64,000 nt of DNA, from NCBI RefSeq assembly GCF_036250065.1, contig NZ_CP109199.1:3720001-3784000 (forward strand), in the 5' to 3' direction. A model generated the notes under the pieces. The model saw only the letters and a program-made list of their open reading frames with translations, was not told the origin of the DNA and searched no databases. Source of the stretch: Micromonospora sp. NBC_01699. GTDB lineage: Bacteria > Actinomycetota > Actinomycetes > Mycobacteriales > Micromonosporaceae. The translations under genes were made by a program, and so were the position numbers. Positions 1-64,000 of the stretch are shown piece after piece (positions within the stretch are counted from its first letter, which is position 1; each line of letters starts with the position of its first letter).

Positions 1-85
1 TTTGGTCTGTGCCTGTCCGCCGCCGGAGGCGTTCGAGGACTGAGCGAACCCGGTCCGACCCGCCTGAGGGCCGGACCGGGTTCGG

Positions 86-186
86 GTCGATCAAGGAAGT
101 CCGCGTCGATCAAGGACGAGACATCCCGCTCCGGGTGACCGGGGCGGGGTGGTCGTTGATCGGCGGGGATAGCCTTGATCGGCGGG
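86..186. repeat. Short extragenic repeats with 19-bp period
   Basis: Two copies of GTCGATCAAGGA lie at 86-97 and 105-116. Two copies of TTGATCGGCGGG lie at 156-167 and 175-186. Both pairs are spaced by exactly 19 bp, and the two motifs share a (T)GATC core in opposite orientations. They sit in the gene-free first 227 bases. Such GATCAAGG/CCTTGATC words look like dispersed extragenic elements; no coding potential is evident here. Confidence 0.5.
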
Positions 187-227
187 CCGCGCTGCCCACC
201 GGGATGGTCAAGGCGGGGGTCGTCTGG

Positions 228-428
228 TCAGGCGACGAGTACGTGACGGGCGGGTCCGCGGTGCGGTTCGATCATGCTGCCGTCGGGCAGCAGCTCGCCG
301 GTGTCCTCGAAGACGATCACACCGTTGCAGAGCAGGCTCCAGCCCTGCTCACGGAAGCAGGCGATGACCCGGGCGGCGTCCCGGTCGGTTGCCTCGGCGG
401 AGGGGCAGGTGGGTTGGTGCTGGCACAT
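228..428 (-). CDS. Small DUF5999-type protein
   Basis: Predicted 66-residue protein starting MCQHQPTCPSAEA and containing EQGWSLLCNGV and FEDTGELLPDG, which match my memory of the small actinobacterial DUF5999 family. Function is unknown. The N-terminal Cys-His cluster (C2, H4, C8) could bind a metal, which is inference. The start at 428 was preferred to the upstream ATG at 461 because GGAG lies six bases before it and family members begin at MCQHQ. Confidence 0.7.
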   Translation of the reverse strand: MCQHQPTCPSAEATDRDAARVIACFREQGWSLLCNGVIVFEDTGELLPDGSMIEPHRGPARHVLVA

Positions 429-551
429 CGGGTTCTCCGGACTGTGGGGGTGCTGTGTCATGGTTCACATGACCAGTGACGCACGGTACCAAGCGGAACG
501 GTGCTACATCGAGCAGGGATCGGCACCAACCGGGGAGAATCCACCCAACGG

Positions 552-1781
552 ATGATGGAGATTGGGCCACTCGTCGTGGAAACGCTCCCATACGGGGTCG
601 GGACAACCCCGGCAATGCCATCGGCATACCTCGATTCCTTGACTGAACTCGACCGATTCGAATGGTACGTCGGCCAGCCCGGCGACCCGGCCGAGTCGAT
701 CGACCGATTCCTGACCCAGTACCAACTGGGCACGAACGCGTTATCTCGAACGACGCGCCCCGGTCCCGGATCCGACCCGAACGCACCCGTCGGGGCCGCG
801 CTGTTCGTCTCCGCCGCCGCCGGCGCGGCCATGATCGGCGCCCCGACCGGGGCACCGAACCCGGCCGCCGGCGTACCCGACGTCGTCGCGGTCGTCTACA
901 CCCGCACCACCGGCCACCCGGTCGCCCCGGCACCACCACCGGCGACCGGATGGTGGCTCGGGCCGTGGCAGCCGAGCTGGACCCCGGCCGCGCACGCCAC
1001 CGCCGTCACCCGGGCCCGCGACGCCATCGGCCGGGGCGACATCTACCAGGTCAACGTCGTCGGCCACGCCAGCGCCCGGTACACCGGCGACCCGATCCCC
1101 GCCCTGGCCCGGCTCGGCCGGCTGCCCGGCGCCCGCTACGGCGGAGTCCTCACCGGCAACGGCTGGGCGATCGGCTGCGCCTCCCCGGAGACCCTGGTCG
1201 AGGTGACCGGCGGACGCCTGGTCACCCGCCCGATCAAGGGCACCCGCCCGGCGACCGCCACCGGTCGCGCCGAACTGCTCGCCTCGGCCAAGGAACGGGC
1301 CGAACACATCATGATCGTCGACCTGGAACGCAACGACCTGGCCCGGGTCGCGGCCACCGGCTCGGTCCGGGTCGACGAGCTCTACGCCATCCGCAGGTGG
1401 TGCGACCTGTGGCAGGCCGAGTCGACGATCTCCGCCCACGCCGCCGACGGCCTCCGGCTGGCCGACCTGCTGCGCGCGGTCTGCCCCGGCGGTTCGGTCA
1501 CCGGCGCCCCGAAGGTCTCCGCGCTGGCCCGGATCGCCGCCCTCGAACCGGTCGGCCGGGGCGCCGGCATGGGCGCGCTCGGCTGGGTCGGGCCCGACCA
1601 CATCGACCTCGGGCTGACCATCCGAACCGCCGCCGCCGACGGCGAACGGCTGCACGTCTGGGCCGGCGGCGGGATCACCTGGGACAGCGACCCGGACGCC
1701 GAGGTCGCCGAGGCCGCCGCCAAGGCCGGCCCGGTCCGCGCCGCCCTCGCCGGCAACCGCCCACAGCCACCCGGCCGCTGA
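552..1781 (+). CDS. pabB: Aminodeoxychorismate synthase component I (PabB-type chorismate-binding enzyme)
   Basis: Chorismate-binding domain protein of 409 residues, expected to convert chorismate to 4-amino-4-deoxychorismate in folate (p-aminobenzoate) synthesis in the cytoplasm. Seen: GDIYQVN near residue 162, PIKGTRP near 228 and PGGSVTGAPK near 311. The lysine in PIKGT is the residue that distinguishes aminodeoxychorismate synthase from TrpE, which has alanine there. No glutaminase (PabA) partner or PabC lyase is adjacent, so ammonia supply must come from elsewhere. The ATG at 552 was chosen, with GGGGAG about 14 bases upstream. A diverged role in a natural-product pathway cannot be excluded. 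Confidence 0.85.
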   Translation: MMEIGPLVVETLPYGVGTTPAMPSAYLDSLTELDRFEWYVGQPGDPAESIDRFLTQYQLGTNALSRTTRPGPGSDPNAPVGAALFVSAAAGAAMIGAPTGAPNPAAGVPDVVAVVYTRTTGHPVAPAPPPATGWWLGPWQPSWTPAAHATAVTRARDAIGRGDIYQVNVVGHASARYTGDPIPALARLGRLPGARYGGVLTGNGWAIGCASPETLVEVTGGRLVTRPIKGTRPATATGRAELLASAKERAEHIMIVDLERNDLARVAATGSVRVDELYAIRRWCDLWQAESTISAHAADGLRLADLLRAVCPGGSVTGAPKVSALARIAALEPVGRGAGMGALGWVGPDHIDLGLTIRTAAADGERLHVWAGGGITWDSDPDAEVAEAAAKAGPVRAALAGNRPQPPGR

Positions 1782-1861
1782 CCCGGCTCGACCGCCATCC
1801 CCGCCGTCCGTCGGCGGCGGGCGGACCCCCGTTGTGTCGCCCACCCGCCGCCGTCCGCCGA

Positions 1862-2272
1862 TCAGCCCCGGTCCACCGGCGGGGCGTCCAGGACCGGGAT
1901 CAACCGCTCCTCCTCGTACGTCAGGTGCCGTTCCAACTCGGCGACCAGCCGGTCGACCTCCGCCAACACCGACACCGGCTCGGCCCGGTCGGCGACGACA
2001 ACCGCCCGCAGGTCCTCGACCAGGGCGGCGATCGTCTCGTGCTCCCGCCGCAGCCGCGCCACCGTCGGCGCCAACGCGGGATGCCGTTCGACCAGGGCGG
2101 GGAACACGCCGGTGTCCTCACCGGTGTGGTGCACCGCCAGCCCCCGACACACCGTCAGGCAGTTCATCCGCAACTGGGCGCCGAGCGCGGTGCCCGCCCC
2201 GGCGACCTCCTGCCGCACCAGGGCGAGTTCCCGCCGGAACGCGTCGTGGACCAGCTTCAGCGCCGTACCCAC
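1862..2272 (-). CDS. Hemerythrin HHE domain protein
   Basis: A 136-residue single-domain protein with the hemerythrin metal ligands: H9 early, an HHTGED-FP segment near residues 48-56, E-H near 78 and H-LTYEEE near 115-121. These four-helix proteins bind a di-iron centre and sense or scavenge O2 or NO. It overlaps by 16 bases the 3' end of the upstream F420-type oxidoreductase gene, so the two are probably co-transcribed and may share a redox-stress role (inference). Confidence 0.85.
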   Translation of the reverse strand: MGTALKLVHDAFRRELALVRQEVAGAGTALGAQLRMNCLTVCRGLAVHHTGEDTGVFPALVERHPALAPTVARLRREHETIAALVEDLRAVVVADRAEPVSVLAEVDRLVAELERHLTYEEERLIPVLDAPPVDRG

Positions 2273-2721
2273 GACGCCGGCCGCGCCGCCTCGGCGAACC
2301 GGGGCGGGCCCGGGTCCTGCCGCAGGGCGACCACCGGCAGGACCCGGCTGGTCCGGGCCTGGTAATCACCCCAACCGGGATCGGCCTCGACCGCGCGGGC
2401 GAAGACCCGGTCCCGCTCCGCACCGGTCAACACCGCGGCGGTGGCGTCGTAGACGAAAACACCGTCCTCGACCGTCGCCCGGGGATCGGCCACCAGGTTC
2501 CGGAACCAGTCGGGGTGGGTCGGGGCACCACCGGCCGACCCGATCACCAGGATCCGGTCACCGCCGTCGGGCAGGTAGCCCAGCGGCGTCGTGTGCGCGG
2601 CCCCGGACCGAGCACCGGTGGTGGTCAACAGGATCAACCGGGCACCCTCGAACCAGCCGCCGACCCGGCCGCTGTTGGCCCGGAACTCGTCGATGACCTG
2701 CTGGTTGAAATCATTTCCCAT
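2257..2721 (-). CDS. Nitroreductase-family deazaflavin (F420)-dependent oxidoreductase
   Basis: A 154-residue protein of the DDN/PNPOx-like split-barrel fold: LILLTTTGARSG near residues 29-40, HTTPLGYL, and GGAPTHPDWFRNL, which are hallmarks of F420H2-dependent quinone/nitro reductases. It probably reduces quinones or nitro compounds and helps maintain redox balance. The ATG at 2721 is preceded by AGAGGAAA, a good ribosome-binding site, so the longer upstream reading frame is rejected. It heads a two-gene unit with the hemerythrin gene (16-base overlap). Confidence 0.85.
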   Translation of the reverse strand: MGNDFNQQVIDEFRANSGRVGGWFEGARLILLTTTGARSGAAHTTPLGYLPDGGDRILVIGSAGGAPTHPDWFRNLVADPRATVEDGVFVYDATAAVLTGAERDRVFARAVEADPGWGDYQARTSRVLPVVALRQDPGPPRFAEAARPASWVRR

Positions 2722-3133
2722 ACGCTGTTTTCCTCTGCTGTTCGAATGGTTCCGCGAACCGTTCACGGGCATGGCGAAACACCCGCCCGGTGGACGGGTG
2801 AAAATGAGCACGGTGCGACCCCGCACCGGGATGGGAACTGCCCGGACAACCCGTTGTCCGGTGCGCTCACCGGCGGGGTCGGGAAACGGAAGATACCCGC
2901 GACGGCGGCCACTGACGGCAGGCGTACGCAGGAGAAAGTCGCGCGGCGGCGCGGAATGTGCGGAAAAGAGGGGCGGGCCTCTCGGCCAGCCGGCGATCAC
3001 GCCTCGGCCGGGCGCCTCACTCGATTGTGGCCCATGGCCGACCCGGCAGTCATGGCACCGATCCTAAACGCGCCCACACCGACCCGGCAACCGTCAACGA
3101 GCCCGAACGGTTTCCATTCCTTCGGGGCGGTGG
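2722..3133. other. Intergenic stretch, no gene recognised
   Basis: About 410 bases between the start of the F420-type oxidoreductase gene and the stop of the CDF transporter gene. Several frames are open, but none has a recognisable domain, a convincing ribosome-binding site or native-like composition. It must contain the promoter of the minus-strand oxidoreductase/hemerythrin pair. A weak hairpin with 6-bp arms lies at about 2780-2800. Confidence 0.4.
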
Positions 3134-4201
3134 TCAGCCGTGATGGGCCAGGGGCGCGTGCGGGTCACCGGAACCCCGGTGGTCCGGGTCGGCGTGCACC
3201 AGCGCCGCCCGCAGCCGCGGCACGGCGTGGATCAGCCGATGCTCGGCCGCCACCGCGATCACATGCCCCTGCGCGACACTGAGGTCCCCGTCGATGACGA
3301 TCGCGCACTCGGCGTGCAGGTGGTGCCCGATCCACCGCAGCCGCAGCGCACCGACGTCGGTGACGCCCGGCGTGGCGAGCAGGGCCGCCTCGGCGGTGTC
3401 GACCAGAGCCGGGTCAACGGCGTCCATCAGCCGCCGGTACACCGCGCGGCCGGCGTCGACGAGCACGACCAGGATCGCCGCGGTGATCAGCAACCCCACC
3501 GCCGGGTCCGCCCACCACCAGCCCAGCGCCACCCCACCGGCGCCGAGCAACACCGCCAGCGACGTGAACCCATCGGTACGGGCGTGCAGCCCGTCGGCGA
3601 CCAGCGCGGCGGAACCGATCCGCCGCCCGACCCGGATCCGGTACCGGGCCACGAGTTCGTTACCGGCGAACCCGATCAGCCCGGCGGCGGCCACGTACGG
3701 CAGATGGTCGATCTCACGCGGGTCGAGCAGACGCGTCACGGCCTGGTGCCCGGCGAACACCGCGGACGCGGCGATGGTGGCGACGATGGCGATCCCGGCG
3801 AGGTCCTCGGCCCGACCGTAACCGTAGGTGTAGCGGCGGTTCGCCGCCCGCCGGCCGAGCAGGAACGCCACCCCGAGCGGTACGGCGGTGAGCGCGTCGG
3901 CGACGTTGTGCAGGGTGTCGCCGAGCAGCGCCACCGACCCCGACCAGAACACCACCACGGCCTGCCCGGCGGCGGTGACCCCGAGGACCACCAGGGAGAT
4001 CCACAGTGCGCGGATGCCGTCTCGGGAGGTGGCCAACGCCGGGTCGACCTTGTCGGCGGTGTCGTGCGAGTGCGGGGTCAGCAGATGCCGGACCCGCCGC
4101 AGCCGCCCCGCCCGGCGGCCGTGGGTGTGCCCGTGACCATGCCCGTGACCGTGGTCGTGTGTCTGGTCGTGTGTCTGGTCGTGTGTCTGGTCGTGGCTCA
4201 T
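3134..4201 (-). CDS. Cation diffusion facilitator (CDF) metal exporter with His-rich N-terminus
   Basis: A 355-residue membrane protein of the CzcD/ZitB type that should export Zn(II), Co(II) or a related divalent cation in exchange for protons. Seen: about six membrane spans, the metal site GDTLHNVAD (D95, H98, D102), the second HxxxD site VADGLHARTDG near residue 205, and a C-terminal cytoplasmic domain from about 285. Residues 3-28 form a His-rich metal-sensing tail with three HDQT units followed by HGHGHGHGHTHG. The HDQT units are encoded by a 12-bp tandem DNA repeat at about 4161-4195, so copy number could vary by slippage. Confidence 0.9.
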   Translation of the reverse strand: MSHDQTHDQTHDQTHDHGHGHGHGHTHGRRAGRLRRVRHLLTPHSHDTADKVDPALATSRDGIRALWISLVVLGVTAAGQAVVVFWSGSVALLGDTLHNVADALTAVPLGVAFLLGRRAANRRYTYGYGRAEDLAGIAIVATIAASAVFAGHQAVTRLLDPREIDHLPYVAAAGLIGFAGNELVARYRIRVGRRIGSAALVADGLHARTDGFTSLAVLLGAGGVALGWWWADPAVGLLITAAILVVLVDAGRAVYRRLMDAVDPALVDTAEAALLATPGVTDVGALRLRWIGHHLHAECAIVIDGDLSVAQGHVIAVAAEHRLIHAVPRLRAALVHADPDHRGSGDPHAPLAHHG

Positions 4202-4360
4202 CGTTTCCTCCCGGCCGGCGGGTCACGACGGTGCTCGCCGGTCGGCAGGATATGCGCCGTCACGGGTATGCGACAACGCGGTAACCGCGAGTGTTGGGCA
4301 ACAACCACCGGTCGGCCCGTCCGCCGCCGGTCACCCCCTCATGGCCGGCGACGACCGCCG

Positions 4361-4773
4361 TCAGTGGGCGACCAGACGACGACGCAGGCCCGGATCGATC
4401 AACTCCGGCGGCTGGTAGCCGGCATCCGCCGGGTTCAGGGTCGTACCCGCTCGCCGCGCCGAGCTGGCTGTCGAGGTGCTCCATCGTCCGCGGACCGATG
4501 ATGGCCGAGGTCACCGCCGGATGCCGCAACACGAACCCGATCGCGAGATGGATCAGCGACAACCCGGCCTGCTCGGCGAGGTCGGCGAGCTGCTCCACGG
4601 CGACGAGTTTCGCGGCGTTCGCCGGCAACGTCGGATCGAACCGCGCGGGCAGGCGCTCCGCCCGCAACGAACTCGTCGTGGTCGGGGTTGCCCCGCTGAC
4701 CGAAGTTCATCGCACCCAACGTCAGCGGGCTGACCCGTACGCCGGTGGTGCCGAAGAGGCGGTACTCCGTCAT
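4361..4773 (-). pseudogene. Aldo/keto reductase remnant with internal deletions
   Basis: The N-terminus is intact: MTEYRLFGTTGVRVSP, ending around [12 protein letters not shown], with GGAGG before the ATG at 4773. The C-terminal part ([20 protein letters not shown], then [19 protein letters not shown]) continues in another frame. The last segment ([17 protein letters not shown] to the TGA at 4361) lies in a third frame. The barrel core with the catalytic Asp, Tyr, Lys and His is missing. Family members are about 330 residues and only about 135 codons remain, so at least two deletions have occurred. It is not expected to encode an active enzyme. Confidence 0.85.
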
Positions 4774-4931
4774 GCTGCCTCCGTCGTCCATGTGCCGATC
4801 ATGCCCGGTCCGCTGGTCACCGGGGTGCTCAGCCGGGTACGGTCACCCGCCGACCGACCCGGCGAGCGGTCGACACCCGGAACCGGCAACCACCACACCA
4901 CCGCACACCAGCCGGGCGATAACCTCACCCC

Positions 4932-5441
4932 ATGACGATGCGGCCCATCAGGATCATCGGCGACGCCGTACTACGCACCCCCACCGAACCGGTCACCACC
5001 TTCGACGCCGAACTACGCGTCCTGGTCACCGACCTGATGGACACCCTCCTCGGCGCCCCCGGCCGAGCCGGCGTCGCCGCACCCCAGATCGGCGTCAGCG
5101 CCCGCGTCTTCGTCTACGACGCCGACGGACACCGAGGCCACCTCATCAACCCCACCCTCGAACTCTCCACCGAGCTCCAGGACGACGACGAAGGCTGCCT
5201 GTCCATCCCCGAGCTGTACTTCCCGACCCCCCGCGCCATGCACGCCACCGCCCACGGCGTCGACCAGTACGGCGAACCCACCACCATCACCGGCAGCGGA
5301 TTCCTCGCCCGCGCCCTCCAACACGAAACCGACCACCTCAACGGCCGCCTCTACGTCGACACCCTGCGCGGCGACACCCGCCGCCGGGCCCTGCGCGAAA
5401 TCCGCGACGGCCGATACGCCGCCCCCGGCCGCACCACCTGA
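4932..5441 (+). CDS. def: Peptide deformylase
   Basis: A 169-residue metalloenzyme that removes the N-formyl group from nascent proteins. All three signature motifs are present: GVAAPQIG at 47-54, EGCLS at 87-91 (metal-binding C89) and HETDH at 131-135 (metal-binding His and catalytic Glu132). The gene stands alone, with no fmt neighbour, so it may be one of several deformylases, as is common in actinomycetes. Its stop is 10 bases from the stop of the convergent permease gene. The plus strand here is markedly C-rich. Confidence 0.95.
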   Translation: MTMRPIRIIGDAVLRTPTEPVTTFDAELRVLVTDLMDTLLGAPGRAGVAAPQIGVSARVFVYDADGHRGHLINPTLELSTELQDDDEGCLSIPELYFPTPRAMHATAHGVDQYGEPTTITGSGFLARALQHETDHLNGRLYVDTLRGDTRRRALREIRDGRYAAPGRTT

Positions 5442-5451
5442 CCCCGGCGGC

Positions 5452-6222
5452 TCAACCCACCCACTGATCGAAACCAAGCTTCGCCACCAGCGCCAACACC
5501 ACCACCAGCAACACCACCCGAACAAAACCCGAACCCCGGCGCAACGCCATCCGCGCACCCAACGCCGCACCCACCACGTTGCACGCCGCCATCCCCGCAC
5601 CCAACGACCACCACACATCACCCGCCGAAGCGAACACCACCAACGCACCCAGATTCGTCCCCGCGTTGACCAACTTCGCCATCGCCGACCCATGCACAAA
5701 ATCCGCACCGACCACCGCCGTGAACGTCAACACCAAAAACGTGCCCGTACCCGGACCGATCAAACCGTCGTACAAGGCGATCACCCCACCGGCCAACGCG
5801 ACCGCCACCACCACCCGAACCCGGGTCCGCCGCCCCGGCTCCGCCACCACCCCCAACCGCGGACGCAACGTCACGAACAACGCCACCGCCACCAACACCG
5901 CCAACACCACCGGCCGATACGCCGCCGCCGGCACCACACCCGCCAACGCCGCACCCACCCCGGCCGTCACCACCGCCAACCCCGCCGCCGGACCCGCCAA
6001 CCGCCAATCGATCTTCGTACGCCGGGCGTACGTCACCGCCGCCGTAGCCGTACCCGCGATCGCCGCGAACTTGTTCGTCCCCAACGCCACCGGCAACGGC
6101 AACCCCGGCGCAGCGATCAACAACGCCGGCAACAACAACAATCCACCACCACCCACCACGGCATCAACCCACCCGGCCGCCCCCGCAGCCACCAACAAAC
6201 CCACCAACCCACCGAGATCCAC
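5452..6222 (-). CDS. TSUP-family permease (TauE/SafE type)
   Basis: A 256-residue polytopic membrane protein. The N-terminal AGWVDAVVGGGGLLLLPALL followed by ALGTNKFAAIAGT is typical of the TauE/SafE (TSUP) family of putative sulfite, sulfonate or other anion exporters and permeases. About eight hydrophobic segments are visible. Substrate cannot be assigned and no sulfur-metabolism gene is adjacent. Its coding strand is G/T-rich, opposite to most neighbours but consistent with the local strand skew. Confidence 0.85.
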   Translation of the reverse strand: MDLGGLVGLLVAAGAAGWVDAVVGGGGLLLLPALLIAAPGLPLPVALGTNKFAAIAGTATAAVTYARRTKIDWRLAGPAAGLAVVTAGVGAALAGVVPAAAYRPVVLAVLVAVALFVTLRPRLGVVAEPGRRTRVRVVVAVALAGGVIALYDGLIGPGTGTFLVLTFTAVVGADFVHGSAMAKLVNAGTNLGALVVFASAGDVWWSLGAGMAACNVVGAALGARMALRRGSGFVRVVLLVVVLALVAKLGFDQWVG

Positions 6223-6290
6223 GACGCGGCATTATCCCGCCGCCACCACCACCCCCGAACAACCCTGTGGCCAGCCTCACCCACCCCCGA

Positions 6291-6401
6291 TCAACGACCC
6301 CGCCGCCGACGCAGCCCAATCCCCAACGCCCCCAACAGGACAAAGACCAACACCGAACAGAGCAACACCTTGAAGATCACCCAGAAACTCTCCCACACCA
6401 C
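6291..6401 (-). CDS. Possible 36-residue single-span membrane protein
   Basis: A short GTG-initiated frame encodes VVWESFWVIF, a hydrophobic stretch of about 18 residues and a basic RRRRGR tail. That is the layout of a small membrane protein with a cytoplasmic C-terminus. It starts 16 bases from, and divergent to, the EEP hydrolase gene. A GGGG run before the start is the only ribosome-binding-site candidate, so coding status is uncertain. Confidence 0.35.
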   Translation of the reverse strand: MVWESFWVIFKVLLCSVLVFVLLGALGIGLRRRRGR

Positions 6402-6417
6402 CCCGTAAGGTGCAGAG

Positions 6418-7197
6418 GTGCGACTGGTCACCTTCAACCTGCTCCACGGCCGATCCCTGCACGACGGCATGGTGGACCAGACCCGACTGCACGACACCGT
6501 CACCGCACTCGACGCCGACATCCTCGCCCTCCAGGAAGTCGACCGAGACCAAAGCCGCAGCGGCAACCTCGACCTCACCGCCATCGCCGCCCACGCCCTC
6601 GACGCACCCACCCACCGCTTCGCCGCCGCCGTCGTCGGCACCCCCGGCGAAGGATTCCGCCCCCTCAACCACGACGACGACGGCCACGGCGAACCCCTCT
6701 ACGGCGTCGGCCTCATCAGCCGCTACCCGGCCCGCTCCTGGCAAGTCACCCGACTCACCCCCGCACCGCTACGCACACCCATCTACGTCCCCGGCCCCGG
6801 CGGCGGACTCACCCTCCTCCACGACGAACCCCGAGTCCTGCTCGCCGCCGTCCTCGACACCCCCCACGGCCCCCTCACCGCCGCCGCCACCCACCTCACC
6901 TTCGTCCCCGGCTGGAACCTCCGCCAACTCCGCCAGGTCGTCCGCGCCCTACGCACCCTGCCCGCCCCACGACTCCTCCTCGGCGACCTCAACCTCCCCG
7001 CCCGACTCGCCACCCTCATCTCCCGCTGGCAACCCCTCGGCTGCCAACCCACCTACCCCGCCATCGCACCCCGAGTCCAACTCGACCACATCCTCGCCGA
7101 CCCCCGAGGCCGCCAACGCCTCCCCGCCGTCACCGCCGTCACCACCCCCGCCGCCACCATCTCCGACCACCGCCCCCTCGTCGTCGACCTCGGCTGA
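6418..7197 (+). CDS. Endonuclease/exonuclease/phosphatase (EEP) family protein
   Basis: A 259-residue EEP-fold hydrolase. Seen: VTFNLLHGRS at the N-terminus (metal-ligand Asn), LALQEVDRDQ near residues 38-47 (catalytic Glu), LLGDLNLPA near 189 and ISDHRPLVVDL at the C-terminus (catalytic Asp-His). These enzymes cleave phosphodiesters or phosphomonoesters in nucleic acids, sphingomyelin or phosphoinositides, and substrate cannot be read from sequence. No signal peptide is visible, so it is probably cytoplasmic. It starts with GTG at 6418. Confidence 0.88.
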   Translation: MRLVTFNLLHGRSLHDGMVDQTRLHDTVTALDADILALQEVDRDQSRSGNLDLTAIAAHALDAPTHRFAAAVVGTPGEGFRPLNHDDDGHGEPLYGVGLISRYPARSWQVTRLTPAPLRTPIYVPGPGGGLTLLHDEPRVLLAAVLDTPHGPLTAAATHLTFVPGWNLRQLRQVVRALRTLPAPRLLLGDLNLPARLATLISRWQPLGCQPTYPAIAPRVQLDHILADPRGRQRLPAVTAVTTPAATISDHRPLVVDLG

Positions 7198-7319
7198 CCC
7201 CCACCCCACCCCGAAACCGACAGCCGGGACCGAACCACCCACCCCACCCCACCCGTCGTACCCAAGCAGTAACATCGCCCCCCGGCGGCGCCCCCACGAC
7301 CGCCGGAAGGCGGACAACG

Positions 7320-9968
7320 GTGAACACAACGGCCCGGCTCGCCGTCGACCTCGGCACCACCCACACCGTCGCGGTCATCCACCGACCCGGCCAACCACCC
7401 CGACCACTCCTGTTCGACGGCACCCCACTGCTACCCAGCGGCGTCTACGTCGACCCCACCGGCACCACCCACACCGGCCGCGACGCACACCGACTCGCCG
7501 GCAACCAACCCGACCGCTTCGAACCACACCCCAAACGCCGCATCGACGACGGCACCATCCTCCTCGGCGACAACGACATCCCCATCGAACAACTCCTCGC
7601 CGCCGGCCTCCGCCGAGTCGCCGACGAAGCCCGCCTCACCGGCACCAACCCCACCGACACCACCGTCCTCACCTGCCCCGCCGACTGGGGCCAACCCCGC
7701 CGCAACCTCCTGCGCGCCGCCGCACACCTCGCCGGCCTCGGCACCGTCGACCTCATCGACGAACCCGTCGCCGCCGCCCACTACTGCCTCGACCTCCTCG
7801 GCCCCCAACTCCCACCCGGCGCCACCCTCGCCATCTTCGACTTCGGCGGCGGCACCCTCGACGTCACCGTCATCCGCCGCGAACCCACCGGCCCACGAGT
7901 GCTCGCCACCGGCGGACTCGACGACCTCGGCGGCATCGACATCGACGACGCCCTCGTCGCCCACCTCGGCCAACTCATCGCCCTACGCGACCCCGACCTC
8001 TGGCGACGACTCCACCACCCCACCACCGCAGTCGACCGCCGCGACCGCCAAACCCTCTGGACCGAGGTACGCGCCGCCAAGGAAATGCTCTCCCGCACCG
8101 CCACCGCACCCGTCACCGTCCCCGGCCGCACCGAACCCCTGCACCTCACCCGCGAAGAACTCGACCGCATCGCCGCCCCACTCGTCGCCCGAGCCGTCGA
8201 CGAAACCCGCCGCGTCCTCCAACGCGCCGGCACCGAACCCACCACCCTCGCCGCACTCCTGCTCGTCGGCGGATCCAGCCGCATGCCCCTGGTCGCCAGC
8301 CGCCTGCACGCCCGCCTCGGCATCGCCCCCGCCGTACCCGAACAACCCGAACTCCCCGTCGCCTACGGCGCCCTCCACCACCGCCCCACCCAACCCCCAC
8401 CACCACCGCGACCGCCGGCAGCCCACCCCGGACCCGTACCACCACCCCGCCCCCAACCACCCACCCCGACCACACCCCCCGCACGCCGCCGCACCCGACG
8501 CGCCGTCATCACCACAACCGCACTCGTGGCCGTCGCCGCCTGCGTCGGCACCACCATCACCAGCGGCACCTGGCTCGCCGACCGCATCAGCGGCGCCCTC
8601 AACCAGGCCAACCGCATCCCCGGCATAACGAACAACCAACCACCCACCGACGGCAACCTCAAACCCGGCCAAACCCGGCCGGCAGCCACCGGCGCCGCCG
8701 CCGTCACCATCGCCGACACCGCCGACACCGCCGTCATCTCCGCCACCGTCACCGCCGGCAAAACCGAGGTCAGCGCCCTACCCGGCAACGGGGGAGCCGC
8801 AACCTGGACCGTCGCGATACCGATCGAACCCGCCGACCTCACCCTCACCACCATCGACACCCCCGCACCCGGCGACGACCTCGTCATCGTCGACGGAAAA
8901 GACTCCGCCACCGACGCCGGCAAACCCGTACGCGCCGTCCTCAACGCCACCAGCGGCAAACTCCTCTGGAAAGCCACCTGGACCAACCGCTACGACGTCG
9001 CCCACTACGGCACCAACGCCATCATCGAAACCCGCGGCTCCATTGACGGCAACGCCGTGACCAGCATCGACCTACGCACCGGCAAACAACGCTGGAACCG
9101 GCCCGGCAACTCCGACCTGCTCATCATCGACAGCCACCGCATCGAAGCCCTGCGCCAATGGCCCGCCGCCACCGTCGACCCCACCGCCGGCACCCTGCCC
9201 GCCGTGAAGGGCGCACTGCGCGACACCATCACCACCAGCCCGACCGTGATCGAACTCAACACCAGCACCGGCAAGGGCTTCGCCCTCGACGCCACCACCG
9301 GCAAACTCAAGAGCAGCGGAAACCTACCGCTCGACGAGGACCGCTGGGTCGCCTACGACAACCTCGTCATCGGCAAACTCAGCGACGAGGCCTCACCCGC
9401 CCGCGACGTACTCGCCGCGTACAACGTCGCCGACCTCAAACAGAAATGGAAACTCGAACTCCCCGCCGGCGTCGACATCGAAAACGTCAAACCCTGCGGC
9501 CCGCAACTCATCTGCGCCGCCATCAACGAAACCCGCAACAACCGCGTCATCGCCCTGGACACCCGTACCGGCAAACAAACCTGGTCCACGCCGACCGAAT
9601 CAGCCGGCGACGAGAACTGGTACACCACCGCCACCATGCTCGTCTGCGGCGACGGCACCTTCGACCGCATCTCCGAAGCCCGCGTGCTCGGCCAGAACGA
9701 CGGCAAACAACTCCGCCAGCTCCCGCAGTTCACCAACGTCACCGCCACCGACGGCACCAACATGGTGCTCCAGAGCTACAACGGCACCACCGAACAGTGG
9801 CAGGTCGCCGTCCAGGAGATCACCAGCGGGCGCACCACCAGCGGCGCCGACGTCGGCCCCGAACCACCCGAACACGTGACCATCCACAAGGACCTCGTCG
9901 CCGTCCTCACCGCCGACCGACGCGCCCTCACCTTCAAGATCACCGACCTCGCTCAACCAGCCAAGTGA
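7320..9968 (+). CDS. Hsp70-like ATPase fused to membrane-anchored PQQ-type beta-propeller
   Basis: An 882-residue protein. Residues 1-350 form an Hsp70/actin-fold nucleotide-binding domain: DLGTTHTV near 9, DEPVAAAHY near 146, FDFGGGTLD near 173 and LLVGGSSRMP near 314. A Pro-rich linker follows (about 355-390), then one membrane span (about 395-415). Residues 430-882 contain propeller-like repeats such as ATSGKLLWKA, DLRTGKQRW and DTRTGKQTW. The canonical Hsp70 substrate-binding domain and its lid are absent. The topology implies a cytoplasmic ATPase coupled to an extracellular propeller, possibly for envelope sensing or assembly (inference). The GTG at 7320, preceded by GGAAGG, was chosen over a longer open frame. 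The 3' end overlaps the convergent recombinase gene by 16 bases. Confidence 0.85.
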   Translation: MNTTARLAVDLGTTHTVAVIHRPGQPPRPLLFDGTPLLPSGVYVDPTGTTHTGRDAHRLAGNQPDRFEPHPKRRIDDGTILLGDNDIPIEQLLAAGLRRVADEARLTGTNPTDTTVLTCPADWGQPRRNLLRAAAHLAGLGTVDLIDEPVAAAHYCLDLLGPQLPPGATLAIFDFGGGTLDVTVIRREPTGPRVLATGGLDDLGGIDIDDALVAHLGQLIALRDPDLWRRLHHPTTAVDRRDRQTLWTEVRAAKEMLSRTATAPVTVPGRTEPLHLTREELDRIAAPLVARAVDETRRVLQRAGTEPTTLAALLLVGGSSRMPLVASRLHARLGIAPAVPEQPELPVAYGALHHRPTQPPPPPRPPAAHPGPVPPPRPQPPTPTTPPARRRTRRAVITTTALVAVAACVGTTITSGTWLADRISGALNQANRIPGITNNQPPTDGNLKPGQTRPAATGAAAVTIADTADTAVISATVTAGKTEVSALPGNGGAATWTVAIPIEPADLTLTTIDTPAPGDDLVIVDGKDSATDAGKPVRAVLNATSGKLLWKATWTNRYDVAHYGTNAIIETRGSIDGNAVTSIDLRTGKQRWNRPGNSDLLIIDSHRIEALRQWPAATVDPTAGTLPAVKGALRDTITTSPTVIELNTSTGKGFALDATTGKLKSSGNLPLDEDRWVAYDNLVIGKLSDEASPARDVLAAYNVADLKQKWKLELPAGVDIENVKPCGPQLICAAINETRNNRVIALDTRTGKQTWSTPTESAGDENWYTTATMLVCGDGTFDRISEARVLGQNDGKQLRQLPQFTNVTATDGTNMVLQSYNGTTEQWQVAVQEITSGRTTSGADVGPEPPEHVTIHKDLVAVLTADRRALTFKITDLAQPAK

Positions 9969-10987
9969 CCCACACCCCCCGAAGGCTCTGACGTACGCTC
10001 ACCCGCCAACCCGGTCAACGCCCGATTCGTACGGTTGGCCCGCACCGCCGCCCGCTGCTGACCCGCCGTCACGTCGATGTAGTTCTGACTCGTCGTCAAA
10101 CTCGCGTGCCCCAACAACCACATGATCTCCGAGGCGGTGGCACCGTCCTCGGCCAACCGGGTCGCGAACGTGTGCCGCAACGCGTGCAACTGCGCGCCAC
10201 GGGGCACCCGATCGGTGATGCCCGCACGCCGGTAACACGACTCGACCAGGTACTGCAACCCACCCCGACGCAACGGCTCACCGTGCCGATCCACCAGCAG
10301 CACCGACTCCCGCCGCACCGTACGGGTCCCGAACCGCCGCCGCCGGCTGTCCAGATAGCCCGCCACCACCGCGTCGAGCTCCGGCTCGATCGGAACCACC
10401 CGGGGCCGGCCACCCTTGCCACTCACCTCGACCCGCCGCTCACCGGGCCGCCCGGCCATCGAACCGACCCGCAACGCGAGCAGCTCGGACAGACGCAGCC
10501 CCGCGCAGAGCGCCAGGGCGAGCACGACCAGGTCCCGCTCCGGCCACGGGTGACGCTGCCGCTGGTCCTCCCACGCCACCGCCCGCAGCAACTGCTCCGG
10601 GGTGTCCTCGCCGCGCAGGGGCTTGGGCAGGGGGAGTGGTGCCGCGGGTTTGTCGACCGCCGGCATCGGGTTGCCGGCCACCACCTGGTCGGTGACGAGG
10701 AAGGTGAAGAAACTGTTCCAGGTCGACCAGGCGCGGTAGATGGAGGCGACGGCCCGGGGAGCGGCGAACCGGGCGAACGCCGCCCGGAGGGTGCGGGCGG
10801 TGAGCGCGGACAACGGCAGCTCGGCCAGGGGGAGGGGAGGGGTGCTGTTGTCGGCGATCAGCCGACCGATGGCGAGCAGGTCCCGCCGGTATGCCTGGAG
10901 GGTGTGCGGGGACGGCTTGCGGGTGCCCCGTGCGGTCAGGAACTCCTCGACCAACTCAAGTAGCGGTATGTCACCTTTGTCCTGCAT
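9953..10987 (-). CDS. Tyrosine recombinase/integrase (XerC/D-like)
   Basis: A 344-residue site-specific recombinase. An N-terminal SAM-like core-binding domain (about 8-105) precedes a catalytic domain with the full set of residues: R165 (AGLRLSEL), K191 (GKGGR), H268 and R271 (HALRH), H294 (LLGHAS) and nucleophile Y303. It has no excisionase, phage genes or tRNA beside it, so it may be a stand-alone resolvase or a leftover of an element. The ATG at 10985-10987 sits inside a perfect dyad. The neighbouring 1 kb upstream is eroded DNA, which fits past recombination. Confidence 0.85.
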   Translation of the reverse strand: MQDKGDIPLLELVEEFLTARGTRKPSPHTLQAYRRDLLAIGRLIADNSTPPLPLAELPLSALTARTLRAAFARFAAPRAVASIYRAWSTWNSFFTFLVTDQVVAGNPMPAVDKPAAPLPLPKPLRGEDTPEQLLRAVAWEDQRQRHPWPERDLVVLALALCAGLRLSELLALRVGSMAGRPGERRVEVSGKGGRPRVVPIEPELDAVVAGYLDSRRRRFGTRTVRRESVLLVDRHGEPLRRGGLQYLVESCYRRAGITDRVPRGAQLHALRHTFATRLAEDGATASEIMWLLGHASLTTSQNYIDVTAGQQRAAVRANRTNRALTGLAGERTSEPSGGVGHLAG

Positions 10988-11004
10988 AAGGAATATTATG
11001 CAGG
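10981..11004. promoter_or_regulatory. 24-bp perfect dyad over the recombinase start codon
   Basis: CCTGCATAA (10981-10989), a 6-base spacer and TTATGCAGG (10996-11004) form a perfect inverted repeat in otherwise GC-rich DNA. The left arm contains the start codon of the tyrosine recombinase. It could be an autorepressor operator, a translation-blocking hairpin or a recombination core site. Confidence 0.55.
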
Positions 11005-11199
11005 TTTCGCCGGTACGCCGGAAAGGGGTACGAGCCACCGATCTTGAAATGTCCACCTCGGACACCGTCGGTACGGGCCGGGGAAGCCCCGGTGCGTCGT
11101 ACGCGTTCGACGGCCTCATCAAAATGGGCCGTCTTGCCATTCTGGTGAGCGCCCCAGGGCCTCGTTACGCCGGGCGTGGCGACTTTTCTATGTGAAGGT

Positions 11200-11810
11200 C
11201 CTGGGGTGATTGTCGGCCACCACAGATGGAACCGATGGTGCTCCTTCTGCACCACGACGCCGCCCGTGGTCGCCTCACTGGCCGAGCTGCGCCCCGCATA
11301 TGCGTGGATACGCAGGCCCTCACCGGATCTTCCCGCGTGATCCCAGGCAGCCACGTGCGCCGCGAACTGGTCGGCAAGCCCTGCGGCCGCCGGGCCGTGG
11401 CCATGCACCACCATCTGCTGTTCCGACGTGCAGCCCGGTTGACCGGTTCGTGGAGCGCCAGCCACAGGCCGAGATCGGTAACTACCTGTTTGGGACTGAT
11501 GACAGCGTGGGTCGATCGCACCGTGGGTGGCGCGTCCAGAGCTGTCAGCACAGCGTCAGGATTCAGGACCCCACCGTCAGGGATGTCGATGTCGATGCTC
11601 ACCACTTCGCCGCCGGGCGATACCAGGTGGGAGATCAATGCGGCGTTGTATCCGGTTCCCGCGCCTATCTCCAGCACCCGCTGGCCCGGCGTCAGCCCGA
11701 GCTGGTCGGGCATCAACGCCATCACTGCCGGCTGCGACGACAGCGCTCGGGTTCGCGCGCAGCTGTTCGACGAGTTTCTCGCGCAGGTTTGTCAGATCGT
11801 CGGTCGCCAT
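11200..11810 (-). pseudogene. PCMT-like methyltransferase remnant
   Basis: Three segments in different frames look like one methyltransferase. First is an N-terminus MATDDLTNLREKLVEQL from 11810. Second is a SAM-binding segment, TPGQRVLEIGAGTGYNAAL then SIDID, from 11725. Third is a C-terminal part containing TALDAPPTV, GLWLALHEP and, after another shift near 11430, GLADQFAAHVAAWDHAGR to FHLWW. The order resembles protein-L-isoaspartate-type methyltransferases found with FxLD-type peptide systems, recalled from memory. Deletions remove most of the catalytic domain. No precursor peptide or lanthionine synthetase gene was seen nearby. Confidence 0.7.
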
Positions 11811-12011
11811 CGATACATCATGCCGGCCGGGGTGCCGTGCCCATCGCAGCGTCCGAGATCGCAGCCCACTTCCGCTCCGAACATCGCCCGGACCAGTGCG
11901 GGTTGACATAATGTACATTATCGAACTTCGAGATCCGGGCCCGTTGCCGACGTGAAGCTGTCCTTCTCAGTGAAGGTGAGCCATCCGCGCTGCGCCGGCC
12001 GCCGCTGACGG

Positions 12012-12464
12012 TCAGTGCGGCCAGGTCGCGGCGGCGCGGACCACGGTCGAGGAAATCGTGGCAAGTTCGGGTCGAGCCGGCATGAACAGGGTCGCGATAC
12101 CCAGCGTCTCGTTCATCGCTGCCAGCTGATTCTCGCGCACCGCGTCGACGGCGTTTCGCAACCCACGGATGATCACTCCGGCTCCGTGTTGCTGACAGTA
12201 GGCCACGGTCAGCCCGCTCCAGGCCGCGACTGTCACGTTCTCCCAGTCCGCCGGGAGTGCGCCACGTAGGTCCAGCGCGCGTTCCGCACCGGACTTGGTG
12301 GGCCGCTTCTCATCGTTGACCGCGACCAGCACCGTTACGTGTTCGAACAGGCGCCGCGCCCGATCGACGAGATCTCGATGACCGTCAGTGAAGGGGTCGA
12401 ACGTTCCGGGATAGACAGCTCGGGAGCTTCGGGGATCGCCCACAGGCCGGTGAAGCATCGACAC
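12012..12464 (-). CDS. CoaD-like pantetheine-phosphate adenylyltransferase paralog
   Basis: A 150-residue nucleotidyltransferase-fold protein. Seen: YPGTFDPFTDGH (T/HxGH motif) near residues 18-29, a lysine in DEKRPTKSG, IIRGLRNAVD near 97 and ISSTVVR near 137, all features of CoaD, which makes dephospho-CoA. It ends soon after ISSTVVRAAATWPH, lacking the usual C-terminal helix of CoaD (about 160 residues). It sits beside pseudogenised DNA rather than rsmD. It may be a secondary or specialised adenylyltransferase, or a decaying copy. Confidence 0.65.
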   Translation of the reverse strand: MSMLHRPVGDPRSSRAVYPGTFDPFTDGHRDLVDRARRLFEHVTVLVAVNDEKRPTKSGAERALDLRGALPADWENVTVAAWSGLTVAYCQQHGAGVIIRGLRNAVDAVRENQLAAMNETLGIATLFMPARPELATISSTVVRAAATWPH

Positions 12465-12542
12465 ATGCTACCTGCCGTCCGGGCAGCTCAGCCGAGGCTA
12501 CCGGCGGGCCATCCACAGGGTGGTGGCGATCATGGTGGTGGT

Positions 12543-13271
12543 TCAGAGGCCGCCGGCGACCCTGAGGTTGGCGCCGGTGGTGTAGGAGGCGGCGTCGCTG
12601 AGCAGCCAGACGATGGCGGCGGCGATCTCGTCGGCTTGGCCGGCGCGGCCGAGGGGAACCCGTTCGGCTACCCGGGCGGGTCGGTCGGGTACGCCGGAGA
12701 TGGTGTGCAGGTCGGTCCAGATGGTGCCGGGTGAGACGGTGTTGACCCGGATCTGGCGGGGCCCGAGTTCCTTGGCCAGTCCGATGGTGAGGGTGTCGGT
12801 GGCGGCTTTCACCGCGGCGTAGTGGATGTATTCGCCGGGGCTGCCGAGGGTGGCCGCAGCGGAGGAGACGTTGACGATCGCGGCGCCGGCGGTCATCCGG
12901 CGGGCGGCCTGCTGGGCGCAGAGGATGTAGCCGATCAGGTTGACGTCGACGACCCGGCGCAGGTCGGGCAGGGTGAGGTCGGTGAACGGGCCGACCGGGC
13001 TGGTGACTCCGGCGTTGTTGACCAGGCCGGTGAGTTGGCCGAGTTCGGCGGCGGCGTCGAAGAGGTGGGTGACCTGTTCGGGTTCGGTGGTGTCGGCCTG
13101 GACGGCGATGGCGCGTACGCCGGTTTGGTGGAGGTCGCGCAGGACGGTGGCCGCGGCGTCGGCGTCGGTGCGGTAGCAGAGCGCGATGTGGTGACCGGCG
13201 CGGGCGAGTTGTCGTACGGTGGCGGCGCCGATGCCGCGGCTGCCGCCGGTGACCACGGTTACCGGGCTCAT
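12543..13271 (-). CDS. SDR family oxidoreductase (FabG-like)
   Basis: A 242-residue classical short-chain dehydrogenase/reductase. Cofactor motif TGGSRGIG near residues 8-15, NNAG near 84, catalytic Ser in NVSSAAAT near 134 and YxxxK in HYAAVK near 150-155 are all present. The basic residues RTD after the second strand suggest NADPH. It resembles 3-oxoacyl-ACP reductases, but no fatty-acid or polyketide genes adjoin, so substrate is unknown. Confidence 0.85.
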   Translation of the reverse strand: MSPVTVVTGGSRGIGAATVRQLARAGHHIALCYRTDADAAATVLRDLHQTGVRAIAVQADTTEPEQVTHLFDAAAELGQLTGLVNNAGVTSPVGPFTDLTLPDLRRVVDVNLIGYILCAQQAARRMTAGAAIVNVSSAAATLGSPGEYIHYAAVKAATDTLTIGLAKELGPRQIRVNTVSPGTIWTDLHTISGVPDRPARVAERVPLGRAGQADEIAAAIVWLLSDAASYTTGANLRVAGGL

Positions 13272-13385
13272 CGGCCCCCCTCCCCTGCTTGTTCGCGGGT
13301 GAGGTTACCGGTGGTGGGTGTGTCGGTGCGGCGGTGATCGGGGTGAGGTGGGGCACGGCGTACGCTTCGCGCACTGTCGGGCGGT

Positions 13386-13886
13386 GTGGTGCTGTCGGGA
13401 GGTGGGCGGGTGGCCGGGGGTCTGCGGGTGGGTGACCTGGTGGAGGATTTCGTGTTGCCGGACGAGGTCGGTGTGCCTCGGCGGTTGACGGATTTCCTGG
13501 CCACGGGTCCGGTGGTGTTGTTCTTCTATCCGGCGGCGTTGAGTCGGGGTTGCACGGCGCAGGGTTGTCATTTCCGTGATCTGGCTGCGGAGTTCGGGCG
13601 GCTGGGCGCGCATCGGGTGGGGATCAGTCGCGACGTGGTGGCCCGGCAGCGGGAGTTCGTGCAGGTCAACGGGTTCGATTTTCCGTTGTTGTCGGATGTC
13701 GACGGGTTGGTGGCGGAGCGGTTCGGGGTGCGTCGGCGGTTGGCGCCGGCGGCGTTGGCGACGCGGCGGTTGACGTTTGTGATCGGTGCGGATCGCCGGG
13801 TGGTCGAGGTGATCCGGGGTGAGTTGGACATGACCGGGCACGCGGATCGGGCGCTGCGGGTGTTGGCGTCGGTGGTGGACCGGTGA
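13386..13886 (+). CDS. Peroxiredoxin (BCP/PrxQ type)
   Basis: A 166-residue thiol peroxidase that reduces hydroperoxides. Residues GCTAQGCHFRD contain the peroxidatic cysteine and a second cysteine five positions later, the typical PrxQ/BCP spacing. The usual Pro-Lys-Asp-x-Thr loop is replaced by PAALSRGC. Start is uncertain: GTG at 13386 or the internal GTG near 13411 are both possible. The gene faces away from the SDR gene, with about 110 bases between them. Confidence 0.82.
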   Translation: MVLSGGGRVAGGLRVGDLVEDFVLPDEVGVPRRLTDFLATGPVVLFFYPAALSRGCTAQGCHFRDLAAEFGRLGAHRVGISRDVVARQREFVQVNGFDFPLLSDVDGLVAERFGVRRRLAPAALATRRLTFVIGADRRVVEVIRGELDMTGHADRALRVLASVVDR

Positions 13887-13974
13887 GGGGTTCGGGGGTG
13901 GGGTCGGTTCGACGTTGTCGGATCGGGCTGGTAGGAAGGCAGGAAATCAAACAGGTGTACGGAAGAAGGATCTG

Positions 13975-14700
13975 ATGGCTGCCGCGCATACCGCTGTCCG
14001 AGGGTTGTCCACCGAGGAGTTGCAGAGCATCCGGGACACGTTGGCCGGTGGTCGTAAGCCGAAGGTGATGTTCACCGAGGCGGCGGGGCAGATCGCCGGG
14101 CAGATCGGTCAGGTGGTGGAGTTGACCGACCCGGCGACGTCGGACGAGTGGGTGGTGGTGCGGTTCGGTCGTGACGAGTTGCCGTTCTCCCCCACTGATC
14201 TGAGTATTCCGCCGCGTGGGGCGACGGGTCGGCGGGTGGAGCCGAAGGTGGAGGCGGCGGAGCCGGTGGAGAGTGTGCCGGAGCCGGAGTTCATGGTTGT
14301 CAGGTCGCCGGTGCCGGCGGCACGCGAGGAGGTTGTGGTGACGGCGGTGGACAGTTCTGTGACGGAGTCGGTGGAGGCGGATGCGAAGCCGGCGCGGCGG
14401 GCGGTGGCGAAGCCGGCGCGGCCGAAGGGGCCGGCGGGTTTGACGGTGACGCTGGCGTACGCCGACGGGGAGTGGACGTTGGCGGCGACGCAGGGTACGA
14501 AGGCGCTGGCGAAGCCGTACGTGATCAAGCCGGTCGAGGCGTTGAAGATGGTGTCGTTGATCGACGTGCCGGGGGTTCACGAGGCGGTGGAGCAGATCAT
14601 GTCGGTGGAGCGCAGTGAGGCTGAGCAGCAGGCGGAGAAGCTGCGGGCGGAGCTGGCCGAGATTGAGGCGCGGTTGGCGGAGTTGCGCGACGCCGGCTGA
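13975..14700 (+). CDS. Hypothetical protein, possible DUF6319, with C-terminal helix
   Basis: A 241-residue protein of unknown function. The N-terminal region (AVRGLSTEELQSIRDTLAGG, then VMFTEAAGQIAGQIGQVVE and a DEWVVVRFGRDELPFSP segment) resembles what I remember of actinobacterial DUF6319. A Pro/Ala/Lys-rich linker occupies about 105-160, a second compact segment follows, and a Glu/Ala-rich coiled coil covers about 205-238. No catalytic motif is visible. The ATG at 13975 has GAAGGA eight bases upstream and is preferred to the GTG/TTG-type start at 13915. Confidence 0.6.
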   Translation: MAAAHTAVRGLSTEELQSIRDTLAGGRKPKVMFTEAAGQIAGQIGQVVELTDPATSDEWVVVRFGRDELPFSPTDLSIPPRGATGRRVEPKVEAAEPVESVPEPEFMVVRSPVPAAREEVVVTAVDSSVTESVEADAKPARRAVAKPARPKGPAGLTVTLAYADGEWTLAATQGTKALAKPYVIKPVEALKMVSLIDVPGVHEAVEQIMSVERSEAEQQAEKLRAELAEIEARLAELRDAG

Positions 14701-14716
14701 GTGTGACGCGAGTCGT

Positions 14717-14751
14717 GTGCGCCCCCGGAGCCGATGGTTCCGGGGGCGCAC
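14717..14751. terminator. Bidirectional hairpin between convergent genes
   Basis: GTGCGCCCCCGGA (14717-14729) and TCCGGGGGCGCAC (14739-14751) form a 13-bp perfect stem with a 9-base loop between the stops of the DUF6319-like gene and cydB. There is no T-run, as is usual in high-GC actinomycetes. Confidence 0.7.
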
Positions 14752-14792
14752 TGGGTTGAGGCGCGTCGCGTTGTGGGGCGCGGGGTTGTGGG

Positions 14793-15788
14793 TCAGTGCG
14801 GGATGTTGGCGACGCCGATGCGGCGACGGAAGACCCAGTAGGTCCAGCCCTGGTAGGCGATGACGACGGGGGCGAAGATGGCCGCGATCCAGGTCATGAT
14901 TTTCAGGGTGTAGGGGTTGGAGGCGGCGTTGGCGGTGGTGAGGGTGCCGGTGGGGTCGGTGGTGGAGGGCATGACGTCGGGGTGCAGGGCGGCGAAGAGG
15001 GTGGCGACGGTCAGGCCGATGGCGATGGCGGTGCCGGCGAAGGCCCAGCCTTCGCGGCGTACGCGGGTGGCGGCCCAGGCGGCGGTGAGGGCGAGGGTGG
15101 CGGTGGCGGCGAGGGCGACGGCGGTGGGGTTGTGGCGTTGGGTGAGGGTCCAGGTGAGGAAGGCGGTGGTGAGGACGAGTGCGGCGGGGGTGGTGCGGGC
15201 GGCGAGGTGGCCGGCGCGGGTGCGGATGTCGCCGTTGGTTTTGAGGGCGAGGAAGACGGCGCCGTGGGTGAGGAACAGGGTCGCGGTGGTGGCGCCGCCG
15301 AGCAGGGCGTAGGGGTTGAGCAGGTCGGTGAGTCCGCCGGTGTAGTCGTGGTTGGTGTCCAGGGGTACGCCTCGGACGATGTTGGCCAGGATGATTCCCC
15401 AGCCGATGGCGGGGATGACGGAGCCGGCGGTGATGGCGGCGTCCCAGCGGTGTTTCCAGGGGGCGTCGGGGCGTTTGTGGCGGTATTCGAAGGCGACGCC
15501 GCGGCCGATGAGGGCGACGAGGATGAGTAGGAACGGTAGGTAGAAGCCGGACAGGAGGGTGGCGTACCACTCGGGGAAGGCGGCGAAGAGGGCGCCGGCG
15601 GCGGTGATGAGCCAGACTTCGTTGCCGTCCCAGACGGGGCCGATGGTGTTGATGAGTACGCGGCGTTCGCGGTCGTCGCGGCCGAGTACGGGTAGTAGTG
15701 CGCCGACGCCGAAGTCGAAGCCTTCGAGGATGAAGTATCCGGTGAAGAGGACGGCGATGAGCAGAAACCAGACGGTGGTGAGGTCCAT
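14793..15788 (-). CDS. cydB: Cytochrome bd ubiquinol/menaquinol oxidase subunit II
   Basis: A 331-residue polytopic membrane protein. The N-terminal LTTVWFLLIAVLFTGYFILE followed by GFDFGVGALLP is characteristic of CydB. Later segments GPVWDGNEVWLITAAGALFA and GRGVAFEYRHK also match. Together with CydA it forms the high-affinity terminal oxidase that reduces O2 to water without proton pumping. It lies 56 bases downstream of cydA in the same orientation. cydDC, needed for assembly in many species, is not in the window. Confidence 0.95.
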   Translation of the reverse strand: MDLTTVWFLLIAVLFTGYFILEGFDFGVGALLPVLGRDDRERRVLINTIGPVWDGNEVWLITAAGALFAAFPEWYATLLSGFYLPFLLILVALIGRGVAFEYRHKRPDAPWKHRWDAAITAGSVIPAIGWGIILANIVRGVPLDTNHDYTGGLTDLLNPYALLGGATTATLFLTHGAVFLALKTNGDIRTRAGHLAARTTPAALVLTTAFLTWTLTQRHNPTAVALAATATLALTAAWAATRVRREGWAFAGTAIAIGLTVATLFAALHPDVMPSTTDPTGTLTTANAASNPYTLKIMTWIAAIFAPVVIAYQGWTYWVFRRRIGVANIPH

Positions 15789-15844
15789 CGTGGACTCCGG
15801 GGTCGGTGGGCGTGGGTGTCGGTGGGCGCGGAGGTTGCGACGGG

Positions 15845-17269
15845 TCAGTAGGCGAAGGCGAGTGGTCGGTCTTCGTCGGCGGTGTTGTCGTCGGGTTCGG
15901 GTGCTGCGGTGGTGTCGGGTAGTCCGGCGCGGGCGTAGCGGAGCAGGAGTCGGATCTCGATGGTGGCGAGGGTGGCGTAGATGAGGGTGAAGGTGGTGAA
16001 GGAGGTGATGACCTCGGTGAGGGAGACGCTGCGGGAGACGCCGTCGCGGGTGAGCATTTCGCCGAAGACGACCCAGGGTTGGCGGCCCATTTCGGTGAAG
16101 ATCCAGCCGAAGCAGTTCGCGGCCAGGGGCAGGATGGGCATGATGATCGCGGCGCGGAGCAGCCAGCGTGAGGTGGGGGTGCGGCCGCGGCGGGTGGACC
16201 AGAGGGCCCAGGCGGCGATGGCGGCGGCGGCCATTCCGAGGGCGATCATGAAGCGGAAGCTCCAGTAGGTGATCGGGATGATCGGGGTGTAGCTGCCGGG
16301 GCCGTATTCGGAGACGTACTGGGCTTGGAGGTCGTTGATGCCGAGGACCTGGCCGTGGGGGTCGCCGGTGCCGAGGAAGCTGAGCAGGTACGGGATTTTG
16401 AGGGCGTAGAGCTCGCGGGTGCCGTCGAGGCTGCCGATGGTGAGTACGGAGAACGCGGCGGGTTGTTCGGTGTGGTAGAGCCCTTCGGCGGCGGCCATTT
16501 TCATGGGTTGTACGTCGGTCATGATTTTGCCCTGGAAGTCGCCGCTGATCAGGACGCCGGCGGCGGCGGTCAGGGTGACGACGGCGCCGAACCTGGCGGC
16601 GAACCGGAATGCGCTGGTGTCGGTGGCGGAGTGGGTGGTGGGTCGGCGGATGAGGTGCCAGAGGGCGACGGAGACCATCAGGGAGCCGGCGACGAGGAAG
16701 CAGCCGGCGAGGGTGTGCGGGAACGTGGCCAGGGTGACCTTGTTGGTGAGTACGGCCCAGATGTCGGTGAGTTCGGCGCGTCCGGTGTCGGGGTTGATCC
16801 GGTAGCCGACGGGGTGTTGCATCCAGGAGTTCGCGGCGAGGATGAAGTAGGCGCTCAGGGTGGAGCCGATGGCGGCGGCCCAGATGGTGGCGAGGTGTAC
16901 GCGTCGGGGTAGCCGGTCCCAGCCGAAGATCCACAGGCCGAGGAAGGTGGATTCGAGGAAGAAGGCGAGCAGTGCCTCGATGGCCAGGGGGGCGCCGAAG
17001 ACGTCGCCGACGAAGCGGGAGTAGTCGCTCCAGTTCATGCCGAACTGGAATTCCTGGACGATGCCGGTGACGATTCCCATCGCGAAGTTGATCAGGAAGA
17101 GTTTGCCGTAGAACTTGGTGAGTTTGAGGTAGCGCTCGTTGTCGGTGCGGTGCCAGAGGGTTTGCAGGACGGCGACGAGCAGCGACAGTCCGATGGTCAG
17201 TGGTACGAACAGGAAGTGGTAGACGGTGGTGACACCGAACTGCCAGCGGGCGACGTCCAACGCGTCCAC
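15845..17269 (-). CDS. cydA: Cytochrome bd oxidase subunit I
   Basis: A 474-residue membrane subunit carrying haems b558, b595 and d. Seen: H18 in TTVYHFLFVPLT (haem b595/d side), H175 in TFPHTLAG and M331 in YWSFRFM (b558 ligands), and the GRQPW motif. The Q-loop is short, as in Gram-positive enzymes, where it oxidises menaquinol. The GTG at 17269 was chosen because homology begins there. A nested dyad operator lies only 15 bases upstream of the start, so expression is probably redox or stress controlled. Confidence 0.95.
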   Translation of the reverse strand: MDALDVARWQFGVTTVYHFLFVPLTIGLSLLVAVLQTLWHRTDNERYLKLTKFYGKLFLINFAMGIVTGIVQEFQFGMNWSDYSRFVGDVFGAPLAIEALLAFFLESTFLGLWIFGWDRLPRRVHLATIWAAAIGSTLSAYFILAANSWMQHPVGYRINPDTGRAELTDIWAVLTNKVTLATFPHTLAGCFLVAGSLMVSVALWHLIRRPTTHSATDTSAFRFAARFGAVVTLTAAAGVLISGDFQGKIMTDVQPMKMAAAEGLYHTEQPAAFSVLTIGSLDGTRELYALKIPYLLSFLGTGDPHGQVLGINDLQAQYVSEYGPGSYTPIIPITYWSFRFMIALGMAAAAIAAWALWSTRRGRTPTSRWLLRAAIIMPILPLAANCFGWIFTEMGRQPWVVFGEMLTRDGVSRSVSLTEVITSFTTFTLIYATLATIEIRLLLRYARAGLPDTTAAPEPDDNTADEDRPLAFAY

Positions 17270-17284
17270 GGGAACCCCCCAGGT

Positions 17285-17324
17285 TCTACGACGGCCTGTA
17301 GTAAATACTACTGAGCGTCGTAGA
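17285..17324. promoter_or_regulatory. Nested concentric dyad upstream of cydA
   Basis: Outer arms TCTACGACG (17285-17293) and CGTCGTAGA (17316-17324) and inner arms GTAGTA (17298-17303) and TACTAC (17306-17311) are perfect and share the same centre at 17304.5. The element begins 15 bases before the cydA GTG. It does not look like a Rex site (TTGTGAA-TTCACAA). The TACGAC/GTAGTA words recall BlaI/MecI-type operators, but that is a guess. It is also within 110 bases of the divergent acyltransferase gene. Confidence 0.7.
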
Positions 17325-17429
17325 CGGGGGTGGGGGGTGCGGACGTGCGCTCGGCCACACTCCCCCGCCGCGCCCACCCACCGGCGGCGGGCGCGGACCG
17401 GGCCGGGACTGTGCGAAGATCGGCGGTCG

Positions 17430-18215
17430 ATGGACACGCCGACCGATCCCCCCTGGCGGGCCCCCCGACTCTGGCGATTCCTGCAACTCGTCGCCCGGGG
17501 CCTGGTCGCCCTGATGGCCCGGCTGCGGGTCACCGGCGACGTACCGGAACACCTGCGTGACGGGCCGCTGATCCTCGCCGCCAACCACATCAGCCCGTTC
17601 GACCCGGTGGTGCTCGCCGCCGCCTGCCAGATCCGTGGGATCGCCCCCCGGATCATGGCCACCGGTGGGCTGTTCCGGACCCCGTTCGTCGGCGCCGTCA
17701 TGCGGCGCAGCGGTCACCTCCGGGTCGACCGGCGCACCGCCGAGGTCGGCCACGCCCTGTCCGCCGCCGCCGACGCGGTCACCGGTGGCGCGGTGGTGCT
17801 GCTGTACCCGGAGGGGCGGATGGGACTGGACCCCGGCATGTGGCCCGAGCGGGGCAAGACCGGCGCCGCCCGGCTCGCGTACGCCAGCGGCGCGACCGTC
17901 GTACCGGTCGCCCAGTGGGGCGCCCACGAGGTGCTGCCGTACGGCACCCCGAGGGGGCTGCTGCCCGCCGTCGGCCGGGCACTGGTCCGCCGCCCGGTGA
18001 TCCGGGTGCACTTCGGTGAACCCGTCGACCTGGACGGGCTCCACCCCGCCGTACCGGGGGCGGCCCGCCGGGGCACCGACCGGATCATCGACGCGCTCAC
18101 CGCGGGCCTGGCGGCGCTGCGCCCGGACGAACCCGACGGGCCCCGCCACCGGGACCCGAGCCGGCCGATCGACACCACCCGGGTCCACCGCCGCAACCCC
18201 GGCCCGCCGGCCTGA
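17430..18215 (+). CDS. 1-acyl-sn-glycerol-3-phosphate acyltransferase family (PlsC-like)
   Basis: A 261-residue lysophospholipid acyltransferase. Motif I NHISPFD is near residue 51, motif II-like GGLFRTPFVG near 77, motif III YPEGRM near 128 and a VVPVAQWGAHE segment near 156. It should transfer an acyl chain to lysophosphatidic acid or a related lipid at the inner membrane face. The ATG at 17430 is the start of homology. It diverges from cydA. The last 30 residues are a charged, probably disordered tail. Confidence 0.85.
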   Translation: MDTPTDPPWRAPRLWRFLQLVARGLVALMARLRVTGDVPEHLRDGPLILAANHISPFDPVVLAAACQIRGIAPRIMATGGLFRTPFVGAVMRRSGHLRVDRRTAEVGHALSAAADAVTGGAVVLLYPEGRMGLDPGMWPERGKTGAARLAYASGATVVPVAQWGAHEVLPYGTPRGLLPAVGRALVRRPVIRVHFGEPVDLDGLHPAVPGAARRGTDRIIDALTAGLAALRPDEPDGPRHRDPSRPIDTTRVHRRNPGPPA

Positions 18216-18234
18216 CCTGAAGCGTCGGGCGGTG

Positions 18235-18759
18235 CTATTCCGGTTGGCGTTGGCGCAGGTAGGCCAGGACCGCCTCACGGGTGGTCCGGACCCCGAACAC
18301 GTCCCGGGCCTGGGCGATCCGCCGGTTCGCCGTACGCAGCGACAGGAACTCCGCCGCCGCCGCGGCGGCGATCGTCTCCCCGTTCGCCAGGCGTTCCAGT
18401 AGCGCCCGCTGCTCCGGAACGAGCCGCGCCGCGGTCGGCTCGGGTGGGTCGTCGGCGTCCCGGTTCACCGGGCCGAGCCGGTCGAGGTCGGCCAGCAGGG
18501 CCCGGCCGACGTCGGCACCGGTGTCGACGATCGCCACCACCCCCGCGCCCCGGGCGGCGGCGAGCACCACCAGGCGTGCCGTGTCCAGGTCCGGCACCCG
18601 GCCGAACAGCAGCACCCGGGTCGCGGTCAGGTCCCATCCGCCCTCCGGCAGCGCGAAACCCTCCCGGGTGGACCAGCCGGCGCGGGCGAGCCGGCGCAGC
18701 ACCGCCGTGGCGTCCGCCGCCGAGGGCACCACGTACCGGGGCGAGTCGGCGGCGTTCAC
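18235..18759 (-). CDS. LuxR-type HTH protein, hypothetical regulator
   Basis: A 174-residue protein with a C-terminal helix-turn-helix (about 115-170, LVPEQRALLERLANGETI and SLRTANRRIAQARDVFGV) resembling a LuxR/GerE domain. The first 100 residues are an alpha/beta segment reminiscent of a receiver domain, but without a clear phosphoacceptor Asp pocket. Its GTG start overlaps the stop of the large LuxR/ATPase regulator by four bases, so the two are translationally coupled and probably act together. Confidence 0.65.
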   Translation of the reverse strand: MNAADSPRYVVPSAADATAVLRRLARAGWSTREGFALPEGGWDLTATRVLLFGRVPDLDTARLVVLAAARGAGVVAIVDTGADVGRALLADLDRLGPVNRDADDPPEPTAARLVPEQRALLERLANGETIAAAAAAEFLSLRTANRRIAQARDVFGVRTTREAVLAYLRQRQPE

Positions 18760-21320
18760 CGGCCCACCTCCGCCGCCGGTCCGACGGCGGCGGGCTCGGC
18801 ACCGGTACGCGGTGCCGGCACCGCAACCGCACCGACCAGCACCAACGCCGCCGCCTCGGTACGGGTACGGGCCCCGAGCTTGCGCATCCCGGCCCGGATG
18901 TGTGTCTCCACCGTCTCCGCCGACACCCCCAGCCGGCCCGCCACCCGCCGGGTCGGTTCACCCGCCGCTACCAGGCGCAACACGTCGAGTTCCCGACCGG
19001 TGAGGGTGTTTCCGGCACGCGGGCCCCGGCTGTCGCGGCGCACCGCGTGCCGCCGCAGCGCCCGCCGGGTACGCCCGAGCAGGACCACCAGGGCGGCGTC
19101 GGTGGCCAACCGTTCGGCCTCCAGCAGTGCCGGCACCGCCCGCCCCGGATCCGGGTCGTGCAGCCCGTGCGCCAGCAGGCAGCGCACCTGCTCGCGGACG
19201 GCCACGTCGTGCCAGGCGGCGGCGGCCCGGCTGAAACCGGTCGGGTCGTCGGCTGCCCGGTCCCACGCCGCCAGGGTCCGGTCCACCGTCGCCGTCCCGT
19301 TCGTCGCCACGACCGGGTGGGGTGCGCCGGGCGCGGTGTCGTAGGCGGCCCACCGGCCGGTGATCCGGTGCAGTCCGTCGACCAGCGGTGAACCGGACGA
19401 GGGAGTGGCCGTGACGGCGTGTTCGGGTTGCCCGTCGAGCCAGGCGGCCTCGCGGGCGACCCAGTCCAGCAACCCGCCCGCCGGTGCGGGTACGGCGGCC
19501 AGCCGGGCCCGGGCCGGGGCGAGTAGCCCACCGTCGGCCTCGACCAGGCTGGCCGCCGCCACGGCGTACTCGCGGGCCGGGGTCGGCAGGGTGCGGTCGG
19601 TCAGGTCACCGGCGCGGCGCAGCACCTCGTCCGGGTCCGTTCCGGTGCGGCGCAGCGCCGCGCACCACAGGGCCACCGTGAGGAACCGGGTCTGCCAGCT
19701 GTAGGCCAGGTCGGTCGCGCACGACCGGGCGGCGGACTCGGCGGCCCGTTCGGCTTCGACCGGGCGGGCGTCGGCGAGCAGGGTCCGCACCAGCAGCCAG
19801 GCACTCCACCGGGCGGCGAGCGGGTCACCGGCGGCCGACGCCACGGCCTCGGCGTCGGCCAGGGACTCCTCCCAGCCGGGGGTGCGGGAGGCGGCGTGCA
19901 CCGCCGCGTACGCCGCCCGCAGGCCGGGGTGCGCCGGCCGGGGCCCGTGCCGGGCGACGACACCGGTGAGTGTCCGGGGCGCGGCGGCGGGGTCGTCGTC
20001 GAGCGCGGCCAGCAGCAGCACCCGGTCGCGGGCGGCGACCAGGTCCGGGGCGGCCGAGTCGGGCACCGGTGCCGCCGCCGCCCGCGCCGCCGGCAGGTCA
20101 CCGGCCTGCACCAGCGCCTCGGCGCGCAGCACCGACGCGGCCACACCGAGCGGGGCGGTGCCGGTCAGGACCCGGACGGCGGCCCGGGGGCGGCCGCAGG
20201 CCAGCGCGGCTCGGGCGGCGTCGCCGCGGACCGCCGGGTCGGGGTGGGCACCGGGCAACGCGCAGGCGAACAGCAGCAGGTCGGCCCGCTCCCCCACGGT
20301 GGTCGCGGCCCCGGCGGCGGTCACCGCCGCGGCGTACGCGGCGGTGTCGTCGCCGGCCGCCGCCAGGTGCCGGGCCGACTCGGCGACCGGGACGAGTTGC
20401 GCCAGCCGCCGGTGCAGTGCCCGACGGCCGTCGGGGTCGAGCATCCCGGCCGCGACCTCGGCCAGGTACGCCGACACCGGGCCGATGGTGCCGTCGCCGA
20501 GGTCGGTGACCAGTGCGGCGGCGGTGAGTTCGTCGGCACCGGGGCCGAGCAGCGCGCCGGTCGCCGGACGGCCGAGCAGGCCGAGTGCCGCCAGCGCGGT
20601 ACGGGCCGGGCGGGTCAGGTCGGCCAGCGCGGTCGCGACGACGTACCCGATCTGGTCGACGTCGGCGCGGCCGGTGCCGGGCCGGCCACCGGCGGCCTGC
20701 CGGGCCAGCACCGTCACCACCAGCGGCACACCGCCGGCCCGGCGGACCACGTCGGTGACCGTGACCGGGTCCAGGCCGGGTGCGGTGGCCCGGACCAGTT
20801 CCGCCGCCCCGACCGGGTCCAGTGGCGGTACGGCCAGCCAACCGGTCGCCGCGTCACGCAGTACGGTCACCGCGTCGGCCGGCAGCCGGTGCGGGGTACG
20901 CAACGCCACCACCACCCGGCAGTGCGCCGCCAACGGCACCAGGGCGGCGAGGGTCGCCGGGTCCGCCCACTGCACGTCGTCGAGGAGCAGCAACCCGCCC
21001 CGGACCCGGGACCGGACCGCCTCGGCGAGCAGGGCCGGGTCCCCGGTCGGCAGCCGGACCCGGACCGCGTGGCTGAGTGCGAACGCCGGCACCGTTTGCA
21101 GGGTGGCCAGCGCGCCGCCGGCGAACACCGGCCCGTGGAACGCGGCACCGAGCCGGGCCAGTACGGTGCTGCGGCCGCTGCCGGGACCACCGTGGACCAC
21201 GACCAGGCCGGGTACGGTCAGCAGCGCCGTCGCCCGGTCGACGACGGTGTGGGCGGACGGGTCGGGCGGCTCGTGTCCGGGGACACGGCCGTCGGGTACG
21301 CCGCCGAGTGCGTGCCGCAC
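18756..21320 (-). CDS. LAL-type LuxR family regulator with AAA/STAND ATPase
   Basis: An 854-residue large ATP-binding LuxR regulator. Walker A GGPGSGRST lies at 44-52 and Walker B LLLLDDVQWAD at about 105-115. A long alpha-helical repeat-rich middle follows, then a C-terminal LuxR HTH (LTGRELDVLRLVAAGEPTRR, about 780-845). Such regulators often control sugar or secondary-metabolite genes. Here it starts about 200 bases from, and divergent to, the dynamin-like GTPase pair, which are plausible targets (inference). Confidence 0.85.
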   Translation of the reverse strand: MRHALGGVPDGRVPGHEPPDPSAHTVVDRATALLTVPGLVVVHGGPGSGRSTVLARLGAAFHGPVFAGGALATLQTVPAFALSHAVRVRLPTGDPALLAEAVRSRVRGGLLLLDDVQWADPATLAALVPLAAHCRVVVALRTPHRLPADAVTVLRDAATGWLAVPPLDPVGAAELVRATAPGLDPVTVTDVVRRAGGVPLVVTVLARQAAGGRPGTGRADVDQIGYVVATALADLTRPARTALAALGLLGRPATGALLGPGADELTAAALVTDLGDGTIGPVSAYLAEVAAGMLDPDGRRALHRRLAQLVPVAESARHLAAAGDDTAAYAAAVTAAGAATTVGERADLLLFACALPGAHPDPAVRGDAARAALACGRPRAAVRVLTGTAPLGVAASVLRAEALVQAGDLPAARAAAAPVPDSAAPDLVAARDRVLLLAALDDDPAAAPRTLTGVVARHGPRPAHPGLRAAYAAVHAASRTPGWEESLADAEAVASAAGDPLAARWSAWLLVRTLLADARPVEAERAAESAARSCATDLAYSWQTRFLTVALWCAALRRTGTDPDEVLRRAGDLTDRTLPTPAREYAVAAASLVEADGGLLAPARARLAAVPAPAGGLLDWVAREAAWLDGQPEHAVTATPSSGSPLVDGLHRITGRWAAYDTAPGAPHPVVATNGTATVDRTLAAWDRAADDPTGFSRAAAAWHDVAVREQVRCLLAHGLHDPDPGRAVPALLEAERLATDAALVVLLGRTRRALRRHAVRRDSRGPRAGNTLTGRELDVLRLVAAGEPTRRVAGRLGVSAETVETHIRAGMRKLGARTRTEAAALVLVGAVAVPAPRTGAEPAAVGPAAEVGR

Positions 21321-21378
21321 TGGTCCTCCCGCGAGGGCTCGCGGCCACCACCGGGTGAGGCGGTGGCACGAACATGGG

Positions 21379-21396
21379 ATCCTGCGCCGGCAGGAT
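21379..21396. promoter_or_regulatory. 18-bp dyad in LuxR/dynamin divergent promoter region
   Basis: ATCCTGC (21379-21385) and GCAGGAT (21390-21396) form a perfect 7-bp inverted repeat with a 4-base spacer. It lies between the start of the LuxR regulator at 21320 and the first GTPase gene at 21527. It is a candidate operator or regulator-binding site. Confidence 0.4.
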
Positions 21397-21526
21397 ATTC
21401 GTAGTGTGAGGTCCGGCAGGAGCGCCCCGCCCTGTCGCCCGAGTCGGAGGGACGTCCAACGAGATGAGCGAGCAAGACCGCCGTGACCATGCCATTGTCG
21501 CCGACCGTACCGTCGGCTGACGAGTC

Positions 21527-23083
21527 GTGGGATCAGGTCCGCTCGGTGCCCGCGTCGCCGCTCTCTGTGACGAGGTGGGGCCCCGGCTCGGCGTTTCGTT
21601 GCAGGGGCAGGTGTTCGGCGTACGGCGGCGGCTCGACGAACCGCTGCGGGTGGCGATCGCCGGCCGGCTCAAAGCCGGAAAGTCGACACTTGTCAACGCG
21701 TTGATCGGTCGGCGGGTCGCGCCGACCGAGGTCGGTGAGTGCACCAGGGTTGTCACCCAGTTTCGTTACGGCACCGTCGACCGGGTCGACGTGGTCCGCC
21801 GCGACGGCAGCCGGACCAGCCTGCCGTTGGACACCGACGGCATGATCCCGTCCCGGCTCGGCGTACCGCGGGCCGAGATCGGTTTTGTCGACGTGACGTT
21901 GACCAGCGACCACCTGCGGGACCTGACCGTTGTCGACACCCCCGGGTTGGCGTCGACGAACACGTCGGTCAGCGACGGCGCCGCCCGGTTCCTGCACACC
22001 GACGAGGTCGCCCCGTTCGACGACGACATCGACGACGACTCGACCGGGGCGATCTCCGGCGCCGAGGCGATCGTCTACGTGTTCACTCAGGCCGTGCGCG
22101 ACGACGACGTGCGGGCACTGGCCGCGTTCCGTTCCGTGTCGGCGCGGCTGGCCAGCAACCCGATCAACTCCCTCGGCCTGTTCAACAAGGTGGACAAGCT
22201 CGTCGGCGGCAGCGGTGACCCGTGGCCGGTCGCCGGGCCGCTCGCCGCCGACCAGGCCCGGGTGCTGCGCCGGGTGGTGTCCGACGTGGTCCCGGTCGTC
22301 GGGCTGCTGGCCGAGACGACCGAAGCCGGCCGGCTGACCGCCGCCGACTGCGAGGCCCTGCGTACGCTGTCGCGGCTGCCCGGCACCGAACGCCTCGTCC
22401 TGCTCGCCTCGGTCGACCTGTTCACCACCCGCGACTGCGCGGTGCCACCGGCGCAGCGGGAACGGTTGCTGCGGCTGCTCGACCTGTACGGCATCGGGTT
22501 CGCCCTGGCCCAGCTCGACGCCACCCCGGAGCTGGCCAGCGGCGAGCTGGTCCGGGTCCTGTTCCGGGCGTCCGGGCTGCCGCGCCTGCGGCACACCCTC
22601 GACCAGGCGTTCCGGTGGCGCACCGACGCGATCAAGGCCGGCTGGGCGCTGTCGGCGCTGGAGAAGATCGCCAGCCACGCCGCCGCGCCGGCCGACCGGG
22701 AGTTGCTGCGTGACGCGATCGAACGGGTGCTGCAACAGCCGGACTACCACCGGCTGCGGCTGTTGGAGGTCGCCCAGCTCGTCGGTACCGGCGCGGTCGA
22801 ACTGCCCGAGCCGATGGAGCGGGAGCTGAACCGGTTGGCGCTGTCCACCGATCCGGAGTGGATCCTCGGCCGACCCGGTGCACCGGCTCCGGAGCTGGCG
22901 AAGGCGGCTCTGGAGGCGGCGACCCGGTGGCGGGTGTACGCGGTCGCCGGCTCCGGACCGGCCCAGTCGCGGGTGGCGCTGGTCGCGCACCGGGGTTTCT
23001 ATCTACTCTCGCAACACATCCGTGCCGGGATGCCACCAGGGCCCGTACCCGGCACGGTCGGCCACGGAGGGCAGGTGCGGTGA
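21527..23083 (+). CDS. Dynamin-like GTPase, first of a tandem pair
   Basis: A 518-residue GTPase. P-loop GRLKAGKST lies at 46-54, a switch-I Thr in VGECTRVVTQ near 70, VVDTPGLAST near 136 and NKVDKL near 220, followed by a helical C-terminal half. No membrane span is visible. The arrangement with the next gene resembles the actinobacterial DynA/DynB and IniA/IniC dynamin-like pairs that act at the membrane in septation or envelope stress. GTG at 21527 is the first possible start after an in-frame TGA, though no strong ribosome-binding site is visible. Its stop overlaps the next start by four bases. Confidence 0.82.
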   Translation: MGSGPLGARVAALCDEVGPRLGVSLQGQVFGVRRRLDEPLRVAIAGRLKAGKSTLVNALIGRRVAPTEVGECTRVVTQFRYGTVDRVDVVRRDGSRTSLPLDTDGMIPSRLGVPRAEIGFVDVTLTSDHLRDLTVVDTPGLASTNTSVSDGAARFLHTDEVAPFDDDIDDDSTGAISGAEAIVYVFTQAVRDDDVRALAAFRSVSARLASNPINSLGLFNKVDKLVGGSGDPWPVAGPLAADQARVLRRVVSDVVPVVGLLAETTEAGRLTAADCEALRTLSRLPGTERLVLLASVDLFTTRDCAVPPAQRERLLRLLDLYGIGFALAQLDATPELASGELVRVLFRASGLPRLRHTLDQAFRWRTDAIKAGWALSALEKIASHAAAPADRELLRDAIERVLQQPDYHRLRLLEVAQLVGTGAVELPEPMERELNRLALSTDPEWILGRPGAPAPELAKAALEAATRWRVYAVAGSGPAQSRVALVAHRGFYLLSQHIRAGMPPGPVPGTVGHGGQVR

Positions 23084-24948
23084 CGACGACCGCGGAGGTG
23101 AAACCGGAAGCGCTCGGCAAACTGCTGACCGGGGCGGTGCAGACGGTGCTGGCGTACCTGCGCAAGGCCGACCCGGACGCGGCGGCCGAGGTCGACGCCG
23201 CCCGCCGCCGGGAGGTGACCCGGCCGGCGATTGTGGTTGTCGGTGAAACCAAACGCGGCAAGAGTTCGCTGGTCAACGCGTTGATCGGGGTGCCGGGGTT
23301 GTCGCCGGTCGACGTGGCGGTGGCGACCAGCACCTACCTGGAGTTCGTGCCCGGCCCCGACGTCGGTGCCCGCGCGTTCGTGCCCGGCCGGGACGAACCG
23401 GTCGACCTGCGCCCGGCCGACCTGCGGGACTGGGCCACCGGACTCGGGACGTTGCCCGACGGGGTCCGCCCGCCGCGGCGGATCGAGGTACGGCACCCGG
23501 CGCCGCTGCTGGAGTACCTGACCCTGGTCGACACCCCGGGCACCGGCGGCCTGGACCCGGTCCACGCCGAGATCGCCCTGGACGCGGTCGAGCGGGCCGC
23601 CGCGCTGCTGTTCGTGGTCGACGCCTCCGCCCCGTTCGGGAAACCGGAACTCGACTTCCTGGTCGAGGCCAGCAAGCGGGTCAACCTGGTGGTGTTCGCG
23701 TTGACCAAGACCGACGCGTACCCGGGGTGGCGGACGATCTGGGCGGACAACCGGGCCCAGTTGCAGGCGCACGCCGCCCGGTTCGGGGCCGCCGCCTGGT
23801 TCCCCGTCTCGGCCCGGCTGGCCGAACTGGCGTCGACGCTGCCGGCCCCGGCGGCCACCGAACTGCTGCGCGAGTCCCGGATCGGTGAACTGCAACACGC
23901 GCTGGTCGACCTGGCCGGCAAGGGACACCTGCTGGCCCTGGCGAACGTGTTGCGTACGGTGCGCAGCGAGCTGGTGCGGCTGGACCTGGGCATCGGTGCG
24001 CGGCTGACCGCCACCGACCCGGACCCGGCGGACGTGACCCGGGCCAGGGACGAGCGGGCGGCGTTGGCGGCCCGTAAACGTACCGAGTCGCGGCAGTGGT
24101 CGCTGGCGCTGAGCACCGAGACGCAGCGGGCCCGGGTCGAGGTGACCGGGCTGCTGCGCGGTTACCTGGGCGAGGTGCAGGAGGAGTTGCTCACCACGAT
24201 CGACCACGGTCGGGGCGAGGGGATCGGGAACCTGCCGGCAAAGGTCGACCAGTGCCTGCAAGCGGTGTCCGTACGGTTGTCGCGGGATCTGGAGTCGCGT
24301 TTCGGGAAGGTCGCCGAGCGGGCCCTGGCGCAGGTGTTCGCCCCGCACGAGTTGCAGTTCGTGCTGCGCCGGCTCAACGCCACCCTGCACCACGCCCTGG
24401 CCAGCAAGCCCCGGCGGGACGGCGGCGGCACCGACAACGTCATGATCGCGATGTCGGCTGGTGGGATGGCGTTCATGGCCGGGCGGGGGGCGATGGCCGG
24501 TGCGACCGCCCTGGGTGCCGGCACGCTCATCGGCGGCGGTCTGCTGGTCCCGTTCGCCGGTCTGGGGCTCGGCCTGGCCGCCGGGGCGTTCATCCTCTAC
24601 CGTCGGCGGGTGCAGTCCGACCGCCAGCAGGCCCGCACCTGGCTGCGGGAGGTTCTCGCCGAGGCGCGGGCGGCGCTGTCCGACGAGGTGACGCACCGGT
24701 TCACCGATTTGCAGTACGCGTTGACCCTCGCCCTCGACGACGCGATCGAGCGACGGCTGCGGGAACTCGACGCGCACATCGCGGAGATCGACAAGTCGCT
24801 GGCCGAGGACAAGTCGACCCGGGCCCGGCGCCGCGCGGCGTTGCAGGCCGAGCGGGAGACGCTGCGGGCCCGGATCAAGCAGGTCGACGAGGTACTTGTC
24901 CGGACCCGGGTGTTGTCTCCGGTGCCGGGCACCGACGGGCGGGGGTGA
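23080..24948 (+). CDS. Dynamin-like GTPase with membrane hairpin, second of a tandem pair
   Basis: A 622-residue protein. P-loop GETKRGKSS is at 55-63, VDTPGTGGLD near 150 and TKTD near 208. A long helical stalk follows, with a hydrophobic Gly/Ala-rich double segment at about 453-508 (AGGMAFMAGRGAM, then LIGGGLLVPFAGLGLGLAAG) and a C-terminal coiled coil to 615. The hydrophobic hairpin suggests membrane insertion, as in bacterial dynamin-like proteins. Its GTG start at 23080 overlaps the stop of the first GTPase (GTGA), so stoichiometric co-translation is likely. Confidence 0.85.
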   Translation: MTTTAEVKPEALGKLLTGAVQTVLAYLRKADPDAAAEVDAARRREVTRPAIVVVGETKRGKSSLVNALIGVPGLSPVDVAVATSTYLEFVPGPDVGARAFVPGRDEPVDLRPADLRDWATGLGTLPDGVRPPRRIEVRHPAPLLEYLTLVDTPGTGGLDPVHAEIALDAVERAAALLFVVDASAPFGKPELDFLVEASKRVNLVVFALTKTDAYPGWRTIWADNRAQLQAHAARFGAAAWFPVSARLAELASTLPAPAATELLRESRIGELQHALVDLAGKGHLLALANVLRTVRSELVRLDLGIGARLTATDPDPADVTRARDERAALAARKRTESRQWSLALSTETQRARVEVTGLLRGYLGEVQEELLTTIDHGRGEGIGNLPAKVDQCLQAVSVRLSRDLESRFGKVAERALAQVFAPHELQFVLRRLNATLHHALASKPRRDGGGTDNVMIAMSAGGMAFMAGRGAMAGATALGAGTLIGGGLLVPFAGLGLGLAAGAFILYRRRVQSDRQQARTWLREVLAEARAALSDEVTHRFTDLQYALTLALDDAIERRLRELDAHIAEIDKSLAEDKSTRARRRAALQAERETLRARIKQVDEVLVRTRVLSPVPGTDGRG

Positions 24949-24955
24949 CCGGTAG

Positions 24956-25681
24956 ATGGGCGACCACTGGGAAGGGTGGATCGACGACGGGCCGGATTTC
25001 GGGACCGGACCCGACGCCGACCCGGACTTCGCCGCCACCGACGGTTACCCGGTGGAGGGCTTCGGCCCGGCCGACGAGCACGGCGACGACGCCTACAGCG
25101 GCGGCGGGGCCGGCGAGGAGGACCTCGACGGCCCGGGACCGGAGACAACCCCGATCGGGTACGGCGACGAGCCGTTCACCGTCGACGCCGGGTACCCGGC
25201 CGACACCGGTTTCGGCCCGGCGGAACACGACACCGGTCTCGGCCCCGCCGACCTCGGCGCCGACACCGGTTTCGGTTCCGTCGACGGCGACACCGGTCCG
25301 GGGGCGGCCGACGGTGACACCGGGTTCGGGCCGGGTGACGTCGACGCGCAGGTCGGCTTCGGTGCCGCGCCGGTGGGTGCCGACCCCGACCTCGACCCGT
25401 ACGGCGACTCGTGGCCGCCACCGGCGTTCCCGGACGCGCTCGACTCCGGTGGCGTACCGGAACCGGTCGACGGTTTCCCGTGGGCCGACCCGGACACCCT
25501 CGGCGACCCGGACACCCCACCGGCCGACCCGGCGACCTATGGCGTACCGGAACCGGCGGAGTTGGCCGGTTACGCCGCCGAGGAGGTGCCGCCGGGGGTC
25601 GACCCGTGGACCGCGCTCGCCGGCTCCGACGACCCGGCGACCGGTGCCCTGGCCCGCTTCTGGGGGACACGGGACAGCTGA
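24956..25681 (+). CDS. Acidic repeat protein, dynamin operon
   Basis: A 241-residue, very acidic Gly/Asp/Pro-rich protein of unknown function. It contains several imperfect copies of DTGFGPxD between about residues 80 and 130 and has no membrane span or signal peptide. It starts seven bases after the second dynamin-like gene, so it belongs to that operon. Low complexity suggests a disordered scaffold or adaptor. The analogy with the Gly-rich IniB encoded beside mycobacterial IniA/IniC is an inference from context, not homology. Confidence 0.7.
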   Translation: MGDHWEGWIDDGPDFGTGPDADPDFAATDGYPVEGFGPADEHGDDAYSGGGAGEEDLDGPGPETTPIGYGDEPFTVDAGYPADTGFGPAEHDTGLGPADLGADTGFGSVDGDTGPGAADGDTGFGPGDVDAQVGFGAAPVGADPDLDPYGDSWPPPAFPDALDSGGVPEPVDGFPWADPDTLGDPDTPPADPATYGVPEPAELAGYAAEEVPPGVDPWTALAGSDDPATGALARFWGTRDS

Positions 25682-25688
25682 GCGTTGC

Positions 25689-26225
25689 TCACCGTTGTTT
25701 CTCCCGGACGGTGCGCCACGGCAGCCCGGCGATCGTCTCCAGGACCTCGGAGCGCGGCTGGCCGCACCCGTCGACCGGCACGGCGGGGCGGATCGCGGTG
25801 CCGTCGGCGGCGACCAGGGCCACGTACGGGGCGACCAGCGGCGACACCGGGCACACCGGCGCCCGGGGGGTCGCCCGGGGTGTGGCCAGCGCGGCCAGCG
25901 CGGCCAGCAGCCCGTCGAGCCCGGCGCCGTCGAGCCGTTCCTGCCGCAGCACGGTCGGGCCGGGCGGCTCCGGTGTGACGACGGTGCAGCGCAGGGCGGC
26001 GACCGCGACGAAGTCGGCCGGTACGTTGCCGACCGGCCCGGCCGGGAACGTCAGTCCGGGCAGGGCGTCCTCCACCGGGGTCGGACAGTCCGCGGAGACG
26101 ACCACCGGTCCCGTCGGTGTCGGGTACGGCGGCGCCGACGTACCACCCGAACCGCAGCCGGTGAGCGCACCGACGGCCACCAGCAGCACGGCCACCGCGG
26201 CGCTGCGCGGGTGAACGGTCCTCAC
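25689..26225 (-). CDS. Putative lipoprotein
   Basis: A 178-residue protein with a lipoprotein signal peptide: basic start VRTVHPR, hydrophobic AAVAVLLVAVGA and lipobox LTGC with C24. The mature part has four further cysteines and no recognised domain. It should be secreted and lipid-anchored. GTG at 26225 was chosen because it places the signal peptide at the N-terminus. It converges on the acidic repeat gene, with 7 bases between stops. Confidence 0.7.
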   Translation of the reverse strand: MRTVHPRSAAVAVLLVAVGALTGCGSGGTSAPPYPTPTGPVVVSADCPTPVEDALPGLTFPAGPVGNVPADFVAVAALRCTVVTPEPPGPTVLRQERLDGAGLDGLLAALAALATPRATPRAPVCPVSPLVAPYVALVAADGTAIRPAVPVDGCGQPRSEVLETIAGLPWRTVREKQR

Positions 26226-26287
26226 GAACCGTTCGACGGCACCGACCGGCACCGGGTTCCCGACCGGCACCGGGACCCGGTACGGGG

Positions 26288-27061
26288 TCAGCGGACGCCG
26301 GCCACGGCGGCGTCGCGGGCACCCCGCCAGACCAGGCCGGTCTCGGCGAACCCGGCCGTGCGCAGCGCGTCGAGGTGCCACGACACCGGCGGGGTCCACT
26401 CCGTGTCGTGCCGGTCGGCGAACACCTGCCGCCGCTGTTCGAGCAGCGGACCCAACACCGGGTCGGCGGCGACGTGGTCCCACCACGCCTGCCAGGACAG
26501 CACCGCGCCGGCGGCGTAACGCGCCTCGCGGCGGGCCCGGAACACGTCACCGAATTTCGTGGTCAGGTCCGGCAGGCCGTCGTCGGGCATGGTGTCGACG
26601 TTGACGAAGACCCCACCGGGGCGCAGCACCTGCCGGATCTCGGCGTAGAGCGGGCCGAGTCGTTCCCGGGGGATCCAGTGCAGCGCCGTCGCGGTCAGCA
26701 CCGCGTCGTAGTCCTGGCGGGGTAGCCCGGCGGCCCAGTCCGGGGAGCGCAGGTCGGCGGCGACCACGGTGGACCGCTGGTCCAGCGACTGTCGGGCGAT
26801 CGTCATCAGCACCGGGTCGACGTCGAGCAGCGTCGTGGTCGCGTACGGAAACCGGCGCAGCACCCGCAGCGAGATGCTGCCGGTGCCGCCGGCCAGGTCG
26901 AGTACGGCCGGTGCCGGCCCGTCGGCGGTGGCGGCGACCGTGTCGAGCAGTGCCGCGAACCTCTCCTCCCGGTCGGGCAGGTACGCCTCCTGCTGACGAT
27001 CCCAACTTTCCTGCCACGCCACCGAATCCCACGCCACCGAGTCCAGAGAGTAAGGAGTCAT
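26288..27061 (-). CDS. SAM-dependent class I methyltransferase
   Basis: A 257-residue methyltransferase. VLDLAGGTGSISL near residue 53 is the SAM-binding motif I, LLDVDPVLM follows as motif II, then DAVLTATALHWI and LRPGGVFVNVDT. Substrate unknown. The N-terminus carries a small duplication (DSVAW twice). The ATG at 27061 is preceded by AAGGAG-like sequence only inside the coding start, so the start is tentative. A short palindrome TTAGACTAA lies at 27067-27075, just upstream. Confidence 0.8.
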   Translation of the reverse strand: MTPYSLDSVAWDSVAWQESWDRQQEAYLPDREERFAALLDTVAATADGPAPAVLDLAGGTGSISLRVLRRFPYATTTLLDVDPVLMTIARQSLDQRSTVVAADLRSPDWAAGLPRQDYDAVLTATALHWIPRERLGPLYAEIRQVLRPGGVFVNVDTMPDDGLPDLTTKFGDVFRARREARYAAGAVLSWQAWWDHVAADPVLGPLLEQRRQVFADRHDTEWTPPVSWHLDALRTAGFAETGLVWRGARDAAVAGVR

Positions 27062-27179
27062 AGACGTTAGACTAATTACCGTCCGGGGGCTTGTCGACCA
27101 CGGACCGCCCCGAAGCGGTGCAGATTCCCCTCGTGCGCCGGACACCCGCCGGCCACCTCCGACCGGCATACTGCGCTGC

Positions 27180-27959
27180 GTGACACCGCACTTCGCCTAC
27201 CTCGACGCACCGACACCGCTGGCCTTCGCGCACCGGGGCGGCGCCGCCGACGGCGACGAGAACACCGCCGAGGCGTTCAGCCGCGCGATCGAACTCGGCT
27301 ACCGGTACGTCGAAACCGACGTGCACGGCACCGCCGACGGGGTGGCCGTGGTCTTCCACGACCCGACCCTGGAGCGGCTCACCGGCGAACCCGGCCGGAT
27401 CTCCGACCTGACCTGGGCCGACCTGACCCGCGTACGGGTCGGTGGGGCGGCCGCCGTACCACGGCTGGACGACGTCCTCGGCAGCTGGCCGCAGGTACGG
27501 TTCAATATCGACGTCAAGGCCGACGGGGGCGTCGAACCGACACTCGCCTCGCTGCGGCGTACCGCCGCCCACGACCGGGTGCTGCTCGCCTCGTTCAGTG
27601 ATGCCCGACTCACCCGGCTGCGGGCCCTCGCCGGACCGACCGTGGCGACCTCGCTCGGCATGCGCGGCGTCGCCCGGCTGCGGCTGGCCTCGCTGACCGG
27701 TCGACGGCTGACGCTGCCGCCGTCGGTCGCCGCCGCCCAGGTACCGGTGCGCTACAACCGGATCCGGGTGGTCGACCGGCGGTTCGTCGAGCACGCCCAC
27801 CGGCTGGGGCTCCAGGTGCATGTCTGGACGATCGACGAATCTGCCGAGATGCACGAGTTACTCGATCTCGGGGTGGATGGCATCATGACCGATCGCGTGG
27901 ACGTGCTGCGCGACACGTACCTCAGCCGCGGTCACTGGCCCGCCGACCGAACACCCTAG
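27180..27959 (+). CDS. Glycerophosphodiester phosphodiesterase
   Basis: A 259-residue TIM-barrel GDPD that hydrolyses glycerophosphodiesters to glycerol 3-phosphate and an alcohol. Seen: FAHRGG near residues 16-21, DENTAEAF near 27, ETDVHGTADG near 44 and VVFHDPTLERLTG near 57, which supply the catalytic His pair and metal-binding Glu/Asp. No signal peptide, so it is cytoplasmic. It starts with GTG at 27180 and is followed after 46 bases by the UMF1 transporter gene, which may form an operon with it. Confidence 0.9.
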   Translation: MTPHFAYLDAPTPLAFAHRGGAADGDENTAEAFSRAIELGYRYVETDVHGTADGVAVVFHDPTLERLTGEPGRISDLTWADLTRVRVGGAAAVPRLDDVLGSWPQVRFNIDVKADGGVEPTLASLRRTAAHDRVLLASFSDARLTRLRALAGPTVATSLGMRGVARLRLASLTGRRLTLPPSVAAAQVPVRYNRIRVVDRRFVEHAHRLGLQVHVWTIDESAEMHELLDLGVDGIMTDRVDVLRDTYLSRGHWPADRTP

Positions 27960-28005
27960 GTCGGACCGGACCACCCGCCCGAGCCCCCGTCGAAGGACCA
28001 CACCG

Positions 28006-29391
28006 ATGGCCGAAACCGTCTCCGTCGCCGTGACCGGCACCCCGCCGCCCAGTACCCGCCGGGAACGGACCGGCTGGTACTTCTACGACTGGGCGATGTC
28101 GGCGTTCTCGACCACGGTCATCACCGTGTTCCTCGGCCCGTTCCTGACCACGGTCACCGAACTGGCCGCCGGCTGCGAACTCGGCGCGGACAGCTGCGAC
28201 GGTGACGTCCACCCGTTCGGGATCACGGTCGCGGCCGGCTCCTACTTCCCGTACCTGGTGTCACTGTCGGTGTTCCTGACCGTGTTCGTGCTGCCGGTGA
28301 TGGGCGCGGTCGCGGACCGGTCGGCGCACAAGAAGCGGCTGCTGGCCGGGGCGGCGTTCGTCGGCGCCGCCGCCACCGTCTCGATGGTCTTCGTCACCGG
28401 CGACCGGTACCTGCTCGGCGGCGCCCTGTTCCTGGTCGCCAACATCGCCTTCGGGGCCAGCGTGGTCGTCTACAACTCGTTCCTGCCGCAACTCGGTGGC
28501 CCCGACGACCGGGACGGGATCTCCAGCCACGGCTGGGCGCTGGGCTACCTCGGCGGCGGGCTCCTACTGGCGGTGAACCTGGTCGTGGTGACCCTGTTCA
28601 GCGTCGAGGGCGACCACCAACGCACCCTGGACCTGGCCCGCTGGTCGATCGTCTCGGCCGGGGTGTGGTGGGCGGCGTTCACCCTGATCCCGCTGCGGTG
28701 GCTGCGCGAACGGCCCGCCGCCGAGGCCAGCGTCGGCGCCAACCTGCTCACCGACGGGTTCCGGCAACTCGGCCGCACCGTACGCGGACTCAAGGCGTAC
28801 CCGTTGACGTTGTTCTTCCTGCTCGCGTTCCTGGTCTTCAACGACGGCATCCAGACCGTGATCGCCCTGGCCAGCCAGTACGGCACCGAGGAACTGCGGC
28901 TGGAGCAGACCACCCTGATCGTGACCATCCTGCTGGTGCAGTTCCTCGCGTTCGGCGGCGCGCTGCTGCTCGGTGCCCTGGCCAAACGGATCGGCGCCTG
29001 GAAGACGGTCCTGATCAGCCTGGTGTTGTGGACGGTGGTGATCCTGGCGGCGTTCCGGCTGCCGGCCGAGGCACCGGTACCGTTCATGATCCTCGGCGCC
29101 GGCATCGGCCTGGTGCTCGGCGGCAGCCAGGCGCTGAGCCGCTCCCTGTTCAGCCAGCTCATCCCGGCCGGCAAGGAGGGCGAGTACTACGGCTTCTACG
29201 AGATCAGCGACAAGGGCACCAGCTGGCTCGGGCCGCTCGCGTTCGGGTTGGTGTTCCAACTCACCAACAGCTACCGGGTGGGCCTGGTCTCGCTGCTGAT
29301 CTTCTTTGTGGTCGGGTTCGTGCTCCTGCTCGCGGTGCCGATCCGGCGGGCCATCGTGGCCGCCGGCAACACGCCGCCGCGGGTGTTGTGA
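28006..29391 (+). CDS. UMF1/Atg22-family MFS transporter
   Basis: A 461-residue transporter with about 12 membrane spans. The N-terminal segment TGWYFYDWAMSAFSTTVITV, then GPFLT, and a later EYYGFYEISDKGTSWLGPLA are typical of the UMF1 group related to yeast Atg22, an amino-acid effluxer. Substrate in bacteria is unknown. It has ATG at 28006 and lies 46 bases after the GDPD gene in the same direction. Confidence 0.88.
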   Translation: MAETVSVAVTGTPPPSTRRERTGWYFYDWAMSAFSTTVITVFLGPFLTTVTELAAGCELGADSCDGDVHPFGITVAAGSYFPYLVSLSVFLTVFVLPVMGAVADRSAHKKRLLAGAAFVGAAATVSMVFVTGDRYLLGGALFLVANIAFGASVVVYNSFLPQLGGPDDRDGISSHGWALGYLGGGLLLAVNLVVVTLFSVEGDHQRTLDLARWSIVSAGVWWAAFTLIPLRWLRERPAAEASVGANLLTDGFRQLGRTVRGLKAYPLTLFFLLAFLVFNDGIQTVIALASQYGTEELRLEQTTLIVTILLVQFLAFGGALLLGALAKRIGAWKTVLISLVLWTVVILAAFRLPAEAPVPFMILGAGIGLVLGGSQALSRSLFSQLIPAGKEGEYYGFYEISDKGTSWLGPLAFGLVFQLTNSYRVGLVSLLIFFVVGFVLLLAVPIRRAIVAAGNTPPRVL

Positions 29392-29455
29392 GGCACGCGG
29401 GTCGCGGCTGCGATCGGCGGGTCGGGGCGTTGACCATGCGTTAGGCTGCCCGACC

Positions 29456-30172
29456 GTGACCGACGACGCCACCTCCTCCGCCGCCTTCCTGCTGTACTCC
29501 CCGTTCGGCGTACCCGACGCGCCGCAGATCCGCGCCGGGCGGCCGGCCCGCGACGGCCGGCCGCTGCACGCCGCCGCGCTGAAGTTCTTCTGGGGACCGA
29601 TGGACTGTGGCAAGTCGACCATGGCCTTGCAGATGAACTACAACCACGCCCGGCAGGGCCGCCGCGGCCTGGTCACCACCCGGATCGACCGCTCGCTCGG
29701 CCCGCAGGTCACCACCCGGATCGGGCTCGCGCACGAGGCGATCGAGGTCACCGAGGACCTGGACCTGCGCGCCCTGGTCCGGGGCCGCCGGGCCGAGGGG
29801 CTGCGGGTCGACTACCTGATCTGCGACGAGGCGTGCTTCTACACCGTGGAACACGTCGAACAGATGGCCGAACTGGTCGACGACTACGACGTCGACGTGT
29901 TCGCCTTCGGTCTGGCCACCGACTTCCGCTCCAGCCTGTTCCCGGCCGCGCAGCGACTGTTCGAACTCGCCGACGAGGTGGCCCGCATCCAGGTCGAGGT
30001 GCTCTGCTGGTGCGGCCGTGAAGGGCTGCTCAACGCGCGGGTCGTCGACGGCGAGGTGGTCCGCGAGGGCCAGCGGGTGGTGATCGGCGACACGGTGGTC
30101 AGCGCCGAGGTGCGCTACCAGGTGCTCTGTCGGCGGCACTACCGCACCGGCGACCTCGGCCCGCGCCGCTGA
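29456..30172 (+). CDS. tdk: Thymidine kinase (TK1-like)
   Basis: A 238-residue enzyme phosphorylating thymidine to dTMP in nucleotide salvage. Seen: P-loop GPMDCGKSTM near residues 45-54, Walker B-like YLICDEACFY near 120, and a C-terminal zinc-site region with CWC-GREGLLNAR and LCRRHY. The N-terminal 40 residues are longer than in E. coli Tdk. GTG at 29456 was chosen as it directly precedes a plausible N-terminus. It stands 64 bases after the transporter gene. Confidence 0.93.
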   Translation: MTDDATSSAAFLLYSPFGVPDAPQIRAGRPARDGRPLHAAALKFFWGPMDCGKSTMALQMNYNHARQGRRGLVTTRIDRSLGPQVTTRIGLAHEAIEVTEDLDLRALVRGRRAEGLRVDYLICDEACFYTVEHVEQMAELVDDYDVDVFAFGLATDFRSSLFPAAQRLFELADEVARIQVEVLCWCGREGLLNARVVDGEVVREGQRVVIGDTVVSAEVRYQVLCRRHYRTGDLGPRR

Positions 30173-30240
30173 CCCCTTACAACCGGCACGGGTCGACCGG
30201 TACGCGCCCGTCCGGCCGTACCCGACCCCCGGCGGCCCGG

Positions 30241-30696
30241 TCAGAACGGGTCGCCGCAGACCTGCCAACCGTCGTCACCGTCGACCACCGGCAGGTCGTG
30301 ATCGTCGACGGCCCCGTTGACGCGGGTCAACGCGACCGTGACGGTGGCACTGCGCCGCCCGTCCCGGCTGGCGATCGTGACGTCCTCGACGGTGTACCGG
30401 CTGATCGTGGGCGGGGTGTCGACCCGTGAGGTGAACCTCGGCAGACTCCACCGCCCACGGGTCGCGGCGCAGAGCCGGTCGTACGCGCCCGCGTGGTCAC
30501 CGGCGGCCACCCGGTCGAGGAACGCGCCGGCCGCCCGTTTGGCCGGGCCGGTCGCCTGCCGGACGGACTGGAAGTTCCAGGCGGCCAACCCGGCCGCGCC
30601 GACACAGCAGACGAACAGCGTCAGCCCGACCACGACCAGGGCCCGGCGCAGCGCCCGCCGCGGCCTGGTCCGGGACCTGGGCATCTCGTACGCCAT
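30241..30696 (-). CDS. Membrane-anchored hypothetical protein, DUF4878-like
   Basis: A 151-residue protein. A basic N-terminus (RSRTRPRRALRRA) precedes one membrane span (ALVVVGLTLFVCCVGAAGLA, about 20-40). An extracellular domain with AAGAFLDRVAAGDHAGAYD and a YTVEDVTI strand then resembles the NTF2-like DUF4878 fold. Function unknown. Start at the ATG at 30696 is tentative because no good ribosome-binding site is visible. It is divergent from the GntR regulator gene. Confidence 0.6.
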   Translation of the reverse strand: MAYEMPRSRTRPRRALRRALVVVGLTLFVCCVGAAGLAAWNFQSVRQATGPAKRAAGAFLDRVAAGDHAGAYDRLCAATRGRWSLPRFTSRVDTPPTISRYTVEDVTIASRDGRRSATVTVALTRVNGAVDDHDLPVVDGDDGWQVCGDPF

Positions 30697-30758
30697 GACC
30701 AGAACGGTAGATACCCTCCGGCGGTCGCCGCAGGAACTCACGTTGCTACCCTCGGTCA

Positions 30759-31130
30759 ATCGTCTTCATCGAGCTGGACCCCGACTCGCCGGTCCCGCCG
30801 TACGAGCAGGTCCGGGCGCGGATCGCCGCACTGGCCGGCGGCAGCGAACTGACCGCCGGCACCCGGCTGCCGACCGTACGTCAACTCGCCGGGGAACTCG
30901 GCCTGGCCGCCAACACCGTCGCCCGCGCCTACCGGGAGTTGGAACAGGCCGGGCTGGTCGAGACCCGGGGCCGGCACGGCACGGTGATCACCGCCGGGGC
31001 GGCCCGGGTGCCGGTCGAGGCGCAACTGCTCGCCCAGCGCTACGCCGAGGCCAGCCGCCGGCTCGGCGTACCGGCCCCGCAGGCGCTGGCCCTGGTCCGG
31101 GCGGCCCTGGACCTGCCGGTCAACGACTGA
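30759..31130 (+). CDS. GntR family regulator (YtrA-like), start codon unusual
   Basis: A protein of about 123 residues with a GntR winged-helix N-terminus: ELDPDSPVPPYEQVRARI, LTAGTRLPTVRQLAGELGLA, then ANTVARAYRELEQAGLVETR. A short C-terminal helical tail follows, as in the YtrA subfamily that often controls ABC transporters. Homology runs back to IVFIELD at 30759, but no ATG, GTG or TTG exists in frame there. Candidates are AUC at 30759 or CTG at 30774. The next in-frame GTG is too far inside the HTH. It overlaps the convergent ATP-grasp gene by 11 bases. Confidence 0.75.
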   Translation: MVFIELDPDSPVPPYEQVRARIAALAGGSELTAGTRLPTVRQLAGELGLAANTVARAYRELEQAGLVETRGRHGTVITAGAARVPVEAQLLAQRYAEASRRLGVPAPQALALVRAALDLPVND

Positions 31131-31944
31131 GCAGCCCACGGATCGACGCACCCAGGTTCGCCACGAACGCCGCACGGGTGTCGTCGTCGACCAGATCCAA
31201 CGACAGGTACGGGTTGAGGTCCTCCAGCTCGACCAGCAGCAGCTCCCCGTCGACCGTACGGCACGCGTCGACCCGCTGGATGCCGTGCGCCAGCCCGTTC
31301 CAGTCGACGAACCGTTGGGCGAAGTCCCGGTCGGCCGGGGTCGGGTCGTAGCGCCGCAACAACCAGCGCTGCTCCGGATCGGGGGCGTGCAGGGCGTACT
31401 GCAACTCGTGGTCGACGAAGTAGAACGACACCTCGTACCGGAAGTCGATCCTCGGCTGGGCCAGCAACTGGTCGAACCCGACCCGGTCGAGTTCGTCGCG
31501 CGCGACGACCCGCAGCCCGATCGAGTCCGCCCCGGCGACCGGCTTGACCACGTACTGCGCCACCTCCGGCAGCCGGTGCAGGTCGGCGGGCCGGTCCACG
31601 GTCGGGATCACCGGGTAACCGTCGACCGTCAGGTCGACCAGGTACCGCTTGCCGACCATGTCGGCCCGCCCGGTCAGCGGGTTGTAGACCCGGGTGCCCC
31701 GCGACCGGGCCGCGGATCGGAACGCCTCGTACTCGTCCCGGTAGTGCAGCACCGGGCCGCTGTTGCGGACCACCACCGCGTCGAAGTCGTCCATCAGCGC
31801 GGTGACCTGCGACGGGTGGCACAGGGCGACGGTGAAGTCCGCGCGCAGCCGCCCCGACAGGTTAATGTCCTCGTCGCAGTACCTGCGCCCGCGTGCCTGG
31901 TAGCCCAGGTCGGTGACGTACAGGAGGGTGGGTCGGCTGGTCAT
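31120..31944 (-). CDS. ATP-grasp family protein (RimK/GshB-like)
   Basis: A 274-residue protein with an N-terminal pre-ATP-grasp alpha/beta domain (about 1-95). An ATP-grasp core follows: YVVKPVAGADSIGLRVV near residue 130 (nucleotide-binding loop) and a metal-binding VELEDLNPYLS near 240. These enzymes ligate carboxylates to amines or thiols using ATP. The substrate is unknown and no peptide-maturation genes adjoin. Start is ATG at 31944. Confidence 0.75.
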   Translation of the reverse strand: MTSRPTLLYVTDLGYQARGRRYCDEDINLSGRLRADFTVALCHPSQVTALMDDFDAVVVRNSGPVLHYRDEYEAFRSAARSRGTRVYNPLTGRADMVGKRYLVDLTVDGYPVIPTVDRPADLHRLPEVAQYVVKPVAGADSIGLRVVARDELDRVGFDQLLAQPRIDFRYEVSFYFVDHELQYALHAPDPEQRWLLRRYDPTPADRDFAQRFVDWNGLAHGIQRVDACRTVDGELLLVELEDLNPYLSLDLVDDDTRAAFVANLGASIRGLLSR

Positions 31945-32147
31945 CGGGCTCCTTCGGGCCGGGCGGGTGGTCGCGGGCGGGATTCTGCCGTACGGCCGCC
32001 GCGACCGTCACCGAGGCGGACCCGCCGCCGACCCGGTCGCACCGGGTGGTAATCGACTGTTGACGTGCGGTGGCCTGTTGCCGCCGTTGCCGGTGGTCTA
32101 CGGTCAGCGCATCCCCCCGACCACCCCGACCGGCGCAGGAGCAGACG

Positions 32148-33854
32148 ATGGCCCGGTATGTGCAGCCGGTGACCCCACCGGGCGACCCCTACACCGATGA
32201 CCGGCTGCTGCGTTCCTGGTTGGACCGGCAACTCGGCCTCGGCGGACACGCCGCCGCGAAGGGGCGGCTGAGCGCGCTCGCCGCCGAGATCACCAGGCCG
32301 TTGCGGGCCGCGCACGCCGACGCGGAGGCGCACCCACCCACCCTGGTGCGGTACGGCCCGTGGGGCGCCAGGATCGACCGGATCGACACCTCCGCCGGCT
32401 GGCAGACCCAGCGGGCCGCCGCCGCCCGACACGCCGTCGTCGCCCTGCCGTACCTGGAACAGGCCCGCGGCGAGTGGGGAGCGGCGGCACGGGTGGTCCA
32501 ACACGCCCTGCTGCACCTGTACGGGCCCGAGTCGGCCACCTTCTCCTGCCCGGTCGCGATGAGCGACGGCGCGGCGGCCCTGCTCGCCCGACCCGAGGTC
32601 GACCCGGCCGTACGCGACGCCTGGCTGCCCCGGCTGACCTCGACCGACCCGGCATCGGCGATCACCAGCGGGCAGTGGATGACCGAGGCGCAGGGCGGCT
32701 CCGACCTGGCCCGCTCGTCCACCACCGGCCGCCCCGCCAGCAACGGCTCCTGGCGGCTGACCGGCGAGAAGTGGTTCTGCTCCGCCGCCGACTCGGCGAT
32801 CGCGGTGGCACTGGCCCGGCCCGATGGCAAGGTGCGGGGCAGCCGGGTTCTGGCCCCGTTCCTGGTGCCCCGCTACGCGGCCGACTCACCGCTGGCCGGG
32901 GTCGGCGCCGACCCCACCGGCCCGGCGCCGGGCGTGACCGTGCACCGGCTCAAGGACAAGCTCGGCACCCGCGCGCTGCCCACGGCCGAGATCGGGCTCA
33001 ACGACGCGTACGCGCTGCCGCTGGGCGACCCGGACCAACCGGGACTGACCCGGGCGATGACCCTGGTCGTGGTGACCCGGCTGCACAACGCCGCCGCGGC
33101 CGCCGCCGGTATGCGCCGTGGCCTGGCCTACGCCCGCGCGTACGCCGACACCCGTCAGGTCGCCGGCGGGCTGCTGGTCACCTCGCCCCTGCACCGGGCC
33201 ACGCTGGGCACCCTCGCGGTCGATGCGGCCGGCGCGTTCGCCCTGGCCGGACACGCGTTCTTCCTGCTCGGTCGGGTGGAGGTGGGGGCCGACCCGGCCG
33301 CCGCCGCCGAACTGCGGATCGTGGCCCCGCTGGCCAAGCTCGCCACCGGCCGGCTCGCCGTCGCCTCCGCCGCCGAGTACGTGGAGAGCTTCGGCGGCGC
33401 CGGTTACGTCGAGGACACCGGGGTGCCGCGGCTGCTGCGCGACGCCCAGGTGCTGCCGATCTGGGAGGGCACCACCAACGTGCTCTCCCTCGACGTGCTG
33501 CGCGCCACCGTACGCGAGGACGCCGCCCCGCCGCTGCTGCGCCGGCTCGACCTGGCCGCCGACATCGCCCGGCGGCTGAACCCGGCGCTGGCCGACGCGC
33601 TCGCCACGGCCGCCCGGCGGCTGCGTACCACGGTCGCGGAGGTGACCGCCGACCCGGACGCGGTCGCGGTCGTCGCCGGTGCCCGCGAGTTCGCCCTGCG
33701 CCTGGCGTACGCGTTGGCCGCCGCCGTGCTGGTCGAGCAGGCCGCCGCCGGCGACGAACTGGCCGAGGTCGCCGCCCGGCTCTGGGCCCGGCGCTGGCTG
33801 CGCGGCGAGGAGATCGCCGCCGACGCCCACCACCACCTGGACGTGCTCTGCTAG
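32148..33854 (+). CDS. Acyl-CoA dehydrogenase family protein (AidB-like)
   Basis: A 568-residue flavoprotein of the acyl-CoA dehydrogenase superfamily. FAD/substrate motifs: MTEAQGGSDLARS near residue 179, LTGEKWFCSAADS near 203, and WEGTTNVLSLDVLRA near 440. The long C-terminal extension and overall layout resemble AidB-type members linked to alkylation response more than short-chain beta-oxidation enzymes. ATG at 32148 has AGGAG nine bases upstream. No beta-oxidation genes are adjacent. Confidence 0.8.
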   Translation: MARYVQPVTPPGDPYTDDRLLRSWLDRQLGLGGHAAAKGRLSALAAEITRPLRAAHADAEAHPPTLVRYGPWGARIDRIDTSAGWQTQRAAAARHAVVALPYLEQARGEWGAAARVVQHALLHLYGPESATFSCPVAMSDGAAALLARPEVDPAVRDAWLPRLTSTDPASAITSGQWMTEAQGGSDLARSSTTGRPASNGSWRLTGEKWFCSAADSAIAVALARPDGKVRGSRVLAPFLVPRYAADSPLAGVGADPTGPAPGVTVHRLKDKLGTRALPTAEIGLNDAYALPLGDPDQPGLTRAMTLVVVTRLHNAAAAAAGMRRGLAYARAYADTRQVAGGLLVTSPLHRATLGTLAVDAAGAFALAGHAFFLLGRVEVGADPAAAAELRIVAPLAKLATGRLAVASAAEYVESFGGAGYVEDTGVPRLLRDAQVLPIWEGTTNVLSLDVLRATVREDAAPPLLRRLDLAADIARRLNPALADALATAARRLRTTVAEVTADPDAVAVVAGAREFALRLAYALAAAVLVEQAAAGDELAEVAARLWARRWLRGEEIAADAHHHLDVLC

Positions 33855-33952
33855 GAACCGGCCGGTAGGCCGCCCGGCGGTGGCTACGCTCGACCGGTAA
33901 CCGGAACCGACCCTCCGGGCAGTGGCGGCGACGCCGGCAAGCGGGAGATGCG

Positions 33953-35158
33953 ATGGACAGCCACCCGGCGGTGCTGATCGAGCTCGGCACCGAACGCGGG
34001 CTCCCGGAGCAGGACGACCGGCCGAGGTCCGTACGCGCCCGCCGGGTCGCGGTCCGGTGGCCGGTGCTCTGCCTGACCGCGCTGCTGGTGCTGCTGTCGG
34101 TCACCGGGGCCGAGCCGTTCGGGCGGGACCTGCGCCGCACCGGCGAGTTGGAGATCCCGGCCCGGGCCACCTTCTTCCTCGCCGGGAACCTGTTGCTGGT
34201 CGCGGACCCGACCGCCACCCCGACGACCCTGTCCGGGCACGAACTGCCCGGCGGCCGGCGGCTCTGGCGGGTGCCGGCTACCGCCGCCGCGTCCTTCGCC
34301 GCGGACCTCGTCGGTGACCTGCTGCTGGTCTCCGAGGTCGACACCCTGGGGCGCCGGATCGCCACCACCGCCCGGTCGGTCCGCACCGGGCAGGTCCGGT
34401 GGCAACGTCCCGGGCTGCTGCTGGTCGGGGCGGACTCCGACACCGGCGTGGCGATCTCCGAGGTACGCAGCGCGTCCGGTGCCGGCCGCCGGATCGAGGG
34501 AACCATCGAGGCGGTGGACCTGGCCACCGGGCGGGTCCGGTGGACGGTGCCGATCCCGTCGACGGCCGTCGGCGAACTGGTCCCCGACGGCACCGGCCGG
34601 CTGCTCGTGGTTCACGACAGCGGCCTGGTGCGGCTGCACGACCTGCGCACCGGCGCGGCGGTCGGCGAGGGTCGACTGCCGCCGGCGGACTACGCGCCGG
34701 ACAACCCGGTGATGGTCGCCGGCCGGCTGATCCTGCGGCACCCGGCCGGCGACGGCGACTCGGCGATCAGCGCGTACGACCTGGTCGACCTGACCGTGCG
34801 GTGGACCCGGCCGGTCCGGCGGGTCAACGGTGGGCTGCGCGAATGCGGCGGCCTGGTCTGCCTGGAGGACTGGCGGCAGGTGGTCGCGCTCGACCCGGCC
34901 ACCGGCGCCCAGCTGTGGACCGGCGACACCCACCGGGGCTGGGGACGGCTGCCGTGGGGCACCGGCACGGGCACCCGCGTGCTGCTGCGCCCGTCGCCCG
35001 ACCGGCCGCTGATCGCCGTCGAACAGGGTGCTGACCTGCGCATCCTCGGCGCCCTACCGCAACGCGTGTCGGACTGCCGGGCCGGCGCCGTGGACCTGGT
35101 GTGCCGTACCGGCGACGTCCGGCTGGGGCTGTGGCGGATGTCCGTACCCGGCCGGTGA
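33953..35158 (+). CDS. Membrane-anchored PQQ-like beta-propeller protein
   Basis: A 401-residue protein with one membrane span near residues 33-50 (WPVLCLTALLVLLSV) and an extracellular domain of propeller repeats ending in GxxxW units, such as RTGQVRWQR, ATGRVRWTV and TGAQLWTG. It resembles BamB-like or PQQ-type propellers, but lacks enzyme motifs. Function unknown; a scaffold or sensor is possible. It parallels the propeller half of the Hsp70 fusion at 7.3-10 kb. The stop is 7 bases from the convergent recombinase stop. Confidence 0.75.
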   Translation: MDSHPAVLIELGTERGLPEQDDRPRSVRARRVAVRWPVLCLTALLVLLSVTGAEPFGRDLRRTGELEIPARATFFLAGNLLLVADPTATPTTLSGHELPGGRRLWRVPATAAASFAADLVGDLLLVSEVDTLGRRIATTARSVRTGQVRWQRPGLLLVGADSDTGVAISEVRSASGAGRRIEGTIEAVDLATGRVRWTVPIPSTAVGELVPDGTGRLLVVHDSGLVRLHDLRTGAAVGEGRLPPADYAPDNPVMVAGRLILRHPAGDGDSAISAYDLVDLTVRWTRPVRRVNGGLRECGGLVCLEDWRQVVALDPATGAQLWTGDTHRGWGRLPWGTGTGTRVLLRPSPDRPLIAVEQGADLRILGALPQRVSDCRAGAVDLVCRTGDVRLGLWRMSVPGR

Positions 35159-35165
35159 CCCCCGT

Positions 35166-36173
35166 TCAGGCCGGGTCCGCCGGACGGCGGCGGGCACGGG
35201 CGGCCCAGATCGCGTACGCCGGGTCCCGGTCCAGGTTGTGCCGGTCCCGGTCGTAGCGCCGGGTGGTACGGGGATCGGCGTGACCCATCGCGTCCTGGAC
35301 GTCCTCCAGCGGCACCCCCTCGGAGCGGGCGGTGGTGGCGAACGCGTGCCGTAGCGAGTGCGGCGACAGTTTCGCCCAGGCCGGGATGCCCGCGAGTCGG
35401 GCCAGCCGGCGAACCAGGCGGAACACGGCGTGCCGGTCGAGTCGACCACCGGTTCCGGTCACCAGCAGCGGCCCGGCGAGCTGCTCGACCGGCACCCGCT
35501 CGGCCGCCGCCCGGGTACGCAGGTACGCGTCCACGGCGAACGACGTACCCGGGGTCAGGGCCCGGCGTCGGGCCCGGCCGCCCTTGCCGACGAACCGGAT
35601 GCTGCGGTGCCCGCGCTCGTAGCCGAGGTCGCTGAGGTCCAGCGACACCAGTTCCCCGACCCGGAGCCCGAGGTCGGCCAGGAACGCCAGCGCGACCCGA
35701 TTGCGGGCGGCGGTCGGACCGGTGTCCGCCTCGGCGGCGGCCAGCAGCGCGTCGACCTCGTCCGGGGTCATGCCGACGGTGGCGGAGTGGTCGCGGCTGA
35801 CCCGGGGGCGGTCCGCGCCGGAGACCGGGTTCGCCTCGACCGCCCGCAGCCGGACCAGGAAGTCGTACCAGCTCGACAGGGCCGAGAGCTTGCGGGCCAC
35901 GGTCGCCGGGGTGAGTGGCCGGCCGCTGCGCGGGTCGACGGTCGACTCCAGGTCCCGCCCGTAGGAGTTGACGTCGAGGAAGGTCACCCGCAGCGGGTCG
36001 AGGTCACCGGCGGTGCACCAGGCGAGCCAGCCGGTGATGTCGCGCCGGTACGCCGCCCGGGTGTGTTCGGAGAGCCGGCGGTTGCGCAACCAGGCCTCGG
36101 TGAAGTCGAGCGGGCCGGTCGTCAGGGCCGCGCGGGCCGACGAACGTTGAGCGGGTGCGGCGGTGCGAGGCAT
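35166..36173 (-). CDS. Tyrosine recombinase (XerC/D-like), second in window
   Basis: A 335-residue recombinase. Core-binding domain at about 20-115, catalytic residues R171 (LGLRVGEL), K197 (GKGGRARRR), H272 and R275 (HSLRH), H298 (MGHAD) and Y307 (RRYDRD). Length and lack of phage genes suggest a chromosomal Xer-like enzyme or an orphan integrase. ATG at 36173 was chosen; an upstream in-frame ATG at 36227 would add 18 residues. Neither has a clear ribosome-binding site. Confidence 0.82.
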   Translation of the reverse strand: MPRTAAPAQRSSARAALTTGPLDFTEAWLRNRRLSEHTRAAYRRDITGWLAWCTAGDLDPLRVTFLDVNSYGRDLESTVDPRSGRPLTPATVARKLSALSSWYDFLVRLRAVEANPVSGADRPRVSRDHSATVGMTPDEVDALLAAAEADTGPTAARNRVALAFLADLGLRVGELVSLDLSDLGYERGHRSIRFVGKGGRARRRALTPGTSFAVDAYLRTRAAAERVPVEQLAGPLLVTGTGGRLDRHAVFRLVRRLARLAGIPAWAKLSPHSLRHAFATTARSEGVPLEDVQDAMGHADPRTTRRYDRDRHNLDRDPAYAIWAARARRRPADPA

Positions 36174-36253
36174 GTGAAAAAGTTTCTCAGCCGGGTCGCT
36201 GTCGTCGTCCGAGGCGCGCCCTACCATTGCGGGGAAAGAGGATTCGGCTCGAT

Positions 36254-36787
36254 TCAAGAAGAATCGGCGGCGCCGACCGGTGTCCGGCAGGCCGGGGAAC
36301 CGTCGACCGGCGACCCGCACCCGGCGGCGGCCACCGGGGCACCGCCGAGCAGTCGCCGGGGTCCCGGCCCCTGTTCGCCCAGCCGATCGTACGGGTTGAC
36401 CAGCGGGCACCGGTCCAGTGACAGGCAGCCGCACCCGACACAGTCGGTGAACTCGTCGCGCAGCTGCTGAAGGTGTCGCATCCGCCGGTCCAACTCGTCC
36501 TGCCAGCACAGCGCCAACCGCGCCCAGTCCTCCCGGTTGGGCGTACGGCGATCGGGCAGTACGGCCAACACCTCGGCGACCTTGGCCAGTGGGATGCCGA
36601 CCCGCTGGGCGATCCGGATCAGCGCCACCCGGCGCAGCGTGTCCCGCCGGTACCGCCGCTGGTTCCCGGCCGTACGGCGACTCGTGATCAGGTTCTGCCG
36701 CTCGAAGAAGTGCAGTGCCGACACGGCCACACCGCTGCGGGCGGCGAGCTCGCCGACGGTGAGTTCGCCGATGGCGGGTTCCCCCAT
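36254..36787 (-). CDS. soxR: Redox-sensitive MerR-type regulator SoxR
   Basis: A 177-residue MerR-family activator: HTH at about 8-30 (TVGELAARSGVAVSALHFFE), a dimerisation helix, and the [2Fe-2S] cluster C116-x2-C119-x-C121-x5-C127 in DCVGCGCLSLDRC, matching E. coli SoxR spacing. It senses redox-cycling compounds such as pigmented antibiotics. The C-terminal 40 residues are Gly/Pro-rich and extra. It diverges from the FMN reductase gene, with a SoxR-like promoter between them. Confidence 0.93.
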   Translation of the reverse strand: MGEPAIGELTVGELAARSGVAVSALHFFERQNLITSRRTAGNQRRYRRDTLRRVALIRIAQRVGIPLAKVAEVLAVLPDRRTPNREDWARLALCWQDELDRRMRHLQQLRDEFTDCVGCGCLSLDRCPLVNPYDRLGEQGPGPRRLLGGAPVAAAGCGSPVDGSPACRTPVGAADSS

Positions 36788-36812
36788 GGTCGTGTCCTCT
36801 CTGTCCGGTCAG

Positions 36813-36845
36813 CCTTGACCCTAACGAATGTTGAGGTTCTACCGT
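36813..36845 (+). promoter_or_regulatory. SoxR-type promoter with 19-bp spacer
   Basis: A dyad CCTTGAC (36813-36819) / GTTGAGG (36830-36836) resembles SoxR boxes (CCTCAAG-CTTGAGG). It overlaps a -35 TTGACC (36815-36820) and a -10 TACCGT (36840-36845) with a 19-base spacer. The overlong spacer with a central dyad is the hallmark of MerR-family activated promoters. It points towards the FMN reductase gene. Confidence 0.7.
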
Positions 36846-36895
36846 CCTCTTGTCGTCACCCGACGACGAACAGTGACCGGGAGGACCGAAGACGG

Positions 36896-37504
36896 ATGGA
36901 CATCGACGCGGCAATCAGCACCCCCCGGCCGCCGCTGCGGCTGGCGGTCATCATCGGCAGCAACCGGGAGGGCCGGTTCGGGCCGACCCCGGCCCGGTGG
37001 TTCGCCTCCCACGCGGAGCTTCGCGGCGACCTGACCGTCGACCTGGTCGACCTGGCGGACACCACACTGCCGACCGCGCTCGGCAAGCAACCGCCGGCCG
37101 AACTGGCCCAGGCGCTCGACGGGCTGACCGGGCGCCTCGATCTGGCCGACGCCTTCGTCGTGGTCACCCCGGAGTACAACCACAGCTATCCGGCCTCGCT
37201 CAAGGCCGCGATCGACTGGCACTTCACCCAGTGGCAGGCCAAACCGGTCGGGTTCGTCTCCTACGGCGGCATGTCCGGCGGGCTGCGCGCGGTGGAGCAC
37301 CTGCGGCAGGTCTTCGCCGAACTGCACGCGGTGACGGTACGCGAGACGGTCAGCTTCCACGGCGCGTGGGCGCGGTTCGGCCCCGACGGCCAACCGAGCG
37401 AACCGGACGCCTGCACGGCGGCGGCCACCGCCATGCTCGACCAGCTCGCCTGGTGGGGCAACGCGCTGCGGGACGCCCGCGTCCACTCCCCCTACGGCGG
37501 CTGA
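36896..37504 (+). CDS. NADPH-dependent FMN reductase-like flavoprotein
   Basis: A 202-residue flavodoxin-fold protein. AVIIGSNREGRFGP near residues 17-30 binds FMN phosphate, and TPEYNHSYPASLKAAIDW near 93 with VGFVSYGGMSGG near 117 are typical of the NAD(P)H-dependent FMN reductase/quinone reductase family. It should perform two-electron reduction of quinones or flavins, a common SoxR-controlled defence. ATG at 36896 has GGGAGGA about 15 bases upstream. Confidence 0.88.
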   Translation: MDIDAAISTPRPPLRLAVIIGSNREGRFGPTPARWFASHAELRGDLTVDLVDLADTTLPTALGKQPPAELAQALDGLTGRLDLADAFVVVTPEYNHSYPASLKAAIDWHFTQWQAKPVGFVSYGGMSGGLRAVEHLRQVFAELHAVTVRETVSFHGAWARFGPDGQPSEPDACTAAATAMLDQLAWWGNALRDARVHSPYGG

Positions 37505-37550
37505 CCGGACGCCGGTCCGCGCCCGACGGCCCGGCGAACAGGGTCCCCGG

Positions 37551-37590
37551 CCACGGGCAGGCGTACCGGGCCACGGGCAGGCGTACCGGG
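37551..37590. repeat. Two perfect tandem copies of a 20-bp unit
   Basis: CCACGGGCAGGCGTACCGGG occurs at 37551-37570 and again at 37571-37590, followed by a partial third copy. It lies in the 187-base intergenic space between the convergent FMN reductase and AHSA1-like genes. Confidence 0.8.
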
Positions 37591-37691
37591 CAACGGCGAG
37601 GTCTTCACCGTGGCGCCGACCGTCGACGCATGAGCCGTCCGGCCCCGTGCCGCCCCCGCTCGACGGGGCGGCACGGGTCACCGGGGCCGGG

Positions 37692-38153
37692 TCAGGATCC
37701 GAGCACGGTGTCGAGCTTGGTGAACGAGCTGTTCCAGCCCTCGCGGGCCATCGCCTCGATCTCCTCGGTGTACGGGCCCTGCCGCAACACCAGCCGGGTC
37801 TTGCCGCCCTCGTCGTGGAACTCCAGCCGCATGTACATGGCGACCGGCTCCGACTGCCCCGGCATGCCGTCCCACTCCTCGGCGCCGACCAGCAGCTCGT
37901 TCTCGATGACCTCGGTGAACCTGGCGTTGACCGGCGAGGTCATGTTCGGGTCGTCGTCGCTGACCATCACCAACCGCTGGTGCCCACCGGTGCGGGCGTC
38001 GATGTCGACGCTGTCGCGCGGCACCGAGAAGCCCACCGGGCCGAACCACTGCGCGATCTGGTCGGGGTCGGTGAACGCCCGGTACACCAGCTCCCGGGGC
38101 GCGTCGAAGATCCGGGTGATGACCAGTTCCTTGTTTGCGGTGGTGTCCGTCAT
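37692..38153 (-). CDS. SRPBCC/AHSA1-like protein
   Basis: A 153-residue START/Bet v1-fold protein of the AHSA1 (activator of Hsp90 ATPase homolog) family: ITRIFDAPRELVYRAFTDPD near residues 12-31, QWFGPVGF, and a terminal GWNSSFTKLDTVL helix. Such proteins bind hydrophobic ligands. The gene overlaps the upstream ArsR regulator by four bases (ATGA). ArsR-AHSA1 pairs are common in actinomycetes and their ligands are mostly unknown. Confidence 0.88.
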   Translation of the reverse strand: MTDTTANKELVITRIFDAPRELVYRAFTDPDQIAQWFGPVGFSVPRDSVDIDARTGGHQRLVMVSDDDPNMTSPVNARFTEVIENELLVGAEEWDGMPGQSEPVAMYMRLEFHDEGGKTRLVLRQGPYTEEIEAMAREGWNSSFTKLDTVLGS

Positions 38154-38521
38154 CGTGCTTCCTCCTCGGGTTCGCGGTCGGTCCGCTGTGCCGACCGCGC
38201 TTGCTGGATGCGGCGCAGGTGCGCGTCGAGTCGTTCGAAGTTGGTGTCCCAGAACTGCCGGTAGTGCTCCATCCAGGCCGTGGCCTCCTGTAGCGGTTCG
38301 GCGTTCAGGCTGCTGGAACGCCACTGCGCCGTACGGCTGCGGGAGATGAGTCCGGCGTGTTCGAGCACCTTCAGGTGTCGCGAGATCGCCGGGAGACTGA
38401 TGGAGAACGGCTCGGCGAGCTCCGAGACGGTCGCGTCGCCCTCCGCGAGGCGGGTCAGGATCGCCCGCCGGGTGGGGTCCGCCAACGCCGCGAAGATCAC
38501 GCTGAGCCGGTCGGTCGCCAT
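38150..38521 (-). CDS. ArsR-family transcriptional regulator
   Basis: A 123-residue winged-helix repressor: FAALADPTRRAILTRLAEGD near residues 10-29, then TVSELAEPFSISLPAISRHL and KVLEHAGLISRSR. It lacks the paired cysteines of metal-sensing ArsR proteins, so it is the SdpR-like type paired with AHSA1 proteins. It probably represses its own two-gene operon through the dyad at 38543-38558. Confidence 0.9.
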   Translation of the reverse strand: MATDRLSVIFAALADPTRRAILTRLAEGDATVSELAEPFSISLPAISRHLKVLEHAGLISRSRTAQWRSSSLNAEPLQEATAWMEHYRQFWDTNFERLDAHLRRIQQARSAQRTDREPEEEAR

Positions 38522-38542
38522 GGTATTTAACCTCGCCGCTAA

Positions 38543-38558
38543 TTAACTGATGTGTTAA
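38543..38558. promoter_or_regulatory. TTAAC-N6-GTTAA dyad upstream of ArsR operon
   Basis: A perfect 5-6-5 inverted repeat 22 bases upstream of the ArsR start, in an AT-rich patch that also contains TATTTAACC at 38524-38532. It is a candidate autoregulatory operator. Confidence 0.5.
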
Positions 38559-38639
38559 ACATAGGGTCGGGGTGGTTGCCTGTCAACCGACACGCCCGGG
38601 CCGCCCGATCGGCCGCCTCCATACCGGTACGGCCGGTTC

Positions 38640-39104
38640 TCAGGTGTCCGATCGCCCGTTGTGGTGATCGAGGACCCGGGCCAGTAGTTGGGTCAGTTGG
38701 TCCCGCTCGTCCGGCGCGAGTGGAGCGAGCAGGTCGTCCTGGATCCGGGTCAACTGCTTGTCCAGCAGTCGGAGCTGTCGGCGCCCGTCGGGGGTGAGGG
38801 TGATGACGTTGCGACGCCGGTCGGTCGGGTCCGGGGCGCGGTCGACCAGGTGTCGTTCGGCGAGCTCGTTGACCGTGGCCACCATGTCGCTGAGATGGAT
38901 GCCGCTACGGCGCCCCAGGGTGGCCTGGCTCGCCGGCCCGTACTCGTCCAGGGTTGCCAACAGCCGGTAGTGGTAGCCACGGGCGTGGACCGCGGCGAGC
39001 CCGTCACCGACCAGGCGATGGGCGTGCGCGGCGGTCTGGGTCATCAGCCAGCTCGGCAGGGCGCGCAACCGGGCGGGGGCCACGTCCTCGGACGGCGTAT
39101 CCAT
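38640..39104 (-). CDS. MarR-family transcriptional regulator
   Basis: A 154-residue winged-helix dimer. It has RLLATLDEYGPASQATLGRR near residues 47-66, IHLSDMVATVNELAERHLV near 68, and the wing DPTDRRRNVITLTPDGRR near 92. MarR proteins respond to phenolics or oxidants. No structural gene is adjacent in the same direction, so its target may be itself or a distant gene. A near-perfect dyad lies 18 bases upstream of its start. Confidence 0.9.
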   Translation of the reverse strand: MDTPSEDVAPARLRALPSWLMTQTAAHAHRLVGDGLAAVHARGYHYRLLATLDEYGPASQATLGRRSGIHLSDMVATVNELAERHLVDRAPDPTDRRRNVITLTPDGRRQLRLLDKQLTRIQDDLLAPLAPDERDQLTQLLARVLDHHNGRSDT

Positions 39105-39122
39105 CCGGGCAGCCTAACAAGT

Positions 39123-39141
39123 TCGTTGGTGTCACTAACGA
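39123..39141. promoter_or_regulatory. 19-bp MarR-type operator candidate
   Basis: TCGTTGGTGTCACTAACGA is an inverted repeat with one mismatched pair (arms TCGTT/AACGA and inner GTG/CAC). It lies 18 bases upstream of the MarR start. Its length and position fit autorepression. Confidence 0.6.
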
Positions 39142-39282
39142 TTCGGCGCCCACCCGACCCCTCTGTCGCCAGGGAGAAACGGTATCGGCCCGCTCGTCGG
39201 CCTGATTACTGGATTATCGGTTAATGCAAACCATTAAAGGCCCACGAGAGAGCGTCCGGCCAAACTGGGACAAAAAGTCGTG

Positions 39283-39304
39283 CACCATAATGACAGTTAT
39301 GGTG
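39283..39304. promoter_or_regulatory. Orphan 22-bp dyad CACCATAA-N6-TTATGGTG
   Basis: A perfect 8-bp inverted repeat with a 6-base spacer, outstandingly AT-rich for this genome and not near a recognised start codon. It has no T-run, so it is not a classical terminator. It could be an operator for an unrecognised transcript or a regulator-binding site. Confidence 0.45.
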
Positions 39305-39478
39305 TGCCACCGCGCGAGGGGACGACGCCCGGCGAACACTGCCTGCGTGACACGCCTGTGCTCGACTTCAGCGGGGCATGGGGCTTAGCCGCTCAACGGG
39401 TCGGGGCCCGCCCAACACGGCCGGCGGATTCGCGTACGCCCGGCAGGCCGTGGCAGCTACGGGAAAGCGGGTCCGCGT

Positions 39479-40477
39479 TCAGCCGTCCGTCAGGGCCGCG
39501 CCCAGCGGCGTGTGCTCGTAGCGGACGGCCCGACCGGCGCGGGTGCGGGTGACCAGGCCGGCATCGCGCAGCACCGCCAGATGGCTGCCGACGGTACCCA
39601 GGCTCAGGCCGAGCTGGGCGACCAGCTGCGTCGTCGTCGCAGGCACGTCCAGCGCGCGCAACACCTCCGCGCGGCGCGGGCCGACCAGCCGGCCCAGGGC
39701 CTCACCACCCGGTACACGCGCCACGGGGCCGAGCAGGTCCGCGATACCCCGGGCGGGATAGACCAGGGCGTACGGCCATGGCGGCTCGACGTAGCTGATC
39801 AGAGTGCCGAACACCGTCGGCATCAGCAGCAGGCCCTTGCCGGCCAGCCGGTGCCGGTCCCACTCGGTACGCGAGCCCGTGCGCACCTCGATGCTCCCGG
39901 CCTGCCCCTCGGACCGCCAGCTCACCCGTGGGTCGAGATCGGACAGGGCTGCCGCCCAGCCGTACATCGCCAGGTAACCGGCGCGGCGGACCAGGTCACG
40001 CTCCAGCACTGCCCGCAGCCGCGGCCAGTCCGGCTCGACCAGCGCCTGCCAGCTTGCCTCAAGCGCATCGGCGAGCCGGGCGACCACGTCCGGCGCGTCA
40101 AGAATGCGCTGCACGTAGCGTGGCGGCGTCCGCAGTCCCGCCAGGTTGCGGGCCAGTTCCAGGCGTGCACGGCGCAGCGGCGTGGCGCGCACGGCGGCCA
40201 GCTCAGCGGCGAAGTCGCCACCGGATCCCGACGGCGGCGGATGGATGAAGTCGGCGTTGTAGCCACCACGGCGGAACAGCGCCGTCAGCGCCCCGACCGC
40301 GGGCACCTGCCGGCGCAACCGCTCGTACCGGGGCGCGATGCGCTCGGCCCACGGCCGGAGCGGGCCGGCGGCCTGCACCCCGGCTGCGACGCGCAGCGCC
40401 TGCATCGCCTCACCCAGCGGCGAGATCGCGTAACGGGTACGCGCCACGTCGACCGGCCCCACCTCGATGGCCAGCAT
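39479..40477 (-). CDS. ArsR-type HTH regulator with N-terminal DUF5937-like domain
   Basis: A 332-residue regulator. The N-terminal 250 residues match the DUF5937-like helical domain found before ArsR-type HTHs in actinomycetes. The C-terminal HTH is at about 265-325: VGPRRAEVLRALDVPATTTQ, LGLSLGTVGSHLAVLRDAGL, then VRYEHTPLG. It is divergent from the MFS exporter gene and probably represses it in response to the exported compound. ATG at 40477 has GGAGG eight bases upstream. Confidence 0.85.
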   Translation of the reverse strand: MLAIEVGPVDVARTRYAISPLGEAMQALRVAAGVQAAGPLRPWAERIAPRYERLRRQVPAVGALTALFRRGGYNADFIHPPPSGSGGDFAAELAAVRATPLRRARLELARNLAGLRTPPRYVQRILDAPDVVARLADALEASWQALVEPDWPRLRAVLERDLVRRAGYLAMYGWAAALSDLDPRVSWRSEGQAGSIEVRTGSRTEWDRHRLAGKGLLLMPTVFGTLISYVEPPWPYALVYPARGIADLLGPVARVPGGEALGRLVGPRRAEVLRALDVPATTTQLVAQLGLSLGTVGSHLAVLRDAGLVTRTRAGRAVRYEHTPLGAALTDG

Positions 40478-40536
40478 GTTTTGCCTCCACGCGAAAGCAT
40501 AGTCACCGTGGCCGGGCTGCCGTGATGCTGTCGGCC

Positions 40537-41766
40537 ATGACCACCACGTCCGTCGTGTCACGCCCGGCCACCTACCGTCAGGTGTTCGCTGTGGGCCAGT
40601 TCCGCGTGCTGTTCGGCAGCTACACGCTCTTCCTGACCGGCGAGACAGTACGGATGCTCGCACTGTCCGTGACCGTCTACGCGGCAACCGGGTCGCCGCT
40701 GATGTCGGCGCTGGCGTACGCGGCAGGCTTCCTGCCCTATGCCCTGGGCGGCACGCTGCTGCTGGCTTTCGCCGACCGCTGGCCCCCGCGCACCATCATG
40801 GTCGGCTACGAGGTGCTGCGCGCCGCGGTCAGCGCCGTGCTCGCCGCCGGTCTACTGCCGGTACCGGCCATGCTGGCGCTCGTGTTCGTCACGGGTTTAC
40901 CCAGCGCCGTCGCCTCCGCTTCGCGCGCCGCCCTTCTGCCCGACCTGCTGGACGGCGACCGCTACGTGCTCGGCCGGGCCGTGTTCTCCATGGCGGCCGG
41001 CGGCACGCAGGTGCTCGGCTTCGCCGCCGGCGGCATGCTGATCGCCACTGTCGGTGCGCCAGGCGCGCTCTGGATCACCGCCGCGACCTGCCTGGCCTCG
41101 GCGGGCCTGCTGCAACTGCGCCTGGCCGACCACCCACCCCGCCGATCCGGCGGTTCGGCCGGCATCAGTGAGACCTGGCGGGTGAACCGGGCGCTGCTGG
41201 GCCGGCCCACGGTCCGGGCGCTGCTGCTGGCGCAATGGCTGGCACCGGCGCTGATGGTCGGCGCCGAGGGCGTGCTGGTCCCGTACGCCGCGCAGGTGGG
41301 CGCGCCCGACGCGGCCGGTCTGCTGTTCGCGGCGGTCGCCGCCGGGATGTTCGCCGGCAACCTGATCGTCGGCCGCCTGGTGCGCCCTGCGGGCCGGGAG
41401 CGGTTGGCCGGGCCCCTCGCGCTGGCGCTCGGATTGCCGCTGCTGGGGTTCGCGCTGAACCCCGGACCGGGATACGCCGCCATCCTGATGACGGTGTCCG
41501 GGTTCGGCGTCGCCTACCAGCTCGCACTCGCCCGCAGGTTTCTCGACGCAGTGCCGCAGACGCAGCGCGGTCAGGCGTTCGGTCTGCTGCTGACCGGAAC
41601 GATGACGCTACAGGGCCTGGCCGCCGCGACCGGAGGCGCGCTGGGCGAAGTCGCGGCGCCGGGGCTGGTCGTCACCCTGGCCGGCGCGGCCTCGGCCATC
41701 GCCGCCCTGCTGTCCTGGCGAACGCTGTCGCCCAGCGGGTGTCGACGTCGGCACGGTCGAGCCTGA
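40537..41766 (+). CDS. MFS transporter (drug/antibiotic efflux-like)
   Basis: A 409-residue, 12-span major facilitator: an N-terminal TYRQVFAVGQFRVLFGSYTL, then an AYAAGFLPYALGGTLLLAFA segment with an ADR turn, and similar symmetry in the second half. It belongs to the MFS_3-like group of small-molecule exporters. It is transcribed away from an ArsR/DUF5937 regulator only 59 bases off, a typical drug-responsive pair. Start is uncertain between GTG 40522, ATG 40525 and ATG 40537. Confidence 0.85.
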   Translation: MTTTSVVSRPATYRQVFAVGQFRVLFGSYTLFLTGETVRMLALSVTVYAATGSPLMSALAYAAGFLPYALGGTLLLAFADRWPPRTIMVGYEVLRAAVSAVLAAGLLPVPAMLALVFVTGLPSAVASASRAALLPDLLDGDRYVLGRAVFSMAAGGTQVLGFAAGGMLIATVGAPGALWITAATCLASAGLLQLRLADHPPRRSGGSAGISETWRVNRALLGRPTVRALLLAQWLAPALMVGAEGVLVPYAAQVGAPDAAGLLFAAVAAGMFAGNLIVGRLVRPAGRERLAGPLALALGLPLLGFALNPGPGYAAILMTVSGFGVAYQLALARRFLDAVPQTQRGQAFGLLLTGTMTLQGLAAATGGALGEVAAPGLVVTLAGAASAIAALLSWRTLSPSGCRRRHGRA

Positions 41767-43551
<1,785 letters not shown>

Positions 43552-43593
43552 ACGCGCGGTCGCGGTTCGAAGAGCGGGACGTGTGCCAGGGAC

Positions 43594-44022
43594 CTACCGG
43601 CCCGATGTCCGCAGCAGCGACTCGACCGCCTCGGGGACCGAGTCGACGGTGAGGTCCGGTGCCGGGCCGGCCGACGACCACGACACGGGCCGATGTCGGG
43701 GCCGCAACCAGACTGTCCGCAGCCCGGCCGCACGACCACCGGCGACGTCGAGGTGCAGACTGTCGCCGATCATCCATCCGCCGTCACCGTCGCCGGATCC
43801 GCACCGCCGGGCGGCGAGCCGGAAGATCTCGGGATCGGGTTTGCGGATGCCGACCTCGTCGGAGATGCACCATCCGTCGACCAGGCCGTCCAGCCCGGTG
43901 TTGCGGATCTTCCCGAGCTGGTTGTCGGTCATGCCGTTGGTGACGATCCCGATCCGCCACCGGCCGCGCGCAACCGCGTCGAACAGTGCCAGCGGCCGCA
44001 TCCCGGCACGATATCCGGCCAC
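43594..44022 (-). pseudogene. HAD-family hydrolase, N-terminally truncated
   Basis: About 142 residues of a HAD hydrolase: RIGIVTNGMTDNQLGKI (motif II Thr), GIRKPDPEIF (motif III Lys), and GDGGWMIGDSLHLDVAGG (motif IV Asp). The N-terminal part with the nucleophile DxDxT and the cap domain is missing, and the frame closes just upstream at the 3' end of the aldo/keto reductase gene. A working phosphatase is therefore not expected. The remnant may have been fused against the reductase gene by a deletion. Confidence 0.7.
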
Positions 44023-44053
44023 GAGCCGGGCCGGTTGCGGCGCGGGCCGACGA

Positions 44054-44947
44054 CTACCGGTGTTGCCGTACGGCGCCGAGGCGGGCGAGTTCGTCCGGGG
44101 TCAGGCGCAGCGTGCCGGCGGCGACGTTGGCGACCAGGTGGTCCGGGTCGCCGGTTCCGGGGATGGCCAGCACGTGCGGCCCGAGGTGCAGTGTCCACGC
44201 CAGCCGGACCTGCGCCGCCGACACCCCGTGGGCGGCCGCGACGGACAGCACCTCGTCGTGGTCGCCGTGACCCGCGCCCGCCTCCCGGCCGGCGCCGGCG
44301 ATCGCGAAGAACGGTACGAACGCGATCCCCTGGTCACCGCAGGAGCGGAGGAGATCGTCGTCTTCGGGCGGGGCGTCGAGCCCGTACCGGTTCTGCACGC
44401 AGACGACCGGGGCGATGGCCCGGGCCTGCGTCAGCTGTTCGGGGCCGACGTTGGATACGCCGAGGTGACGGATCAGGCCGGCGTCGCGCAGCAGGGCCAG
44501 CGCGCCGAACCGGTCGGCGATCGATTCGGTTCCGCTGACCCGCAGGTTGACCACGTCGAGGTGGTCCCGGCCGAGCTGACGCAGGTTCTCCTCGACCTGC
44601 CCCCGCAGCTGCTCCGGGCGAGCCTGCGGCGACCACTGTCCCGACGGGTCCCGGCCGGGTCCGACCTTCGTCGTGATGACCAGGTCGTCCGGGTACGGGG
44701 CCAGCGCACGGTTGATCAGTTCGTTGGCGGACCGCAGGGGCGAGAAGTAGAACGCCGCGGTGTCGATGTGGTTCACGCCGAGGTCGACCGCCCGCCGCAG
44801 AACGGTGATCGCCCGGTCCCGATCGCTCGGGGTGCCGTCGGTGTTCGAGGTCAGCCGCATCGCACCGAATCCGAGCCGGTTGACCGTACGGTCGCCGAGG
44901 GTCCAGGTGCCCGCCGACGCCGCGCCGGTCGTCTCCGAAGTCATCAT
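44054..44947 (-). CDS. Aldo/keto reductase
   Basis: A 297-residue TIM-barrel NADPH-dependent oxidoreductase. Catalytic D62 and Y67 (HIDTAAFY) and K94 (TTKVG) are present. The usual catalytic His of the LxLHxP motif is replaced: the segment reads LDVVNLRVSG. LGVSNVGPEQL and a C-terminal IPGTGDPDHLVANV complete the fold. The His replacement recurs in an actinobacterial subgroup as far as I recall, so it is probably active on special substrates. Confidence 0.85.
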   Translation of the reverse strand: MMTSETTGAASAGTWTLGDRTVNRLGFGAMRLTSNTDGTPSDRDRAITVLRRAVDLGVNHIDTAAFYFSPLRSANELINRALAPYPDDLVITTKVGPGRDPSGQWSPQARPEQLRGQVEENLRQLGRDHLDVVNLRVSGTESIADRFGALALLRDAGLIRHLGVSNVGPEQLTQARAIAPVVCVQNRYGLDAPPEDDDLLRSCGDQGIAFVPFFAIAGAGREAGAGHGDHDEVLSVAAAHGVSAAQVRLAWTLHLGPHVLAIPGTGDPDHLVANVAAGTLRLTPDELARLGAVRQHR

Positions 44948-45043
44948 CGGAGTCTGTCACGGCGGGCCGGGACGCCCGGCGGAGCACCGGTACGGGGCGA
45001 CGAAAAGTGGGCCCGTACCGGAATGGAACCCTGCGTGGGGCGT

Positions 45044-45088
45044 GGCGCGACCGGCACCCGTGACCCGGGCACGGGTGCCGGTCGCGCC
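45044..45088. terminator. 19-bp stem hairpin after glycosyltransferase gene
   Basis: GGCGCGACCGGCACCCGTG (45044-45062) pairs perfectly with 45070-45088 around a 7-base loop, just 8 bases past the glycosyltransferase stop. It is almost certainly the transcription terminator of that minus-strand gene. Confidence 0.85.
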
Positions 45089-45096
45089 GTCGCGGG

Positions 45097-46272
45097 TCAG
45101 CCGAGCAGGTCCTCGATGAGGTCGGCGGCCCGGTCGGTGCCGCCCTCGGCCCTGGCATCGGCACGCAGGGTGGCGCAGCGCTCGGCGACGTCCTCGTCGC
45201 CGGTGAGGGCGAGCAGGGTGCTGCGCAGGGCGTCGGCGGTGGCGTCGGCGGTGTCGATCCGCCGGGCGACGCCGAGTTCGACCAGCCGGTCGGCGTTGGT
45301 GAACTGGTCGACGGCCTGTGGCACGGCGATCATCGGGGTGCCGGTGAACAGCCCCTCGCTGCTGCCGCCCATACCGGCGTGGGTGACGAACGCGTCGGCC
45401 TGTTCGAGGATCGCCAGCTGCGATACCCACGGGTGCACCTCGACGTTGCCGGGGATGGCGCCGAGTTCGGCCGGGTCGGTGTGTTTCCCGACCTGGAGTA
45501 CGACGTGCCAGCCGGGCAGGTCGCCGTACGCGGCCAGGCACTGCCGGTAGAACTCCGGTTGCCGGGTGTACGCCGACCCGAGCGAGACCAGCAGCACCTT
45601 CCCGGCGTCGGCCGGCCGGGTCCAGGCGCCCTGGTGGGTGCGCTTTCCGAAGCAGGGGCCGACGAACGTGACCGCGTCGGGGTCGACCCGGTCGGCGTAC
45701 GGCTGCATGGCTCGGGGGATCAGGGCCAGCGCCCGGTCCGGCCGGCCACTGAACGCGTCGACGTCGGTGGTGGTGGCGCCGCTGCCAGCGAGCCAGACGG
45801 CGAACCTCGCCCAGAACTCGTCGGCGCCCGGCAGCGCCCGCAGGTGCACGCCGACCTCTTCCTCGTAGCCGTCCCAGGCCACATAGGTCGGGGAGAGCTG
45901 CACGACGGGGCGCGAATGCGCCTCGGCGAGGGCGCGGGCGGCGAACGAGCCGATGTCGTACAGGTACAGGTCGGCCGGGTCGTCGTCGTAGCGGGAACGC
46001 AGCTGCGGCAGTGCCTGGATGGAGTCGTCGAGGAAGACCCCCATCGCGGCGATCGGGTCGTCGGGCCAGTCGTGGTCGGCGACCGGGAGGGTGGAGTCGC
46101 AGCGGACGAACTCGGCGCCGGTGGCGCTGACCAGGTCCGCTACGGCCGGGTCGTTGGCGTACGTCACCCGGTGGCCGCGGGCGACCAGTTCACGGATGAC
46201 CTCGATGCTGGGCAGGACGTGGCTGATGGCGGGGATGCCGACCATCGCGACATGGGCACGACGACGTGACAT
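45097..46272 (-). CDS. Macrolide-type glycosyltransferase (MGT/YjiC family)
   Basis: A 391-residue GT-B (GT1) enzyme transferring a sugar from a UDP-sugar. N-terminal acceptor side: HVAMVGIPAISHVLPSIEV, then VARGHRVTY. The C-terminal donor site is VTHAGMGGSSEGLFTGTPMI then PQAVDQFTNADRL, about 290-335. Members such as OleD/Mgt glucosylate macrolides for self-resistance or detoxification. ATG at 46272 has GAGGAA eight bases upstream. A strong terminator follows it. Confidence 0.9.
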   Translation of the reverse strand: MSRRRAHVAMVGIPAISHVLPSIEVIRELVARGHRVTYANDPAVADLVSATGAEFVRCDSTLPVADHDWPDDPIAAMGVFLDDSIQALPQLRSRYDDDPADLYLYDIGSFAARALAEAHSRPVVQLSPTYVAWDGYEEEVGVHLRALPGADEFWARFAVWLAGSGATTTDVDAFSGRPDRALALIPRAMQPYADRVDPDAVTFVGPCFGKRTHQGAWTRPADAGKVLLVSLGSAYTRQPEFYRQCLAAYGDLPGWHVVLQVGKHTDPAELGAIPGNVEVHPWVSQLAILEQADAFVTHAGMGGSSEGLFTGTPMIAVPQAVDQFTNADRLVELGVARRIDTADATADALRSTLLALTGDEDVAERCATLRADARAEGGTDRAADLIEDLLG

Positions 46273-46517
46273 GGGTGTTCCTCGTTTCAGTTCTACGGCA
46301 AAGTTGGACACGGCAAAGCCGGTGCGCCGGGTCTCACCGCGACGGGGAGACCGTTCGCGGGACGCGCACTCGGGTGGGTCGAGGACGAACGAGGTCCTCG
46401 GGCCGGGTCAGCCGTAGAGCTGGAGGAGATGCATCCGTCGATGCTATCCCGGCTCCGGCTCGTCGGCGACCGCCGGGGTGGGTTCCGGGGCCGGCGACCC
46501 GCCTAGACTGCCCGGCG

Positions 46518-47648
46518 ATGAGCGAGAACGCGACCGCCGGGGATGTCCCGGCCGACACCCGTCCCTGTGCCCACTGTGGCCGGCCGGTCCCGCAGCGCAC
46601 CGCCGCGGGTCGACCGTTCCGCTACTGCCGGGACAACGACGGCGCCTGCCAGCGGGCCTCCCGCAACTCTCGGATGCGTCACCGCAACGCGCCCGGGCTC
46701 GCCGGGCAGGTGGCCCGGACCTGGGAGGCGGTCGACCGGTTGGACCAGGTGGTCGAGAGCCTGACCGAGGCGCTGCACGCCGAGTTGTCGCCGGTCGGGG
46801 TCGAACGGCAGCTCGCGCAGGCACGCGCCGACGCCGCGACCGAGGTCGCCGCCGCGCAGACCGAACGGGACGAGGCCCGCCGGGAGGCCGAGGCGGCCAC
46901 GGCGGCGCTGACGGTGGCGCACCGGTCGACGGCCGGGGCGGTCGCCGACCGGGCCACCGCGCTCGGGCAGGCCCGGCAGGCCGAGGAGCTGGCCACCGAG
47001 GCGTCGACGCGGGCGGTCGAGGCGCTGGCGGAGCGCGACGAGGCGCGGCGGGCGGTGAGCGCCGCGCAGGCGCTGCGTACCCAGGCCGAGGCCGACCGGG
47101 ACGTGGCCCGCGACGACCTGCGGACGCTGCGGGCGCAGGCGGAGGCCGACCGGCGGACGATGACCGACCTGACCCGGGAACGGGACACCGCCCGCGCCGA
47201 CGCGTCCCGGGCGACCGCGTCCGCCGCGCGGGCGGTCGAGGCGGCGGAGGAGTTCCGGGAGGTGGCGCAGCAGGCGCAGGGCCGGGCGGAGCGGGCCGAG
47301 GCGCAGGCGGCGACGGCGGCGCGGGACGCGGTCGCCGCCGGCGAGCGGGCGCAACGCGACGCCGAGGCGGCGGGGCTGGCGCGGGCGGCGGCGGATCGGG
47401 CGCAACGGGACCGGGAGCGGGTCGCCGGGGAGTTGCGGGCCGCGACGGAGGCGACGGCGGCGGCGCAGGCCCGGATCGGTGACCTGGTCGCCCGGCTGGA
47501 GGCCGCGCAGGCCGACCGGGACGCTGCGGCCGACCGGGTGGCCCGGCTGTCGGTGCAGGTCAGCGACCTGGCGGCGGCGCTGGCGAGCCTGAGCAGCCGG
47601 GCGTTGCCGGCGGCACCCGCCCCGACGGGTCAACTCCCACCCGCCTGA
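46518..47648 (+). CDS. Zinc-finger-like protein with long coiled coil
   Basis: A 376-residue protein of unknown function. The N-terminus has a Cys cluster C17, C20, C37, C44 (CAHCGRPVPQ, then FRYCRDNDGACQ), probably a small zinc ribbon, followed by a basic SRMRHR. Residues 75-355 are an uninterrupted Ala/Arg/Glu-rich heptad coiled coil with many AEAD/ARRE-type repeats. The C-terminus is Pro/Ala-rich. No membrane span. The layout suggests a structural or nucleic-acid-binding scaffold, as with DivIVA-like or SMC-like filaments, but no family is recognised. Confidence 0.75.
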   Translation: MSENATAGDVPADTRPCAHCGRPVPQRTAAGRPFRYCRDNDGACQRASRNSRMRHRNAPGLAGQVARTWEAVDRLDQVVESLTEALHAELSPVGVERQLAQARADAATEVAAAQTERDEARREAEAATAALTVAHRSTAGAVADRATALGQARQAEELATEASTRAVEALAERDEARRAVSAAQALRTQAEADRDVARDDLRTLRAQAEADRRTMTDLTRERDTARADASRATASAARAVEAAEEFREVAQQAQGRAERAEAQAATAARDAVAAGERAQRDAEAAGLARAAADRAQRDRERVAGELRAATEATAAAQARIGDLVARLEAAQADRDAAADRVARLSVQVSDLAAALASLSSRALPAAPAPTGQLPPA

Positions 47649-47773
47649 AAAAGGGCGAAACAACCCCAAAAAACCCCAGACCTCATCGGGTACGGTGGTG
47701 GCCCCGATCTCGGGTTGCGCCGTCCGGCTACGCTCGGAATGTTTGATCAGAAGTACGTTTACCGAAGGTGTCG

Positions 47774-47800
47774 GGAATCGCCGACCCGGTACCCATCGTT
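47774..47800 (+). promoter_or_regulatory. Possible SigR-type promoter of rbpA
   Basis: GGAAT (47774-47778), 19 bases, then GTT (47798-47800). This matches the GGAAT-N18/19-GTT consensus of the thiol-stress sigma factor SigR, and rbpA is a known SigR target in Streptomyces. It lies 44 bases upstream of the rbpA start. Confidence 0.6.
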
Positions 47801-47843
47801 ACACCGATAAGAACCAGCACCACGACCGAGGGGAATGCCGAAC

Positions 47844-48185
47844 ATGGGCGAGCGCATGCTGCGCGGAAGCCGTCTGGGAGCAGTCAGCTACGAGTCCGAC
47901 CGGAACACGGAGCTCGCGCCGCGCCAGACCCGCGAGTACCTCTGCGCCAAGGGTCACCAGTTCGAGGTGCCCTTCGCCGTCGACGCCGAGGTTCCGATCA
48001 CCTGGGAGTGCAAGTTCGACGGCAGCGTCGCCCGACTGGTGGATGGCACCGAGCCCGAGCAGAAGAAGGCGAAGCCGCCGCGTACCCACTGGGACATGCT
48101 GCTGGAGCGCCGTTCGATCGCCGAACTTGAGGACATCCTCGCCGAACGACTCGAAGAGGTACGGACCCGACGCGGTCGCGTCTGA
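47844..48185 (+). CDS. rbpA: RNA polymerase-binding protein RbpA
   Basis: A 113-residue actinobacterial transcription factor that binds the housekeeping sigma factor and stabilises open complexes. The sequence MGERMLRGSRLGAVSYESD, LAPRQTREYLCAKGHQFEVP and WECKFDGSVARL is near-identical to family members. C and H residues in CAKGH and WEC form the core-domain zinc region. The C-terminal sigma-interaction domain RRSIAELEDILAERLEEV is present. ATG at 47844 follows GAGGGGA at a good distance. The ATG at 47835 is too close to that site. Confidence 0.97.
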   Translation: MGERMLRGSRLGAVSYESDRNTELAPRQTREYLCAKGHQFEVPFAVDAEVPITWECKFDGSVARLVDGTEPEQKKAKPPRTHWDMLLERRSIAELEDILAERLEEVRTRRGRV

Positions 48186-48209
48186 ACGAGCACCGGTAAC
48201 GACAACCAC

Positions 48210-48242
48210 AACCGCCCCACGGCCACCGGCCGTGGGGCGGTT
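48210..48242. terminator. rbpA/fxsA bidirectional terminator
   Basis: AACCGCCCCACGGCC (48210-48224), loop ACC, and GGCCGTGGGGCGGTT (48228-48242) form a perfect 15-bp stem between the convergent rbpA and fxsA stops. Confidence 0.85.
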
Positions 48243-48259
48243 TCGCGTACGGGTGACGG

Positions 48260-48784
48260 TCAGTTCGGTCGGTGGTCGACGATCTCGCCCTCGATCGCCG
48301 GCCCGGTGGCCGGCGGCGGTCGACTGTCGGCGGCGGGTGGGGTCGGCGGTTGCGGCGCCCCGCGGCGCACCCGGACCCGGCGCGGCCCGAACAGGTCACC
48401 GGCGACCATCGCCGACACCCGCCGCTCCGTCGCCACCCGCACCCCACGGGCGGCGAGCCGGCGCACCGGCGGAACCACGAGCAGCAGGCCGACGACCCCG
48501 CTGACCAGCCCCGGTACGGCCAACAGCAGACCCGCGCCGAGCCCGACGAGCCCGTCGACGACCTGCCTGCCCGGCGGAGCGCCGGCCTCGGCGGCGCTGC
48601 GGAACCCACGCCACGCCCGCATGCCCTCGCGGCGCAGCAGCAGCAGACCCAGGACCGACGCGGCGAGCACGAGCAGGATCGTCCACCCGAACCCGATCGC
48701 GTGGCCGACCAGGACGAAAACCACGATCTCGATGACCACGGCGAGCAGAAGTGCCAACGGCACCAGTCTCAGCCCTCGGCGCAT
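48260..48784 (-). CDS. fxsA: FxsA family membrane protein
   Basis: A 174-residue integral membrane protein with four hydrophobic segments: LVPLALLLAVVIEIVVFVLV at the N-terminus, ILLVLAASVLGLLLLRREG, GAGLLLAVPGLVSGVVGLLL and a following basic loop. FxsA family proteins influence F-exclusion of phage T7 in E. coli, and their role in actinomycetes is unknown. The C-terminal 40 residues are Pro-rich and cytoplasmic. It lies 64 bases downstream of ppm1 and may be co-transcribed with lnt-ppm1. Confidence 0.85.
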   Translation of the reverse strand: MRRGLRLVPLALLLAVVIEIVVFVLVGHAIGFGWTILLVLAASVLGLLLLRREGMRAWRGFRSAAEAGAPPGRQVVDGLVGLGAGLLLAVPGLVSGVVGLLLVVPPVRRLAARGVRVATERRVSAMVAGDLFGPRRVRVRRGAPQPPTPPAADSRPPPATGPAIEGEIVDHRPN

Positions 48785-48848
48785 GTCACCCCATCCGGAT
48801 GATGAACGGCAGCGGAATCCCGCCCCTCAAGCATGACACGGGCCGGTT

Positions 48849-49658
48849 CTACGGCCACCGCGACGTGCTGTCGCCGAACCGGGCCCGACGCCGCCCCAAC
48901 CCGACCCGGCGCTCTTGCAGACACCACAGGGTCACCCGCCACAACGCCTCGGCGATGATCAGCGGACTCATCTTGCTGGCCCCGTGTTTCCGCTCGGCGA
49001 AGGTGATCGGCACCTCCACGGTCCGCAAACCGGCCTGATGCGCCCGCCAGGACAGTTCCACCTGGAACGAGTACCCCTGCGAGGCGACCGACTCGAAGTC
49101 CATCTTGTCCAACGCCGGCACCCGGTAGATCCGGAACCCACCGGTGGCGTCGGAAACCGGCATACCCAGCGCCAACCGGGTGTACAGGTTCCCGCCACGG
49201 GAGAGCACCTGCCGGTGCCACGGCCAGTTGACCACCGCACCGCCGGAGGTCCACCGGGAACCGATGACGACGTCGGCGTCACGGGCCGCGTCAAGCAACC
49301 GGGGCAGTTCCTCCGGGGCGTGCGACCCGTCCGCGTCCATCTCCGCGACCGCGTCGTACCCGTGCTCGCGCGCCCAGCCGAACCCGGCCACGTACGCCGC
49401 CCCCAGGCCCTGCTTGCCGGACCGGTGCAGCACGTGGACGAACTCGTCCGCGGCGGCGAGCCGGTCGGCGACCGCCCCGGTCCCGTCGGGACTGTTGTCG
49501 TCGGCGATCAGGATCTCCACCGTCGGCACCGACTGCCGCAGCCGCTCGGTGATGACGACGACGTTGTCCGCCTCGTTGTAGGTGGGAATGACGACCAGGA
49601 CCCGCCCCACGCCCGGATAACCCGGCATGCGTTCGACCGCACCGGTTGGCTCACTCAC
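48849..49658 (-). CDS. ppm1: Polyprenol monophosphomannose synthase
   Basis: A 269-residue GT2 glycosyltransferase making polyprenyl-phosphate-mannose from GDP-mannose, the donor for lipoglycan and protein O-mannosylation. VVIPTYNEADNV is near residue 21, IADDNSPDGTG near 51 and AEMDADGSHAPEEL near 106 (DxD region). It overlaps the upstream lnt stop by four bases. In mycobacteria the two activities are fused or adjacent, so this arrangement supports both calls. Confidence 0.93.
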   Translation of the reverse strand: MSEPTGAVERMPGYPGVGRVLVVIPTYNEADNVVVITERLRQSVPTVEILIADDNSPDGTGAVADRLAAADEFVHVLHRSGKQGLGAAYVAGFGWAREHGYDAVAEMDADGSHAPEELPRLLDAARDADVVIGSRWTSGGAVVNWPWHRQVLSRGGNLYTRLALGMPVSDATGGFRIYRVPALDKMDFESVASQGYSFQVELSWRAHQAGLRTVEVPITFAERKHGASKMSPLIIAEALWRVTLWCLQERRVGLGRRRARFGDSTSRWP

Positions 49659-51334
49659 CGATCCTCCGCATCTGCCGCGGCCGCGGGGTCGAGTTCACCC
49701 CCCGCCACCGACGGACCGTCTACGGGGACCACCCGGCGGCGGCGAACCACCACGGCCGCCACGAGCGCCGCGACGGCCAACCCCACCAGCACCACCTCGG
49801 GCCAGAAACCGACCCGGGTGGCGACCGTACGGGCGTCCCCGAGGTGCACTTCCCGGACCACCACCGCTGGGGTGTTGAACCCGGTTGCACCGGTTACCCG
49901 CCCATCGGCCCCGACGAACCCGGACACCCCGACCGTGGAGGCCATGAGTGCCTCACGACCGTGCTCGACCGCCCGTAACCGCACCATCGCCATCTGCTGG
50001 AGGGCCTCGGCCTCGTTGAACGTCGCGTTGTTCGTCTGCACCACCAGCAGCTGCGCCCCACCGGTGACGGTGTCCCGGACCACCTCGTCGTAGGCGACCT
50101 CGAAACAGATCACGTCGCCGAGGGTGAGCCCGCCGGCGGTGACGACCCCGGGGCGGGTGCCGGCGACGAAGTCGGACCGGACCCGGTCGACCTGCGAGCT
50201 GACCTTCCGGGCGATGCTGCGCAACGGGATGTACTCCGCGAACGGCACCGGATGCCGCTTGAAGTACATCTGGTCCAGATCCGGGCCGGTCCCCGGCAGC
50301 CACAGCAGCCCCGTGTTGCGGACCTGCCCGGGGCCGGGACCGAGGAGCACCGCGCCGACCAGGATCGGTGCCCGGATCGCATCCGCCGCGGCGGTGATCT
50401 CGGCCGCCGCCGTGCTGTCCCGCAGCGGGTCGACGTCGCTGGCGTTCTCCGGCCACACCACCAGGTCCGGTTGCTGCGCCGTCCCGGCGGCGACCCGGGC
50501 GGCCAGGTCGATGGTGGCGTTCGCGTGGTTCTCCAGCACCGCCCGCCGCTGGGCGTTGAAGTCCAACCCGAGCCGGGGCACGTTGCCCTGCACGATCGCC
50601 ACGGTGGCGCTACCGGCACCGGAGCCGCCCCCGAGCGGCACCAGGAACCCGACCAGCACCACCGCACCCGCCGCCCCGAGCGCCGCGTACGGCGCCCAGC
50701 CGCCCCGGCCCCCGGCCGTTCCCGTGGGCCGCCGCCCGGTGACCGCCCACCAGGCGGCCGCGACCAGGAACCCGCCGACGAGCGCCGTCCCGAACGTCAC
50801 CAGCGGCGCCCCACCGACCGCCGCCCACCGCACCAGCGGCGCATCGGCCTGGCTGAACGCCAACCGCCCCCACGGGAACCCGCCGAACGGGGTCCGGTCG
50901 CGCAGCGCCTCCTGCGCCACCCACAGCAGCCCGGTCACCACCGGCCACGACCAGCGCCACCGGTCGACGACCGGGCTGACCAGGGCCGTCGCCAGGCCCA
51001 GCAGGGCCAGGTAGCCGGCCTGCAAACCGGACAGCAGCAGCCACGGCAGGTCACCGGTGTGCAGGTTCGTCCAACTCAGCATCGGCACGAACAGGGCCAG
51101 GCCGGTCAACGCCCCCAGCCCCGCGCCGGCCCGCAACCGGCGGCGGTGGGTCGCGGCCGCGAGCAACGCCACCCCGACCGGCGCCAACCACCACAGCCCG
51201 TACGGCGGGAAGGCGGCCAGCAGGGCACCGCCGCCGGCCAGCGCCGCCAGCACCGCTACCCACAGCGGCAGCGGCCGGGGCCGCACCGGGTCCGGGTCCC
51301 GACCCGCACCGACCCGCGTGTCCACCATCGTCAC
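49655..51334 (-). CDS. lnt: Apolipoprotein N-acyltransferase
   Basis: A 559-residue membrane enzyme adding the third acyl chain to lipoproteins. About six N-terminal spans (to about 230) precede a nitrilase-like domain. It has catalytic Glu in VVWPENASD near residue 295, Lys in QMYFKRHPVPFAEYIPL near 365, and Cys in GDVICFEVAYDEV near 410. It starts at 51334 or the internal ATG at 51328. Its stop overlaps ppm1 by four bases. The upstream region carries an intrinsic terminator, so a regulated leader is possible. Confidence 0.93.
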   Translation of the reverse strand: MTMVDTRVGAGRDPDPVRPRPLPLWVAVLAALAGGGALLAAFPPYGLWWLAPVGVALLAAATHRRRLRAGAGLGALTGLALFVPMLSWTNLHTGDLPWLLLSGLQAGYLALLGLATALVSPVVDRWRWSWPVVTGLLWVAQEALRDRTPFGGFPWGRLAFSQADAPLVRWAAVGGAPLVTFGTALVGGFLVAAAWWAVTGRRPTGTAGGRGGWAPYAALGAAGAVVLVGFLVPLGGGSGAGSATVAIVQGNVPRLGLDFNAQRRAVLENHANATIDLAARVAAGTAQQPDLVVWPENASDVDPLRDSTAAAEITAAADAIRAPILVGAVLLGPGPGQVRNTGLLWLPGTGPDLDQMYFKRHPVPFAEYIPLRSIARKVSSQVDRVRSDFVAGTRPGVVTAGGLTLGDVICFEVAYDEVVRDTVTGGAQLLVVQTNNATFNEAEALQQMAMVRLRAVEHGREALMASTVGVSGFVGADGRVTGATGFNTPAVVVREVHLGDARTVATRVGFWPEVVLVGLAVAALVAAVVVRRRRVVPVDGPSVAGGELDPAAAADAEDR

Positions 51335-51480
51335 CTGTGTCTCACCGCCCGTCCGGCCACCACCGAACCGAACGGCGGTGGATCTCCCCGGCGAAGGCTA
51401 CCGGCCCGACCCGCGCCCGCCACCACGTCCGCCCCCGACACCACGGGACGACACCGGCCGGCGGGGCCGCCGCGAATGAC

Positions 51481-51513
51481 AAAATCGGGGCGCGGCCAGT
51501 GGCCGCGCCCCGA
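51481..51513 (-). terminator. Intrinsic terminator on minus strand, no ORF attached
   Basis: The 13-bp perfect stem TCGGGGCGCGGCC / GGCCGCGCCCCGA with a 3-base loop is followed on the minus strand by TTTT (51484-51481). A T-run is rare in this genome. It ends a minus-strand transcript about 360 bases after the reactivase stop and 147 bases before lnt. Confidence 0.8.
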
Positions 51514-51775
51514 CGCTCCCAGGCCCTTCCCGGCCGGTGTGGCAGAGATGACCCGTCACGACCTTCGGACCGACCGGAGGGAGACTGGCTGTCCCCGTCA
51601 GGCCGTTGTCTACTGGCCGTGCACGTCATCCTGCCCTTACACCGGTAACCGCGGCCGGTTCGCGCCGCCCCGCCGACCCCCGCCCGCTGGACCTGGCCGC
51701 TGCGACATCGAAAACAGTCACTCGGCCAGCGGACGAAGGGACGAAGCGAACAACAGCCGCTTCCCGTAGTAGGAC
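51481..51775 (-). ncRNA. Candidate small RNA or lnt leader
   Basis: A promoter-like pair on the minus strand (TTGACA at 51812-51807, TACCGT at 51787-51782, 19-base spacer) precedes about 295 bases ending in the strong U-tailed terminator at 51513-51481. No ORF in between has domain or codon support. It could be an independent small RNA, a transcription-attenuating leader of lnt-ppm1-fxsA, or the 3' UTR of the kam operon. No known riboswitch class was recognised. Confidence 0.45.
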
Positions 51776-51871
51776 TCAAAGACGGTACGTGGTGCACCCC
51801 CGGCCGTGTCAACTGCCAGCGGCCAAGTCAGCCCGACCAATTCGGCGTGTCGGACCCCGCGGGTCGCCGGG

Positions 51872-53218
51872 TCAGCGCTCACCGAGCAAATGCCGCCGCA
51901 GCAACCCGACCGCCGTGTCCGGATGTTCCGCGGCCAGCAACCCCGCGGCGGCCAGCACATACTGATCATCGACGACCGGTGTCGCCGACCTCGGCAACGC
52001 CCAACCACCGCCGTGGTCGGTCAACACCGCATCGAGCACCGCCACCGCCTCCCGGGGACCGGCGTGGCGAAGGACACCCCCCGAACCAATCACCAACCGG
52101 ACGTCGCGCAGATCCCGGCCCGCACCGTCGCCGACCGCCGCGCCCCGCGCGTGCCGCCGCAACGCGACCGTCGCCGCCAACCCGGCGATCCGCCAATCCA
52201 CCACCCAGGCATCCGGATCAACGGCCAGAAACCCCGGATTCGCGGCCCGCTCCGCCGCCGCGACGGTCAACACCTCCAGCTCACCCGGAGCCAGCATCCG
52301 CTCCGCCCGCGCCGCCACCACCACCCCCGGGGCGCTCCACCGCATACCGAGGTCCCCCTCGACCGTCCGGGCCCGCCACAACATCCCCGCCGCCGCCCGC
52401 GCCGGCCCCGACGCCCGCTCGTCCGGCGTCAGCACCGAATACACGTCCGTGGTCGCACCACCGACGTCGACGACCACCAGGTCACCGGGAAGCTGGTCGG
52501 CGAGCACCTCCACCCCGGTCAGCACCGCCTCCGGGGTCGCCGCCCGGACCAGCCGGGCGAACCGCGTACCACGCGACAACCGCTTCCCGCCGATCACATG
52601 CCGCAGGAACACGTCCCGGATCGCCGCCCGCGCCGACAACGGCGCCAACACCCCGATCCGCGGCAACACGTTGTCGGCCACCGTCACCGGCACCCCCCGA
52701 CCGGCCAACACCCCGACGACCTCCGACCGGACCTCCACGTTGCCGGCCACCACCACCGGCACCCGCCACCGGGCCGCCGCCAACCGGGTCGCGTTGTGCA
52801 CCAGCACCTCGCCGTCACCGCCGTCGGTGCCGCCGACCAGCAGCACCACGTCCGGCCGCGCCGCCCGCAACCCGGCGAGCCCCGCCCGGTCCAGCCGGCC
52901 CGCGCCGACGTGCACCACCCGCGCCCCGGCCGACAACCCCACCTGCTGCCCGGCCCGCGCCGTCACCAACTCCTCGTAACCGACGACCGCCAGACGCAAC
53001 CCGCCACCGGCCGACGAACACACGTACCACGGCGCACCGGCTGCGGCCGGCACGTCCACCGTCGCCGCCGCCACCGCCGCGTCCAGGCCGTGCAGCACGT
53101 CCGAGGCGACCGTCGTCGGCCGCGCCGCCGCCCCCACCAGGGCACCGGTGGCCAACTGCACCACCGCGACCTTCGTGAACGTCGACCCGACATCGGCGCA
53201 GACCGCGTACCCGCTCAC
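51872..53218 (-). CDS. MutL/GlmL-like reactivase of a B12-dependent aminomutase
   Basis: A 448-residue ASKHA-fold ATPase: ADVGSTFTKVAVVQL at residues 8-22 (phosphate-1), VVDVGGATTDVYSV near 240 (phosphate-2) and an adenosine-type VIGSGGVLRHAG near 395. It belongs to the GlmL/OrfZ group found next to glutamate mutase and lysine 5,6-aminomutase, thought to exchange damaged cobalamin or help assembly. Its GTG start overlaps kal by four bases, and it is the last gene of the operon. Confidence 0.85.
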   Translation of the reverse strand: MSGYAVCADVGSTFTKVAVVQLATGALVGAAARPTTVASDVLHGLDAAVAAATVDVPAAAGAPWYVCSSAGGGLRLAVVGYEELVTARAGQQVGLSAGARVVHVGAGRLDRAGLAGLRAARPDVVLLVGGTDGGDGEVLVHNATRLAAARWRVPVVVAGNVEVRSEVVGVLAGRGVPVTVADNVLPRIGVLAPLSARAAIRDVFLRHVIGGKRLSRGTRFARLVRAATPEAVLTGVEVLADQLPGDLVVVDVGGATTDVYSVLTPDERASGPARAAAGMLWRARTVEGDLGMRWSAPGVVVAARAERMLAPGELEVLTVAAAERAANPGFLAVDPDAWVVDWRIAGLAATVALRRHARGAAVGDGAGRDLRDVRLVIGSGGVLRHAGPREAVAVLDAVLTDHGGGWALPRSATPVVDDQYVLAAAGLLAAEHPDTAVGLLRRHLLGER

Positions 53219-53643
53219 AGCAACCGCGCCACCGCGCCCGGCGCCCCACCCGGAGGCGGCGCCGGCACCACCACCGTCCCGGTCGCCGTCACCGCCACCA
53301 CCGGCGGATCCAGCACCGCCGCCGCCGACTCCCCCAACTCCGGCCGCCCCCGACACACCACCCGACACTCGAAGTCGATCTCCCGGCTGCGGGTGCCGAC
53401 CCGGGTCACCGTCGCCACCACCTCCAGCACGTCACCGGCCCGCATCGGCGCCCGGAACTGCACCTGCGAGTACGACGCGAACAACCCCTCGTCCCCGTCG
53501 GTACGGATACACACCTCCGTCGCCACATCCCCGAACAACCCCAACGCGTACGCCCCGTCGACCAGCGCCCCGGCATAGTGCGCGTGCCCGTACGACACAT
53601 ACCGCCGGTGGACCACCGTCAACCCGACCCGCTCGTCGCTCAC
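53215..53643 (-). CDS. kal: 3-aminobutyryl-CoA ammonia-lyase
   Basis: A 142-residue hotdog-fold enzyme that eliminates ammonia from L-3-aminobutyryl-CoA to give crotonyl-CoA in lysine fermentation. YGHAHYAGALVDGAYALGLF, GDVATEVCIRTDGDEGLFASY and RAPMRAGDVLEV match Kal proteins closely, including the DGDEGLF segment. The start at 53643 overlaps kamE by four bases, and its stop overlaps the reactivase start. The C-terminal 20 residues are Pro/Gly-rich and extra. Confidence 0.9.
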   Translation of the reverse strand: MSDERVGLTVVHRRYVSYGHAHYAGALVDGAYALGLFGDVATEVCIRTDGDEGLFASYSQVQFRAPMRAGDVLEVVATVTRVGTRSREIDFECRVVCRGRPELGESAAAVLDPPVVAVTATGTVVVPAPPPGGAPGAVARLL

Positions 53644-54413
53644 CGCCGCGCCCCCTTCACCGCACCGACCCGGACCTCCCGGTTGACCACCAACTCGTGC
53701 ACCAGGTAACTGGCCACCTCACGCGGTGTCGTACCCCGACCGAAGATCCGATCCACCCCCAACTCACCGGTCATCATCTCGTCGAACCTGGGCCCACCGA
53801 CGATCAGCAACGGCCGCCGCCCCGCCGGCATCGCCTCCCGGAACGCCGCCGACATCTCCCTGGTGTTGTGCAGGTGCGCGTCGCGCTGCGTCACCACCTG
53901 CGACACCAGCACCGCGTCGGCCTTCTCCACCCGGGCCGCCTCGACCAGCTCCGGCACACTCACCTGCGCGCCCAGGTTCGTCACCTTCAACTCCCGGTAA
54001 TATTCCAAACCCTTCTCACCCGCGACCCCCTTGACGTTGAGGATCGCGTCGATCCCGACCGTGTGCGCGTCCGAACCGATACACGCCCCCACCACCGACA
54101 ACTTGCGCCGCAGCCGGGACTTCACCAACGCGTTGACCTCCTTCGCCGACAGCAACGGGAAGTCCCGCTCCACCACCCGTACGGAATCGAGGTCGACCAG
54201 GTGATTCACCCGCCCGTAGACGACGAAGAAGGTGAACCCGTCACCCATCTGCTTCGCGTGCACCAGCATCGCCGGCTCCAGGCCCATCTTCCCGGCCAAC
54301 TGCAACGCCGCACCCTCGGCCCGCTTGTCGTGCGCGATCGGCAACGTGAACGACACCTGCACCATGCCGTCACCGGTCGTGTCCCCGTACGGCCGCACCA
54401 CCGGCCCGGTCAC
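53640..54413 (-). CDS. kamE: Lysine 5,6-aminomutase beta subunit
   Basis: A 257-residue subunit with the Rossmann B12-binding domain. The DxHxxG motif is D115-A-H117-T-V-G120, giving the base-off cobalt ligand H117. K128 in ILNVKGV stands 11 residues later, the same spacing as H133 and K144 in the clostridial enzyme, so it should be the PLP aldimine lysine. The enzyme moves the 6-amino group of beta-lysine to C5. GTG at 54413 overlaps the kamD stop by four bases. Confidence 0.93.
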   Translation of the reverse strand: MTGPVVRPYGDTTGDGMVQVSFTLPIAHDKRAEGAALQLAGKMGLEPAMLVHAKQMGDGFTFFVVYGRVNHLVDLDSVRVVERDFPLLSAKEVNALVKSRLRRKLSVVGACIGSDAHTVGIDAILNVKGVAGEKGLEYYRELKVTNLGAQVSVPELVEAARVEKADAVLVSQVVTQRDAHLHNTREMSAAFREAMPAGRRPLLIVGGPRFDEMMTGELGVDRIFGRGTTPREVASYLVHELVVNREVRVGAVKGARR

Positions 54414-56023
54414 GCCGCCACCGCCGCACCCCGGGCGGCCGCCGCGGCCTGGTCCCGTTCCAGCAACTCCGTCGCCGGGTTGTAGTAGCCGTCCGCGTGC
54501 ACCGCCACCCCGTTGCGGCCCTTGCCCCGGTCCGCCGGCCGCTTCATGATCCCGAACGTGCCCTCGGCGATCGCGTTCAACAACGTGTCGTCGGCGATCC
54601 GGGACAACAACCCCACCGCATCGTCCAACACCCGCGCCGCCCGCCGCTGGATGAACCCACCCGACGCCGGCACGAAATCCTCGTGCAACCCACCGGCGGC
54701 GTTCAGCACGTACCTGACGTTTTGCAGGGCGATGTCCCGGTCGGACAACCACGGCGTCACCACCGCCTCGGTCATCATCCCGACCAGCAGGATCCCCTGC
54801 CCGGTCATCGCCCCCGCCAGGTTGAAGAACCCGTCCAACAGGTTCCCCCGGAACACGTCCCCGGTCATGTGCTTCGTCGGCGGCATCCACTTCAACGGCG
54901 CCTCCGGGAACAACTCCCGGGCCAGCAACGCGTGCGCCAACTCCAACCGGAACGACTCCGGCACATCCGGATTGATCTCGAACGCGTGCCCCAACCCCAA
55001 CTGCCAGTCCGCCAACCCCGCCTCATGCGCGAAGAACTCGTTGAGCAACTGCGACACCGTCACCGTGTGCGCCTCGTCCACCGCGTCCGCCGTGGTCAGG
55101 TAGTTGTCCTCACCGGTGTTGATGATGATCCCCGCCCGCGCGTGGACCTGCCGGGAAAACCGCTGGTCGACGAACGTACGGATCGGGTTGATGTCCCGGA
55201 ACAGAATCCCGTACATCGAATCGTTCAACATCATGTCCAGCCGCTCCAGGCCGGCCAACGCCGCCATCTCCGGCATACACAACCCGGACGCGTAATTCGT
55301 CAACCGCACGTACCGGCCCAACTCCCGCGACGACTCGTCCAACGCCGCCCGCATCAGCCGGAAATTCTCCTGCGTCGCGTACGTCCCCGCGAAACCCTCC
55401 CGGGTCGCCCCCTCCGGCACGTAGTCCAACAGGGACTGACCCGTCGACCGGATCACCGCGATCACATCCGCACCCGCCCGCGCCGCCGCCTGCGCCTGCG
55501 GAATGTCCTCGTAGATATCCCCCGTCGCCACGATCAGATAGATCCACGGCCGCCGCACCGGATCCCCGTACCGCCGCACCAGCCGCTCCCGCTCGACCCG
55601 CCGCCGGTCGACCAACCGCAACCCCGCACCCACCGCCCGCCGCGCCGCCGACCTGGCCACCGTCGCCGCCTTCCCCGACGGCACCACGAAACCCACCGAC
55701 CCGGCCGCCGCCTTCTGCGCCAACAACGTCAGACCGGCACCGACCTCACCACCGGCCAGACCCTCCCGCGCCAACGCGTCGAACACCGGCAACGCCACCC
55801 CGTGACCCAACCCGACCTCGGCCACCACGGCGTCGACCAACCGGTTCACCCACGGAATCCCATCCGGATCCGCCCCCGTCACCCCGGCCAGCCGCAACAC
55901 GGCCCGCTCCACCGACACCGTCGTATGACCACGGGCCAGATCCACCACCGGCTGCCCGGCCCGGCGCGCCAACTCCCGCGCCCGGGCCACCACCGCCGCG
56001 TCCAACGCGAGCTTGTCCGTCAC
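54410..56023 (-). CDS. kamD: Lysine 5,6-aminomutase alpha subunit
   Basis: A 537-residue TIM-barrel subunit that binds PLP and the substrate and pairs with KamE. Conserved stretches include ATGDIYEDIPQAQAAARAGAD, VIRSTGQSLLDYVPEGATRE, RLTNYASGLCMPEMAALAGL, MLNDSMYGILFRDIN and NTGEDNYLTTADAV, all typical of KamD. GTG at 56023 has a strong GAGGAAGGAA site upstream. It is followed immediately by kamE with translational coupling. Confidence 0.95.
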   Translation of the reverse strand: MTDKLALDAAVVARARELARRAGQPVVDLARGHTTVSVERAVLRLAGVTGADPDGIPWVNRLVDAVVAEVGLGHGVALPVFDALAREGLAGGEVGAGLTLLAQKAAAGSVGFVVPSGKAATVARSAARRAVGAGLRLVDRRRVERERLVRRYGDPVRRPWIYLIVATGDIYEDIPQAQAAARAGADVIAVIRSTGQSLLDYVPEGATREGFAGTYATQENFRLMRAALDESSRELGRYVRLTNYASGLCMPEMAALAGLERLDMMLNDSMYGILFRDINPIRTFVDQRFSRQVHARAGIIINTGEDNYLTTADAVDEAHTVTVSQLLNEFFAHEAGLADWQLGLGHAFEINPDVPESFRLELAHALLARELFPEAPLKWMPPTKHMTGDVFRGNLLDGFFNLAGAMTGQGILLVGMMTEAVVTPWLSDRDIALQNVRYVLNAAGGLHEDFVPASGGFIQRRAARVLDDAVGLLSRIADDTLLNAIAEGTFGIMKRPADRGKGRNGVAVHADGYYNPATELLERDQAAAAARGAAVAA

Positions 56024-56055
56024 GACGTTCCTTCCTCGAAACCCGCCGAGGCGGC

Positions 56056-57624
56056 TCAGTCGAGCGCCTCGTAGATCACCTGACCGCGCAGCACCGTACG
56101 CCGACACACCGGCAACGGCGTCGGATCCGCCGGCCCCCGCAACTCCGCCTCCTCGGCCACCAACACCGGCAACCCCCGGTCGACCCCCGCCGGCGCCGAC
56201 CACACCGCGAACGTCGCCGGCGCACCCGGCGCCAACACCCCCTCGTCGTCCCGGAACACCGCCCGCCACCCACCCCGGGTGTGCGCCGCGAACGCCGCCC
56301 GCCCACTCATCCGCTGCGCCGGATTGAAATGCGCCATCGCCGCCCGCACCGAACCCCACGGATCCAACGGCGTCACCGGCGAATCCGACCCGAACGCCAA
56401 CGTCACACCCACCCCGTGCATGGCACCCATCGGATTCGACTCCAACGAGCGCGCCACCCCCAACCGCTGCGCGTACATCCGATCCTCGCCACCCCACAAC
56501 CGGTCGAACGCCGGCTGCATGCTCGCCACGATCCCGTACTCGACAAAACCCGCTATCAACCGCTTACTCATGATCTCCGCGTGCTCCACCCGGTGCCGGG
56601 CCGCCCGCAACCGATCCACCCCCAACGACCGGGCCGCCAACGCGAACCCGTCCAACACCGTCGAGATCGCCGCATCCCCGATCGCGTGGAACCCGCCCTG
56701 CATCCGATGCGCCGCACAATCCAACAGGTGGTCCCGGACCTGCTCCGCCGACACGTACCCGTGCCCGCACCCACCGCCGTCACCATCGGAGTACGCCGAC
56801 GACAGATGCGCCGTACGCGAACCCAACGCCCCGTCGGCGAACAGATCCCCACCCGCACCCACCGCGCCCAACTCCCGCGCCCGCGCCGCCCCCGACAACT
56901 CACCCCAGTAACCGAACACCTCCGGGCAGCCGTCCCCGGACAACGCCAACACCCCGGTGAAATCCACCTCGTCGGAAATATCCGGACCACCACACTCGTG
57001 CACCGCCGCGATCCCCAACGACGCCGCCCGCGCCAACGCCACCCGCTGCGCCGCCGCCCGCTGCGCCCGGGTCACCGACCCGAACGCCAGCGCCCGCACC
57101 ACGTGGTGCGCGTCCCGCCGCAACCACCCCGACCCGTCGTACCCCGGCGCCGCAACCACCTCGGGGGCCGCCGCCAACAACGCCGACGAACACAACGCCG
57201 AATGAATCGACGCCTGCGACAGATACACCGGCCGCCCACCTGCCGCCCGGTCCAACTCCACCGCCGACGGCGGCAACTGGTCCGACCAACTCGACTCGTC
57301 CCAGCCATGCCCCAACACCACCGCGTCCACCGGCAACGACGCCGCGAACCCGGCCACCGCCGCCAGCACCGCCGCCGCCGACCCCGCCGACGACAGATCC
57401 AACCCGGACAACGCCAGACCGGTATCCGTCGCGTGCACGTGCGCGTCCACGAACGCCGGCGTCACCAACGCACCCGCCAGATCCACCACCCGGTCGGCAA
57501 CCGGCGCGTCCGCGTCGGCACCGATCCAGGCGATCCGATCGTCCCGGATCAACAACGCGGTCGCCCGAGGGTCACCGGGGCAGTAGAGGTGGCCGCCGCG
57601 GTACAGAGTCGAGGGGGAAGTCAT
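56056..57624 (-). CDS. Amidohydrolase, YtcJ/exoenzyme-regulatory-like, within the kam operon
   Basis: A 522-residue metal-dependent hydrolase. Metal ligands H62 and H64 (DAHVHATD), HECGG near 208, GGFHAIGDAA near 310, RHRVEHAE near 340 and FGSDSPVTPL near 420 are present. It resembles YtcJ-type N-substituted amide hydrolases. It sits 4 bases after kdd and 32 before kamD, where other lysine clusters carry kce. It may act on an N-acylated or lactam form of a pathway intermediate (inference), and it cannot replace the CoA-dependent Kce chemistry by known mechanisms. Confidence 0.82.
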   Translation of the reverse strand: MTSPSTLYRGGHLYCPGDPRATALLIRDDRIAWIGADADAPVADRVVDLAGALVTPAFVDAHVHATDTGLALSGLDLSSAGSAAAVLAAVAGFAASLPVDAVVLGHGWDESSWSDQLPPSAVELDRAAGGRPVYLSQASIHSALCSSALLAAAPEVVAAPGYDGSGWLRRDAHHVVRALAFGSVTRAQRAAAQRVALARAASLGIAAVHECGGPDISDEVDFTGVLALSGDGCPEVFGYWGELSGAARARELGAVGAGGDLFADGALGSRTAHLSSAYSDGDGGGCGHGYVSAEQVRDHLLDCAAHRMQGGFHAIGDAAISTVLDGFALAARSLGVDRLRAARHRVEHAEIMSKRLIAGFVEYGIVASMQPAFDRLWGGEDRMYAQRLGVARSLESNPMGAMHGVGVTLAFGSDSPVTPLDPWGSVRAAMAHFNPAQRMSGRAAFAAHTRGGWRAVFRDDEGVLAPGAPATFAVWSAPAGVDRGLPVLVAEEAELRGPADPTPLPVCRRTVLRGQVIYEALD

Positions 57625-57628
57625 GTGA

Positions 57629-58660
57629 TCAGTCTGCCGCGATCCGGGCCTCGAACAACCCACGCACCCCGGCGTCCGACCGCACCAGATCCACCGCCAA
57701 CTCGGCGTGCCCCGGCACGTACCCGTTCCCGACCAGCATCGTCACGTCGGCGGCCAACCCCTCCGCGCCCAACGCCGCCGCCGCGAAACTCGTCGCCATC
57801 GAGAAGAAGATCACCGTACCGCCGTCGGCCGTCGCCAGGATCGCCCCGTGCTCGCACCCCGGCACGTCCACGCACACCACCGTCACGTCCGCCGGACCAC
57901 CCAGCGCCCCGGTCACCGCCGCCGCCAACGCCACCGGATCACGGGCGTCGGCCAACGCGACCTCCGTCGCCAGCCCGGCCGCGACCAGCCGGTCCCGCTC
58001 CGCCGACACCGGCACCACCCCCACCGTACGACCGGCGCCCGCCCGCCGCGCCGCGACCAGCGCCAACGCCCCGCTCTTACCCGCCCCGCCGAGCACCGCC
58101 ACCGACGGCGACGGGTAACCCGCCACCACCCGCGCGGTCAACGCCGGCGCCCCGCACACGTCCAGTACGGCCAACGCCAACCGCGGATCGAGATCGTCCG
58201 GCAGCACCGCGACCACCGACCGGGCGAACAGCACCGCGTACCCGGTGCACGGCACCTGCTCGCCGCGCCCGTCCCAGCCGGCCAGCCCGTCGGTGACGAC
58301 CAGCGGGGTCAGCGTCAGCGACACCAGCGTCGCGACCCGGTCACCGGGGGACACCCGCAGCGGCGAGGACGGTCCGACCTCGTCCACCACCCCGATCAAC
58401 ATGCCACCCGAACCAGTGACCGGATTGTGCATCTTGCCCCGGTTGGCGATGATGTCCAGCACCTCGGCCCGGACCGCCGACCCGTCCCCACCATGCTTCT
58501 CCGACAACTGCCGGAAACTCGCCGCGTCCAGGTTCAACCGCTCCACCCGGATCCGCACCTCGTCCACGCCCACCGGACCACCCGGATCCAACCGCCACGC
58601 CGCCTGCGGCAACACGCCCGCCGGTTCGAGCACGCGGTGCAGCCCCACGGGTGAGGTCAT
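57629..58660 (-). CDS. kdd: L-erythro-3,5-diaminohexanoate dehydrogenase
   Basis: A 343-residue NAD(P)-dependent deaminating dehydrogenase that converts 3,5-diaminohexanoate to 3-keto-5-aminohexanoate. Segments RIRVERLNLDAASFRQL, IIANRGKMHNPVTGSGGML and GVVDEVGP match Kdd proteins. A Rossmann segment VAVLGGAGKSGALAL lies near 190. ATG at 58660, preceded by GGAAGGGG, begins homology. It heads the minus-strand operon and is divergent from kamA. Confidence 0.9.
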   Translation of the reverse strand: MTSPVGLHRVLEPAGVLPQAAWRLDPGGPVGVDEVRIRVERLNLDAASFRQLSEKHGGDGSAVRAEVLDIIANRGKMHNPVTGSGGMLIGVVDEVGPSSPLRVSPGDRVATLVSLTLTPLVVTDGLAGWDGRGEQVPCTGYAVLFARSVVAVLPDDLDPRLALAVLDVCGAPALTARVVAGYPSPSVAVLGGAGKSGALALVAARRAGAGRTVGVVPVSAERDRLVAAGLATEVALADARDPVALAAAVTGALGGPADVTVVCVDVPGCEHGAILATADGGTVIFFSMATSFAAAALGAEGLAADVTMLVGNGYVPGHAELAVDLVRSDAGVRGLFEARIAAD

Positions 58661-58798
58661 CGAAGCGCCCCTTCCAGACACAGTCACGCTGCCAACAGAT
58701 CGCAGCACGGGAAAACTTACGGCAGAATAATTCCTCTACAGGATATTTTCCAGTAGCCTTCGGATCGTCACCGGTACCGCGCAGCCTGAGGAGGGTCC
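58661..58798. promoter_or_regulatory. Divergent kamA/kdd control region
   Basis: A 138-base spacer with an AT-rich core (58725-58757) unlike its surroundings. It holds a small palindrome GAATAATTC (58725-58733) and outer GGAAAA (58710-58715) / TTTTCC (58746-58751) arms. Both lysine-pathway units must start here. Lrp/AsnC regulators favour such AT-rich dyads, and one is encoded at 61.2 kb. Confidence 0.55.
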
Positions 58799-60205
58799 GT
58801 GACGCAGACACAACCAGTTGAGGCCATCCCAGCGCCCCGACCGACCGACACCGCGACACCACTGGCCGCCCAGCCCTACGAATACCGCCGCCGACCCCTG
58901 GTCGAACCCGACTGGACCCGCTTCCCCGGCTGGCGCCACATCACCCGCGAACAGTGGGAATCCGCCCAGTGGCAACGCGTCAACTGCGTCAAGAACGCCA
59001 AACAGCTGCGCGCCGTACTCGGCGACCTCGTCGACGACAGCTTCTACACCGACCTCGCCGCCGACCAGGCCGCGCTCGCCACCATGTCGATGCTGGTCCC
59101 ACCACAGATGATCAACACCATGGTGCCGGACGCCCCGATGACCACCGAGGCATTCCTGGCCGACCCGATCCGGCGCTACATGATCCCGGTCGCCTCCGAC
59201 CGCCGCACCGACTGGCCATCACACCCGTACGCGACCCGGGACTCACTCCACGAACACGACATGTGGGTCGCCGAGGGGCTCACCCACCGCTACCCCACCA
59301 AGGTCCTCGCCGAACTGCTCTCCACCTGCCCCCAGTACTGCGGGCACTGCACCCGGATGGACCTCGTCGGCAACTCCACCCCGGCCGTCGACAAACTCAA
59401 ACTCAGCCTCAAGCCGGTCGAACGCTACGACGCCCACATCGGCTACCTGCGCGCCCACCCCGGCGTACGCGACATCGTCGTCTCCGGCGGCGACGTGGCC
59501 AACGTCCCCTGGCGCAACCTTGAGTCCTACCTGATGCGGCTGCTCGAAATCGAAACCATCCGCGACATCCGGCTCGCCACCAAGGCGCTGATGGGACTCC
59601 CCCAGCACTGGTTGCAGCCCGACGTCGTCGAGGGCCTGGAACGGGTCGCCCGGACCGCCGCCCGACGCGGCGTCAACCTCGCCATCCACACCCACGTCAA
59701 CCACGCCCAGTCGCTCACCCCGCTGGTCGCCCGCGCCGCCCAGACCGCACTTGAGGTCGGCGTACGCGACGTACGCAACCAGGGCGTGCTGATGCGCGGG
59801 GTGAACGCCACCGCACCCGACCTGCTCGACCTCTGCTTCGCACTCCAGGGCGAGGCCGGAATCCTGCCGTACTACTTCTACATGTGCGACATGATCCCGA
59901 ACGCCGAACACTGGCGGGTGCCGGTCTGGCACGCCCAACAACTCCAGCACGACATGATGGGCTACCTGCCCGGTTACGCCACCCCACGGATCGTCTGCGA
60001 CGTACCGTTCGTCGGCAAGCGCTGGGTGCACATGCTCACCGAGTACGACCGCGAGCGCGGCATCTCCTACTGGACCAAGAACTACCGCACCTCGATCGAG
60101 TCGGCCGACCTGACCGCCCTCGGCCGCCGGTACGCCTACTACGACCCGATCGACACCCTGCCCGAATCGGGTAGGGCCTGGTGGACCACGCACGACCCGA
60201 CCTGA
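58799..60205 (+). CDS. kamA: Lysine 2,3-aminomutase (radical SAM)
   Basis: A 468-residue radical-SAM, PLP-dependent enzyme turning L-lysine into L-beta-lysine. The cluster motif is C177-P-Q-Y-C181-G-H-C184. Upstream LTHRYPTKVLAELLSTC and downstream VVSGGDVANVP match the family, as does HVNHAQSLTPLV. A PLP-lysine candidate is in FVGKRWVH near 405. GTG at 58799 has GAGGAGG before it. The gene faces away from the kdd-kamDE operon and feeds it with beta-lysine. Confidence 0.95.
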   Translation: MTQTQPVEAIPAPRPTDTATPLAAQPYEYRRRPLVEPDWTRFPGWRHITREQWESAQWQRVNCVKNAKQLRAVLGDLVDDSFYTDLAADQAALATMSMLVPPQMINTMVPDAPMTTEAFLADPIRRYMIPVASDRRTDWPSHPYATRDSLHEHDMWVAEGLTHRYPTKVLAELLSTCPQYCGHCTRMDLVGNSTPAVDKLKLSLKPVERYDAHIGYLRAHPGVRDIVVSGGDVANVPWRNLESYLMRLLEIETIRDIRLATKALMGLPQHWLQPDVVEGLERVARTAARRGVNLAIHTHVNHAQSLTPLVARAAQTALEVGVRDVRNQGVLMRGVNATAPDLLDLCFALQGEAGILPYYFYMCDMIPNAEHWRVPVWHAQQLQHDMMGYLPGYATPRIVCDVPFVGKRWVHMLTEYDRERGISYWTKNYRTSIESADLTALGRRYAYYDPIDTLPESGRAWWTTHDPT

Positions 60206-60220
60206 TCTTCGTACGAACAC

Positions 60221-60256
60221 CAGTGGGGCCACCGGTACATACCGGTGGCCCCACTG
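60221..60256. terminator. kamA/csbD bidirectional terminator
   Basis: CAGTGGGGCCACCGGT (60221-60236), loop ACAT, and ACCGGTGGCCCCACTG (60241-60256) form a perfect 16-bp stem between the convergent kamA and CsbD genes. Confidence 0.88.
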
Positions 60257-60268
60257 TCGTCTATGCGC

Positions 60269-60463
60269 CTACTTGTTGAATGATTCCTTCATGTTCTTGC
60301 CGGCGTCCTTGACGTTCTCGCCGGCCTGCTTGGCCTTGGCGCCGGCCTGCTGACGAGAGCCCTCGGCGCGCATCTGCTCGTTGTCGGTCTTGTCGCCAAA
60401 CTTCTCCTTGGCGGCGCCCGTCATCTGGTCGGCCTTCTGCTTGGCCTTATCGGTGAGGCTCAT
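60269..60463 (-). CDS. CsbD family stress protein
   Basis: A 64-residue hydrophilic protein rich in Lys, Ala, Glu and Gln (TDKAKQKADQMTGAAKEKFG). This is the CsbD pattern of small general-stress proteins with no known biochemical activity. It should be cytoplasmic and probably disordered or helical. Stands alone, with GAGATGA and a GAGTCG-like site upstream of the ATG at 60463. Confidence 0.9.
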   Translation of the reverse strand: MSLTDKAKQKADQMTGAAKEKFGDKTDNEQMRAEGSRQQAGAKAKQAGENVKDAGKNMKESFNK

Positions 60464-60604
60464 CTCGACTCCTCGTGACTAGTCCGGTGTTCGGCCACCC
60501 GATGAGTCCCCGGTCCGGCATCGGTGAAAACCTGTGGATGGGTGGCGCACACCCCGTAGTTCGTCCTAGGAAGCTAGGTGCATCGAACGTGCTTAACTAA
60601 CCGG

Positions 60605-61201
60605 GTGACTGAGATCGTTCTCATCCGGCACGGCGAAACCGAGTGGAGTGCCGCGCACCGGCACACCTCGTACACCGATCTGGGCCTTAGCCCCGACGGC
60701 GAGCGGGAGGCCCGCGCGGTCCGCGACCAGCTCGCCGGCCGGGCCTTCACCGCCGTCCTGGCCAGCCCCCGGACCCGGGCGCTGCGCACCGCCGAACTCG
60801 CCGGCCTGACCGTCACCTCGGTCGACGACAACCTCGCCGAGTGGAACTACGGCAGCTACGAGGGCCGCACCACCGCCCAGATCCAGCGGGAACGCCCCGA
60901 CTGGAACCTGTGGACCGACGGCTGCCCGGAGGGCGAGTCCCCCGACCAGGTCGGCGCCCGACTCGACCGGATCCTGGACCGGGCCGCCGACCTGCTCGCC
61001 GACGGGGATGTCGCCCTGGTCGCCCACGGGCACAGCCTCCGGGTGGCCGGCGCCCGCTGGATCGGGCTACCCGCCAGCGGCGGCGGCCTCCTCCGGCTGG
61101 ACACCGCCACCATCTCCGCCCTCGGTCACGAGCACGGACGCCGGGTGATCCAACGCTGGAACACCGGCGGCGCGGCCAGCCTCACCGCGCCGGGCGGCTG
61201 A
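60605..61201 (+). CDS. Histidine phosphatase family protein (phosphoglycerate mutase-like)
   Basis: A 198-residue phosphatase. The RHGET motif has nucleophile H9, LSPDGEREARAVRDQL and LASPRTRALRTAEL follow, EWNYGSYEGRTT near 75 provides the acid and VALVAHGHSLRV near 136 the second His. Substrate unknown; could act on phosphosugars, nucleotides or phosphoproteins. GTG at 60605 begins homology. The end overlaps the convergent Lrp gene by 20 bases. Confidence 0.88.
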   Translation: MTEIVLIRHGETEWSAAHRHTSYTDLGLSPDGEREARAVRDQLAGRAFTAVLASPRTRALRTAELAGLTVTSVDDNLAEWNYGSYEGRTTAQIQRERPDWNLWTDGCPEGESPDQVGARLDRILDRAADLLADGDVALVAHGHSLRVAGARWIGLPASGGGLLRLDTATISALGHEHGRRVIQRWNTGGAASLTAPGG

Positions 61202-61637
61202 TCCGCGGCGGCCGACTCTCGTAGGGGGTGGACAGGACCACGGTGGTCCGGGTCGTCACGCTCGCCGAGGTACGGATCTCCTGCAACACCCGCTCCAGGT
61301 CCGCCGGACTCGCGACCCGGACCAGCAGCAGGTAATTGTCCTCCCCCGCCACCGAGTAGCAGGACTCGATCTCCGGCAGGTGGGCCAGCCGCTCCGGCGC
61401 GTCGTCCGGCTGCGACGGGTCGAACGGCCGGACCGCCACGAAGGCCGTCAGCGGCAACTCCAGCGCGTCGAACGACACCCGGGCGGTGTAACCGGTGATG
61501 ACACCGCGCTGTTCCAGCCGGCGTACCCGCTGGTGCACCGCGGACACCGACAGCCCCACCTTCTCGGCCAGATCGGTGTACGACAAGCGGCCGTCGGCGG
61601 TCAGCGCGGCGATGATGGCACGGTCGACTTCCTCCAC
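61182..61637 (-). CDS. Lrp/AsnC family transcriptional regulator
   Basis: A 151-residue regulator. The HTH at 4-55 reads VDRAIIAALTADGRLSYTDL, AEKVGLSVSAVHQRVRRLEQ, RGVITGY. A RAM ligand-binding domain follows (VAVRPFDPSQPDD, CYSVAGEDNYLLLVRV). Members respond to amino acids. It lies 1 kb from kamA, so control of the lysine-catabolic genes is plausible but not proven. Confidence 0.88.
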   Translation of the reverse strand: MEEVDRAIIAALTADGRLSYTDLAEKVGLSVSAVHQRVRRLEQRGVITGYTARVSFDALELPLTAFVAVRPFDPSQPDDAPERLAHLPEIESCYSVAGEDNYLLLVRVASPADLERVLQEIRTSASVTTRTTVVLSTPYESRPPRISRPAR

Positions 61638-61779
61638 GCGAAGAACCTACCGGCAAAGGCCCTCATCCGACGAAATCGATCCCACGGACGCGCCGCCGCA
61701 CGGCCGTGGCTGGTGGTGGGCCTGTCGCCGCGCGGGAGGTGGCGGGGCCCGCCGGGTTGGCACCCAGGGGCCCCGCCGA

Positions 61780-62172
61780 TCAGGCCGCCGGGAGTTCGAA
61801 GCCGAGCCGAGCCACCGTGCCCCAGCGGTCGACCTGCCGGGTCAGCACGTAGATGGACTCGAACGCCGCCAGCCGCCCGCCCCGCTCGTCCAGCCGGGCG
61901 AACCGGGTCCGCACGTGCACCTGGTCGGGGGTCGAGGGCAACGCCTCGACCGACTCCCAGACGCTGCGCCGCCAGCCCGTCGCGAGCAGCAGGGCCAACT
62001 CCGGCTCGGACCGCTTGACGTAGTCGTCACGGTCGGGCCAGACCGTGACGACACCCTCCTGGACGCGAATGTGCGGGTAGTGCAGGGTGTCCGCCCACGC
62101 GCCCACGTCGTGGCTGTTGAGCGCACCGAGGAAGTCGTCGAGCGCGGCCAACGCCCGGTCGATGTCACTCAT
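61780..62172 (-). CDS. SnoaL/NTF2-like protein
   Basis: A 130-residue protein of the NTF2-like fold: MSDIDRALAALDDFLGALNS, a HYPHIRVQEGVVTVW strand, a VHVRTRFARLDERGG strand and a terminal RLGFELP. Such folds bind hydrophobic ligands or catalyse simple isomerisation. Substrate unknown. It overlaps the upstream serine hydrolase stop by four bases, so they form a two-gene operon. Confidence 0.75.
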   Translation of the reverse strand: MSDIDRALAALDDFLGALNSHDVGAWADTLHYPHIRVQEGVVTVWPDRDDYVKRSEPELALLLATGWRRSVWESVEALPSTPDQVHVRTRFARLDERGGRLAAFESIYVLTRQVDRWGTVARLGFELPAA

Positions 62173-63413
62173 TCGACGATCGCCTGATGGACGAACTGAC
62201 GCAGCCGCGAGTGCAGCGGCAGCGCGCTGGACGGCATCAGCTGGGTGAGGAAGACGGCGGTCAGCTCCTCGGCCGGGTCCACCCAGAAGATCGTGCTCGC
62301 CGCGCTGTGCCAGCCGTACTCGCCGTCGCTTCCGGGGACCTTGGTGGCGGCGCTGTCCAGCACCACCGCGAAGCCGAGCCCGAAACCGACGCCGGCCATC
62401 GGCATGTCCGAGAAGACCGGCCGTCCCACCGTCCGGAGGTCGGCGCCCCCGGGCAGGTGGTTGCGGGTCATGTACGACACCGTGCGCGGGCCGAGGACAC
62501 GGACGCCGTCCACCTCGCCACCGCCGAGCAGCAGCCGACCGAGGCGCAGGTAGTCATCCAGGGTGGACACGAGACCGGCGCTGCCGGACAGGCAGGCCGG
62601 CTCGACGGTGCCGAGCGTGCCCAGCCCGTCGTTGCGCACGATCCCACCGTTGGGGCCGACGGTGTAGAAGGCGGCCAACCGGTCCCGCTGGCCGGCGTCC
62701 GCCACGAAGCCGGTGTCCCGCATGCCCAGCGGGCCGAGAATCCGGTCGGCGAAGAACTTGTCCAGCGGCTGCCCGGACGCGACCTCGATCACCCGGCCGA
62801 GCACGTCGCTGGAGACACCGTAGTTCCATCCGGTACCGGGCTGGAACAGCAGCGGGAACTCGGCCCAGGCGGCGCAGCACTCGGCCAGGCTCAGGCCCGG
62901 CGGCGTGCTCCACTCGTACCCGGCGGCGGTGTAGATCTCGTCCACCGGGTGGGCGCGGTGGAAGCCGTAGGTGAGGCCGGAGGTGTGCGAGAGCAGGTGC
63001 CAGACCCGGATCGGCTCACTGAGCGGGTCGGTGACCGGCCGGGACGGCGGTCCCTGGCGGTACACCCGGGCGTTGGCGAACTCGGGAATGTACCGTTCGA
63101 TCGGATCCTGTAGCGACAGGGCTCCCTCCTCGACCAGCGCGAGTGCCGCGATCGACGTGATCGGCTTGGTCATCGACCACAGCCGGTAGATGGTGTCCCG
63201 TTCGACCGGCAGTCCCGCCTCCCGGTCGCGCTGGCCGCCGAACGACTCGTACGCCAGCTCGCCCCGCCGACTGACCGCGAACGACCAGCCGGGCAGCCGG
63301 CCGGCGTCCACCAGGGAGGACAGGTAGCGGTCGAGCCGGGCGAGCCGGGCACCGTCGAGGCCCGCGCGCACCGCGCCGGCCAGATCGCTTCGCTCCCGCA
63401 CTGTCATCGCCAC
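62169..63413 (-). CDS. Serine hydrolase (beta-lactamase/EstB family)
   Basis: A 414-residue serine-active enzyme. SMTK has S80 and K83 of the SxxK motif, WNYGVSSDVLGRV near 216 carries the Tyr of the Y-x-N/V motif, and EYGWHSAAST near 378 stands in for the KTG-like region. No signal peptide is visible, so it is likely a cytoplasmic esterase (EstB-like) rather than a true beta-lactamase. Start ATG at 63413. It is translated together with the SnoaL-like gene. Confidence 0.85.
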   Translation of the reverse strand: MAMTVRERSDLAGAVRAGLDGARLARLDRYLSSLVDAGRLPGWSFAVSRRGELAYESFGGQRDREAGLPVERDTIYRLWSMTKPITSIAALALVEEGALSLQDPIERYIPEFANARVYRQGPPSRPVTDPLSEPIRVWHLLSHTSGLTYGFHRAHPVDEIYTAAGYEWSTPPGLSLAECCAAWAEFPLLFQPGTGWNYGVSSDVLGRVIEVASGQPLDKFFADRILGPLGMRDTGFVADAGQRDRLAAFYTVGPNGGIVRNDGLGTLGTVEPACLSGSAGLVSTLDDYLRLGRLLLGGGEVDGVRVLGPRTVSYMTRNHLPGGADLRTVGRPVFSDMPMAGVGFGLGFAVVLDSAATKVPGSDGEYGWHSAASTIFWVDPAEELTAVFLTQLMPSSALPLHSRLRQFVHQAIVE

Positions 63414-63430
63414 ACCCTTTCGTTGGAAAC

Positions 63431-63446
63431 TCGAATTCTTGTTCGA
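63431..63446. promoter_or_regulatory. TCGAA-N6-TTCGA dyad between divergent genes
   Basis: A perfect 5-6-5 inverted repeat in the 62-base spacer between the serine hydrolase and nitroreductase starts. Its geometry equals that of the ArsR-linked dyad at 38543. It could coordinate both divergent genes. Confidence 0.4.
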
Positions 63447-63475
63447 AGATCGACGAATAATCTAATATCGGACCC

Positions 63476-64000
63476 ATGACCGCTTCGTTGTCGCTGTCCG
63501 CGGAGGATCTGCTCTCCACCACCCGCGCGGTACGGCTGCGCCTGGACCTCACCCGCCCGGTCGAGCCGGAGGTGATCAAGCGCTGCGTCGAACTGGCCTG
63601 CCAGGCGCCGACCGGGCGCAACCGGCAGCGCTGGGACTTCGTGGTCGTCACCGACCCCGGTCGCCGCCGCGCCCTCGCCGACCTCTACCGCCTCGGCCTT
63701 CGGGCGCCGACCCAGCCGGTGCCCTACGACGGGGTCGACCGTTCGGCCGGCGACCCGGCCGCGCAGCAGCGGATGTCGCGCAGCGCCCAGCACCTGTTCG
63801 AGCACCTGCACGAGGTGCCGGCGCTGGTCGTACCGACGGTGCGGGTCGTGCGCGTGCGCGAACCGTCCATCGTGCACCAGGCGAACACCTGGGGCTCGAT
63901 CCTGCCGGCGGTGTGGAGCTTCATGCTGGCCGCCCGCGCACACGGACTCGGCACCGCCTGGACCACCCCCCACCTGCACTACGAGCGGGAGGCCGCGGAA
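63476..64000 (+). CDS. Nitroreductase family protein, 3' end beyond window
   Basis: First 175 residues of an FMN-dependent nitroreductase-like protein: TTRAVRLRLDLTRPVEPEVI near 15-34, CQAPTGRNRQRWDFVVVTD near 43, and NTWGSILPAVWSFMLAARAH then GLGTAWT near 147-173. It should reduce nitroaromatics, quinones or flavins with NAD(P)H. The gene runs off the window, so length and C-terminus are unknown. It diverges from the serine hydrolase operon. Confidence 0.85.
   Translation, partial: MTASLSLSAEDLLSTTRAVRLRLDLTRPVEPEVIKRCVELACQAPTGRNRQRWDFVVVTDPGRRRALADLYRLGLRAPTQPVPYDGVDRSAGDPAAQQRMSRSAQHLFEHLHEVPALVVPTVRVVRVREPSIVHQANTWGSILPAVWSFMLAARAHGLGTAWTTPHLHYEREAAE

Follow-up and report, generated by a model that had tools for sequence, protein, structure and literature searches.

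The kam locus of Micromonospora sp. NBC_01699 is a widespread actinobacterial version of the lysine-breakdown pathway best known from anaerobes. Judging from sequence comparison, we are confident that it encodes a complete lysine catabolic route save for the 3-keto-5-aminohexanoate cleavage enzyme (Kce), which would be supplied in trans by the BKACE protein encoded at C1:7498650-7499525. We infer the enzyme activities, their sum as a route and its aerobic use. KamA would convert L-lysine to beta-lysine, and KamDE, a B12- and PLP-dependent enzyme whose activity the MutL-type reactivase would maintain, would turn beta-lysine into 3,5-diaminohexanoate, which Kdd may then oxidise to 3-keto-5-aminohexanoate. 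The distant BKACE would use this product and acetyl-CoA to form acetoacetate and 3-aminobutyryl-CoA; from the latter, Kal is predicted to yield crotonyl-CoA and ammonia, and crotonyl-CoA would enter beta-oxidation.

Enzymes of the kam locus and their spread

The original prediction had recognised kamA, kdd, kamD, kamE, kal and a B12 reactivase in the window (the whole stretch of 64,000 nucleotides that was analysed), and all of them were confirmed at 51.9-60.2 kb by family profiles or solved relatives (Table 1). It had also reported that the cluster has no Kce and that the operon includes an amidohydrolase (AmiH); both observations hold, the only PF05853 match of the genome being outside the window. 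Gene limits are those of the open reading frames (ORFs); KamE, KamD and the reactivase, however, begin within their ORFs, at starts that were set by the onset of the family match.

Table 1. Genes of the kam locus and its surroundings, with positions in the window
Feature	Position	Strand	Basis and remarks
FxsA	48260-48784		Pfam FxsA; next after Ppm
Family-2 glycosyltransferase, here "Ppm"	48849-49658		Pfam Glycos_transf_2; next after Lnt
Lnt, apolipoprotein N-acyltransferase	49655..51334	-	Pfam LNT_N and CN_hydrolase
MutL/GlmL-type ATPase, presumed B12-mutase reactivase	51872..53218	-	ORF 51872-53368, family match from near 53200
kal, 3-aminobutyryl-CoA ammonia lyase	53215..53643	-	NF052388 and solved relative
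kamE	53640..54413	-	NF052385 and 8t0v match
kamD	54410..56029	-	NF052384
AmiH, YtcJ-like amidohydrolase (Amidohydro_3)	56056..57624	-	Pfam
kdd, L-erythro-3,5-diaminohexanoate dehydrogenase	57629..58708	-	NF052381 and 7dl3; start perhaps near 58660
kamA, lysine 2,3-aminomutase type radical SAM protein	58799..60205	+	2a5h match, kept residues
Lrp/AsnC-type regulator	61182..61637	-	Pfam AsnC-type domains

Most of the enzymes score above the cut-offs of their families. This is the case for KamD (NF052384, 676.4 bits against a curated cut-off of 600), for KamE (NF052385, 346 against 280), which also matches the solved beta subunit 8t0v (E 9.5e-62), and for Kdd (NF052381, 256.8 against 200), which matches the solved 3,5-diaminohexanoate dehydrogenase 7dl3 (E 3.2e-64). 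The clostridial His/Lys spacing earlier ascribed to KamE was found as well, the two residues being 11 residues apart, as in the aligned 8t0v. Kal reaches 191.9 bits with NF052388 (curated cut-off 160), its closest solved chain being the beta-alanyl-CoA:ammonia lyase 4mtu (E 1.2e-19), and the reactivase matches Pfam MutL (448.3 bits, from ORF residue 56) and NCBIfam glmL_fam (241.9 bits, cut-off 204.05). KamA, on the other hand, falls below the cut-offs of TIGR00238 (171.1 vs. 199.2 bits) and of the lysine 2,3-aminomutase model TIGR03820 (146.1 vs. 525.4 bits). It resembles the solved lysine 2,3-aminomutase 2a5h (E 2.4e-39) in that the radical SAM cysteines and two Asp align, and differs from it in the Lys after the second Asp, which lies one residue nearer, as well as in missing the family cut-offs. 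The CxxxCxxC motif, the two Asp and one Lys are present in every copy of KamA that was read whole.

AmiH scores 250.5 bits with Pfam Amidohydro_3, above the cut-off, and belongs by sequence match to the same Pfam-level fold family as the metallohydrolases 3icj and 3igh, which were deposited as uncharacterized. Five candidate metal ligands are present in nearly all the relatives read; the roles of this motif and the label "YtcJ-like", which the original prediction also used, are assumed by us, as is the name Ppm for the glycosyltransferase. Sequence searches, including those against solved structures, returned no full-length relative of AmiH with a known substrate. The Lrp/AsnC-type gene is found near kamA in many regions compared across the class and is a possible regulator of the kam locus. 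Finally, a second KamDE pair of this genome adjoins an NRPS gene; it was rejected as part of the same pathway in view of this neighbour and of the lack of any other kam gene match within the surrounding 20 kb.

Such a cluster had been considered unusual in an actinomycete. This view was not upheld: KamD occurs in 286 of the 300 genomes of the window's family and in 56 of the 246 genomes of a class sample, and the genera with Kdd loci include Micromonospora, Salinispora, Actinoplanes, Kribbella, Nocardioides and Actinomadura. A lysine route regarded as fermentative, with B12 and radical-SAM enzymes, is near-universal in this family and common in other actinobacterial families. Our search of the open-licence literature, by title or the beginning of the abstract, found no paper on the pathway in actinobacteria among those listed; the Actinoplanes SE50/110 genome paper mentions a lysine aminomutase within a polyketide cluster (PMC3364876).

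The distant BKACE as candidate Kce

The original prediction left two alternatives, a Kce encoded elsewhere or a different route involving the amidohydrolase. The former is favoured: the distant BKACE occurs and is lost together with the pathway, is linked to it in three other genera and has conserved active-site residues. A genome-wide search for DUF849/BKACE proteins gave a single PF05853 protein (310.8 bits, gathering cut-off 24.8), encoded 3.7 Mb from the kam locus between a YgfZ-like gene and an asparaginase-II-family gene, one or both of which accompany BKACE in most genomes read. Its top NCBIfam model is that of Kce, NF052387 (278.8 bits, curated cut-off 382), and its top solved relative is Kce 2y7d (E 1.3e-59, 270 residues aligned). 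Since the score is below the NF052387 cut-off, in which the protein differs from the Kce equivalog, we propose that it works as Kce and do not file it under that equivalog. Its metal and active-site residues are identical to those of 2y7d as far as compared, at places which we take to be those of the Kce structure paper: Glu at the Kce-14 place, His-x-His, Ser, Glu, Arg and Glu-Asp. In three solved relatives with no function given on deposition (3chv, 3fa5 and 3no5), the Kce-14 place is occupied by Val or Leu. Furthermore, apart from Thr/Ser exchanges at two places, the compared residues are kept in all 27 BKACEs read from KamD-positive genomes. The one BKACE of this genome is very probably the Kce of the pathway.

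The distribution of the two genes points in the same direction. Outside the family, a BKACE orthologue (near full-length copies being 59-68% identical) is found in 49 of 50 KamD-positive genomes vs. none of 30 KamD-negative ones (Fisher 3.5e-21), the KamD-negative status of 25 of these 30 being absence among the matches listed. The exception is an 80% complete genome (G322) with KamD and no BKACE orthologue. Three of the 30 KamD-negative genomes have only paralogues of 34-39% identity. A BKACE relative with 41% identity occurs in the KamD-negative G033. Four families (f14, f17, f27, f29) and one genus (g85) each hold both KamD-positive and KamD-negative genomes, and the BKACE state matches. 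Within the window's family, BKACE (E<=1e-100) is present in 285 of 286 KamD-positive genomes, whereas 10 of the 14 without a KamD match have no intact orthologue (Fisher 7.8e-15). Both Fisher values overstate the evidence because the genomes are not phylogenetically independent.

The raw family count thus contains five discordant genomes, four KamD-negative ones with BKACE and one KamD-positive one missing it. We do not regard these as true exceptions, as the relevant locus reaches a contig end in all of them, which suggests assembly breaks. In the four KamD-negative genomes the kam locus is cut in this way. Indeed, 11 bases separate the end of kamA from the contig end in G112, kamA begins at base 7 of its contig in G283, the contig stops at Kdd or 455 bases past it in G002 and G286, and in G217 it stops 88 bases past YgfZ. 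Among the KamD-negative genomes, the YgfZ and asparaginase genes abut and BKACE is gone in G092, G104 and G120, while G163, G225 and G249 still have a BKACE frame, in which the His-x-His pair and the positions of Glu-14 and Ser-82 are altered. A regional deletion was rejected as the explanation of BKACE loss: of 17 genomes checked, 16 retain the adjoining YgfZ-like gene and the single miss is 82% complete.

A Kce gene hidden just outside the operon was likewise rejected: the BKACE of the window genome appears in none of 80 named Kdd loci (flanks up to 10 kb, many shorter). Yet in three genomes of the family, each of another genus (G011, G013 and G014), BKACE directly follows kamA. Gene-order comparison also showed that AmiH adjoins KamD in many genomes, but that it is absent from the clusters of these three.

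AmiH, KamA and the alternative readings

The idea that AmiH replaces Kce, splitting the Kdd product into acetate and 3-aminobutyrate for subsequent CoA activation by another enzyme, draws on gene order and on the fact that carbon-carbon bonds are targets of some amidohydrolase superfamily enzymes. AmiH sits between kdd and kamD in 16 of the 19 family clusters that were read and in 51 of the 71 named loci with both genes, an arrangement that, taken alone, would point to a common function. We nevertheless consider a replacement of Kce highly improbable. Outside the family, 49 of the 50 KamD-positive genomes have a BKACE orthologue alongside the pathway, and 25 of the 56 KamD-positive class-sample genomes are without AmiH (E<=1e-50, with scores for only the six best candidates of each genome). 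Of these 25, one has a fragment where its contig ends and another has a relative of 33-36% identity. Moreover, AmiH is not significantly associated with the pathway, lies outside the BKACE-kamA clusters and remains in genomes that lost Kdd-KamDE-Kal, so that the amidohydrolase route of the original prediction finds no support. It is also very improbable that the distant BKACE acts on a different beta-keto acid while the Kdd product takes an unknown route. The score under the equivalog cut-off and the recurrent YgfZ-like and/or asparaginase-II-family neighbours would fit such a reading, but the BKACE closely tracks the pathway in both presence and decay, lies behind kamA in three genera and has Glu at the Kce-14 place, all of which speaks against it.

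If AmiH were instead an accessory or salvage enzyme, acting for example on a lactam of the keto-amino acid or on N-acylated lysine or beta-lysine, it would therefore be kept inside the operon in many lineages. The linkage is indeed kept across many actinobacterial families, and pathway-loss genomes retain both KamA and AmiH; however, the class sample (n=246; both KamD and AmiH in 31, KamD only in 25, AmiH only in 90, neither in 100) gives no significant AmiH-KamD association (p 0.36), a KamA orthologue is absent from 29 of 30 KamD-negative class genomes, and in 8 of the 9 regions that were read from kam-less genomes AmiH adjoins Lnt or Ppm. This role is therefore unlikely. AmiH usually lies beside Lnt/Ppm where the kam genes are absent or elsewhere. 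Most likely, it belongs to the Lnt-Ppm-FxsA neighbourhood, which the kam genes surround, and is not a step of the pathway; our guess is that it has no part in the Kce step and hydrolyses amines in N-acylated or lactam form.

In genomes of two genera (g29 and g34) and apparently of a third (g30, with a contig end), Kdd, KamDE, Kal and the reactivase have been lost together with a functional Kce, yet AmiH still has beside it a KamA that retains the catalytic residues. It is conceivable, though doubtful, that KamA and AmiH of this family are a separate beta-lysine module, in which beta-lysine would be made for something besides degradation and AmiH would release or process an N-acylated form. Other uses of beta-lysine can be studied directly in these genomes.

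Comparison with the anaerobic pathway

The gene set of lysine fermentation in anaerobes, as given by Perret (2011; PMC3149608), is KamA-KamDE-Kdd-Kce-Kal. The actinobacterial route would have the same enzyme set, including Kal and with a BKACE protein as Kce. Unlike in anaerobes, the probable Kce gene lies away from the cluster in most genomes read, the locus is set in the Lnt-Ppm-FxsA region, and the hosts are actinomycetes. An operon-based annotation would miss a step of what is probably an entire pathway.

The kam locus of the window

As originally predicted, the kam genes are recognisable: Kdd, KamD, KamE and Kal exceed the curated NCBIfam cut-offs, and KamA is identified by its match to lysine 2,3-aminomutase 2a5h (2.4e-39) and by the retained radical SAM cysteines, two Asp and a Lys; in the NCBIfam profile search it falls below the cut-offs of TIGR00238 and TIGR03820. 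KamE also has the predicted His-Lys spacing of the known enzyme, the distance being 11, as in the aligned solved enzyme 8t0v. Downstream of the kam genes lie Lnt, a family-2 glycosyltransferase, which we take to be Ppm, and FxsA; on the far side of kamA are a histidine phosphatase and an Lrp/AsnC regulator. The regulator recurs near kamA over many families and may be a lysine sensor. Matches to the reactivase were confined to clusters of the window's family (Micromonosporaceae): neither the 31 class-level kam regions nor, among the named Kdd loci, those of Kribbella, Nocardioides and Actinomadura yielded one.

Genes of the kam locus (window positions, in order of transcription from kdd) and related genes elsewhere on C1, the contig of the window genome
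Feature	Position	Strand	Remark
kdd	57629-58708	-	first in order of transcription; passes NCBIfam curated cut-off
AmiH (YtcJ-like amidohydrolase)	56056-57624	-	second, after kdd
kamD	54410-56029	-	after AmiH; passes NCBIfam curated cut-off
kamE	53640-54413	-	after kamD; passes NCBIfam curated cut-off
kal	53215-53643	-	after kamE; passes NCBIfam curated cut-off
MutL/GlmL-type reactivase	51872-53218	-	last, after kal
kamA	58799-60205	+	divergent from the kdd-to-reactivase genes
Lrp/AsnC regulator	61182-61637		
BKACE (candidate Kce)	C1:7498650-7499525		
second KamD/KamE pair	C1:4908655-4910214		regions L004, L038:8369-10868

The second KamD/KamE pair is 46% identical to that of the window, and G240 has a similar pair (L039). 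Its neighbours are an NRPS gene (scanned over 2,130 residues, beyond which its open frame continues), a P450, an FkbM-type methyltransferase and a two-component system, followed past the NRPS by an aminotransferase, a DHDPS-family gene and a 2OG-Fe oxygenase. This pair is perhaps a lysine 5,6-aminomutase supplying a diaminohexanoate building block.

A distant BKACE as candidate Kce

The original prediction placed the missing Kce elsewhere in the genome or invoked a different route. The window genome (8.28 Mb, single contig) contains exactly one DUF849/BKACE match (PF05853, 310.8 bits), outside the window and 3.7 Mb from the kam locus, between a GCV_T gene, presumably YgfZ, and an asparaginase-II-family gene. 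Kce is its best match among both solved structures (2y7d, 1.3e-59) and NCBIfam models, in the latter case with 278.8 bits, below the cut-off of 382. At position 14, in what we take to be the Kce numbering, it has Glu; 3chv, 3fa5 and 3no5 have Val or Leu there. All 27 BKACEs read from genomes with KamD retain the compared residues, save Thr/Ser exchanges at two places, as do those of G112, G283 and G286.

Within the family, KamD was found in 286 of 300 genomes and a BKACE orthologue (E<=1e-100) in 289; both occur in 285, KamD alone in one (G217), BKACE alone in four (G002, G112, G283, G286) and neither in 10. Of these 10, G033 has a relative at 41%, and remnants occur in G163, G225 and G249. 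The five discordant assemblies are all split into 360-810 contigs, and in each the relevant locus runs up against the edge of one. The distance to that edge is 11 bases from kamA in G112 and 6 in G283, on the side of kdd; it is 1 base from the end of Kdd in G002 and 455 in G286, and 88 from the end of YgfZ in G217. KamD occurs in 56 of the 246 class-sample genomes, from which 80 outside the family were picked. The orthologue was present in 49 of 50 with KamD (the exception, G322, is 80% complete) and in none of 30 without it, 25 of which are so classed by absence among the 56 matches; three of the 30 have 34-39% paralogues. Families f14, f17, f27 and f29 contain both KamD states, BKACE matching each.

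The candidate Kce lies apart from the operon in the window genome. In three other genomes BKACE directly follows kamA, and AmiH is absent from the cluster and lies at another place beside Lnt (L048, L049 and L072, the last from G011). Of 17 class-level regions of 4-11 kb, 15 have BKACE near YgfZ and/or the asparaginase gene; this is therefore probably the older location, and linkage to kamA a derived state.

The amidohydrolase and loss of the pathway

A primary kam cluster was present in 18 of the 20 regions read first, 16 with AmiH between Kdd and KamD (the other two being L048 and L049). Among 80 named Kdd loci, 71 have both Kdd and KamD, with AmiH between them in 51 and not in 20, which include many of the Nocardioides and Actinomadura loci. 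In the 31 class-level kam regions AmiH is intercalated in 14 (two cut by contig ends, one a 36% relative), Kdd directly adjoins KamD in 15, and two of the regions contain no Kdd. Scoring the best six candidates per genome, we found AmiH in 121 of 246 class-sample genomes: with KamD in 31, alone in 90, KamD alone in 25 and neither in 100 (Fisher p 0.36). Two of the 25 have a fragment at a contig end (G320) or a 33-36% relative (G380). In eight of nine kam-less regions AmiH is at most 1.6 kb from Lnt and/or Ppm. Lnt and Ppm are therefore long-standing neighbours of AmiH, and the kam genes sit within its locus; AmiH is genuinely linked to the kam genes, but not obligatorily. Its five candidate metal ligands are kept in nearly all relatives read, the exceptions being L116 and the distant L133.

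Six family genomes (G092, G104, G120, G163, G225, G249) have lost Kdd, KamD, KamE, Kal and the reactivase, leaving KamA-AmiH-Lnt; G030 looks alike until its contig stops within kamA. In G033 the contig stops within AmiH, which neighbours Lnt, and KamD, KamE and Kal are all missing from the interval between the two. In G092, G104 and G120 nothing occupies the BKACE place, and YgfZ directly adjoins the asparaginase gene. In G163, G225 and G249 (L080, L079 and L078, respectively) BKACE still lies between these genes, shortened and lacking active-site residues, the His-x-His pair among them. Its frame remains open despite several in-frame deletions; it may have been retained to preserve the frame or for some non-catalytic function. 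A check of 17 genomes for YgfZ found it in 16, the remaining one being 82% complete.

KamA persists beside AmiH in these six genomes (L061-L066). In the six KamD-less genomes of genera g29 and g34 it has 80-83% identity and keeps all checked residues, much as in three KamD-bearing genomes of those genera (80-82%); at class level only one of 30 KamD-less genomes has an orthologue (59%). That KamA there serves some other use, together with AmiH processing N-acylated beta-lysine, we consider unlikely.

The proposed pathway

Among the open-licence literature matches listed, nothing concerned this pathway in actinobacteria, nor did the available parts of PMC3149608, PMC3364876 and PMC3958899. The proposed pathway would run through KamA, KamDE, Kdd, BKACE acting in trans, and Kal, with no step missing. 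We infer what its enzymes do, that it is used under air, and what becomes of crotonyl-CoA and acetoacetate. We would describe it as lysine catabolism by a beta-lysine route rather than as a fermentation in the strict sense.
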